Positions 1-46,996 are shown, counted from the stretch's first letter. The stretch: DNA of 46,996 nucleotides from an uncultured Bacteroidota bacterium (GCA_903872185.1 CAIQJL010000215.1:1-46996); one strand, 5' to 3'. The notes: generated by a model from the letters alone, not told the origin. Translations and numbers: made by a program.

Positions 1-735
1 TGTTCCTGTTGCTATTAATTCATAAATTGTTTGGCCCGCTCCTGTGATTGCAAAATCGCATAACTCCATTAAATTATGCATTTTATTAGCATCAATATTT
101 GAATAATATATAATCTTATCGCTATCAATCAATCTTTCATGATTTCCTGAAACAACAACGTGTATTATTAATTCGCTTTCAATACTCCGAACTTTATTAA
201 TAACCTCATTTATCAGCTCACTATAATTAACTCCTCCTAAGGTTATTAATATGTTTTTAACTTTTAATGAAATTTCCTTTTTGGTTTTAATCTGAAATGC
301 TTTTCGTAACAATTGATACTCAACACCAGCTAATACTTTGTTTCTAAAAATTAACTTATTATAATAATCAGCTTCAATACCAATTGACCCATTAATAATT
401 ATTCCTTCTGGATAGTTAAGTCTGAAGTAATCATCAAAAAACACAGGTACTTCACACAATTCAACTGCTTTTTCATAATAACCTAAAGAAGCAAGATACG
501 AATCTATTACTATTATTTGTGAATTTCTAGCTATCTCTTCAAACAAATCCTTGTTAGAAAGCCAATTTAATGGTATGATATTTTCAATTGCTGATTCATT
601 AAAATTGCTTTCGCAATCTAAATAAATTGTAACATCAAATCCTTTTTCAATAAAGCCTTCAGCTAAAGAAACGCACCGTGTTAAGTGGCCCCTACCAGTT
701 GTTTTATGCCACTCGGTAAAAAAGCATATTTTCAT
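1..735 (-). CDS. PseG-like nucleotide-sugar hydrolase / GT28-like protein, 3' end truncated by window edge
   Basis: Reverse-strand reading from ATG at 735 gives MKICFFTEWHKTTGRGHLTRCVSLAEGF..., then ...ILITLGGVNYSELINEV... and ...FAITGAGQTIYELIATGT; the GHLTRC and GAGQTIYE motifs are typical of the PseG family. Not in the ORF track because it runs off the edge. Confidence 0.7.
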   Translation of the reverse strand, partial: MKICFFTEWHKTTGRGHLTRCVSLAEGFIEKGFDVTIYLDCESNFNESAIENIIPLNWLSNKDLFEEIARNSQIIVIDSYLASLGYYEKAVELCEVPVFFDDYFRLNYPEGIIINGSIGIEADYYNKLIFRNKVLAGVEYQLLRKAFQIKTKKEISLKVKNILITLGGVNYSELINEVINKVRSIESELIIHVVVSGNHERLIDSDKIIYYSNIDANKMHNLMELCDFAITGAGQTIYELIATGT

Positions 736-757
736 TCCGAGGCATTTATTAATAATT

Positions 758-1639
758 TTAAGACTTCAACGCATTAGCGCCACTTACAATTTCAAGAATT
801 TCGTTTGTAATTGAGGCTTGACGTGCTTTGTTATATGTTAACTTCAAATTGTTAATTAGTACCGTTGCATTATCTGTAGCTTTATGCATCGCTGTCATTC
901 TTGCACCTTGTTCTGAAGCATAGCTATCCAATAGTGATTTAAAAAGCTGAGTTTTTAAAGTTTTTGGAATTAACTGGCTAACTATTTCCTCTTCATCTGG
1001 TTCAAAAATATAAAATTTACGTGTGCCTTTTCCTGCAACAGTTTTATTTATTGGAACCGGAAGATATTGTTCGGTAGTTAAAATTTGAACTCCAGCATTT
1101 TTAAATTTATTGTAGAGAATATCAATACGATCATATTCGTGTAAAGAATATTTCTGCATTAACTCATCAGCAAATTTAGCTGTAGCAAGATATTTAAGAT
1201 TGTCGAAAATTTTATTTTCAAAACCTGCTACAGGGTAGTTTTTTGATTTTAAAAAATCAGCCCCTTTTTTTCCAAAGCAATAAAAATGAACTTTTTTAGC
1301 AGCAAACTGAACAGGAAAAGTTTCCTCGGCATATTGTAAAGCACGACGAATTACATTAGAATTAAACGCACCACACATTCCTCTATTAGACGTAACTACA
1401 ATTAAAAGTACGTTTTTAATTTCGCGATGCTTTATAAATGCATTTTCGTTTGCATTATCGAGATTACCGCAAACTTCTGCAAGAACTTCCTGAAGCTTAT
1501 TTGCGTAAGGTCTCATTTTCAGTACAGCATCCTGCGATTTGCGCAACTTCGCAGCAGACACCATTTTCATGGCACTGGTAATTTGCTTAGTTGAACTAAC
1601 CGATGCAATACTGTTTCGTATCTCTTTCAAATTCGCCAT
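758..1639 (-). CDS. atpG: ATP synthase F1 gamma subunit
   Basis: MANLKEIRNSIASVSSTKQITSAMKMVSAAKLRKSQ N-terminus and ITNEILEIVSGANAL C-terminus; operon context. Confidence 0.98.
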   Translation of the reverse strand: MANLKEIRNSIASVSSTKQITSAMKMVSAAKLRKSQDAVLKMRPYANKLQEVLAEVCGNLDNANENAFIKHREIKNVLLIVVTSNRGMCGAFNSNVIRRALQYAEETFPVQFAAKKVHFYCFGKKGADFLKSKNYPVAGFENKIFDNLKYLATAKFADELMQKYSLHEYDRIDILYNKFKNAGVQILTTEQYLPVPINKTVAGKGTRKFYIFEPDEEEIVSQLIPKTLKTQLFKSLLDSYASEQGARMTAMHKATDNATVLINNLKLTYNKARQASITNEILEIVSGANALKS

Positions 1640-1770
1640 ACTCTTTTATTCTTTCAACTTTTTTTGCCACTAAAACTCAAAACCACTAAATTTCACAAAA
1701 TCCTTATTGTCAGCTTAATAAACAATAAAATTCTGTCGACTTTCAAACTTTTAACTTTCTGACTTTTAAC

Positions 1771-3354
1771 TTATACAACTTTAAATTTTGAAGAAATTTC
1801 TGCTGCAACTTTTTCAAGTATGCCAGTAACTTCATCGTTTATAATTCCTTTGCGCAATGTTTCTAAAGTATCTGCATGTTTAGTCCTCAAATATTCTAAA
1901 TAATCGCGCTCAAATTCTACAACTTTTTTAACTGGAACATTTTTAAGTAATCCTTTTGTTCCGCAATAAATTATTGCAACTTGTTCTTCAACTAAAACAG
2001 GTGAATATTGACCTTGTTTTAGAATCTCAACATTTTTTGCACCTTTATCAAGTACTGCTTTTGTTGCAGCATCAAGGTCGGAACCAAATTTAGAGAAAGC
2101 CTCTAATTCGCGATATTGTGCCTGGTCAATTTTTAATGTACCAGCTACTTTTTTCATTGATTTAATTTGAGCATTTCCTCCAACACGTGATACCGAAATA
2201 CCAACGTTAATAGCAGGACGAATACCTGAGTTGAATAAGTTAGATTCAAGATAAATCTGACCATCGGTAATAGAAATTACATTAGTTGGGATATATGCTG
2301 AAACGTCACCTGCTTGTGTCTCAATGATAGGAAGAGCAGTTAATGAACCACCACCTTTTACCATTGGTTTTAATACCTCTGGCAAATCATTCATTGTTCT
2401 AGCAATCTCATCAGATTCTATAACTTTTGCAGCTCTTTCTAACAAACGTGAATGCAAATAGAAAACATCACCAGGATAAGCTTCACGTCCCGGTGGACGA
2501 CGAAGTAATAAAGAAACTTCACGATATGAAACTGCTTGTTTCGACAAATCATCATAAACTATAAGAGCATGACGACCAGTATCGCGGAAAAACTCACCAA
2601 TAGCGCAACCTGCAAATGGAGCATAAAACTGCATCGCTGCAGGATCACTTGCTGTTGACTCAACGATAACAGTGTAATTCATTGCACCGTTTTTCTCAAG
2701 TGTTTTAGCAATGTTTGCAACTGTTGAACCTTTTTGTCCAATAGCTACATATATACAAAAAACAGGTTGCCCTTTTTCATAAAATTCGCGCTGATTTATA
2801 ATTGTATCAATTGCAATAGCAGTTTTTCCTGTTTGACGGTCACCAATGATTAGCTCACGCTGACCACGACCAATTGGAATCATTGCATCAATTGATTTTA
2901 CTCCTGTTTGCAAAGGCTCTTTAACTGGCTGACGATAAATAACACCTGGGGCTTTACGCTCTAAAGGCATTTCATAAAGTTGACCAGAAACTGGTCCCTT
3001 ACCATCAACAGGCTCGCCAAGAGTATTTATAACCCTACCTAGTAAACCTTCGCCAACCATAATTGAAGCAATCTGTTTGGTTCTTTTTACTTTATCACCT
3101 TCTTTAATTCCTTCTGACAAACCAAGCAACACAACTCCAACATTATCTTCTTCAAGATTAAGAGTGATACCTTTCATACCGCTTTCGAACTCAACCATTT
3201 CATTTACCTGAACGTTTGATAGGCCGTAAATTCTAGCAATACCATCACCAACCTGAAGTACTGAACCAACTTCGCTTAAGTCAGCATCAGCAGTGAGTCC
3301 TTTTAACTGATTTTTTAAAATTTGGGAAACTTCACCCGGTTTAATTTCTGCCAT
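1771..3354 (-). CDS. atpA: ATP synthase F1 alpha subunit
   Basis: [12 protein letters not shown]-loop, [36 protein letters not shown] motifs. Confidence 0.99.
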
Positions 3355-3365
3355 ATAAATAATTC

Positions 3366-3920
3366 TTATTCGTTTTCAAATTGAGTATTAATTAATTCCT
3401 GACGTACTTTTCTAAGACGAGTTTGAACACTCGAATCATATTGTAAATCTTCTACCTGTAAAACAAAACCACCAAGAATTGAAGGATCAATTATTGGTGT
3501 TAATTCAATTGTTTTATTGTATTTGCTTTGTAAAAAAGCAGCTATTTTATTTTTTGTAGCATCGTCAATTGCAATAGGAGTAACAAGAGATGCAGTTATA
3601 ATTCCTTTGTGATTTCTATATTGATCTAAAAAGTTTCTTGTAATATCTTCTAATCTACTTTCTCTGCGATGAGTGATGAGTAAATCCAGAAATTTAACTG
3701 TAAGAGAAGATAATGATGTTGAAAAAGCAGCTTTAAAAATATTTTGTTTCTCAGATGGTTTAATAATTGGGCTAAGTAATATCTGGTTAAATTCTGGAAC
3801 AGATTTAACTATGCTATCAATAAAAAGCATATCGTTTTTCACATTCTCCAGAAGGTTGTCTTCTACGGAAGCCTGTATTAAGGCTTTAGCGTATCTTACA
3901 CCAATTTTACTATAGTTCAT
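3366..3920 (-). CDS. atpH: ATP synthase F1 delta subunit
   Basis: Size, operon position, RYAKAL near N-terminus, [33 protein letters not shown]-terminus. Confidence 0.96.
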
Positions 3921-3922
3921 CC

Positions 3923-4417
3923 TTAATTTAAATTAATGTCTTTAATAAGACTTTCAATATATTCCTTTTGGCTAGCATCTTTTGAAAGTTCCTTTTTAAG
4001 AATTTTTTCTGCAATCTCTACTGATAAAAATGAAATCTGATTTTTAATATCTGTAAGTGCAGCCATCTTTTCACCTTGAATTAACGATTTCGCATTTTCA
4101 ACTATTTTTCCTGCTTCAACACCTGCTTGAACTTTAGCATCAGAAATAATTTTGTCTTTTATTTCGCGTGCTTCTTTTAACACGATATCGCGTTCTTTAC
4201 GAGCTTCGTTAATTATTTTTTCATTATCAGATTGCAATTTAGCCATTTCTTCTTTGGCTTTTTCTGCTGATTTAAGAGCATTTTCAATATTATCTTCACG
4301 CTCTTTAATCATTTGAAGAATAGGTTTCCATGCATATTTTTTTAGAATAATTAATACTAACGTAAAAGATAGTAACATCCAAAAAATGAGGCCTATTCCA
4401 GGGGTTACGAGTTCCAT
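3923..4417 (-). CDS. atpF: ATP synthase Fo b subunit
   Basis: N-terminal TM helix followed by a long charged coiled coil; operon position. Confidence 0.96.
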   Translation of the reverse strand: MELVTPGIGLIFWMLLSFTLVLIILKKYAWKPILQMIKEREDNIENALKSAEKAKEEMAKLQSDNEKIINEARKERDIVLKEAREIKDKIISDAKVQAGVEAGKIVENAKSLIQGEKMAALTDIKNQISFLSVEIAEKILKKELSKDASQKEYIESLIKDINLN

Positions 4418-4465
4418 AATTTATTTGCGATTTGTAAATATTGTTTAATAATAATTAATTTTAAA

Positions 4466-4500
4466 ACTTGCAAAGAAAGCCAACCGCCTTCTTTGCAAGT
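4466..4500 (-). terminator. Strong stem-loop in the atpE-atpF intergenic region (attenuator or mRNA-stability element)
   Basis: Perfect 12-bp arms ACTTGCAAAGAA (4466-4477) and TTCTTTGCAAGT (4489-4500), extendable to about 15 bp with one G-U pair and a 5-nt loop; on the transcribed strand followed by TTTTAAAATTAATTATT. Confidence 0.7.
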
Positions 4501-4513
4501 ATTTCTTTCTTCT

Positions 4514-4771
4514 CTATACGAAAAGAATTAACAAACAAACAACAATAGCAAAAAATGCAACGCCTTCAACAAGAGCAGCAGCGATAATCATGTTTGAACG
4601 AATATCACCTAAAGCTTCTGGTTGTCTAGAAATTGCTGTTAAAGCACTAGCACCAATGTTACCAACACCAATACCTGCACCAACTGTAGCAATACCTGCA
4701 CCAATTCCAGCACCCATTTTTGCAATAGCTGTGTTTGCAAGAACTTGTAGAATAATTGTTAATGAAATCAT
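4514..4771 (-). CDS. atpE: ATP synthase Fo c subunit
   Basis: Two-TM proteolipid with glycine-rich helix 1 (GAGIGAGIATVGAGIGVG), RQPE loop and carboxylate motif ALVEGVAFFA. Confidence 0.98.
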   Translation of the reverse strand: MISLTIILQVLANTAIAKMGAGIGAGIATVGAGIGVGNIGASALTAISRQPEALGDIRSNMIIAAALVEGVAFFAIVVCLLILFV

Positions 4772-4796
4772 AAATTATTGAGGTTTAAAGAAATTT

Positions 4797-5948
4797 TTAA
4801 TGATGTTCTTCGGTGGCCAATCCGAAATAAATAGCCGAAAGTAATGTAAATACATATGCCTGAATAAATGCAACAAGAAGTTCGAGCATTGTCATAAAAA
4901 GTGTGAAAATAACTGATAGGATAGATATCCCATAACCTGCGCCAGGACTCATTTCTCCAAAAATAAAAATAAGACTAAAAAATCCTAAAGCAATAATATG
5001 TCCAGCAGTTATGTTCGCAAAAAGACGAACCATAAGAACAAATGGTTTTGTTACAACTCCAATAATTTCAACTACTGGCATTAATGGAATTGGAATTTTT
5101 AACCACCAAGGAACTCCAGGAGCATTTATTATATGTTTCCAATAGTTTGCATTTGCATTTACTGTAGTAATCACAAATGTAAATAACGCTAAAATCATTG
5201 TTATTGCAATGTTTCCGGTTAGGTTTGCACCACCAGGAAAAATAGGTATAAGACCTAATAAATTAGAAATAAAAATGAAAAAGAAAATTGTAAGCAAATA
5301 AGGAAGATATTTCTCGTATTTATGGCCAATTGAAGGACGAGCAATATCATCGCGAACAAAAATAATTAATGGCTCCATCCAAGACTGTAGTCCTTTTGGT
5401 GCTTTATCTCTTCTCTTTCTATATGCTTTTGAGACACTTAAGAAAATCCAAAGCATAAAAGCAAACACAAGCAATAATTCTAGAACTACCTTTGTAATAG
5501 AAAGATCTATCAAGTAAGGTGCTGTTTCATCTATTTCGCCAGCTTCATTTACTTCTACAATTTTTCCTTTGTGAGGGCCTTCTATTTCAAGCTTAAATCC
5601 ATCATAAACAGCTTCGCCATGATGAAATTTTGAAGACATAAACACATGTAAACCTTGATTTTTTTCGCTTCTACTATATAAAATAACAGGAAGAGGTATG
5701 CTTATATGGGTTCCGTTAAATTTAGCAATATGCCATTCGTGGTTGTCAAGTACGTGATCTATAATAAAATCACCTGGCTTAAAAGCTTTTTCGTGACTAG
5801 CACCAGCTTCAGATTTTGTTGAATCAACTTCAGTTTCGTTTGCCCATATTTTAGTAGTCAAAAACAGTAAAACTGTAACTAAAAAGATGTTGCGACAATA
5901 TTTTAATAGCAATATCATGCGATAATTTCGTTTTTTAAAAGCAAACAA
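4797..5948 (-). CDS. atpB: ATP synthase Fo a subunit with N-terminal extension
   Basis: C-terminal KPFVLMVRLFANITAGHIIALGF motif; long N-terminal region with signal-like segment and HEWHIAKFNGTHISIPLPVILYS, seen in Bacteroidetes a subunits. Confidence 0.97.
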   Translation of the reverse strand: MFAFKKRNYRMILLLKYCRNIFLVTVLLFLTTKIWANETEVDSTKSEAGASHEKAFKPGDFIIDHVLDNHEWHIAKFNGTHISIPLPVILYSRSEKNQGLHVFMSSKFHHGEAVYDGFKLEIEGPHKGKIVEVNEAGEIDETAPYLIDLSITKVVLELLLVFAFMLWIFLSVSKAYRKRRDKAPKGLQSWMEPLIIFVRDDIARPSIGHKYEKYLPYLLTIFFFIFISNLLGLIPIFPGGANLTGNIAITMILALFTFVITTVNANANYWKHIINAPGVPWWLKIPIPLMPVVEIIGVVTKPFVLMVRLFANITAGHIIALGFFSLIFIFGEMSPGAGYGISILSVIFTLFMTMLELLVAFIQAYVFTLLSAIYFGLATEEHH

Positions 5949-6068
5949 AAATAATCAAAAATATTTGTAGACAATATTATAATGAATTTTTTTAAAAGAT
6001 AATCTATAATCTACTGTTTTACAACATATGAAAAATAAAAAACAAAGCAATTCATCAAAAAATTGATT

Positions 6069-9000
6069 TTAAAAATCTGTTTTTTCGGAAAAGACTATTT
6101 CTCCTCCTTCTTTTCCTGCACCAGGACCTGTTTCTATTAGCCAGTCGGCACATTTAATTAACAATGGATCATGACTTACACAAATAATAGAACTTCCGTT
6201 TTTAATAATCTGTTGAAATAATTTTATTAACTTTTCAATATCGTAGGCATGAAGTCCGCCTGTTGGTTCGTCCAAAAGATAAAGAGTTTTACTTTTAAAA
6301 GACTCACTAATTGCTTTTGTTAATTTAAGTCGTTGCATTTCACCAGACGAAAGAGTATTTAAAGGTTGACCAAGTGTTAAGTATCCTAACCCAATTTGTT
6401 CCATTAATTGCAATAGCGGATTTAACTTTGCTTTGTTTTTCTCAGATATGTTATTTTCAAAGAATAATTTTAGCTCAGAAAATGATTTATTTAACAAATC
6501 ACCAATAGAAAACCCATCAATTTTTATTTTCAAAACATTTTTGTTATATCTCAGCCCATTACAAATTTCGCAAGTCACTTTTGCATCAGTAAAATAATCA
6601 AGGCTTACAGAAAGGTTTCCTGTTCCATTGCAATTAGAACATTGTCCGTCTTTAGTATTAAAAGAAAAATGTGATGATTTAAAGTTATTTGTTATCGCTA
6701 CGGGTGATTTTGCAAATGTATCGCGAATTATTTCAAATATTCCAAGATATGTAGCCGGAATGCTTAAAGCAGACTGAAATGGCATTTCCTGCTCAACATA
6801 AACTATCTGCTCAAATTTATCGAAACTTGAAATGTTTTCACAGCTAACAGGTTTTCCTGCCAAATATGATTCATAAATAACATCGTTCAATAAACTAGTT
6901 TTGCCACTCCCACTTACTCCAGATATAACGATAAACCCTCCTAGTGGAATTTCTAAACTTATTTCTTTTAAATTGTTTGCACTTGCTTTTTGTATTGTTA
7001 ACCCCTGTGTTAATGTCGAATTAAATAGCAAGCTCTCTGATTTTTTTCTTTTTGAAAGAACTTCTTTAGGAATTCCTTTTTCAATAATGTTTCCTCCATT
7101 TTTTCCTCCCTCTGGACCCAGTTCAATCGTATAATCAGACATAGAAATAAGCACCTCTGATTGTTCAACCATTACGACTGTATTTCCTGCATTTTTTAAT
7201 CCTGAAATAACAGATTTTATTTTTAACAAATCACTTGAATGAAGTCCGAAAGAAGGTTCATCAATTATATATGTAATGCCTGTTAATCCAGAACTAAATC
7301 CGGCAGCTAATTGCAACCGTTGAAATTCTCCTCCAGAAAGAGTTGAGATCACTCGATCTATAGAAATATATCCTAACCCAACATTTAACAATGGTTCAAG
7401 TAAAGACATTATTTCTTTCGAAAGGGTTAAAGCAGTTGAGCTTTGTTGATTAGTTAAAAAATTTCTTTCAAAAAATTTATTGTCATTAAATAATTGATAA
7501 CATTCTTCTATTGAAAAAGATGAAAAGGTTGAAATATCAATACCGGCAATAGTAACAGAAATAGATTCAGGATTTAATCTTTTTCCATTGCAAGCAAAAC
7601 ATTTTTCCTGTTTCATTAAAGAAAGCATTGCTTCTCCACGACCATCATTATGTTTGCGAAAATATTCATCATTAACAAGGTTCACAAATCCTTTCCACTC
7701 AGTTTTAAATTTATGAGTACCCTCAACATTTCCGCGTTTATAATTCCAGTCAACATCAATCGTTTCAGAAGAACCATACATTGCAATTAGCTTTTCATTT
7801 TCAGATAACAATTGCCACGATTTTTCAAAATCAATATTCAGTAATTTGCCAACCGTGATTATTGCAGCAACATATTGTCCAAATGGATCGCCATAAAACT
7901 TGCCGGTTTTAGAACCATTCATGGCTCCATTGATTAAAGACATTTCTTTATTAGAAACTAATTTATATGGATCACAAGTTGTTCTATTTCCCAATCCCTT
8001 ACATTCAGGACAAGCACCACTTTCATTATTAAATGAAAACGCAGAGGCAAAAAGCGGATTAATATTTTCTGGATATTTTCCTGCGCGACTATAAAGTAAT
8101 CGTAACAAATCATAAATACCAGTAAAAGTCCCAACAGTAGAACGTGGATTTGAGGTTACTCTTTTCTTTTGAATACAAACTGCTGGTGTTAAACCAAAAG
8201 CTGAAGTAATTTCCGCATTACCTGTTTTTCCAATAAATTGCCGGATATAAGAAGAAAGGCTGTCGTTAAACCTTCTTTGACTTTCAGCATTTAAAGTATC
8301 AAAAACTAGAGAAGATTTTCCACTTCCTGAAACTCCACAAACTGTTGTGATTTTATTTAATGGAAATGTTACATTTAAGTTTTTTAAATTATGGGTAGTA
8401 ATTCCATTTAATTCTATTTCTTCTTTGAAACAAGCGTGGACGCTAGTTTTAGAATCATTGATTTGTGCAAAGCGTCCACACTTTCCACCATCATTTGTAA
8501 TATGTTTTTTTAGTTCTATTCCGGTAATGCTTTTATCACAATTAGCAAGCTCTTGTGGATTACCAGAAAAAATAATCTGTCCTCCTTCATCGCCACTTCC
8601 AGGACCAAGATCTATGACATGATCTGCAGATAAAATAAAATCTGCATGGTGCTCAATTGAAAGAATTGTATTTCCTTTTTCAATTAGTTTTTTAAGAGCA
8701 AAAAGTAAAACTTTAATGTCAGCTAAATGAAGTCCTGTTGTTGGTTCGTCAAGAATATAGAGAATTTGACCAGCAGAAGTCTTTACAAGTTCTGTAGCTA
8801 GTTTTACGCGCTGTGCTTCGCCACCTGAAAGAGTATTACTTGATTGCCCTAGTTTGATATAGCCCAATCCTAAATCAAGCAATACTTGTGTGAATTGTGT
8901 TATTTTCTTTTCTTTTTCAAAAAATTCATGCGCTTCTTTTATTGAAAAATCAAGTATTTCAGAAATGTTTTTCTCTTTATATTTAATTTCAAGTGTTTCT

Positions 9001-10901
9001 TTGTGAAATCGTTTCCCCTCACATTCTTCACAAATAACCTCTACATTTCCCAGAAAGTGCATGCCTACTTCTTGTACGCCAGCCCCCTCGCATGCTTCAC
9101 ATCTGCCACCTTTTACTACAAATGAAAACTGACCTTTTTTGTAGTCTCTATTTTTTGATTCGGGTTGTGCTGCAAATAAATCTCGAATATAATCGGACAT
9201 GCCCGTATAAGTTGCCGGATTACTTTTAGGTGTTCTTCCAATTGGTGATTGATCGAGATGAATAACTCTTCTAAAAATCTCTGTACCATGTGATTTATTA
9301 GAAACGGATTTTTCGAGAAATTCTTCAATCAAACTTGATTTTCCACTTCCAGAAACACCTGTTATTACATTAAAACAATTTGCCTTAAATTCTACAGTTA
9401 TATTTTTTAGGTTATGTTTAGTTGCGTTTGGGATGCCAAAATATTTTGAGGTCGCACTTCGACTTCGCTCAGTGTGACCATAGTTGAAAGTTTCTTTATT
9501 AGTTAGAAAATTATATGTTTTACTGTTTTGAATAGAACTTTTAAGAAAATCTTCCAGACTTCCACTAAAAAGTATTTCCCCACCTGCTTCGCCTGGTCCC
9601 GGACCAATATCAATAATATAATCTGCTTCAAGCATCGTTTGTTTATCGTGCTCAACAACGATTACAGTATTTTTATTTTCTACAAGTGATTTAATTACTT
9701 TCATTAATCGTTGATGATCTGCCGGATGAAGTCCTGCACTAGGCTCGTCTAAAACATATAGCACATTTCTTAAGCCTGTTGCTGCCTGATTTCCTAATCT
9801 TATTCTTTGAAATTCTCCACCCGAAAGTGTTGTTGATTCACGATCCAATGACAAATAACCTAAACCTAAATCAATAAGAACTTGTGTGCGGTTAAGAATA
9901 AGTTCACGAATAGGTTCAACAATTTCTTTTTCCTGAGACGAGATTTTTAACTCTTTAAAATATTGAAAAATCTGATTAATGTTATATTCAGTAAAACCAG
10001 AAATGTCTTTACCCCATAACTTTACTGAAAGGGATTGTTCATTCAACCTTTTTCCTTTACATTGCTTACATTTAAACGATCTAACAAATCGAAGAATGTT
10101 TGGATTTCTATCACGTTTCAAAATTTCTTCCATTACAGGGATTATCCCTTTGTAATATCCTTCCTCGCGTGGTTTGGCCGTTATGCCAGTCCACTTCATT
10201 CGTGACTCAAGAGTGTGTTTACCAAATGGAATTTTTATTTTTTCGGTACCATACCAAATAATATTTTTCTGATACTCTGTTAACTCATTCCAAGAAATAT
10301 CAACATTAAAACCTTCAGAATTGCAAACATCATTCAGAATATCAATTGTTACTTGTGAATAAATAATGTAACCATTTGGAGTTGACAAAACCATACAACC
10401 TTGTCGCAATGATTTTAAAGCATCAGAAATTATTAATTCTGAATCAATTTTATCCTCTACCCCTAACCCTTTACAAATAGGACATTGCCCTTGAGGTAAA
10501 TTAAATGAAAAAAAACTACGATTTATTTTTAAATTTTCAATTTCTGACTTTCCAAGTCTGGCAAATAACAATCTCAAATAATCATAAATTTCAGTCAAAG
10601 TACCAACTGTTGATCGAGGATTTTGAACTGAATTTTGCTGACTTACTGCAATAACGGGAAATAAACCACTTATTTTCTTAACATGTGGTTTTCTTAATTT
10701 TTTTCCAACCTGGTGGCTTCCAGAAAGAAAGTTTTCGAGAAATAACCTTTGACCCTCTCTGCAAATAACATCATACACAAGACTGGATTTTCCACTACCA
10801 GAAACTCCTGTAACAACGGTTAACTTATAATGCGGTATTTTAACACTTACATTTTTTAAGTTATTTTCGGTTGCGTTTTCTATGATAATTTCAGGATTCA
10901 A
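6069..10901 (-). CDS. Tandem UvrA2-like ABC ATPase fusion (two UvrA-like units, four ATPase domains, no UvrB-binding domain)
   Basis: Walker A GVSGSGK(S/T)SL four times; signatures LSGGEFQR, LSGGEAQR, LSGGEFQR, LSSGEMQR; Walker B with DEP..GLH four times; four CxxC..CxxC zinc-module pairs; sequence passes from LFARLGK / LYSRAGK almost directly to FSFN...CPxCKGLG, so the UvrB-binding insertion is missing in both halves. Confidence 0.92.
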   Translation of the reverse strand: MNPEIIIENATENNLKNVSVKIPHYKLTVVTGVSGSGKSSLVYDVICREGQRLFLENFLSGSHQVGKKLRKPHVKKISGLFPVIAVSQQNSVQNPRSTVGTLTEIYDYLRLLFARLGKSEIENLKINRSFFSFNLPQGQCPICKGLGVEDKIDSELIISDALKSLRQGCMVLSTPNGYIIYSQVTIDILNDVCNSEGFNVDISWNELTEYQKNIIWYGTEKIKIPFGKHTLESRMKWTGITAKPREEGYYKGIIPVMEEILKRDRNPNILRFVRSFKCKQCKGKRLNEQSLSVKLWGKDISGFTEYNINQIFQYFKELKISSQEKEIVEPIRELILNRTQVLIDLGLGYLSLDRESTTLSGGEFQRIRLGNQAATGLRNVLYVLDEPSAGLHPADHQRLMKVIKSLVENKNTVIVVEHDKQTMLEADYIIDIGPGPGEAGGEILFSGSLEDFLKSSIQNSKTYNFLTNKETFNYGHTERSRSATSKYFGIPNATKHNLKNITVEFKANCFNVITGVSGSGKSSLIEEFLEKSVSNKSHGTEIFRRVIHLDQSPIGRTPKSNPATYTGMSDYIRDLFAAQPESKNRDYKKGQFSFVVKGGRCEACEGAGVQEVGMHFLGNVEVICEECEGKRFHKETLEIKYKEKNISEILDFSIKEAHEFFEKEKKITQFTQVLLDLGLGYIKLGQSSNTLSGGEAQRVKLATELVKTSAGQILYILDEPTTGLHLADIKVLLFALKKLIEKGNTILSIEHHADFILSADHVIDLGPGSGDEGGQIIFSGNPQELANCDKSITGIELKKHITNDGGKCGRFAQINDSKTSVHACFKEEIELNGITTHNLKNLNVTFPLNKITTVCGVSGSGKSSLVFDTLNAESQRRFNDSLSSYIRQFIGKTGNAEITSAFGLTPAVCIQKKRVTSNPRSTVGTFTGIYDLLRLLYSRAGKYPENINPLFASAFSFNNESGACPECKGLGNRTTCDPYKLVSNKEMSLINGAMNGSKTGKFYGDPFGQYVAAIITVGKLLNIDFEKSWQLLSENEKLIAMYGSSETIDVDWNYKRGNVEGTHKFKTEWKGFVNLVNDEYFRKHNDGRGEAMLSLMKQEKCFACNGKRLNPESISVTIAGIDISTFSSFSIEECYQLFNDNKFFERNFLTNQQSSTALTLSKEIMSLLEPLLNVGLGYISIDRVISTLSGGEFQRLQLAAGFSSGLTGITYIIDEPSFGLHSSDLLKIKSVISGLKNAGNTVVMVEQSEVLISMSDYTIELGPEGGKNGGNIIEKGIPKEVLSKRKKSESLLFNSTLTQGLTIQKASANNLKEISLEIPLGGFIVISGVSGSGKTSLLNDVIYESYLAGKPVSCENISSFDKFEQIVYVEQEMPFQSALSIPATYLGIFEIIRDTFAKSPVAITNNFKSSHFSFNTKDGQCSNCNGTGNLSVSLDYFTDAKVTCEICNGLRYNKNVLKIKIDGFSIGDLLNKSFSELKLFFENNISEKNKAKLNPLLQLMEQIGLGYLTLGQPLNTLSSGEMQRLKLTKAISESFKSKTLYLLDEPTGGLHAYDIEKLIKLFQQIIKNGSSIICVSHDPLLIKCADWLIETGPGAGKEGGEIVFSEKTDF
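8433..8482. repeat. Imperfect palindromic element inside the UvrA-like fusion, at the junction of the two UvrA units
   Basis: Arms AGCGTGGACGCT (8433-8444) and AGCGTCCACACT (8471-8482) are inverted with 11/12 identity; 26-bp spacer contains a smaller dyad AATCATTGATT. Encodes KCGRFAQINDSKTSVHACF. Confidence 0.6.
9450..9479. repeat. Palindromic intergenic-type repeat (GGTCACACTGAGCGAAGTCGAAGTGCGACC) in frame within the UvrA-like fusion
   Basis: Minus-strand GGTCACACTGAGCGAAGTCGAAGTGCGACC; arms GGTCACACT/AGTGCGACC pair at 8/9 positions; encodes GHTERSRSAT. The core CACTGAGCGAAGTCGAAGTG is recalled as a common dispersed repeat in Bacteroidetes genomes. Confidence 0.75.
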
Positions 10902-11020
10902 GTCTTGTTATTTTGGGTTGAAATTAGAAAATATTATTTAAAAAAATTTAATAACTCAATCTATAAAGTCTAAAAACTCATTTATTTTTTTCTTTATTTT
11001 GCCATCGAAAACCAAAAGCT

Positions 11021-11416
11021 ATGAAATACAAACAAAACCAACATCGTTCAATCCTACATTTTATTGTTATGCCTGTGATTTACAGCCTTATTATTCCTAT
11101 TGTAATTCTCGACATATGGATTGAAATTTATCATCGCATTTGTTTTGCTGCATATGGTATTCCTTATGTAAAAAGAGGTAAATACGTTAAAATAGACAGG
11201 CATAAACTGCAATACCTTAAGCCTTATGAAAAATTTAACTGCATGTATTGCGGTTATGCCAATGGGTTACTTCAATACTCGTGTGTAATTGCCGGTGAAA
11301 CTGAAAAATACTGGTGTGGAATAAAGCACCAACTTAATGAGGAATTTTGTGAACCTCAACATCATGCCGAATTTATTCCATATGGAGATGAAGATGCTTA
11401 TAAAAAATTAGGTTGA
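11021..11416 (+). CDS. Conserved hypothetical small membrane-anchored protein with Cys motif
   Basis: N-terminal hydrophobic segment then FNCMYCGYANGLLQYSCVIAGETEKYWCGIKH; clean ORF. Confidence 0.75.
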   Translation: MKYKQNQHRSILHFIVMPVIYSLIIPIVILDIWIEIYHRICFAAYGIPYVKRGKYVKIDRHKLQYLKPYEKFNCMYCGYANGLLQYSCVIAGETEKYWCGIKHQLNEEFCEPQHHAEFIPYGDEDAYKKLG

Positions 11417-11420
11417 AAAA

Positions 11421-13505
11421 TTACTGTTTCTCGTTTATTCCTTTTAATAATATTCTTGCAATATTAGATGCATGGCGGTTTATGGCATTAAACATTCCCA
11501 GCAATTCCATATGAAATCTGCTACTGTCAACAGATTGCTGAACTTCACCCGCAAGCCTTAAAAAATGACTTTTTTCGAGCTCAATTGCTAAATCGCTGTA
11601 TTTCTTGCCTTTTTTATTTATGACTTTGGCCTTTTCTAAATTAACATCACGAAATACTTCAATGGCTCTGGATAATTGTTTTTGACATCGATTATGAAAA
11701 TCAACTATTTCTTTTTTTCCTTCATTACTGAAACTATGGCCGCTAACAACCCACTCTTTTGCTTTTGGCAAAAGATTAACAGCAACTATATCTGCCATTT
11801 GCTCAAGCTCTTTAACAACAGATAACATTTGAAACGCTTCATTTGTATTTTCTTCATGAACATTTAATCGACTGATTTTTATTAAATATTCAGAGGTTCT
11901 ATCACGTAAATAATCAACGAGTTTTTCATTCTTTTCAACTTCTGGTATAACATTTCCTTCATTTAGTAGAAACGGTAACAAAACATCATTAACCATATCC
12001 TGCACAATATGAGCTATACGAATTGTTTCCTGTTTTGCAAGATTAAGCGCCAGTGGCGGTGTTGATAAAATATTATCATCTAGAAATTGTACGGAAAGAA
12101 AAGTTTGTGTATTTGCTTTTTTAGTTGGTACAAGCTTGTCAATAAGTTTTGCAAATAGACTTGTAAATGGCAGTGAAATAATTGTTAACCCTAAATAAAA
12201 CAATGTATGCGAATTTGCAATTTGTCTGGGAATTGCAACAGAAGCACCTGCAGTTGCTTCAGAAACAGAAACAGACCTAACCAAATCAGCAAAAGCAGGA
12301 ATCCACCAAACAATTAATCCAGCACCAATTATCCTATACACAGTATGAGCAACAGCAACTTTTTTTGCTTCGGTAGAAACACCTACGGATGCAATAATTG
12401 CCGTAACAGAAGTCCCAACGTTTGCACCAATTAACAATGGAATTGACGCTTCTAACGAAAGTAATCCTTGCGAACCAAGAATTATTACAATACCAATAAA
12501 GGCGCTTGCGCTTTGTGTTATAGCTGTAAATATTATGCCTGCAAGAACACCAATAAGCGGATTTTCCATTTCAAGCAAAGCATCTATTACCGGCTGAAAA
12601 GTTTTTAAGGGCCCTATTGATTCTGACATTAACATTAAGCCCAGAAACAATAATCCCAGACCAGTTATTATTTGTCCCAAATGTTTAAAGTAATGCCTTT
12701 TTGAAAAAAAATTCAATATAAAACCTACTGCAACAAAAGCCAAAGCATATTTACTAATATTTAACGCAACTAACTGTAATGTAAGAGTAGTACCAATTGC
12801 TGAACCAATAATAACAGGAACAGTTTGTCGGAATCTCATTAGCCCTGAATCTACAAAGCTTATAAGCATTACAGACATTGCGCTGCTACTTTGAATTACA
12901 GTTGTTATAAATGCCCCAATACCAAGTCCTGTTATACGGTTATTTGTTAAGCTACCTAAAATTGTTCGTAATTTATTTCCTGCAGAACGCTGTAAACCAT
13001 CACTCAAGTAATTAATTCCAAACAAAAATAATCCTAATCCTCCCAGCAATCCAAAAACTACCCACCATACCCAATAATTTTGTCTAACCGTTACTTTGTA
13101 TGCAAGTATTCCAGAACTCGTATCACCTGCTAAAAAAGCAGCTAATAAATACTCCCCAGATTCTTTTGCCGGCAAGTAATTAAATTCTGCTATCCCATTA
13201 TTATTTGTAACTATTATTGCAGGTGAAACTATTCCCTTTTCTTTTTTATCAGGTGATAAAACAACTCTCATTTCAACAGGAACCCCAGCAACTGGATTTC
13301 CTTTTTCAGAGACTAAAACTTTAATTGTTTTAAATAAATATTGACCAGAAGTTACTACCTGATTATCTCCACAATAATTTAAGGAATTATTAATTATTGG
13401 TTTTGATAAAACAGTCTGGCCACTGACAAAACCAGTAATAAAAAATAAAACAAAAATAAAAGTTATACTTCTCATAAAGTATTTAAAGTCAGTTTTAAAA
13501 TTCAA
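11421..13505 (-). CDS. Na/Pi cotransporter family protein with N-terminal secreted Ig-like domain and C-terminal PhoU-like domain
   Basis: GLFLFGINYLSDGLQRSAGNKLRTILGSLTNNRITGLGIGAFITTVIQSSSAMSVM and the second TAITQSASA repeat; N-terminal signal sequence plus GNPVAGVPVEMRV...TNNNGIAEFNYLPAKESGEYLLAA (Ig-like); C-terminal helical PhoU-like tail. Confidence 0.9.
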   Translation of the reverse strand: MNFKTDFKYFMRSITFIFVLFFITGFVSGQTVLSKPIINNSLNYCGDNQVVTSGQYLFKTIKVLVSEKGNPVAGVPVEMRVVLSPDKKEKGIVSPAIIVTNNNGIAEFNYLPAKESGEYLLAAFLAGDTSSGILAYKVTVRQNYWVWWVVFGLLGGLGLFLFGINYLSDGLQRSAGNKLRTILGSLTNNRITGLGIGAFITTVIQSSSAMSVMLISFVDSGLMRFRQTVPVIIGSAIGTTLTLQLVALNISKYALAFVAVGFILNFFSKRHYFKHLGQIITGLGLLFLGLMLMSESIGPLKTFQPVIDALLEMENPLIGVLAGIIFTAITQSASAFIGIVIILGSQGLLSLEASIPLLIGANVGTSVTAIIASVGVSTEAKKVAVAHTVYRIIGAGLIVWWIPAFADLVRSVSVSEATAGASVAIPRQIANSHTLFYLGLTIISLPFTSLFAKLIDKLVPTKKANTQTFLSVQFLDDNILSTPPLALNLAKQETIRIAHIVQDMVNDVLLPFLLNEGNVIPEVEKNEKLVDYLRDRTSEYLIKISRLNVHEENTNEAFQMLSVVKELEQMADIVAVNLLPKAKEWVVSGHSFSNEGKKEIVDFHNRCQKQLSRAIEVFRDVNLEKAKVINKKGKKYSDLAIELEKSHFLRLAGEVQQSVDSSRFHMELLGMFNAINRHASNIARILLKGINEKQ

Positions 13506-13702
13506 ACCTACATGTTTTTTGAAGATTTTACAATCTTATGATATAAAAAGTGCCTTAAGTATTTAAAGTTTAAAGTACTTAAAGTTCATAAAAAACCATT
13601 AGTCCCAGCAAAATCAGTAATCTACATACTTATTATTCTTTCTAAGTTACTTTACCTAAATTATTACTTTAAGCTATTTCGTTATATTTTATAACAGAAC
13701 AT

Positions 13703-13710
13703 TATCTTTG
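13703..13710 (+). promoter_or_regulatory. Bacteroidetes-type -7 element TATCTTTG upstream of the PLP lyase gene
   Basis: Matches TAnnTTTG 16 bp before ATG 13726. Confidence 0.45.
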
Positions 13711-13725
13711 CAAAAAAATTAAATA

Positions 13726-14907
13726 ATGGAAAATACAAACAGTGGTTTTAACACAAAATTAATTCACGCAGGTGATGCACACGATCAATGGGGAAGTGCA
13801 GTAACTCCCATTTATCAAACTTCAACATTTGCTTTTAAAAATGCAAAACATGGTGCAGATTGCTTTGCTGGCAAGGAAAAAGGATTTATTTATACCAGAA
13901 TTGGTAATCCAACCATTGAAGCCTTAGAAAAAAAGGTTGCAATTTTAGAAAATGGTTTTGGTGGCATCGCTTTAGCATCAGGAATGGCAGCTGTTACAGC
14001 TGTTTACATGACTCTTTTATCTAAAGATTCACATATTTTAAGCACAAGCGCTGTTTATGGTCCAAGCAGATCTGTTTTAGAAACTCATTTCATGAAATTT
14101 GGTGTTGAATGCACTTTTGTTGATACTTCAAATATTGAAAATATTGAAAAAAATATTCGCCCAAATACAAAAATGCTTTATATAGAAACTCCTGGAAATC
14201 CAACCATCTCAATTACAGACATTGCTGCCTGTGCTGAAATTGCACACAAGCACGGAATTCCAGTTGTTGTTGATAACACTTTCTGTAGCCCTTATTTACA
14301 AAAACCTTTAGATTTAGGCGCAGATATCGTTTTACATTCAATTACTAAATTTATTAATGGTCATGCCGATGTTGTTGGTGGAGTAATAATTGCAAAAGAT
14401 TCTGAAATGTATGCAAAGCTTCGTAAGACAATGGTTTATATGGGTGGCAACATGGATCCACATCAGGCATATTTGGTTGTTAGAGGAATAAAAACTCTTA
14501 CAATCCGCATGGATCGTGCACAGGAAAATGCAATTAAAATTGCTGATTATTTAGAAGCACATCCAAAAGTTGGTAAAGTTATGTTCCCTGGATTAAAATC
14601 GCATCCACAATACGAACTTGGAAAAAAACAAATGAAAGGTCCGGGTGCTATGATTAGCTTTGAGCTTAAAGGCGGATACGAAGCTGGTGAAATTTTAATG
14701 GACAATGTAAAAATTGCTATGCTTGCAGTTTCGCTTGGAGGAATAGAAACGTTAATTCAACATCCGGCTTCAATGACACATGCAGGAATGGGAAAAGAAG
14801 GAAGATTGGCTGCTGAGATCACAGACGGTTTAGTTCGTTATTCTGTAGGAATCGAAGACGTTGAAGATTTAATTCAGGATTTAGATCAAGCTTTAGCAAA
14901 AATATAA
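13726..14907 (+). CDS. PLP-dependent Cys/Met metabolism enzyme (methionine gamma-lyase / cystathionine gamma-synthase family)
   Basis: [63 protein letters not shown] (PLP lysine), [17 protein letters not shown]. Confidence 0.93.
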
Positions 14908-14923
14908 AAACAAACATTTTCCT

Positions 14924-16198
14924 ATGAACTTGATTCAAGAATTACAGTGGAGAGGCATGGTTCAGGATATTATGCCAGGAACAGAAGAAAAATTATTAAA
15001 AGAAAAAACCATTGGATATATTGGTTTTGACCCCACTGCTGATTCACTTCACATAGGAAGTTTAGTACAAATTATTTTACTTATGCACCTTCAAAGAGCC
15101 GGTCACCAGCCGGTTGCTTTGGTTGGTGGTGCAACAGGTATGGTTGGTGACCCATCAGGTAAATCAGAAGAAAGAAATTTACTTTCTGAAGATATCTTAA
15201 AGCATAATGTTGAATGCGTTCATAATCAACTAGCGAGATTTCTTGACTTTACCTCAACAACAAATCCAGCAATTATGGCCAATAATTTTGATTGGTTTAA
15301 AGAGATGGGGTTTTTAACATTTATAAGAGATGTAGGCAAGCACCTTACCGTTAACTATATGATGTCAAAAGATTCTGTAAAAAAAAGGATGGAAACAGGA
15401 ATTTCTTTTACTGAATTTAGTTACCAACTTTTACAAGGATATGATTTTTACTGGCTTTTTAAAAACAAAAATTGTCACCTGCAAATGGGTGGTGCCGACC
15501 AATGGGGCAACATGACTACCGGAGCAGAACTTATTAGAAGAATGTGCGGTGGCGAAGCATTTTCGTTTACAACACCATTAATTACAAAAGCTGATGGTGG
15601 AAAATTTGGAAAAACAGAAAAAGGAAATATCTGGCTTGATGCAGCCAAAACATCACCTTACGAATTTTATCAGTTTTGGGTAAACGTATCCGACGAAGAT
15701 GCTGAAAAATATATCAAGATTTTTACTTTCATTTCAAAAGAAGAAATTGACACATTAATAAATCAGCACAGACTGGAGCCACACATGCGTTTACTTCAAA
15801 CCAGATTAGCAAAAGAAGTTACATGTATGGTTCATTCAGAATCTGATTACAATTCAGCTGTTGAAGCATCTCAAATACTTTTTGGAAAAGGGACAAAAGA
15901 AATGCTTGAAAAAATGGACGAAAATTTATTTTTATCTGTATTTGAAGGCATTCCACAATTTAGTATTTCAAAATTAGAACTCGAACAAGGCATTTTGATT
16001 ACAGATTTACTTGCAGTTAAAACACAGGTTTTTCCAAGTAAAGGCGAGGCAAGAAAAATGATTCAAGCTGGTGGATTAAGCATAAATAAAGAAAAAGTTA
16101 GTGATGATATTAGTATAAATTCATCAGCTTTATTAAACGGAAAATTCTTTTTAATACAAAAAGGAAAAAAGAATTATTTTTTATTAAAAGCAGAATAA
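14924..16198 (+). CDS. tyrS: Tyrosyl-tRNA synthetase
   Basis: [14 protein letters not shown] (HIGH-like), [25 protein letters not shown] (KMSKS-like), C-terminal S4-like domain. Confidence 0.98.
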
Positions 16199-16211
16199 TT
16201 CTCAAGGATTT

Positions 16212-17663
16212 TTAATCCTCATCTCTGTTTTTAATAATATGTAACATCCCTTTTAAGTCAATAAGTTTTAAAGCAAATGCAGCAATAATGCCTGTAATGC
16301 CTATTAAAACAAAACCCAAGAACCAATTATCAAAAGTATTTTTAAATAAAATGCCTATTGCTGTAATGCCAGCAATAAATATTAATAAAATTGAAATAAA
16401 ATTATAGTTTGTTTTAAAACCAAAAACTTTATTTGCAATAAATATTTGAATAATTGCCGTAAGTGATTGTGTTGTTAAACTGGCCATTGCAGAACCAAAG
16501 GCATGAAATCTTGGAATAAGAATAATGTTCAAAATAATATTAAATACCATCGCTATTGCAGCCATAATATTTAATTGCCTAAAACTACCATTTGCGGTTA
16601 ATAAAGTGCCATAAATATATGTTGTAGACATTGCTATTAATCCGGGAATAATAATGGCAAATATTTCTGATGAATAAGACAATCTGCTACCATGATATAA
16701 AAGTTGAATTAACTCTTCTTTATAAATTATCGCACCTATTACAAAAATCAAAGCAGGAACAATAATTAGTCTGTATGAAAATTGAACTAATTGATCAACT
16801 GGATCTTTGTGTTTTAGCATTTTCGAAAAAATTGGCAACAATAGCCCTGCGAACAAAAATGCAATCATAGATGTAGCATCTAAAATTCTATAGGACTGGG
16901 CATAAATACCAGCTTCTTCGGCTCCGTTAGGCAGCATTCTCTCAAGCATTACAGAATCAATACGATTATAAAATGCCATTAAAAAAATTAATAATGCAAA
17001 AGGGTAGCTTTGTTTTAAAAATGCCAAGAAAAAGAACCTGTCAAAATTAAGTTTCAAAAAACCTGCTTTCCTTAGAACAATAAATAAAGTAAATAAAGCA
17101 GTTGAAAGATATGCTACGGTCTGAGAATACACAAACCATTCTATTTTAAATGGAGTTGATGTAACATGTCCCCAAAGTAAAACACTACAAATAATAATCA
17201 TTAATAAACGATCGAGAACAGAAATGAGACTATCTGTTTTAAACATGTGCAAACCACTTAAATTTGATCGCAAATAAAGAATAAATGAAAGCAAAAACTG
17301 GTTGGCAACTAAAAACAATAGCATTTGAATTTGCCTAAAGTCATATTTAATAATTACAGCAATTGCAAGACAAACTATAGTATAAAATACAGCTAACAGG
17401 AATTTTAATACAATAACATTTGATAAGTGCTTGTTTAGCAGCTGATTGTTTTGGGCGATGTTTTTGTTATTGTAATTAGTAATTCCAAAATCTAAAAGAA
17501 TATTTAAAATTAGGCTAAAATTAAAAAGGGCAATATAAAAGCCATAATCTCCCGAACCCACAACATTCTGAACGCTTCGATCAATACCAAACATCCAGAA
17601 TGGCTTAACAAGTAAGTTAAGAAAAAGTACTAATCCAAGATTTGTTACAAATAGTCTTTTCAA
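16212..17663 (-). CDS. Polysaccharide flippase (Wzx/MATE-like)
   Basis: Multi-TM protein, NYNNKNIAQN and YNRIDSVMLERMLP.GAEEAGIYAQSYRILDA motif characteristic of Wzx-type flippases. Confidence 0.88.
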   Translation of the reverse strand: MKRLFVTNLGLVLFLNLLVKPFWMFGIDRSVQNVVGSGDYGFYIALFNFSLILNILLDFGITNYNNKNIAQNNQLLNKHLSNVIVLKFLLAVFYTIVCLAIAVIIKYDFRQIQMLLFLVANQFLLSFILYLRSNLSGLHMFKTDSLISVLDRLLMIIICSVLLWGHVTSTPFKIEWFVYSQTVAYLSTALFTLFIVLRKAGFLKLNFDRFFFLAFLKQSYPFALLIFLMAFYNRIDSVMLERMLPNGAEEAGIYAQSYRILDATSMIAFLFAGLLLPIFSKMLKHKDPVDQLVQFSYRLIIVPALIFVIGAIIYKEELIQLLYHGSRLSYSSEIFAIIIPGLIAMSTTYIYGTLLTANGSFRQLNIMAAIAMVFNIILNIILIPRFHAFGSAMASLTTQSLTAIIQIFIANKVFGFKTNYNFISILLIFIAGITAIGILFKNTFDNWFLGFVLIGITGIIAAFALKLIDLKGMLHIIKNRDED

Positions 17664-17812
17664 CTTTATACTTATATTAAGGAGGGCAAAAGTAAAAAAA
17701 TAAGTCGATTTTTATTAAAAAATAGACCAGACTCTTTAATAAAAGGTTGTTTAACCTAATGTTTTTAAATTACGGTTAATTATTATAATTTTGACCGAAA
17801 TTATTTAGAAAA

Positions 17813-18841
17813 TTGAATCAGCCCTTAGAACAAAACGGTTTTAACTCTCTTAAGATTTACGAATTTATTTTACGTAATCTTAAACCATTAATTATAATTG
17901 CAATAGCCGCATTTATAGCTTCTCTTGTTATTGCATTTATATTGCCATCAAAATTTAGAGCAACAGTGGTATTATTTCCTGCAACGTCTGAATCTGTCTC
18001 AAAATCACTGCTTTCAGATAATCAACAAACAAAAGGGTTGCTAAATTTTGGAACCTCTGAAGAAGTAGAACAATTTTTACAAGTTCTTTATTCAGACGAA
18101 ATTAGAAAAAAAATTACTACTAAATACGATCTTTTTAAACATTATAAAATTGATACCGCCTCTAATTATCCTTACACACAACTTCGAAAAAAATTCGAAA
18201 ACAATGTTTCTTTTAGAAAAACAGAATTCTTATCAATAGAAATAGAAGTTTTTGATAAAGACCCTATAACTTGTGCAGATATAGCTAACGACATTGCCGA
18301 TTATGCCGATAGCACAATAAATAATATGCAGCACGAGCGTGCTTTTAAAGCATACTCGTTGGTTGAAAAAGAATATCTAAGTGCGAGTAATTATCTTGAT
18401 TTTATTCAAGATTCATTAACAAAGTTAAGAGAACTTGGAGTTTTTAACTACGAAGCACAATCTGAAGTTTTTAGCGATGCATATGCAATTGCAATTGCAA
18501 AAGGCAACAAAGAGGGCATAAGAGATCTTGAAGAAAAATTTAAAATTCTTGCCAAATACGGTGGGGCATATCAGAATTTTAACGAGATGGTTACAAATGA
18601 AAACTTGCGCCTAAGTCAGTTAAAGCAAAAATTAGCAGAAGCAAAAATAGATGCAGAACAGAATATACCTCATAAATTTGTCGTTAGTCGAGCCGAAGTT
18701 CCAGAAAAAGAATATTATCCTATTAGATGGATGATAGTTTTTACGGGCGTTTTATCTGCACTTTTTTTCGGACTTATGATTCTTGCTTTTGCAGAGTTAT
18801 TAAAAAAAAAACGATATACCTCCCCTTCAAAATCAACATAA
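17813..18841 (+). CDS. Wzz/chain-length determinant-like protein (no BY-kinase domain)
   Basis: N-terminal TM, periplasmic coiled region, C-terminal P-x-x-E-YYPIRW + TM. TTG start at 17813. Confidence 0.82.
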   Translation: MNQPLEQNGFNSLKIYEFILRNLKPLIIIAIAAFIASLVIAFILPSKFRATVVLFPATSESVSKSLLSDNQQTKGLLNFGTSEEVEQFLQVLYSDEIRKKITTKYDLFKHYKIDTASNYPYTQLRKKFENNVSFRKTEFLSIEIEVFDKDPITCADIANDIADYADSTINNMQHERAFKAYSLVEKEYLSASNYLDFIQDSLTKLRELGVFNYEAQSEVFSDAYAIAIAKGNKEGIRDLEEKFKILAKYGGAYQNFNEMVTNENLRLSQLKQKLAEAKIDAEQNIPHKFVVSRAEVPEKEYYPIRWMIVFTGVLSALFFGLMILAFAELLKKKRYTSPSKST

Positions 18842-18891
18842 AGAAAATTAACTTACACAAAAAAGAAATAATATTATTTAACTACGATAAT

Positions 18892-19815
18892 ATGGAAGCA
18901 TTCTTCAAAAACAAAAGTATAATTGATATGATTAACAGATGGAAAACACATCTGATACTAATTACTGTCCTTTCTGCTGCAATTGGCACATTTATTTCGT
19001 CACCCATTATAATGACACCCAAATTCAAGTCAACAGCAATTGTATATCCCGTTAACATTTATGCATATTCAAAAGAATCTACAACAGAACAAATGTTACA
19101 GGTATTTAACTCAAATGATATCAAAGAAAAAATGTTAACTGCATTTAACCTTGCAGATCATTATAAACTTGATAAAAAAGAGCCACAATTTTATACATAT
19201 TTTTTAGCAGAATACAACGATAATGTTAGCATTAGCAAAACCGAATTTGAGTCTGTAGAAATAAAAGTTTTAGATACAGATCCAAAAACTGCTAGTAAAA
19301 TGGTTGATAGTTTAATTACTTTTTACGACGGTAAAACTGCAGAAATGCACCGAAAAAAACAAAAGGAAGTTATAGTTATTTCAACAAATCAGTTTAAGAT
19401 TAAAAACAGAGAATTAGATAGTCTTGAGAAATTGTTAGGAAATATTCGCCAGACTTATGGTATTATGAACTACAGCACACAAGTAACAGAGGCAACAAAA
19501 GGCGAACTATCTGGAAATGCTGCAGCCAAAGAACTATTTAAAAAGCTTCAAGATCACGGTGTAGAATACCAAAGAACTGATTCGCTTTTAACACATATTA
19601 GAAGAGAATATCTTACTAACAAATTCAACTTAGAAACTGCTGAAAAGGAATTCAATAAAAAAATATCATACTCTCAGATTGTTTCTAGCCCTTACCCTGC
19701 TGATAAAAAATCATACCCTGTTAGATGGGCTGTAGTTGCAATAACTGTAATTACTTCCCTCATATTCTCGCTAATTGTTATAGCATTTATTGACAGTAAA
19801 CGAAAAAAGGCATAG
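18892..19815 (+). CDS. Second Wzz/chain-length determinant-like protein
   Basis: ORF track starts at 18727 inside the upstream gene; ATG at 18892 gives MEAFFKNKSIIDMINRWKTHLILITVLSAAIGTF..., with paralogous C-terminus SSPYPADKKSYPVRWAVVAITVI. Confidence 0.8.
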   Translation: MEAFFKNKSIIDMINRWKTHLILITVLSAAIGTFISSPIIMTPKFKSTAIVYPVNIYAYSKESTTEQMLQVFNSNDIKEKMLTAFNLADHYKLDKKEPQFYTYFLAEYNDNVSISKTEFESVEIKVLDTDPKTASKMVDSLITFYDGKTAEMHRKKQKEVIVISTNQFKIKNRELDSLEKLLGNIRQTYGIMNYSTQVTEATKGELSGNAAAKELFKKLQDHGVEYQRTDSLLTHIRREYLTNKFNLETAEKEFNKKISYSQIVSSPYPADKKSYPVRWAVVAITVITSLIFSLIVIAFIDSKRKKA

Positions 19816-19817
19816 CC

Positions 19818-21284
19818 TTGCCCGAACGTAAAAGCATATTATGGGTTTATGGTTTATCGGCGCTATTTATTGCGCTTAATGCTTATTTTATAGCAACTGA
19901 GCGTTATTTGTTTTCTTTAATACCATTTGCTTTGTTGGTTGTATTAGTCGCAATTTTTTCACTCGATAAACTTATTCTGGGTATTGTTTTTTTCACTCCG
20001 CTTTCTTTGCCTTTATACGAATTAACACCAGGCTTAGATTTTAATATGTTTCTGCCAACAGAACCTCTATTGTTCGGCGTTCTGCTTATTTTTATTTTTA
20101 AATTAATTATAGATAGCACTTTTGATAAAAAAATATTTCTTCATCCTATATCAATAATTATTGGCATAAACCTACTCTGGATACTCTTTACCAGCATGAC
20201 AAGCACAATGACTATTGTTTCATTAAAATTCTTTCTTTCTCGTTTGTGGTTTGTTGTTGGATTTTATGTGTTCGCTATACAGCTTTTTAAAAACAAACAA
20301 AATATTGGCAAATATTTTTGGCTTTATACATTCTCGTTAATTATAGTAATAGGATATACGCTTACACGACAGTCTCATTATGGCTTTTTAGATCAGGAAG
20401 TAGCTAACTACATGGTTAACCCATTATACAATGACCACACCTCATATGCTGCTGCTTTAGCAATGATTTTACCTGTTATGATCGGGCTACTCTTTCTTAA
20501 AAACTATTCATATTGGCAACGTATTGCAGCTTTTGTTGTAACAATTATTTTAGTTATAGCACTTGTATTTTCATATACTCGTGCTGCATGGCTTAGTTTG
20601 GCAGTGGCTTTTGTTATGTTTGTTCTAGTAGTTTTAAAAATAAAATTCAGAACATTTGCTATTATTATAGTAAGCTCGGTTGTAATCCTGCTTTTATTCT
20701 GGACTCAAGTATATATGAAACTAGAAAAGAACAGACAAGATGCTTCTTCAAATTTCTCTGAACAATTACAGTCTGTTACTAATATTTCTACAGATGCATC
20801 AAACAGAGAAAGATTAAACCGATGGAGTTCTGCAATAAGAATGTTTAAAGAAAAACCAATTTTAGGATGGGGACCGGGTACTTATATGTTTAAATATGCA
20901 CCCTTCCAATTCTCTTACGAAAGAACAGAAATAAGCACTAACTCTGGCGATTTAGGAAATGCACATAGTGAATATTTAGGACCACTTGCCGAATCTGGAG
21001 TTTTTGGTTCGTTATCATTTTTAGCCATTGTTATTGCTTCTATTTATTACGCAATGAGATTATACCGAAACACACAAGATAAAAACACAAAAATTATTAT
21101 ACTGTCTGTATTAATAGGTTTAGTTACCTACTATGTTCATGGAATATTAAATAATTTTTTAGATACTGATAAACTTTCTGCGCTTTTCTGGGGGTATACT
21201 GCAATCATTGTAGCTCTAGATATTGCTGAAAAACAAAATAAAAAAGAATTAGAATCAAAAAAAGAGGAAAGAAATGACAGTTGA
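19818..21284 (+). CDS. O-antigen ligase/polymerase family protein (Wzy/WaaL-like)
   Basis: Multi-TM; RWSSAIRMFKEKPILGWGPGTYMFKYAPFQF ... NAHSEYLGPLAESGVFGSLSFL typical of PF04932. TTG start. Confidence 0.88.
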   Translation: MPERKSILWVYGLSALFIALNAYFIATERYLFSLIPFALLVVLVAIFSLDKLILGIVFFTPLSLPLYELTPGLDFNMFLPTEPLLFGVLLIFIFKLIIDSTFDKKIFLHPISIIIGINLLWILFTSMTSTMTIVSLKFFLSRLWFVVGFYVFAIQLFKNKQNIGKYFWLYTFSLIIVIGYTLTRQSHYGFLDQEVANYMVNPLYNDHTSYAAALAMILPVMIGLLFLKNYSYWQRIAAFVVTIILVIALVFSYTRAAWLSLAVAFVMFVLVVLKIKFRTFAIIIVSSVVILLLFWTQVYMKLEKNRQDASSNFSEQLQSVTNISTDASNRERLNRWSSAIRMFKEKPILGWGPGTYMFKYAPFQFSYERTEISTNSGDLGNAHSEYLGPLAESGVFGSLSFLAIVIASIYYAMRLYRNTQDKNTKIIILSVLIGLVTYYVHGILNNFLDTDKLSALFWGYTAIIVALDIAEKQNKKELESKKEERNDS

Positions 21285-22092
21285 AGTTTTTTTTGATTTA
21301 CTAATTGAAGAGTTAAAAATAAATGAGAATCTTAAGGGATACTACAGATTTCTTAACAACCCTAAACTTTTTAATTTTCGAAAAGCATATTTTTGCCAAC
21401 GATTGCAATATGTTATAGATAATATTCCACAAAATAAAAACATTAACATTTTCGATATTGGATGTGGATATGGAACTACGGCAATCTTTTTAGCAATTAA
21501 CGGATACAAAATAACCGGTAGTACCCTGGAATATTATTTTGAGCAAATAAATACCCGCTTAAAATATTGGTCTGCATACGGCGATATGTCAAATGTTGAA
21601 CTTCGTTACGAAAACTTATTCGACAATCCACTAACAACTAATAACTACGACGTAGTTATTACAATGGATGTTCTTCACCATCTGGAACCACTTAACGAAG
21701 CACTAAGTATTATAAGTAATAGTTTAATCCCAACTGGGATTTTAATTGCTTGTGAAGAAAACGGAAGTAATCTTATAAATTCTTCAAGATTATTTGTTAA
21801 ACGTGGAAATAAACGCATTATTGAATTCCACGACGAAAAACTGGGGAAGAATATTAAAATGGGAAACGAGAATATAAGAAGCTTAAAAAAGTGGAAAAAA
21901 GAACTGCACAAAGCAACTTTAACTGTAGAAAATAATTCAGTAAATTATATTAGATATTACCTTCCAACAAAGCACAAAACTTTATCGATAAACCAAATTA
22001 TTACAAAAGAACAACTTCTTTGGAAATCAAATAATTTTCTTAAAAATTATTTTTTCCATGGTTTAAATTTTATCGCGAAGAAAAATAATTAA
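21274..22092 (+). CDS. Class I SAM-dependent methyltransferase
   Basis: INIFDIGCGYGTTAIFLA motif I, YDVVITMDVLHHLEPLNEAL; overlaps upstream ORF by 11 bp. Confidence 0.88.
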   Translation: MTVEVFFDLLIEELKINENLKGYYRFLNNPKLFNFRKAYFCQRLQYVIDNIPQNKNINIFDIGCGYGTTAIFLAINGYKITGSTLEYYFEQINTRLKYWSAYGDMSNVELRYENLFDNPLTTNNYDVVITMDVLHHLEPLNEALSIISNSLIPTGILIACEENGSNLINSSRLFVKRGNKRIIEFHDEKLGKNIKMGNENIRSLKKWKKELHKATLTVENNSVNYIRYYLPTKHKTLSINQIITKEQLLWKSNNFLKNYFFHGLNFIAKKNN

Positions 22093-22392
22093 TGAGATTT
22101 TAATACACATCACTGTGTAATATCATCGGTTTGTTCAACGGGTTTTCCAAAATTATTAATCAAAAAATTTTATCGTTCCCTCTAAATAAAGTTTTTTCAC
22201 AGATCTTTTGTTTGGACCACCGAATTAATCTGAATAACAATTTGAACTCAAATATAAAATATCCGATTTTGCAATTTGTTTTATCCTCCTGCAGCTCCCT
22301 TTTAATGAAGCGATTTTAAATAAATTCTCTAAATATTCCTTTAGCCCAACTTGCTTGATTAACATCTGGGCGAATAATTTTTTCATTTAAAA

Positions 22393-22430
22393 ACAAAAAA
22401 GGTCCCACATTTCTGAGGAACCTTTTCTTT
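22393..22430 (-). terminator. Rho-independent terminator of the HU gene
   Basis: Minus strand AAAAGGTTCC...GGGACCTTTT stem followed by TTGTTTTT. Confidence 0.85.
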
Positions 22431-22445
22431 AAGATTAGTTGACGA

Positions 22446-22721
22446 CTATTTGTTAACTAATTTTTTTAATTCTGTACCAGCTTTAAATTTAGCTACTTTT
22501 TTAGCTGCAATTTTAATAGCTTTTCCAGTTTGAGGATTTCTTCCTGTTCTAGCAGCTCTTTTAGCTACTGAGAAAGAACCAAAACCTACTAACGCAACTC
22601 TGTCACCTTTTTTAAGTGCTTTTGTTGTAGCGTTTACAATAGCTTCAATAGCTCTTTGAGAATCTGCTTTTGTTAATTTTGATTCTGATGCCATAGCGTC
22701 AACCAATTCTGCTTTGTTCAT
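22446..22721 (-). CDS. hup: HU/IHF family DNA-binding protein
   Basis: MNKAELVDAMA, GDRVALVGFGSFSVAKRAARTGRNPQTGKAIKIAAKKVAKFKAGTELK. Confidence 0.98.
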   Translation of the reverse strand: MNKAELVDAMASESKLTKADSQRAIEAIVNATTKALKKGDRVALVGFGSFSVAKRAARTGRNPQTGKAIKIAAKKVAKFKAGTELKKLVNK

Positions 22722-23012
22722 TTTTTTTAATTTTAAGGGTTTAACATAGAATTACGGGGCTAATGTATTACAACATCACTAACCATGCAAGTTTTAAGAC
22801 TAAAAATATGCAAAAATGTTGATAACCCTTTATTTTGTTAATAAGTGGGGTGCAAAAATCAACAAAAACAGGGTTTAAGGAAGGAAATTAAAAGAAACTG
22901 CACGATTTTAACAAGCATTTAATAAATTAGCAAATAGCACAAAAGTCGAACTCTAAAAAACAAAGCTTTTTTAAATGAATTCAAAATCTGTGAATTGTAA
23001 AGTCACTTAAAA

Positions 23013-23309
23013 TTATTTTACTTCAATAACATTTAAAAAGTAAGGGCCACCATTTAATGGATATCCACTTATAGTTTCCCCAATTATTGTTATTGTTTGG
23101 TTAACATAATTATCTAATTTATAATTGTCGCTTTTTAATGCATAGAAAGCACTGTTGTTAGAAATAGTATGCGTGCCATATTGATAGGTTGCAACACCTC
23201 GTATTTGAATTATACCTGTTACTTCAAATTGTTGCGTCTTTTCCTTTTTACATCCGCTTATGCAAAATATTAAGGTAAGTGATATAATTAGTACTGTATT
23301 AATTTTCAT
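23013..23309 (-). CDS. Small hypothetical lipoprotein (possibly OB-fold-like)
   Basis: Signal peptide with lipobox (LIFCISGC) and compact beta-rich domain. Confidence 0.6.
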   Translation of the reverse strand: MKINTVLIISLTLIFCISGCKKEKTQQFEVTGIIQIRGVATYQYGTHTISNNSAFYALKSDNYKLDNYVNQTITIIGETISGYPLNGGPYFLNVIEVK

Positions 23310-23573
23310 TTGCTTTTTTAAAGCTTTTCAAATTATAGAAAGTAAAACAAAGATAAGAGTAAAACTCCAAATTTTAATCGGCTAGAAAATACACAAATTT
23401 TAAAAGTTCGAGAAATTAATATTTTGTTGTTTTGCTTATGATATAGTATTATTAGTAAACCAAATTTTATTTTCTAATTTTATACTTTCTATTTTATTCT
23501 TTATAAATTAAAAAACACCATTAACTCAGGGCCTTTAGGTATTCAATACTGAAAGTTGAAATAAGAATATTTA

Positions 23574-25586
23574 ATGAAAAAAAATAAAAAGCCCATTGAG
23601 TCAACTCCTGCAGAAAAAAGGAAACTTAAATATGCACTGGGTATAATTATCGCAGCTTTTGCTTTCTTATTATATGCACAAAGCTTTTCATATAATTATG
23701 CATGTGATGACATAAGCATAATACCCGAAAATAATTTAGTAAAGCAAGGATTTGCTGCTATTCCAACTCTTTTAACTACCGACAGGCTTTTTGGCACAAA
23801 TGACCAAAACGAAAGAATGCCAGAATATAGGCCTATTCCAATGGTTGTGTTTGCATCTGTATGGCAATTTTTTCCCAACAATCCTCACGCTTATCACTTT
23901 ATAAACGTGTTTCTATATTCAGTGTTATGCCTGTTGATCTTTTTATTACTTTCAAAATTATTTAAGAACCGAAATCTAATTTTACCTTTTATCTGTACCC
24001 TGCTATATGTTGCTCATCCCATACATACCGAAGTTGTAGATAATATTAAGAGCTTAGATGAAATATTGTGTTTTCTTTTTGCACTGCTTTCGTCATATCT
24101 GTTTATTCGTTTTACCGGAAAAAAATCTGTTTTAATATTTGTTTTTGCCTCCATTTGCTATTTCTTTTCTTTATTATCAAAAGAGACAGGTATTGTTTTT
24201 TTTATAATAATACCATTAATTCTGTTTTTATGTTCCGAAAAAATAAATTATAAAAAGATCTTAATTATTACACTCGTTCTTGCAGTTGTTACAGCTATAT
24301 TTCTTTTGATTCGTTTTAAAGTTTTAGAATCATTTCCTAAAGGCAAAATGGAAATTTTAAATTCATCTTACTATAACCCCCTTATAGCCGCACCTGATTT
24401 TATAAGTCAAAAAGCTACTGCATTTTATTACATGCTTCGATATGTTTTTCTCCTGATTTTCCCCTATAAGCTATCTTATGACTATTCCTTTTCGGAAATT
24501 CCAATTCAGCAAATATTCAGTCCCGGCGCATTAATAAGTATATTGTTATATTTATTACTGGGGATCTATGCCATTATAAAAATTTGGAAAAAAGACATCA
24601 TTGCTTTTGCCATTTTATTTTATTTGCTCACTCTTGTACCTATCTCCAATATTTTTTTTCTAATTCATTGGTCCATGTCTGAACGGTTTCTGTTTATGCC
24701 TTCATTGGGGTTTAGTATATTGTTAGCATTTCTACTCATAAAAATTACTAAAACAGAAAACTTTAAAAGTGAATTCAAAAATGTTAGTCAATTGATTAAG
24801 ATGAATTCCGGATTATTTATTTTATTATTTGTTATCATAGGTATTTATTCATTTAAGACTATTTCAAGAAACCCCGACTGGAAGGATAGCAATACATTAT
24901 TCAGCCATGATGTAAAAGTTGTTCCTAATAGTGCAAGAGCACATTTTAATTACGGAAATGTTCTTTTTTATTCTCTTTATGCTGATGAAACAGGTAAAGC
25001 AAAACAAAAAGATCTGTTAAACGATGCGGCAAAAGAGTACACAAAAGCAACTGCTATTTACCCTGATTTCCCTATAGCATATTATTCTCTTGGAGGTGTA
25101 TATGAAAGAATGGGCGATTTTAAAAATGCCATCCTTAATTACGAAACTGCCATACAGCGGTTTCAGACAATACCTCCATCAAAATTATTTTGTGATTTGG
25201 GATTACTTTATTGCAATATTCAAAAATATGATAACGCAATAAGCATTCTTGATTCGTCATTAAAATATTATCCTAATAATACTGATGCCTACATAAAGAA
25301 AAGTTTTGTTTATTTAAGTGAAGAAAAAAATACTGAGGCAATTGCTGAATGTGATAAATTATTAAAAATCGACTCAAATAATATATATGCATATATAAAC
25401 AAAGGTTGCGGATATATTAACCTGAAGCTTTATGACAAAGGAATATTAACTCTTAACAAAGGGCATAAGATTAATCCCTATAATGCCGAGTGTATGCGTT
25501 TACTTGGAGTATCATATATGAATCTGGGCGATTCCGTTAAAGCAAATCAATATTTTGAAAAAGTATATTCTATAATAAATAAATAA
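23574..25586 (+). CDS. GT-C-like multi-TM glycosyltransferase with C-terminal TPR (TMTC/PMT-like)
   Basis: YACDDISIIPEN, YRPIPMVVFA, ...LYVAHPIHTEVVDNIKSLDEILCFLFAL (TMTC/DUF1736-like), followed by several TPR units. Confidence 0.82.
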   Translation: MKKNKKPIESTPAEKRKLKYALGIIIAAFAFLLYAQSFSYNYACDDISIIPENNLVKQGFAAIPTLLTTDRLFGTNDQNERMPEYRPIPMVVFASVWQFFPNNPHAYHFINVFLYSVLCLLIFLLLSKLFKNRNLILPFICTLLYVAHPIHTEVVDNIKSLDEILCFLFALLSSYLFIRFTGKKSVLIFVFASICYFFSLLSKETGIVFFIIIPLILFLCSEKINYKKILIITLVLAVVTAIFLLIRFKVLESFPKGKMEILNSSYYNPLIAAPDFISQKATAFYYMLRYVFLLIFPYKLSYDYSFSEIPIQQIFSPGALISILLYLLLGIYAIIKIWKKDIIAFAILFYLLTLVPISNIFFLIHWSMSERFLFMPSLGFSILLAFLLIKITKTENFKSEFKNVSQLIKMNSGLFILLFVIIGIYSFKTISRNPDWKDSNTLFSHDVKVVPNSARAHFNYGNVLFYSLYADETGKAKQKDLLNDAAKEYTKATAIYPDFPIAYYSLGGVYERMGDFKNAILNYETAIQRFQTIPPSKLFCDLGLLYCNIQKYDNAISILDSSLKYYPNNTDAYIKKSFVYLSEEKNTEAIAECDKLLKIDSNNIYAYINKGCGYINLKLYDKGILTLNKGHKINPYNAECMRLLGVSYMNLGDSVKANQYFEKVYSIINK

Positions 25587-25642
25587 TTCTAATTTTTATT
25601 CTAAATATATCTAAAGGAGCAAATAAAGTTATCTTCATAATA

Positions 25643-26098
25643 TTAATTTAAACAATATCTAACTTCTTTATTCCCTAATATCAAATTTGCATTAACAATA
25701 GGCCCAACAAATGAAGAAAAATCCTCATTAAAGTATAAATCTTCAAATGCATTTAAAGCGAACACATGCCATTGTGCTAAATAAGGCAAATTATCGGCAG
25801 TAGGAAGACAACCTTCATAATCATTTGAAGAATTATCTAAATTAAAATGCTGATGCAAAATATTAATTGCAGAATAAGCTAAAGTAGTTTCCTCTATATT
25901 AAGATTAATATAACAATTAGCATTTTCTACTTTATCAATAAGTGTTTTAAGCCCTGATCCGTCATCATAAGTTGCTTCACTCCATTTTTTGTATAACAAA
26001 GAATCTGCTAAAAGAAGGTTTCGGCATCTTACAAGTGTCAGATACCAATACTGTTTATTTAATCCAGTTGCATAAATGTTTAATTCAATATTTTCCAT
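25643..26098 (-). CDS. Hypothetical protein
   Basis: Clean 151-aa ORF; no family recognised. Confidence 0.55.
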   Translation of the reverse strand: MENIELNIYATGLNKQYWYLTLVRCRNLLLADSLLYKKWSEATYDDGSGLKTLIDKVENANCYINLNIEETTLAYSAINILHQHFNLDNSSNDYEGCLPTADNLPYLAQWHVFALNAFEDLYFNEDFSSFVGPIVNANLILGNKEVRYCLN

Positions 26099-26310
26099 AG
26101 TTTTTTATTGCAATATTCGACTAATAATATTTAATAAAGATTACTGAATAATTAAAAATATCTTAAGTTATTAAACTGCCAGCTAAACACACAGAGTATT
26201 ATATGCCAACACATAACACAACAACCATATAAAACATTCATTCATAAAACAATAATAATAAGGTAATCTAAATTTAACAATTCATTTTAATGATGTAAGT
26301 AAATTTGCGT

Positions 26311-26550
26311 ATGGAAAATCTAACTGTTACGTTATTTGAACAACTTCTAAAAACTGCAAAAAATCAGTTTGAAGTTAAAACTATTAGTAAAAATATTTTT
26401 ATTAATGTACAAAACTTTTCTTCATTTATTGACGAAGGATTTGTTTCTAAAAATGAAATAAATAAAAGATTTGATATTGTTCCATTTGAAGAAGTTCTGG
26501 AAATAACAGTTGACAATAAAAAATACAGCTTTAGGGTAAATTTAAATTAA
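26311..26550 (+). CDS. Small hypothetical protein
   Basis: Track ORF starts at TTG 26305; ATG at 26311 is more likely. 79 aa, no family recognised. Confidence 0.5.
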   Translation: MENLTVTLFEQLLKTAKNQFEVKTISKNIFINVQNFSSFIDEGFVSKNEINKRFDIVPFEEVLEITVDNKKYSFRVNLN

Positions 26551-26653
26551 TTACCTTTTTAAGGTTGTCTTTTATTTTTTTCTCTCTCCTTTTCGGCATT
26601 TAAGATTATGCTGAAACCTATAGATATTTAGAGTTTTCAACTTACTTCATAAG

Positions 26654-28633
26654 ATGAGTAACAAATTACATTTAAACGAAATTCTTAGAATTAGCTCCAT
26701 AAGATATAGATTATTTTTAAGTTTTTTATTAATTACAAGTATTGCAGTGTTAGTTGTTATACTCAATAGCTATAATATGATAAAGAAGGATCAGATTCAA
26801 GAGGTTACTGAATCTCTTGATAATTTAAATGTCCTGTACTTACAGTATATTCGCGAAAACAATGGGTTTTTTTCTTATGAAATTATTAATTCAGATTTTT
26901 ACAAAACAGGAAAAAGTCAGTATTTAAAAAAGGGAGATTATTATCATAATTTAATCCACAATGAGCTGAATAAACTAAACTCATTTAAAATGATTTCTTC
27001 TTTTAACCTAGATTCAACTCTTTTTCAAATTAACAATAAATTCGAACATGGAATTTATTTATATAATGAACTCATTAGTTTAGTGAGAATAAGAGGATTT
27101 AAAGATTATGGAATTGAAGGGATAATGCGTGAAAACGTACATCGCTTAGAAAAAATGCCTGAAATAAATCAAATTAGTTTATTAAGTCTTAGGCGTCATG
27201 AAAAAGATTATATTATTAGAATGGATACCAACTATGTTAGAAAACTTAAAAATGTTGCGGCAGAAATGAAAAAAGAAATTAGCAATAGTCATTTAAATAA
27301 GCAGAGATCCCATGATGCGTTAAAATACCTAAACAATTATGTTAACCAATTTGAAATGCTTGTATTAGTTGATTATAGAATAGGTTTAAAAAAACATATT
27401 GGTTTAAAAGAACGTCTTGACATTAACGAAAAAGAACTTTCCGAACTATTCGTAAAAGCAATTCTTAATGCTAGAATTACACAAAATGAATTATTACACA
27501 GAATGCAGATATTATTAATTTATATTTCTGTATTTATAACAATTATAGGCTTTTTTGTTAGTTGGTGGATTTCCAGACAATTTACTAAGCCTATTGTTAT
27601 GTTATCATCATATATAGACCGCTTTGTTTCAACAAAATTTAAAAACGATGAAGAATTCTTAATAAATCCTTCTGAAGATGAAACCGGAAAATTAATTGTA
27701 AATTTTGGGATTCTAAAAAAAGAATTACTTGCACACATAAATGATCTGAATCAAAAAGTATTAGAAAGAACATCAGAAGTATCCGAACAAAAATCACTAA
27801 TTGAACGACAGAACAGAGTTATTGGCCAGCAAAATAAAAATGTTATGGCAAGTATTCGTTATGCCCGTCATATACAAGAAGCTATTTTGCCAGATGTTAA
27901 TTATATTTCATCTATTTTACCTGAATATGGAATATTCTACCAACCAAGGGATATTGTTAGCGGAGATTTTTATTTTATAGATGACTTTAGCGATAACAAA
28001 AAAGATAAAGTATTTATTGCAGTTGCAGATTGTACTGGACATGGAGTTCCTGGTGCTTTCATGAGCCTAATAGGACACAATGCCCTACATCAGGCTGTAA
28101 AAGTAAAAAAAATGTCTGACCCTGTTGCAATTCTTCAGCATCTTGATAAATCTATTCACAGCACATTGCACGAAAAAAACAGATACTCTAAAATAAATGA
28201 TGGCATGGATGTGGGAATCTGTGTGTGGGACAGGAAAACAAATTACATAGAATTTTCAGGCAGTAATACATCTTTATACATAATTAGAAATAATACTCTA
28301 ATTGAATATCCTGGCCAAAAATATTTAATTGGACATGTTTTTTTAGAAGAAAATAAACCAGAGCGCACTTTAACAAAGAAACGAATTCAAGTACTAGAAG
28401 GTGACATTATCTGTATGTCAACAGATGGATACTATGATCAGTTTGGTGGAATTGATGGTGGAAAAATGAAAAGAAAAATATTTAAACAACTCCTTGAATC
28501 AATAAATACATTGTCAGTTGAAAAACAAATAATTGAAATTAAAAAATATTTTGAAAGTTGGAAAGGAGATCATGAACAGATTGATGATGTTTTAGTTTTA
28601 TTATTTATTGTTAAAGCAGAAGCTAACAATTAG
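26654..28633 (+). CDS. Membrane sensor with HAMP domain and SpoIIE-type PP2C phosphatase
   Basis: Two TM helices, HAMP-like segment (ISRQFTKPIVML), coiled coil, then RYARHIQEAILP...FYQPRDIVSGDFYFID...VADCTGHGVPGAFMSLIG. Confidence 0.9.
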   Translation: MSNKLHLNEILRISSIRYRLFLSFLLITSIAVLVVILNSYNMIKKDQIQEVTESLDNLNVLYLQYIRENNGFFSYEIINSDFYKTGKSQYLKKGDYYHNLIHNELNKLNSFKMISSFNLDSTLFQINNKFEHGIYLYNELISLVRIRGFKDYGIEGIMRENVHRLEKMPEINQISLLSLRRHEKDYIIRMDTNYVRKLKNVAAEMKKEISNSHLNKQRSHDALKYLNNYVNQFEMLVLVDYRIGLKKHIGLKERLDINEKELSELFVKAILNARITQNELLHRMQILLIYISVFITIIGFFVSWWISRQFTKPIVMLSSYIDRFVSTKFKNDEEFLINPSEDETGKLIVNFGILKKELLAHINDLNQKVLERTSEVSEQKSLIERQNRVIGQQNKNVMASIRYARHIQEAILPDVNYISSILPEYGIFYQPRDIVSGDFYFIDDFSDNKKDKVFIAVADCTGHGVPGAFMSLIGHNALHQAVKVKKMSDPVAILQHLDKSIHSTLHEKNRYSKINDGMDVGICVWDRKTNYIEFSGSNTSLYIIRNNTLIEYPGQKYLIGHVFLEENKPERTLTKKRIQVLEGDIICMSTDGYYDQFGGIDGGKMKRKIFKQLLESINTLSVEKQIIEIKKYFESWKGDHEQIDDVLVLLFIVKAEANN

Positions 28634-30045
28634 CCAACAAATAATCTAAATAAAAGAAATAATCCACCTGAAAGTAATATTGTTACAGGTATAGTAACAA
28701 CCCAAGCTATTAAAATATTCTTAACTGTGCTGTATTGTAAATTTTTTCTCCCTCCATGAGCTAACATACTACCCGCAACACCTGAAGAAAGTACATGGGT
28801 TGTACTCACAGGTAATCCTAAAAGTGTTGAAATCCCAATCGTACTTGCTGCGACTAATTCTGCACTTGCTCCTTGAGCATAAGAAAGATGCGATTTTCCT
28901 ATTTTTTCACCAATTGTCACAACAATGCGTTTCCACCCTATCATAGTTCCTAAACCAAGTGATGTTGAAATTAATAAAATTACCCACCATGGAGCATATT
29001 CTGTATATCCAGACAATTCTTTTACGTTTTTCTTGAAATGATCAACTTCCTTTTCAGTTAAGCTAATTATTGCAACGTTTTTTAATGATTCACTTTTAAA
29101 AAACTTATCACTTAATTTGGCTATTGACAGAATGTTTTTTCTAACTCCAAATCTTTCAGAATAAGGAATTTCTTCTGGACCTTGAGATCTACCAAGTACA
29201 GATTTAATTGCAGTTACTTTTGTTCTCATATCTGCGAATACTTTATAATCTGCTGCATTCAATTTCACTGTATCAATTTTTGAAATATAATTTCCAAGAT
29301 AATTAATATTACCTGTCATGTTTGTTGTAATTTTTGAAGAATCTAATGCAAATTTAGCAGGTAAAAAAGCAATTAAAATTATCATTATTAAACCAACACC
29401 TTTTTGTCCATCATTTGAACCATGAGAAAAACTAACACTTGTACATGTTAATACAAGAAATGAACGAATCCAAAATGGAGGTTTTTTAACAGGATCAGGT
29501 TCAGCAAAAAACTTTTTCTTTTTAATTATTCTTTTGAATAAAAACATTAACAGCATAGTTAAACCTAAACCAATAAGAGGTGAAATCAATAGTGATAGAC
29601 CTGCATCTGTTACTTTTTTCCAATTTAAAGCGGCATCACCAGAAATAAACATAAATGCTATTCCAACTCCAAAAATAGAACCTAATAGGGTATGAGAACT
29701 AGAACAAGGAATACCGAAATACCATGTTGCAAGATTCCATACAATTGCAGTTAAAATTAAAGCCGCAATCATCGCAACACTATGATATATATTCTGATCT
29801 ACTAAAGCATCCATGGGAAGTAAATTAACTATTCCCATAGCAACTGCAATTCCTCCAAAATAAACACCAATAAAATTCCATATACCCGACCAAACAACGG
29901 CAACACTTGGTTTTAATGATCGCGTATAAATTACAGTAGCAACTGCATTTGCAGTATCGTGAAATCCATTAATAAATTCAAAAACTAAAGCTGCAAGTAT
30001 AACTACAACTAATAAAACTGATAATCCAATTGATAATCCAAACAT
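28630..30045 (-). CDS. pit: Inorganic phosphate transporter, PiT family
   Basis: EFINGFHDTANAVATVI, CSSSHTLLGS, SFSHGSNDGQKGVGL, PVSTTHVLSSGVAGSM. Confidence 0.96.
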   Translation of the reverse strand: MFGLSIGLSVLLVVVILAALVFEFINGFHDTANAVATVIYTRSLKPSVAVVWSGIWNFIGVYFGGIAVAMGIVNLLPMDALVDQNIYHSVAMIAALILTAIVWNLATWYFGIPCSSSHTLLGSIFGVGIAFMFISGDAALNWKKVTDAGLSLLISPLIGLGLTMLLMFLFKRIIKKKKFFAEPDPVKKPPFWIRSFLVLTCTSVSFSHGSNDGQKGVGLIMIILIAFLPAKFALDSSKITTNMTGNINYLGNYISKIDTVKLNAADYKVFADMRTKVTAIKSVLGRSQGPEEIPYSERFGVRKNILSIAKLSDKFFKSESLKNVAIISLTEKEVDHFKKNVKELSGYTEYAPWWVILLISTSLGLGTMIGWKRIVVTIGEKIGKSHLSYAQGASAELVAASTIGISTLLGLPVSTTHVLSSGVAGSMLAHGGRKNLQYSTVKNILIAWVVTIPVTILLSGGLFLLFRLFVG

Positions 30046-30095
30046 AATTATAAAGGTTTATTTTAATTATACAAATTACTCTCTTTACTTTTATT

Positions 30096-30139
30096 TTAAC
30101 ATTAACTTACTGTTAAGTTACCGTTAAGTTTATGTAACT
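30096..30139 (-). promoter_or_regulatory. Putative Pho-box-like 11-bp-period array upstream of the Pit gene
   Basis: Minus strand: AGTTACATAAA / CTTAACGGTAA / CTTAACAGTAA / GTTAATGTTAA, four consecutive 11-mers (last three clearly related), ending about 50 bp before the Pit start. Confidence 0.6.
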
Positions 30140-30458
30140 AGAGTGCTTTTTTCAGATTTACTTCATGTTTGGAAAAATTAATATGATGCGCTCATTAATT
30201 TCTTGTCTTAAAGCATTTTTAATATTTGTGAAGATTTTTTAAGTTGTTTTCTATAATTGGAATTAGTAATTCCTAAATTCTTGCATTAGATATTAAAAGA
30301 ATGTCATGCTATTTTTTTAAGTATTTAAAACTGTAAATACACTTTACTTAAACCGAGAACCTAATTTAACTTCGTAATATTATTCATTATGTTTAAACAA
30401 ATTGTTATGAAAACTTATTTTTATGTTAATGAAACTTTTTATTAAATTTTCAATTAAT

Positions 30459-31118
30459 TTAATTTTTTTGAACAACCATAATTTTTGAATGAAAATAAAA
30501 AACCATTTCTTCAACAATGTTCTGAATATTGTCACATGTTCTATCTAATTTTCTTATAATAGATAGAGTATTCACAGCCATCTTTACTTCACTTTGATTG
30601 GCATTAATGTATTCGGCGACTATTTCACTAGAATCTTTATTTAATTTTTTAATTGTTTCTTTTTTACCAAAATTAGTTTTCAATAATTCATTGTTTTCCT
30701 TTTCGAAAGTTTCAAGTGTATCTGTTAATAAATTAACGCAAATTTCAAACATCTCAAATACCCGACATGATTTTAATAACTTTTCAGAAAAAGGCAATTC
30801 CTGATCCTCAATTAATTTTGAAATACTAAATGCATAATCGCCAATCTTTTCTAAGTTGTTGTTTAATTTAAGAACCACTAATACAAATTTCAAATCAACT
30901 TTGATTGGATTTTGTTGAACTAATATACTTTCACATTCTTTATCAATTTTCAATTCTAAAGTATTTAATAATTTTTCATTTACTTCAATATTATAAACAA
31001 TATTTTTATCGAAATTTTTTAAAGCAAGTTGAGATTTACTGATTTGACTAATAACAATATTCCACATCTCAACAATATTTTCTTTTAATTCTTTAATTTC
31101 TGTTTCTAAATGATTCAT
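30459..31118 (-). CDS. phoU: PhoU-like phosphate signalling regulator
   Basis: Helical protein with two PhoU-type repeats (LNNNLEKIGDYAFSIS; IIRKLDRTCDNIQNIVEEMVFYF). Confidence 0.88.
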   Translation of the reverse strand: MNHLETEIKELKENIVEMWNIVISQISKSQLALKNFDKNIVYNIEVNEKLLNTLELKIDKECESILVQQNPIKVDLKFVLVVLKLNNNLEKIGDYAFSISKLIEDQELPFSEKLLKSCRVFEMFEICVNLLTDTLETFEKENNELLKTNFGKKETIKKLNKDSSEIVAEYINANQSEVKMAVNTLSIIRKLDRTCDNIQNIVEEMVFYFHSKIMVVQKN

Positions 31119-31127
31119 AATATATTT

Positions 31128-31418
31128 TTAATTTTTTATTGTAATGCTTTCAACAGTTAATTTGTATCCTACGCCAATAATATTTCTAATAATATTTTTA
31201 TCTATTTTTTTTCTAAGATGCGAAATATGGACATCTACAGTTCTTTCTTTTGACTGCGAATTTTCTCCCCAAAGAATATTATAAATTTGTTTTCTTGAAT
31301 AAACTTTACCTGGGGTTATAGATAATAAATGAAGTAACTCAAATTCTTTTAATGGTAGTTCTAATCTTTCACCATCTTTTAAAACAATATATTTTTCTGT
31401 ATCAATTTCTATTCTCAT
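31128..31418 (-). CDS. Standalone OmpR/PhoB-type winged-helix DNA-binding protein
   Basis: LPLKEFELLHLLSITPGKVYSRKQIYNILWGENSQSKERTVDVHISHLRKKI...GVGYKL; no receiver domain. Confidence 0.9.
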   Translation of the reverse strand: MRIEIDTEKYIVLKDGERLELPLKEFELLHLLSITPGKVYSRKQIYNILWGENSQSKERTVDVHISHLRKKIDKNIIRNIIGVGYKLTVESITIKN

Positions 31419-31431
31419 TTTCTGCTAATTT

Positions 31432-31812
31432 TCAATGTTGTATCTTGTTATTTAAAACCTCGGCAACTGTACTTAGCAATAATTTTAGAGAAACAGGTTT
31501 ATTTATGTATTGTGCTCCACCAGCATAATGAGCAGTAAGTGCAAGATATTCATCGCTATCTGCAGTAAGAAAAATAACTGGAATGTTTTTAATTAATTCA
31601 TTTCGTTTTATTCTTCTGCACATTTCAATTCCATCAATTTCTGGCATTCTTATATCGGCAATTATTACATCAGGTATATGATGAATTGCCTTTTCAATCC
31701 CTTCTTTAGCATTAGACGCAGTAAACACTTCATATCCATGTTTATTGAAATTATATGAAACAAATTCAAGTATGTCATTTTCATCATCTACTATAAGTAT
31801 TTTTTTGTGCAT
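31432..31812 (-). CDS. Standalone response regulator receiver protein
   Basis: KKILIVDDEND, DVIIADIRMPEIDG, VIFLTAD, YINKPVS; ends right after the receiver domain. Confidence 0.9.
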   Translation of the reverse strand: MHKKILIVDDENDILEFVSYNFNKHGYEVFTASNAKEGIEKAIHHIPDVIIADIRMPEIDGIEMCRRIKRNELIKNIPVIFLTADSDEYLALTAHYAGGAQYINKPVSLKLLLSTVAEVLNNKIQH

Positions 31813-31885
31813 TAATAACTTTTTAGAATTTTATAAAATATCAATCTGTATAATGTTATTTCAAAGTCAATTGTTTTATAAAAAA

Positions 31886-32584
31886 CTACCAATCCATAAA
31901 TTTATATCCAACACCCTTTTGAGTTCTAATAAAATCTTCACCCAATTTTTCTCTTAGTTTTCTAATATGAACATCAATTGTTCTTTCACCCGAAGAATTA
32001 TTATCACCCCATATTTTATTAAATATTTCATCACGGGTAAATACTTTATCTGGTTTTGATGCTAACATTGCTAATAATTCGAACTCTTTACGAGGAAGAT
32101 TTACTTCTTTATTATTAACCATTACCACATATTTTTCTCGATTAATTAATAATTTTCCATTTAACAAAACAGTATCTTTTGGTTTTATAAAAACAGCATC
32201 AGCTCTTTTTCTATAGAGCATTGATTTTAATTTTGCAACCAGCACTCTTGGGCTTACTGGCTTTTTTAAATAATCATCACCGCCAGCTTCAAATCCGGCA
32301 ATTTGAGAATAATCCTCACTACGTGCTGTTAAGAAAAGTATTAATGTAGAATCAAGTTTGGATTCTTTGCGCATTTCAATACAAGTCATTATGCCATCCA
32401 TTTCAGGCATCATAATATCCAATAAAATTATGTTTGGCAATTTTTCTTTTGCTAGTTTTAAACCCTCAATGCCGTTTCTAGCCGAATATACAGTAAAATC
32501 GGCTTTAACTAAATTATACGTAAGAAATTCGTGAATACTTTCTTCGTCATCCACTATTAAAACAGAGTTTTGTAATTCTTTCAT
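31886..32584 (-). CDS. PhoB/OmpR-family response regulator (intact receiver + winged helix)
   Basis: SVLIVDDEESIHEF, NIILLDIMMPEMDG, YLKKPVSPRVLVAKL, RKEFELLAMLASKPDKVFTRDEIFNKIWG...RTIDVHIRKLREKLG...TQKGVGYKF. Confidence 0.95.
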   Translation of the reverse strand: MKELQNSVLIVDDEESIHEFLTYNLVKADFTVYSARNGIEGLKLAKEKLPNIILLDIMMPEMDGIMTCIEMRKESKLDSTLILFLTARSEDYSQIAGFEAGGDDYLKKPVSPRVLVAKLKSMLYRKRADAVFIKPKDTVLLNGKLLINREKYVVMVNNKEVNLPRKEFELLAMLASKPDKVFTRDEIFNKIWGDNNSSGERTIDVHIRKLREKLGEDFIRTQKGVGYKFMDW

Positions 32585-32625
32585 AATTAATCTTTAGACC
32601 TTTTATTCAATGTAAAATTATTTCT

Positions 32626-32669
32626 TTTGCATTAACTGAATATTAACAGTATATTATCTAATAGTTATT
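32626..32669 (-). promoter_or_regulatory. Putative Pho-box-like 11-bp-period array upstream of the intact response regulator
   Basis: Minus strand AATAACTATTA / GATAATATACT / GTTAATATTCA / GTTAATGCAAA, ending 41 bp before the start codon. Confidence 0.5.
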
Positions 32670-32695
32670 AAAACGAGATTATACTTTTGGTTTTA

Positions 32696-32728
32696 GTAAT
32701 AGAGAATTAATCTTTAGTTAACTATTAA
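32696..32728 (+). promoter_or_regulatory. Putative Pho-box-like 11-bp-period array facing the metallophosphoesterase gene
   Basis: Plus strand GTAATAGAGAA / TTAATCTTTAG / TTAACTATTAA; about 180 bp upstream of 32910, weaker than the others. Confidence 0.3.
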
Positions 32729-32909
32729 TTTATATCATTAAAATAGTTTTGTATAAAATTATATTCATTGAATTTTAAAATAAATACCATTTTCTTCAAG
32801 CAACTAATTAAAGCCTTTATCTCTCCTCTTAATATATTTTATTCTGCTTGTTTCACGATGTTATTATACTTCTTACACTATTATTCAATATTTATATCAT
32901 GATTTTTTT

Positions 32910-33776
32910 ATGCAAGAAAAATTAAAAAAAGAAAAAAGAAAAGTAGATATTCTGGTTATTTCAGATGTTCATTTGGGGACATATGGATGTCACAGCAAGG
33001 AACTTCTAAAATATATAAAAAGCATTAAGCCAAATACAGTTATATTAAATGGAGATATAATAGACATGTGGCAGTTTAGTAAAAGATACTGGCCAAAATC
33101 GCATATGAAGGTAATTCATAAGATAATTAAGTGGATTAGTGAAGGAGTCAAAGTATACTATATAACCGGAAATCATGACGAAATGCTTAGGAAATTTGCT
33201 GGATTTAAAATGGGCTCACTAATAATTGATAACAAATTATTAGTTGAGATTGATGGTAAAAAAACTTGGATTTTTCATGGTGATGTGTTCGATGTTACGA
33301 TGAAAAACTCGAAATGGCTTACAAAATTAGGATCACATGAGTACGATTTGCTAATACTTATAAATGCAGTCTGTAACTGGATTTCTGTAAAAGTGGGAAG
33401 AGGAAAAATATCTTTATCGAAAAACATAAAAAATAGCGTAAAACAAGCAGTGAGTTTTATAAATGATTTTGAAAAAACGGCAACAGATATAGCAATTTCA
33501 AATGGATATGATTATGTATTATGCGGTCACATACATCACCCAGAAATGAAAACTATAAAAACCGAAAAAGGACAAGTTGAATACTTAAACTCCGGTGATT
33601 GGATAGAAAATTTAACAGCTCTGGAATACAACGATAAAAAATGGAGCATCTTTCAATATAAAGATAAAGATTTTGAAAATGACGAAATAGATGAAGTTGA
33701 TGATGAAATATTGATGATGAGCAATAATCAAATTTTCAAACAAATGCTTTGTGAATTCTCTATAATAGCAAACTAA
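32910..33776 (+). CDS. Calcineurin-like metallophosphoesterase, PlcP-type (often annotated UDP-2,3-diacylglucosamine diphosphatase family)
   Basis: ISDVHLGTYGCHSKELL, GDIIDMWQFSKRYWPKSHMKVIHKI, YITGNHDEMLRKF, FHGDVFD, VSFINDFEKTATDIA, VLCGHIHHPEMKTI, YLNSGDWIENLTALEY. Confidence 0.85.
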   Translation: MQEKLKKEKRKVDILVISDVHLGTYGCHSKELLKYIKSIKPNTVILNGDIIDMWQFSKRYWPKSHMKVIHKIIKWISEGVKVYYITGNHDEMLRKFAGFKMGSLIIDNKLLVEIDGKKTWIFHGDVFDVTMKNSKWLTKLGSHEYDLLILINAVCNWISVKVGRGKISLSKNIKNSVKQAVSFINDFEKTATDIAISNGYDYVLCGHIHHPEMKTIKTEKGQVEYLNSGDWIENLTALEYNDKKWSIFQYKDKDFENDEIDEVDDEILMMSNNQIFKQMLCEFSIIAN

Positions 33777-33789
33777 AAAATTAAAAAAC

Positions 33790-34830
33790 ATGAAGATTTT
33801 ATACGCAATTCAGGGAACAGGAAATGGCCACATAACAAGAGCTATTGAAATAATACCATATTTACAAAAAAAAGGAGATTTAGATATACTTATAAGCGGT
33901 ATACAATCTGATATTGAATTACCATTTAAAGTTAAATACAAATTAAATGGTCTTTCATTCATTTTCGGAAAACAAGGAGGTGTTGACATCTGGAAAACAT
34001 ATTGGAAAATGAATTCTAATAAGTTAAGGAAAGAAATTAAAGCTTTAGATTTAACAAAATACGATTTAATTATTAATGATTTTGAACCAGTTTCGGCTTG
34101 GGCTGCAATAAGAGATAAAAAACCCTGTATAGGCCTAAGCAATCAAGTAGCAACACTACATCCTTTGGCACCAAAACCAAAAAATAATGACTTAATTGGT
34201 AGATTAGTTTTACAAAAGTATGCACCTTCTTCCTTCAATTATGGGTTTCATTTTAAAAGTTTAGATAACAATATATACACCCCAATTATAAGAAAAGAAG
34301 TAAGAGAAATAACAACCACAAAAGATGGGCACTATACAGTTTATCTGCCTTCTTATGACGATAAGCAAATTTTAAAAAACTTAAGTAAAATTGAAAGCGT
34401 TAACTGGGAAGTTTTTTCAAAACACTGCAAGAAAAGAAAAAAAGTAAGAAATATAACAATTCATCCTATTAATCAGGAATCGTTTTTAAAAAGCATGGCT
34501 GCAAGCACTGGAGTTCTTTGTAATGCAGGATTTGCGACTACAAGCGAGGCTTTATTTTTGAAAAAGAAATTACTAGTTATTCCTATGAAAAAGCAATATG
34601 AACAAAAGTGTAATGCCGAAATGCTTAAAAGTATGGGAGTGAGAGTTATTAAAAAATTAAACAAAGAAAACCATATTAATATATACGAATGGATAAGATC
34701 TAAAAAAATTATAACGGTAGATTATCCAGATATAACGGAAAAAATTATAGAGACTATTTTTGAAAATCATTTAGGAAAAGATACTTTGGATAAAAATTTT
34801 ACTAAGGCAAATTATAGCCTTTTTCAATAA
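33790..34830 (+). CDS. Glycosyltransferase family protein, MJ1255/VC2487-like (GT28-like fold)
   Basis: MKILYAIQGTGNGHITRAIEIIPYL, IINDFEPVSAWAA, GVLCNAGFATTSEALFLKKKLLVIPMKKQYEQKCNAEML. Confidence 0.85.
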   Translation: MKILYAIQGTGNGHITRAIEIIPYLQKKGDLDILISGIQSDIELPFKVKYKLNGLSFIFGKQGGVDIWKTYWKMNSNKLRKEIKALDLTKYDLIINDFEPVSAWAAIRDKKPCIGLSNQVATLHPLAPKPKNNDLIGRLVLQKYAPSSFNYGFHFKSLDNNIYTPIIRKEVREITTTKDGHYTVYLPSYDDKQILKNLSKIESVNWEVFSKHCKKRKKVRNITIHPINQESFLKSMAASTGVLCNAGFATTSEALFLKKKLLVIPMKKQYEQKCNAEMLKSMGVRVIKKLNKENHINIYEWIRSKKIITVDYPDITEKIIETIFENHLGKDTLDKNFTKANYSLFQ

Positions 34831-34849
34831 ATACATTTTTAATCTTTTG

Positions 34850-36190
34850 ATGAAGAATTCAGATTTTGGAGACTCTTTCACATGGGGGGTTTCTTCATCG
34901 GCACTGCAAACAGAAGGTGCTTTTAATGTTGATGGAAAAGGACTCTCTATTTGGGACGAATTCTCAAAGAAAAAAAATAAAATATTTAATAACGATTCAC
35001 CAGCAATTGCTTGCGATTTTTATAATAACCACAAAGAAGATATTGCAATAATAAAACAGTTAGGTATTCCAAATTTCAGATTTTCATTATCCTGGTCAAG
35101 GATACTACCAAATGGAACTGGAAAAATAAATCAGCTAGGAATTGATTTCTATAACAAAATACTTGATACTTGCATTGAATCAGGTATTGAGCCTTGGGTG
35201 ACATTATATCATTGGGATTTGCCATTGGAACTTGAAAAACAAGGTGGTTGGGCTAATAGAGAAATTCTTAAATGGTTCGAAGAATTTGTAACAGTTTGCA
35301 TATATTCTTTTAAAAGCAAAGTAAAATATTGGATGATTTTGAATGAGCCAATGGTTTTTACCGGAGCAGGATATTTTTTGGGCGTACATGCTCCTGGAAA
35401 AAAAAGCTTATCAAAGTTTTTATCTGCAATGCACCATGCTGTATTATGTCAGGCAATAGGTTATAACGTAATTAAAAAAATACAGCCAACAGCTCAGGTT
35501 GGAACAACATTTTCGTGCTCATTTATTACACCAAATTCCACTTCTAAAAAAGATACACTTGCAGCAAAAAGAATGGATGCACTTTTAAACAGATCATTTA
35601 TCGAACCCTCATTAGGACTTGGCTATCCGATGATAACATTCCCTTTTTTAAAACGAATTAAGAGATATATTTTAGAAGGTGATGAAGATTTAATGAAAGT
35701 TGAGTTTGATTTCATCGGTATTCAGAATTATACCAGAGAAGTTGTTACACATTGTTTTTATATTCCCTATTTAAAAGCAAAAATAATTCCGGCTAATAAA
35801 CGAAAGGTTTATCACTCTAAAATGAATTGGGAAGTCTATCCTGAATCAATTTATCAAATGATTAGAAAATACAGTAAATATAATGGTGTTAAGAAAATAA
35901 TTATTACCGAAAATGGTGCTTCTTTTAAAGATGAAGTAAAAAATAACATAATAGAAGATAAAGAGCGAAAACAATTTATAAAATCAAACCTCGAACAAGT
36001 TTTAAGAGCTAAAATAGAAGGGTTAAAAGTTGATGGCTATTTTGTTTGGTCATTAACTGACAACTTTGAATGGGCAGAAGGTTACAAACAAAGATTTGGA
36101 ATAATTCATATAGATTACCAAACTTTAAAAAGAACAATAAAAGAATCGGGAAAATGGTATAGTAATTTTTTAACTAAAAACAGTATTTAA
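34850..36190 (+). CDS. Glycoside hydrolase family 1 (beta-glucosidase-like), cytoplasmic
   Basis: FTWGVSSSALQTEGA, TLYHWDLPLELEKQGGW, WMILNEPMVF (acid/base), IIITENGASF (nucleophile), WSLTDNFEWAEGY. ATG at 34850; track start 34847 is TTG. Confidence 0.93.
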   Translation: MKNSDFGDSFTWGVSSSALQTEGAFNVDGKGLSIWDEFSKKKNKIFNNDSPAIACDFYNNHKEDIAIIKQLGIPNFRFSLSWSRILPNGTGKINQLGIDFYNKILDTCIESGIEPWVTLYHWDLPLELEKQGGWANREILKWFEEFVTVCIYSFKSKVKYWMILNEPMVFTGAGYFLGVHAPGKKSLSKFLSAMHHAVLCQAIGYNVIKKIQPTAQVGTTFSCSFITPNSTSKKDTLAAKRMDALLNRSFIEPSLGLGYPMITFPFLKRIKRYILEGDEDLMKVEFDFIGIQNYTREVVTHCFYIPYLKAKIIPANKRKVYHSKMNWEVYPESIYQMIRKYSKYNGVKKIIITENGASFKDEVKNNIIEDKERKQFIKSNLEQVLRAKIEGLKVDGYFVWSLTDNFEWAEGYKQRFGIIHIDYQTLKRTIKESGKWYSNFLTKNSI

Positions 36191-36195
36191 CATTA

Positions 36196-39069
36196 CTAAA
36201 AACTATAACTAACTCCCAAACTAAAGTAGGTACCAACCTTGTAATTAATAGTTTCCTGTTCACGTTTTACTTTTGCACCATCTTTTCCAGTAAAGATTAG
36301 AAATTGTTTATTAACAAATGGCTGATTTAATATATCCTGAATACCACCCTTTAATTGAAAATGCTTACCAAGTTTTTTAGAAAATGTTAAATCAAGCGAC
36401 TGACGAGGCATTTCATAAGTGTCTGGAATATCTTCATCAGCATTTTGCATTGGTTGTCCTACAGCAATAATTCTTTTACCAATTACATTATATAATAAAC
36501 TTACCATTAATCCCTGTTCTTCGTTTTGGTAAAACAAACCAACATTTACTATAAATGGCGATTGGCCTTGCATTGGGCGATCTCTGTCTTCTATAGGATT
36601 ATCAAATTGAACTTTACTTTTAATATATGAAGCATTAAGAGAAAGATTGAAATATTTAAAATATTTTAGAAAACTATCTGATTTCCCTAATTTCTCAAAG
36701 GATTTTTTCATTTCTATTTCCGCTCCAATACTTGTAGCTTGTTTTGCATTCTGAAATCCATATTGTAAACCACTTCCTGCATTTACATATCTTATCTCAA
36801 TTGGATTAACAAATTGTTTGTAGAAAATTCCGGCTGAAAAAGTTTCAGATTTTGAAGGATAAAGCTCATATCGCAAATCGAAATTATGTATTATAGCATC
36901 TTTAATTTTCGGATTGCCACCAAATGCAGCATTTAACTCAAAATCATAAAATATAAATGGTGCAATTTCTCTGAATTCTGGGCGATTTATAGTTTTTCCA
37001 TAACTTAATCTTAACTGACTTTTTTCTGTTAAATCATATGAAAGATTTATTGAGGGAAATAATTTTATTGCATCATTGTTATAATTAACAGGAATTGTAG
37101 GATTATCTGACAAATAACTATCTAAAGTCTGCCTGTTTTTTTCAACTCTTACACCTGTATAAATCTGAAATAACAAAGTAACAGGAATTTTAAAAGCAAC
37201 ATATGAAGCAGCCATCAAATTGCCAGCATCATAAGAATCGGAAGGGTTTGATGATTCGCTTATTTTTATACCATTTATATTGTTAATATTTTGCTCTGTA
37301 AATATTTCATCAGGTGACAAAAATAAATTAATGTTTGTGCTATCAGTACTTTTCTTATATCCTAGTAATCTTGCATTAAATGTTCTAGTTTTATTTTCTA
37401 AATATACTCCTGCTTTTAACTCAGGTCTGAAATCATTAAACTTAAATTTTTGCTCATAATTTGCACATCCCATAACAATATTCTCATTCAAATGCATATA
37501 CACTCTTCCTGCATATTTTGGGGAAGCCGCAGAACCAATAGCAACTTCGTATTTGTTATAATATTGACTAGTGGGATCTGTATTTTTAATTGTTGTTAAT
37601 CTTCGAAGGTCTGGCTCATTACGATTTGCAAAAGAGTAACCAGTTGTCCAATTTAATTTTTTTGTATCCTTTCCAAAAGAATGTTGTCCACCAAGCTGTC
37701 CAGAATAGGTAGTACGACTCAAAAAACGATATTCATATGATTTTAATATTTGTGAACTATAATATTCTTCTCCATTTCTGAATATTGTTTTTGAATATCC
37801 AGTTTGGTTAAAAACATTTCTAAATTCCAATTTATTATTTTCATTTATTTGCCAAGCCCAATTATGCAAAATACCTTCTTTTGCAGTATTTGTATATTGT
37901 TCATCCATAAAATCAAAATCGGGCGTACTTTGATCAAGAGTAAAATTATATACAGTATAATTTCTTCTATGGATATTCAAATATTGACTAGTATTACTAT
38001 AATTAATTGCAGAAATATTATTTAAAGTTGTTTTACCAATTTTAAATTTTCTTGTAAAGCCCAAAGAAAAACGCTGATCGGGAATAGCTGTTAATTTATT
38101 TGCACTCCAACTTGTATTAATTTCTCTACCTAATTCTTGTAATTTCTGTTGATCGGCTGAAAAGTTGGTAGAATTAAAATCTTCCAGTTTATTTAAATGT
38201 GTTGGAAAATCGGTTGGCAATGCACGTGTGCCATTATCAAAACCAAGAAAATCAGTTGAACTTCCTTTATATTTATAAAATGTATTAAAAGTTGTACCGT
38301 TTCTATAATGAGCTGAATAATTAACTGTAGTTGAATTTTTGTCGGAAATATTTTTTGTAAAAATCTGAATTGCTGCTCCGGCAAACTCAGCAGGAAGTTC
38401 AGGTGCGGGAGATTTAAAAATTAGAATATTATCAATTAACGAACTTGGTATTACATCAAATGAAAATGCCTTAACATCTGATTCTGAACTTGGAGCAGTA
38501 GCATTATTAAGAAGTGTTGAATTATATCTTTCACTTAATCCACGAACCATAACAAAACGTCCATCAATTACAGTAATGCCTGGAATTCTTTTTATTACTT
38601 CAGATGCATCTTTATCTTGCGAACGTTGTATTACTTCGCTTGATATGCCATTAACTACAAGATTACTTTCTTTTATTGAACTTATAAGGGACATATCGGT
38701 ATCAGTTTTTCTTGTGGCCACAACACTAATTTCAGTTAATTGTGTTGACGCTGGCTCAATGTATATTGTTACAATAGTTTCTTTATCCTTTGTTACTTTT
38801 ACTCCTTCAATTATTAATTGTTTATATGAGATATAAGATATAACAAGATTACATGTTCCAGGTTTAACATTAGTAATAATAAAATTTCCATCAAAATCTG
38901 TAGAAGCTCCCTGAGTTGTACCTTGAATAATTACACTAGCTCCAAAGATACTCTCTTTTGTTACTTTGTCTTTTATATTTCCTTTAATACTTCCTTTATC
39001 TGAAGCACTGGCTTTATAAAGACTTAGAAATATTAATGCGAGGATTAAAATAGTTTTCAAATAAGACAT
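36196..39069 (-). CDS. TonB-dependent outer-membrane receptor with N-terminal CarboxypepD_reg-like domain
   Basis: Signal peptide, GSIKGNIKDKVTKESIFGASVIIQGT..STDFDGNF, plug domain VIKRIPGITVIDGRFVMVRGLSERYNSTLLN, C-terminal beta-barrel strand ending YFSLGVSYSF. Confidence 0.93.
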   Translation of the reverse strand: MSYLKTILILALIFLSLYKASASDKGSIKGNIKDKVTKESIFGASVIIQGTTQGASTDFDGNFIITNVKPGTCNLVISYISYKQLIIEGVKVTKDKETIVTIYIEPASTQLTEISVVATRKTDTDMSLISSIKESNLVVNGISSEVIQRSQDKDASEVIKRIPGITVIDGRFVMVRGLSERYNSTLLNNATAPSSESDVKAFSFDVIPSSLIDNILIFKSPAPELPAEFAGAAIQIFTKNISDKNSTTVNYSAHYRNGTTFNTFYKYKGSSTDFLGFDNGTRALPTDFPTHLNKLEDFNSTNFSADQQKLQELGREINTSWSANKLTAIPDQRFSLGFTRKFKIGKTTLNNISAINYSNTSQYLNIHRRNYTVYNFTLDQSTPDFDFMDEQYTNTAKEGILHNWAWQINENNKLEFRNVFNQTGYSKTIFRNGEEYYSSQILKSYEYRFLSRTTYSGQLGGQHSFGKDTKKLNWTTGYSFANRNEPDLRRLTTIKNTDPTSQYYNKYEVAIGSAASPKYAGRVYMHLNENIVMGCANYEQKFKFNDFRPELKAGVYLENKTRTFNARLLGYKKSTDSTNINLFLSPDEIFTEQNINNINGIKISESSNPSDSYDAGNLMAASYVAFKIPVTLLFQIYTGVRVEKNRQTLDSYLSDNPTIPVNYNNDAIKLFPSINLSYDLTEKSQLRLSYGKTINRPEFREIAPFIFYDFELNAAFGGNPKIKDAIIHNFDLRYELYPSKSETFSAGIFYKQFVNPIEIRYVNAGSGLQYGFQNAKQATSIGAEIEMKKSFEKLGKSDSFLKYFKYFNLSLNASYIKSKVQFDNPIEDRDRPMQGQSPFIVNVGLFYQNEEQGLMVSLLYNVIGKRIIAVGQPMQNADEDIPDTYEMPRQSLDLTFSKKLGKHFQLKGGIQDILNQPFVNKQFLIFTGKDGAKVKREQETINYKVGTYFSLGVSYSF

Positions 39070-39092
39070 TTTATTTACTTTTTATAATTGCA

Positions 39093-39136
39093 AAATTATC
39101 AACTCTGTTTTAACTTAACGTTAAGTTGATTTTAAT
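39093..39136 (-). promoter_or_regulatory. Putative Pho-box-like 11-bp-period array plus -7 element upstream of the TonB receptor
   Basis: Minus strand ATTAAAATCAA / CTTAACGTTAA / GTTAAAACAGA / GTTGATAATTT; includes the 16-bp perfect palindrome AACTTAACGTTAAGTT (39112-39127); TAATTTTG -7-like element at 39091-39098. Confidence 0.5.
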
Positions 39137-39151
39137 GAATTGTTATCTATA

Positions 39152-39186
39152 ATAAAAAAAGGGTGCCTTAAAAAAGGCAACCCTTT
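39152..39186 (-). terminator. Rho-independent terminator of the 39213-40574 gene
   Basis: Minus strand AAAGGGTTGCCTTTTTTAAGGCACCCTTTTTTTATT: GC-containing stem with one bulge then T run. Confidence 0.8.
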
Positions 39187-39212
39187 ACAAACATCCATCG
39201 AAGAAAAGATTA

Positions 39213-40574
39213 TTAGTAAACTGTATTTTGTGGATCGTAATTAGCCCAGCCACTTAACCAATTAGAAGTTCCAAAAGCACCGCGATAAGTTACAACTTCA
39301 AAACCAGTAGTTAAATTAGCACTTGAAAAACTTGCAGTACCTAACAAAGGTGAATTTGAAAGAGGTAAGAAATTTGGAGTTGTACCCCATGGATCAGTTA
39401 CTTTCAAAGATGAATTTGCCATTAAAGTATCATTACCAGCGCCTAAGTACCAACTTGCAACTTGTGAAGCAGTCCAAGTAGCACCACTTGTACCAATTTC
39501 AAAAAATGTACTTGCACTACTACAACCTGAGATAGTCACGTTTTTAATTTCTAAATCACCATTTGTTGCATTTGTTTCACATTTGCTACCATCTATCATA
39601 ACACCTTCTAAATAACCAGCAAATACTGAATTATAAACACAAAGACGTGAATTTCTGCGAATATGCATAGATCTTTTAAAATTAGCACTAATATTAGAAG
39701 TTGCAGATGAAACTCTTGGTCCAAAAATGCTTACGTTTGAGAAAATAGGGTGAGTAAATGGAGCATTATCAGAACCTGCTGCATCATTATCAGATTCAAA
39801 ACCATTAGAACCAGAAACGTCAGCAACGTTTTTATCTCTTAAAGACACAATAAATTGTACTTTTCCAGAAAATCCAAAGTCAGTATCAAAATCATCATCT
39901 AATCCTTTGTATGCAAATAAATGTTTACAGTTTACTGTACCACCAAACCATTCAAAAGAATCATCGTTAGCATAAGAAACCATTACGTAGTCAACAGTTG
40001 TTCCACTTCCAACACCACAGAATGTTAATCCGTTAATTTCTTTATCTGGCATTAAAGGATAACCAGCATATTCTATACGTACATATTTTAAAGTACCTGA
40101 ATTATCAAGAGCATCTGTACCGCCATAAATTGTACGAGGACCACCTTCTACCTGAGGATTAGTCTGGTTTACTGGAGCTTTTCCACAAAGTACAACACCA
40201 CCCCAATCGCCACGGTTACGGAAAGTAACAGGAGCATTTGAAGTAAAAATAATAGGCTGAGCTAAAGTACCATTTGCTTCAATTTTAGCACCTCTTTCAA
40301 TAATTAATGTGCCCATTGTTGTTTTGTCACCTTTAATAACAGTTCCAGGACTAACTGTTAACGTAACACCGTCCACAACATAAACAAATCCTTTTAATAA
40401 ATATTTTTTATCTGCTGTCCAGGTTGTATTAGCGGTAATTTCGCCAGTTATCTCTATCACAGAAGAAGAAGGTGTTGGATCTGGTTCAGCAGTATCCTTT
40501 TTTTTGCATGAGGTAAAGCTCATACTAAAACCAATTAATAATGCTAATGCATAGAACAAAAAACTTTTTTTCAT
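39213..40574 (-). CDS. Secreted lipoprotein with parallel-beta-helix-like repeats, partner-type gene of the TonB receptor
   Basis: Lipobox (FSMSFTSCKKKD), ITANTTWTADKKYLLKGFVYVVDGVTLTVSPGTVIKGD, repetitive beta-helix-like middle region; next to TonB receptor on the same strand. Confidence 0.8.
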   Translation of the reverse strand: MKKSFLFYALALLIGFSMSFTSCKKKDTAEPDPTPSSSVIEITGEITANTTWTADKKYLLKGFVYVVDGVTLTVSPGTVIKGDKTTMGTLIIERGAKIEANGTLAQPIIFTSNAPVTFRNRGDWGGVVLCGKAPVNQTNPQVEGGPRTIYGGTDALDNSGTLKYVRIEYAGYPLMPDKEINGLTFCGVGSGTTVDYVMVSYANDDSFEWFGGTVNCKHLFAYKGLDDDFDTDFGFSGKVQFIVSLRDKNVADVSGSNGFESDNDAAGSDNAPFTHPIFSNVSIFGPRVSSATSNISANFKRSMHIRRNSRLCVYNSVFAGYLEGVMIDGSKCETNATNGDLEIKNVTISGCSSASTFFEIGTSGATWTASQVASWYLGAGNDTLMANSSLKVTDPWGTTPNFLPLSNSPLLGTASFSSANLTTGFEVVTYRGAFGTSNWLSGWANYDPQNTVY

Positions 40575-40639
40575 AATTAATTATTTAAATGATTAATAAA
40601 TTTCAAATTTCTGATGCAAAGATTATCTCTTGAATTAAA

Positions 40640-40694
40640 AGAGCTGTTACCAAATCTTTACTTGAACTTTACCAATTTGTTAATAATGTATTAA
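40640..40694 (-). promoter_or_regulatory. Putative Pho-box-like 11-bp-period array upstream of the beta-helix lipoprotein gene
   Basis: Minus strand TTAATACATTA / TTAACAAATTG / GTAAAGTTCAA / GTAAAGATTTG / GTAACAGCTCT: five consecutive 11-mers each with TAA at the same position. Confidence 0.5.
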
Positions 40695-40700
40695 CTAAAA

Positions 40701-40743
40701 ATAATCTAATGTTAACGTAAGTTTAACATTAGATAATAGCATT
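40701..40743 (+). promoter_or_regulatory. Putative regulatory site upstream of 40773: 11-bp direct repeat nested in an inverted repeat, next to a -7 element
   Basis: TTAAC at 40712 and 40723 (11 bp apart); inverted repeat TCTAATGTTAA/TTAACATTAGA flanking CGTAAGT; TATATTTG -7-like element at 40749-40756. Confidence 0.5.
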
Positions 40744-40772
40744 GAATCTATATTTGCAATAAAAAAAAGAAA

Positions 40773-41111
40773 ATGAAAACATTATTTATTTTACTCTCAA
40801 TATTAGTAATAGGTATAAATTCTAACGCTACTGATATTAAAAGCAAAAAAACAAATACCACTTTTATTTCAGGTAAAGTAACTGATATAAACACAGGTGA
40901 GGCACTAGTTGGAGTAAAAATTCAAATATCTGGAAACAATAACACTGTGTACACTGATTTTGACGGAAACTTTAAATTAGATGTTTCTGATGCAGGAAAC
41001 TATAATTTGAAAACCTCATATATCTCATATAAAGAAGATACTTTAACTGACATTAAAATTGAAACCAATTCTGAAAATAAGGTATCAGTAAAGTTAACAC
41101 CAAAAAAATAA
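40773..41111 (+). CDS. Standalone secreted CarboxypepD_reg-like domain protein
   Basis: Signal peptide then ISGKVTDINTGEALVGVKIQISGNNNTVYTDFDGNFKLDV...YISYKEDTL, resembling the N-terminal domain of the nearby TonB receptor. Confidence 0.8.
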   Translation: MKTLFILLSILVIGINSNATDIKSKKTNTTFISGKVTDINTGEALVGVKIQISGNNNTVYTDFDGNFKLDVSDAGNYNLKTSYISYKEDTLTDIKIETNSENKVSVKLTPKK

Positions 41112-41280
41112 TTAAAATTTCACTTCTCAATTATACTACACTTTCTGAATTGCTTAATAGAGAACACTATTAAGCATTCTTTTTTAATACTTATTTAAAG
41201 AACAGCTTTTCTTATTTGTGCAATAAATAAAGTATCATTAAATTTGTATTATCTAAAATAATCTAGAACATTATTTATCT

Positions 41281-41730
41281 ATGAAAAAATATTTCGTTTT
41301 AATCAGTTTCCTTTTATTTTCTTCCATAATTTTTGCTCAAAATATTGAAGAAAAAGATGGGTTATATTATAATGAGAATACACTTTACACTGGGTTATTT
41401 GAAAAAAAGGATAATGAAGCTATCACAAAGATGAATATCTCAGCGGGAAAATTAGAGGGAATTACAAATGTTTATTATTTGTCAGGACAAAAAAAAGAAC
41501 AGCAATCATATAAAAATGGACTATTCGATGGTTTATGGATAACATGGAATGAAAATGGACAAAAGCTTGCTGAAGCAAATTATAAAGAAGGAAATAAAAA
41601 TGGTAAATGGTTCATTTGGGACGAAAAAGGCACTTTACGATATGAAATGAATTACGAAAACGGTCTGCGTAAAGGAAAATGGATAATGACAGACGAAAAT
41701 GGTGTGCTAATCTCAGAAAAGGCTTATTAA
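41281..41730 (+). CDS. MORN-repeat (MORN_2 / YwqK-like) secreted protein
   Basis: Signal peptide and repeats YKNGLFDGLWITWNENGQKLAEANYKEGNKNGKWFIWDEKGTLRYEMNYENGLRKGKWI. Confidence 0.8.
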   Translation: MKKYFVLISFLLFSSIIFAQNIEEKDGLYYNENTLYTGLFEKKDNEAITKMNISAGKLEGITNVYYLSGQKKEQQSYKNGLFDGLWITWNENGQKLAEANYKEGNKNGKWFIWDEKGTLRYEMNYENGLRKGKWIMTDENGVLISEKAY

Positions 41731-42334
41731 ATAATTTTTTAACTACTAATTATTTATACAACAAAGTTTAATTTGAAACTTTTGATATATAGCATTGAGC
41801 TACCATCACAAAACCGCACACAGATAAAAGGCTACTGATTAAAGCCATCCAAAGAATTTATTGGCGGTAATTTTTTTAGAAAACTATTAGAAAAAGAAAG
41901 CACACACAAGGTATTACCTGGCTTTTATAGGTATAACACCAACGCAAAAATCATTACAAAATTTATTTCAGTATTCTTATATTTGATTTGTAAATAATTC
42001 AAAAAGTTTCTTAAAAGTGCAAACTAAAAAATAAATAACCGTGGAGACCATACTCCACTTAAAAAAAACGGGCGAAACCGAAATGCCAAATGAGTTGGAT
42101 AAATAACTAACATAAATACCCTTTAAATTTCATAAAAATAAAACACACATTTTAGAACAATACATTAATAAAAATCTGTCGTATCAATTACACTAAGCAC
42201 ATTATTTCAAAGGAATATTAAAATTCTATATTTTATTGTTTTGTTTCGTTAGGTAAATCACCTATTTAAAATTAGTTATGTGGCTTTTTAAAATATTTTT
42301 AAATTTGATTTTTCGCAAATTCAAAAAATTATAA

Positions 42335-45300
42335 ATGAAACTCCCTCTTGTTTGCTTTGTTATATTTTTTATATTCAGTAGTTGTGAAACAAAACACAAT
42401 TATCAAGATTTAAGTAAAAATTCAAAAAACACAAAAGAAAAAACAAAATCCTCTATAAATAATTCTATTTGTCCCGTTGTGTTCGTTGTTAATGAGTCTA
42501 AACTAAATAAAACTCTTGCAGGGGTTCCGGTTATTAATAAAATAGTTTCAAATATTAAAAAAGCAAAAGAATCTAAGACTATAGAATATACTAATTTGTG
42601 TAAAATAACAATTGGAAAAGACTCTGTTTTATTTCCAAAAATCATTAAAAGTCCAATTTTGAAATCTGTTATCGCAGGTATGCCAGAAACAGTTGATAGC
42701 AAAGATTTTTATAATAGAACAAATAACTTTGAAAACTATAATTGCTTTAATAATAACCTAGGAAATAAATCAGAAATAGTAAGATGCATAATACAAGATA
42801 AGAATGGTAATATTTGGTTTGGAACAGATGGTGATGGTGTTTCAAAATTTGACGGAAAATCTTTTACTACCTATAACGAAAAAGATGGGCTGCCAAGTAA
42901 TCAAATATTTTCAATTTTAGAAGATAATAAAGGCAATCTCTGGTTTGGAACAAATGGTGGTGGTGTTTCAATGTTTGATGGTAACTCGTTCACAAATATT
43001 TCTGTAAAAGAAGGACTTTCTAATAACAATGTATGGTCAATATTGCAAGATAAAGATGGAAATATTTGGTTTGGGACTTATGGTGGAGGTGCAATAAAAT
43101 ATGACGGTAAATATTTAACATATTATACAGAAAAAGAAGGATTAATAAATAATAGCGTCAGAGCAATTACTCAGGATAAACAAGGTAATATTTGGTTTGG
43201 AACATATATGGGTGTTAGTAAATTCGATGGGGTATCTTTTACGAATTTTACAGAAAAAGAGGGATTAACAAATAACAGAATAAGAGCTATTGTTCAGGAT
43301 AACATTGGAAATATTTGGCTTGGCACATACGGAGGAGGAGTGTCTAGATTAACATTTAACAAAAACAATAGTGGATATTCATTTACAAATTTTACTGAAA
43401 AAGATGGCTTGTCAAATAATATAGTTCTTTCAATATTAAAAGATAATAACGGAAATATATGGTTTGGAACATCTGGTGGCGGTATTTCAAAATATGATGG
43501 TATTAGAATTGAAAAAGAAATTAAAAAAAACAGCCACGTTTCACAACAATATTCACATGACTTTAACCTAGTTAACGAAAACATTATTGACTGTTTTACG
43601 AATTATTCTGAAACAGAAGGATTACTCAATAATACCGTACTGTCAATGTTTCAAGACAGAAACGAAAATATCTGGATTGGCACTTCTGGTGGAGTTAGTA
43701 AATTTGAAAATAACACTTTTAATAATTATACCGAAAAAGATGGGTTGCCAAATAATTTTATTTTCTCAATATTAAATGATAAGAATGGAAATATATGGTT
43801 TGGAACATATGGTGGAGGTGTTTCGAAATATAATGAAAATTCTTTTATGAATTATTCAATAAAAGAAGGACTGCCAAATAATATTGTTTTATCGATAATT
43901 CAGGATAAAAGCGGCAATATTTGGTTTGGAACTTATGGTGGAGGTGTTTCTAAATTTGATGGAAAATTTTTTGTTAATTATAACGAAAACGATGGCCTGT
44001 CAAATAATAATGTAAGATCTATTTTACAAGATAAATCCGGCAATATTTGGTTTGGAACATATGGTGGAGGTGTTTCTAAATACAATGGTAGGACCTTTAC
44101 TAATTATACCGAGAAAGAAGGGTTATCAAGTAATATTGTAATTTCTATGTTAGAAGATAAAAACGGAAATATCTGGTTTGGAACATCAGGTGGCGGAGTC
44201 TCCAGATTTGATGGCAACACTTTTACTAATTATACCGAAAAAGAAGGGTTGTCAAATAATGTTGTATTATCAATGTTAGAAGACAAACATGGAAATATCA
44301 TATTTGGCACCTCAGGTGGAGGTATTTCAATATTTGATGGTAAAGCCTTTAAAAACATTGCCGAGAAAGATGGGTTGTTGAATAATTACGTAAGGGCAAT
44401 TTATCAAGATAAAATTGGCAATATTTGGTTTGGCACACGCCTAGGTCTTTGTAAACTATCATTAAACAATCAAATAAAGTTGAATTCTTTTATTAAAAAA
44501 GAGAACTCTATAACAAATGGTATAAACGTATCACAAAATGAAGTGTTTTTTAAAAATTACGAATATGAAGATGGATTTCTTGGTATTGGAATAAATGGTG
44601 GCAATACTATTTGCGAAGATAATAGCGGAACTATATGGATAGGCTCAAATGACAGGCTTATAGCATTTAATCCTAATGTTGAAAAGCTCGATACAACACC
44701 GCCAAATATTCAATTAACCGGTATAGAATTGTTTAATGAAAATATTTCGTGGGTAAATCTTAAGTCAAATAACAAGACTAAAAGGAAGGGTATTTTAAAA
44801 TTTAACAATGTTGCGAAAGATACTTTATTTACCTTAGGTAATGGCGTGAACGTTGAAAATTTAAAATTTAATAGTTTATCTCGTTGGTATAATCTTCCAG
44901 AAAAATTAAGTTTAGCATTTAATAACAATTATCTAACTTTTCATTTTATAGGAATAACGCAGCTACATAATAAAAAGGTAAAATATAAATATAAATTAGA
45001 TGATATTGATGAATACTGGAGTGCAATAACAACTCAAACAACTGCTACATATGGCAATTTACCTCAAGGTCGTTATATTTTTAGAGTTAAAGCAATGAAT
45101 AGTGAGGGGTATTGGAGCAAGGAATTTAGTTATAGTTTTACTATTCGTCCATATTGGATGCAAACATGGTGGTTTAGGACAATTTATATCATTGTATTTA
45201 TATTATTATTATTTGCATATTACCGTTGGCGCACTAGTGATTTACGAAAACAAAAAAATGAATTAAGATTAAAAATAAATGAAGCCACCTCAGAAATTAG

Positions 45301-46150
45301 GCAACAAAACGAAGAAATAACTTCAAAGCGAGATGAAATTGAAGCACAATGGGATTTGGTATCAAATCAAAAAAGACATATCGAGGCAATTCATAAAGAT
45401 TTAAAAGATAGCATTAAATATGCCGAAAGAATTCAACATAGCTTTTTGGCTTCAAGCGAATTATTAGATGAATATTTAAATGAATATTTTGTTTTCTTTC
45501 AACCTAAGGATGTTGTTAGCGGTGATTTTTATTGGGCCAGTAAGTTGAATAACGAGAATTTTGTTATAGCAATTGCTGATAGTACTGGGCACGGTGTTCC
45601 TGGTGCAATTATGAGCATCCTAAATATTTCATCGCTTGAAAAAGCTGTTGAACAAGGGCTTTGTGAACCGTCAGAAATTTTAAATAAAGTTCGCTGTATT
45701 ATAATTGATCGACTGAAGAAAGATGGTAGCAAAGAAGGCGGTAAAGATGGAATGGATATAAGTTTATTAAGTTTTGATTTTAAAAACAATAAGCTGCTTT
45801 ATTCTTCTGCTAATATTTTAATATGGATAATTAGAGAAAATAACATAATTGAATTAAAACCCGACAAAATGCCTGTAGGTAAACACAACAGAGATCAATT
45901 ATGTTTTACTAAAAATGAGATCATTTTACAAAAAGGTGATATGATATATAGCTTTACTGATGGATTGGTTGACCAATTTGGCGGTGCAAAAGGGAAAAAA
46001 TACATGCACAAACAATTAAAAGAACTTTTATATTCAATTGCTGATTTACCACTGCAGGACCAGAAAAATCGAATAACTCAATCGTTTATTAATTGGAAAA
46101 ATAATCTTGATCAGGTTGACGATATTACCATAATGGGAATAAAAATATAA
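42335..46150 (+). CDS. Two-component-propeller (14 Reg_prop) + Y_Y_Y + TM + SpoIIE-type PP2C phosphatase sensor
   Basis: Lipobox-like N-terminus (IFSSC), about 14 units of D.NGNIWFGTYGGGVSKFDG...F.NYTEKDGLSNN.V.SI.Q, then Y_Y_Y region (YKYKLDDIDEYWSAITTQTTATYGNLPQGRYIFRVKAMN), one TM, coiled coil, KYAERIQHSFL...FQPKDVVSGDFYW...ADSTGHGVPGAIMSIL. Confidence 0.93.
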   Translation: MKLPLVCFVIFFIFSSCETKHNYQDLSKNSKNTKEKTKSSINNSICPVVFVVNESKLNKTLAGVPVINKIVSNIKKAKESKTIEYTNLCKITIGKDSVLFPKIIKSPILKSVIAGMPETVDSKDFYNRTNNFENYNCFNNNLGNKSEIVRCIIQDKNGNIWFGTDGDGVSKFDGKSFTTYNEKDGLPSNQIFSILEDNKGNLWFGTNGGGVSMFDGNSFTNISVKEGLSNNNVWSILQDKDGNIWFGTYGGGAIKYDGKYLTYYTEKEGLINNSVRAITQDKQGNIWFGTYMGVSKFDGVSFTNFTEKEGLTNNRIRAIVQDNIGNIWLGTYGGGVSRLTFNKNNSGYSFTNFTEKDGLSNNIVLSILKDNNGNIWFGTSGGGISKYDGIRIEKEIKKNSHVSQQYSHDFNLVNENIIDCFTNYSETEGLLNNTVLSMFQDRNENIWIGTSGGVSKFENNTFNNYTEKDGLPNNFIFSILNDKNGNIWFGTYGGGVSKYNENSFMNYSIKEGLPNNIVLSIIQDKSGNIWFGTYGGGVSKFDGKFFVNYNENDGLSNNNVRSILQDKSGNIWFGTYGGGVSKYNGRTFTNYTEKEGLSSNIVISMLEDKNGNIWFGTSGGGVSRFDGNTFTNYTEKEGLSNNVVLSMLEDKHGNIIFGTSGGGISIFDGKAFKNIAEKDGLLNNYVRAIYQDKIGNIWFGTRLGLCKLSLNNQIKLNSFIKKENSITNGINVSQNEVFFKNYEYEDGFLGIGINGGNTICEDNSGTIWIGSNDRLIAFNPNVEKLDTTPPNIQLTGIELFNENISWVNLKSNNKTKRKGILKFNNVAKDTLFTLGNGVNVENLKFNSLSRWYNLPEKLSLAFNNNYLTFHFIGITQLHNKKVKYKYKLDDIDEYWSAITTQTTATYGNLPQGRYIFRVKAMNSEGYWSKEFSYSFTIRPYWMQTWWFRTIYIIVFILLLFAYYRWRTSDLRKQKNELRLKINEATSEIRQQNEEITSKRDEIEAQWDLVSNQKRHIEAIHKDLKDSIKYAERIQHSFLASSELLDEYLNEYFVFFQPKDVVSGDFYWASKLNNENFVIAIADSTGHGVPGAIMSILNISSLEKAVEQGLCEPSEILNKVRCIIIDRLKKDGSKEGGKDGMDISLLSFDFKNNKLLYSSANILIWIIRENNIIELKPDKMPVGKHNRDQLCFTKNEIILQKGDMIYSFTDGLVDQFGGAKGKKYMHKQLKELLYSIADLPLQDQKNRITQSFINWKNNLDQVDDITIMGIKI
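42785..44660 (+). repeat. Tandem coding repeat array (Reg_prop, about 126-nt unit)
   Basis: Repeated DNA text such as ggaaatatttggtttggaacatatggtggaggtgtttc; units 8-11 are most alike. Confidence 0.85.
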
Positions 46151-46168
46151 TTAAAATTGTTTACATAA

Positions 46169-46996
46169 ATGAAAAAATTAATACTGCTTTATTTTATATC
46201 TCTTTTTTTATGCTGTACTCTATTTGGACAAAGCAAATTAGACTCTTTATCTGCTCAGTTAAAGAAAATAAAATCTGATACATCAAGAGTCAACTTACTA
46301 GAAGACATTGGAATTGAGTACCTCAACTTTAACAAAGATTCTGCATTACTTATCGAAAAACAAGCATTAAATCTTGCCATTAAAATTAATTATTCAAAAG
46401 GTATTTCAAATGGATATTTTAAATGCGGAATCATTTATTCTGAGCAAGAAAATTACACTGAATCCTTAGCGTTTTTAGATAAAGCCTTAAAAATATGCGA
46501 AAAACAAAACATAAAAGATGGCATGGCCAATTGTTATAATAATATCGCTAGTGTGTTTTCAAACCGAGGTGATAATTATAAAGCTATAGATTACCTTATT
46601 AAAGCATCAAAAATATATGTTGAAATGGGTGAAAAACAAATTCTGGCTACTTGTTATATTAATATTAGTACAACATATGAATCGCAGGGTAAGTATAATA
46701 AATCACTTGAATATGCCTTTAAATCATTAAATATATTAGAAAAAACAGGTGGCAAAAAAGAAATAGCACATTGTTACCGTAATATATCAAATATTTATGT
46801 TAGTCAAGGATTATATGATAAAGCCTTAGAATATTGTTTGATTGCATTAAAAAATAATAAAGAAATTAATGATAAAGAAGGATTATCTGGTTGTTATACG
46901 ACTCTTGGAATGATATATTGTTACCAAGGAAACAATAAAAATGCAATGGAGTACTACTTAAAAGCCATGAAAATAAATGAAGAAAATGATAATAAA
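46169..46996 (+). CDS. TPR-repeat protein, 3' end truncated by window edge
   Basis: ATG 46169 gives MKKLILLYFISLFLCCTLFGQSKLDSLSAQLKKIKSDTSRVNLLEDIG... followed by repeated 40-aa TPR units; open to the window end. Confidence 0.85.
   Translation, partial: MKKLILLYFISLFLCCTLFGQSKLDSLSAQLKKIKSDTSRVNLLEDIGIEYLNFNKDSALLIEKQALNLAIKINYSKGISNGYFKCGIIYSEQENYTESLAFLDKALKICEKQNIKDGMANCYNNIASVFSNRGDNYKAIDYLIKASKIYVEMGEKQILATCYINISTTYESQGKYNKSLEYAFKSLNILEKTGGKKEIAHCYRNISNIYVSQGLYDKALEYCLIALKNNKEINDKEGLSGCYTTLGMIYCYQGNNKNAMEYYLKAMKINEENDNK

Follow-up and report, generated by a model that had tools for sequence, protein, structure and literature searches.

Gene content of the locus

The window, the whole stretch of DNA analyzed here, comprises 46,996 nucleotides and is contig C215 of a 4.3-Mb draft genome (407 contigs, 30% GC) of an uncultured Bacteroidota bacterium. 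On the minus strand it encodes a Pit-type phosphate transporter (28630..30045; PF01384, E=2e-86), a PhoU-domain protein (30459..31118; PF01895 match) and an intact PhoB-type response regulator of the OmpR family (31886..32584), which we propose as the binder of the sites described below. Between the latter two, also on the minus strand, lies a split response regulator, with a stand-alone DNA-binding half (Trans_reg_C; 31128..31418) and a stand-alone receiver half (31432..31812) in different frames. Because both halves are conserved in two congeneric genomes (loci L080 and L081), the split is not a recent frameshift. The plus strand carries a calcineurin-like metallophosphoesterase (32910..33776; PF00149/PF12850 match) and a glycosyltransferase (33790..34830; PF13528 match, weak PF04101), which is probably co-transcribed with it and has a possible role in lipid remodelling. 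A TonB-dependent receptor (36196..39069) and a beta-helix-type lipoprotein without a Pfam family (39213..40574) follow on the minus strand, and a small secreted CarboxypepD_reg protein (40773..41111) on the plus strand. We propose the lipoprotein as the counterpart of FII of Flavobacterium johnsoniae.

Two large proteins (26654-28633 and 42335-46150) flank the region. Judged by eye, their C-terminal regions are alike (ADCTGHGVPGAFMS / ADSTGHGVPGAIMS) and look like a SpoIIE-type phosphatase domain, and the second protein also has many repeats of the beta-propeller sensor type.

The intact regulator consists of a receiver and a winged-helix Trans_reg_C domain, the architecture of the OmpR/PhoB family, and its DNA-binding domain can be aligned with the PhoB effector domain of known structure. 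Its best NCBIfam matches were two PhoB models, TIGR02154 (192.6 bits, cut-off 296.2) and NF053854 (RespRegPhoBBctds, the best; 196.4 bits, cut-off 270), so that both scores lie below the curated equivalog cut-offs.

Six repeat arrays at a fixed distance from the promoter

A preliminary description of this DNA had claimed gene-facing arrays of 11-bp direct repeats, uneven in quality, upstream of six genes of the window. All six were present, no more than a few bases from the positions it gave, and their quality does vary. The pit array (30100..30128, minus strand) has three units, CTTAACGGTAA/CTTAACAGTAA/GTTAATG, and ends 24 bp before the TTTG of an imperfect -7 element, GTAATTTG (30072..30079, minus strand). 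Upstream of phoB, two weak units, GTTAATATTCA and GTTAATG (32630..32647, minus strand), end 13 bp before the TTTA of TAATTTTA (32613..32620, minus strand), and upstream of the metallophosphoesterase, ATTAATCTTTA and GTTAACT (32706..32723, plus strand) end 24 bp before the TTTG of TAGTTTTG (32744..32751, plus strand). The TonB receptor has two good units, CTTAACGTTAA and GTTAAAA (39108..39125, minus strand), 13 bp from the TTTG of TAATTTTG (39091..39098, minus strand). The longest run, five units before the beta-helix lipoprotein (40645..40695, minus strand), lies 24 bp from the TTTG of an imperfect element, AATCTTTG (40617..40624, minus strand), and the CarboxypepD_reg gene is preceded by GTTAACGTAAG and TTTAACA (40711..40728, plus strand), 24 bp from the TTTG of TATATTTG (40749..40756, plus strand).

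The distance from the end of the last 7-mer to the TTTG of the -7 element (TTTA at phoB) was therefore exactly 13 or 24 bp at all six promoters. The -7 consensus of the primary sigma factor, as measured in Flavobacterium psychrophilum, is TAnnTTTG (PMC9723704), and three of the six elements match it perfectly. Since TTAA is palindromic, either strand of an array can be read as repeats, and it is the -7 element that fixes the orientation; its direction agreed with that of the gene in 6/6 cases, as claimed. This fixed phase, which the preliminary description overlooked, is the strongest evidence that we have. Comparison with two congeneric genomes shows both arrays and -7 elements kept while the rest of the upstream regions diverges.

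Scan of the genome

We searched the whole draft genome for the exact triple TTAAY-n6-TTAAY-n6-TTAAY and found four occurrences in 4.3 Mb, one of which was the Pit site. Another, on a contig beyond the view of the preliminary description, stands some 30 bp in front of a porin gene, with pstS, pstC, pstA, pstB and phoU directly behind it. We call this porin OprP-like by eye and from its position before pstS; the porin itself has no Pfam match. Two exact triples (C164:22606 and C102:25985) lacked the 13/24-bp phase and were treated as chance matches. With one mismatch allowed, 10 of 69 matches, at six distinct places, fell within the 47-kb window, where 0.75 were expected. In genome G001 (L190; C121:21783-21816), the porin promoter occurs a second time, in an identical copy before a 74-aa porin-like fragment that adjoins the lipoprotein gene, probably as a partial duplication.

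Looser patterns (STTAAY-n5-STTAAY, or pairs of TTAA with TAnnTTTG at any gap) were non-specific in this genome, and only exact gaps were informative; the loose scan gave as many matches as its reversed-pattern control. A pattern read backwards is an unfair control for TTAA-rich patterns, so we relied instead on the position of the gap and on comparison with other genes.

Tests in other genomes

We trained a 7-mer weight matrix on the window sites only and applied it, with same-genus loci left out, to the upstream regions of pstS loci and of beta-helix lipoprotein loci in relatives and in 80 named genome records. A three-unit score of at least 14 bits was reached by 66/174 phosphate operons and by 10/393 other genes (P about 1e-28, other genera), and dinucleotide shuffles of the 174 regions yielded a mean of 0.6 and a maximum of 2 such scores. 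Among the best-scoring "other" genes, the 24-bp phase occurs at two, one of them outer-membrane receptor-like and the other porin-like as judged by eye, which probably puts the true error rate below the one counted. About half of the tested phosphate operons scored below 12, and many are without a clear array at the sensitivity of this test.

The 11-bp period was the only one between 8 and 15 bp that worked, with 71 operons compared to 0-2 at periods of 8-10 and 12-15 bp. Distances from array to TTTG clustered at 13 bp (20 operons), 24 bp (44) and 35 bp (7) with almost nothing elsewhere, and the aligned consensus reads as four units of nTTAACATTnn followed by TAnnTTTGc. The arrays are enriched before phosphate genes and neither at other genes nor in shuffles.

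We also scanned with the phase left free (KTAACA-n4-S-KTAACA-n(3-33)-TTTG), in 98 relatives and then in 118 genomes drawn class-wide, a mostly separate sample. After near-identical rows were dropped, the gap was 13 or 24 bp in 21 of 59 matches in the relatives (P=5e-11) and in 28 of 84 class-wide (P=2e-13); the uniform null over 31 gaps behind these values is crude, and the other gaps serve as the control. The genes directly downstream of the 13/24-bp matches were mostly phosphate genes and included those for Pit, DUF47 PhoU-like proteins, PstS, porins, a Na/Pi cotransporter and phoB, along with TonB receptors, the beta-helix lipoprotein, CarboxypepD proteins and a metallophosphoesterase like that of the window. 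Small proteins resembling the CarboxypepD_reg protein have the same promoter elsewhere (genomes at L191, L332 and L333).

These results bear on the simplest alternative, that the arrays are TTAA-rich intergenic DNA that is periodic only to the eye. The genome has a GC content of 30% and many two-unit matches, and the loose scan did no better than its reversed control. Chance is nonetheless refuted by the period test and by the matrix test against other genes and shuffles; the phase is specific too, and the arrays were replicated in other genomes, including some with GC of 0.45-0.53. We consider a chance origin scarcely credible.

Distribution in Bacteroidota

Besides the same-genus genomes, arrays were kept in other orders. 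They stand before the operon of the TonB receptor and lipoprotein in Cytophagales (Hymenobacter, Pontibacter, Rufibacter, Dyadobacter), Sphingobacteriales (Mucilaginibacter, Pedobacter), Chitinophagales, Flavobacteriales (Chryseobacterium) and metagenome-assembled genomes of Bacteroidales. Some Bacteroidales loci (L281, L282, L535) have TGTAAC repeats at 11 bp in place of TTAAC, perhaps a variant of the box. At Phocaeicola and Parabacteroides loci the arrays were weak or absent, and no clear arrays were found upstream of pstC in these two genera (Bacteroidaceae and Tannerellaceae). They are the nearest named relatives of Bacteroides fragilis, the organism with PhoB binding data. A closely similar core is found in cyanobacteria (CTTAACCT, PMC1906773), and with the pstC result this means that the wording "phylum-specific", used in the preliminary description, should be dropped.

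In Pedobacter and Mucilaginibacter, DUF47 genes have an array upstream at the 13-bp phase (with TTTA in Mucilaginibacter). Some of the sites, those at pit and DUF47, might be PhoB sites that serve repression and not activation. Pit carriers are low-affinity, and PhoB represses Pit in some proteobacteria. Their 13/24-bp phase is the same as at the pst, TonB-receptor and lipoprotein sites, however, which suggests the same activating geometry, and we regard repression at these genes as unlikely.

Phage copies

In IMG/VR, 72 viral contig stretches matched TTAACATTnGSnTAACAT...TATnTTTG, and with the gap left free over 12 values the exact 24-bp phase was found in 76 of 81 matches. Nearly all of these stretches belong to one lineage of flavobacterial phages, whose terminase is 54% identical to that of Nonlabens phage P12024L and whose primase is 51% identical to that of Tenacibaculum phage JQ. 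The isolated phages JQ and P12024L themselves showed no convincing arrays on checking. Most of the phage loci (L472-L531, L381, L390, L408, L419, L420 and others) carry one to three near-consensus copies each. An unrelated prophage-like contig (L322; G158:C12), with genes for an amidase, a head-tail adaptor, Erf and an exonuclease and of a lineage different from the main phage group, has four two-unit promoters with the 24-bp phase, at 294, 1478, 3482 and 6936.

The phage promoters stand upstream of small genes of unknown function with no evident phosphate role, which counts against a reading of the arrays as Pho boxes. The arrays could instead be read by a different OmpR-family regulator, or be a generic upstream element for RNA polymerase merely common to phosphate genes. 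OmpR-family proteins generally read tandem repeats, and a second regulator, the split one, lies in the same operon of the window. In bacterial genomes, on the other hand, the arrays are specific to phosphate genes (66/174 compared to 10/393), they precede phoB itself, and the intact regulator finds its best matches among PhoB models. Taken together, these observations make another regulator or a generic element very unlikely.

Through the multiple near-consensus promoters before its small genes (nTTAACATTnG repeats, 24 bp to TATnTTTG), this marine flavobacterial siphophage lineage may let the host's regulator of phosphate starvation control part of the phage programme, in the manner of cyanophages, independently of them and through better-conserved sites. 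This is a tentative suggestion, to which we give somewhat less than even weight.

Discussion

The arrays are 11-bp direct repeats, they lie upstream of phosphate genes and not of unrelated ones, and their spacing to the core promoter is fixed. The preliminary description had proposed that they are Pho boxes, and that reading has gained support from their marking of phosphate genes, from their conservation in relatives and from a genome scan that reached the pst operon. We consider it very probable that they are operators through which a regulator of the PhoB type switches on phosphate-starvation genes in the class Bacteroidia.

The proposed box consists of two to five tandem 11-mers of consensus (C/G)TTAACATTnn. 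Between the end of the last 7-mer and the TTTG of a primary-sigma TAnnTTTG element lie 13 bp, or one or two helical turns more (24 or 35 bp). Under phosphate limitation, dimers of phosphorylated PhoB would assemble head to tail along the array and bring RNA polymerase to the primary-sigma promoter. The predicted regulon comprises pit, phoB (by autoregulation), the metallophosphoesterase and glycosyltransferase, the TonB receptor, the beta-helix lipoprotein and the small CarboxypepD protein, and, on the other contig, oprP-pstSCAB-phoU. Head-to-tail binding of 11-bp direct repeats and contact with sigma are established for PhoB-type regulators (PMC4415409). The PhoB protein of B. fragilis binds a pstC promoter fragment of 512 bp in vitro by EMSA, and only traces of pstC expression remain when phoB is deleted (PMC3547664).

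We infer activation because the phase is uniform at genes known to be induced. Phosphate depletion of F. johnsoniae gave log2 inductions of 8.0 for the TonB receptor, 9.9 for the FII lipoprotein, 5.4 for the glycosyltransferase, 8.6 for PlcP and 3.1 for PhoB (PMC8115612). OprP of F. johnsoniae was not induced under the same treatment (PMC8115612), which counts against the Pho-box reading. The low scores of about half of the tested phosphate operons, the lack of clear arrays at pstC in Phocaeicola and Parabacteroides and the scores of the window's regulator below both PhoB cut-offs weigh against it as well.

Bacteroidota play a major part in recycling organic phosphorus, and lists of induced genes are all that is known of their phosphate-starvation regulon. 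A box whose promoter phase is fixed would allow the regulon to be read directly from genomes, including those of uncultured organisms. It would also assign unknown proteins, such as the beta-helix lipoprotein and the small CarboxypepD protein, to phosphate stress, support a role in lipid remodelling for the metallophosphoesterase and glycosyltransferase pair, and make phosphate control of flavobacterial phages testable.

Our literature searches of open-licence papers found no published Pho box for Bacteroidota or Bacteroidetes. The kind of element is known, and this box, its phase and its gene set appear to be undescribed for Bacteroidota in that literature. The PhoP box of Bacillus subtilis is TTAACA-like with an 11-bp period, so that core and period are nearly those of the Bacteroidota box, while the sigma promoter and the gene set differ. 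The E. coli PhoB box (CTGTCAT-n4) likewise has at least two 11-bp direct repeats, with the final unit placed some 10 bp upstream of the -10 element (PMC4415409, PMC1906773), but the Bacteroidota box has a different core, two to five units and helical-turn steps to a -7 element. The closely similar SphR/PhoB box of cyanobacteria (CTTAACCT, with a 3-bp linker) shares the 11-bp period, a nearly identical core (CTTAAC), at least three tandem repeats and a place upstream of pst and phosphatase genes (PMC1906773). In Bacteroidota, by contrast, ATTnn completes the unit, which keeps phase with TAnnTTTG, and the gene set includes the TonB receptor, the beta-helix lipoprotein, DUF47-Pit and the CarboxypepD protein. 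The PHO regulon of F. johnsoniae comprises the same gene families, which phosphate depletion strongly induces, and was reported without an operator motif (PMC8115612). Finally, cyanophage genes come under host PhoBR through Pho boxes (PMC10976474), whereas the phages described here are flavobacterial, and their copies of the box are near-consensus and multiple.
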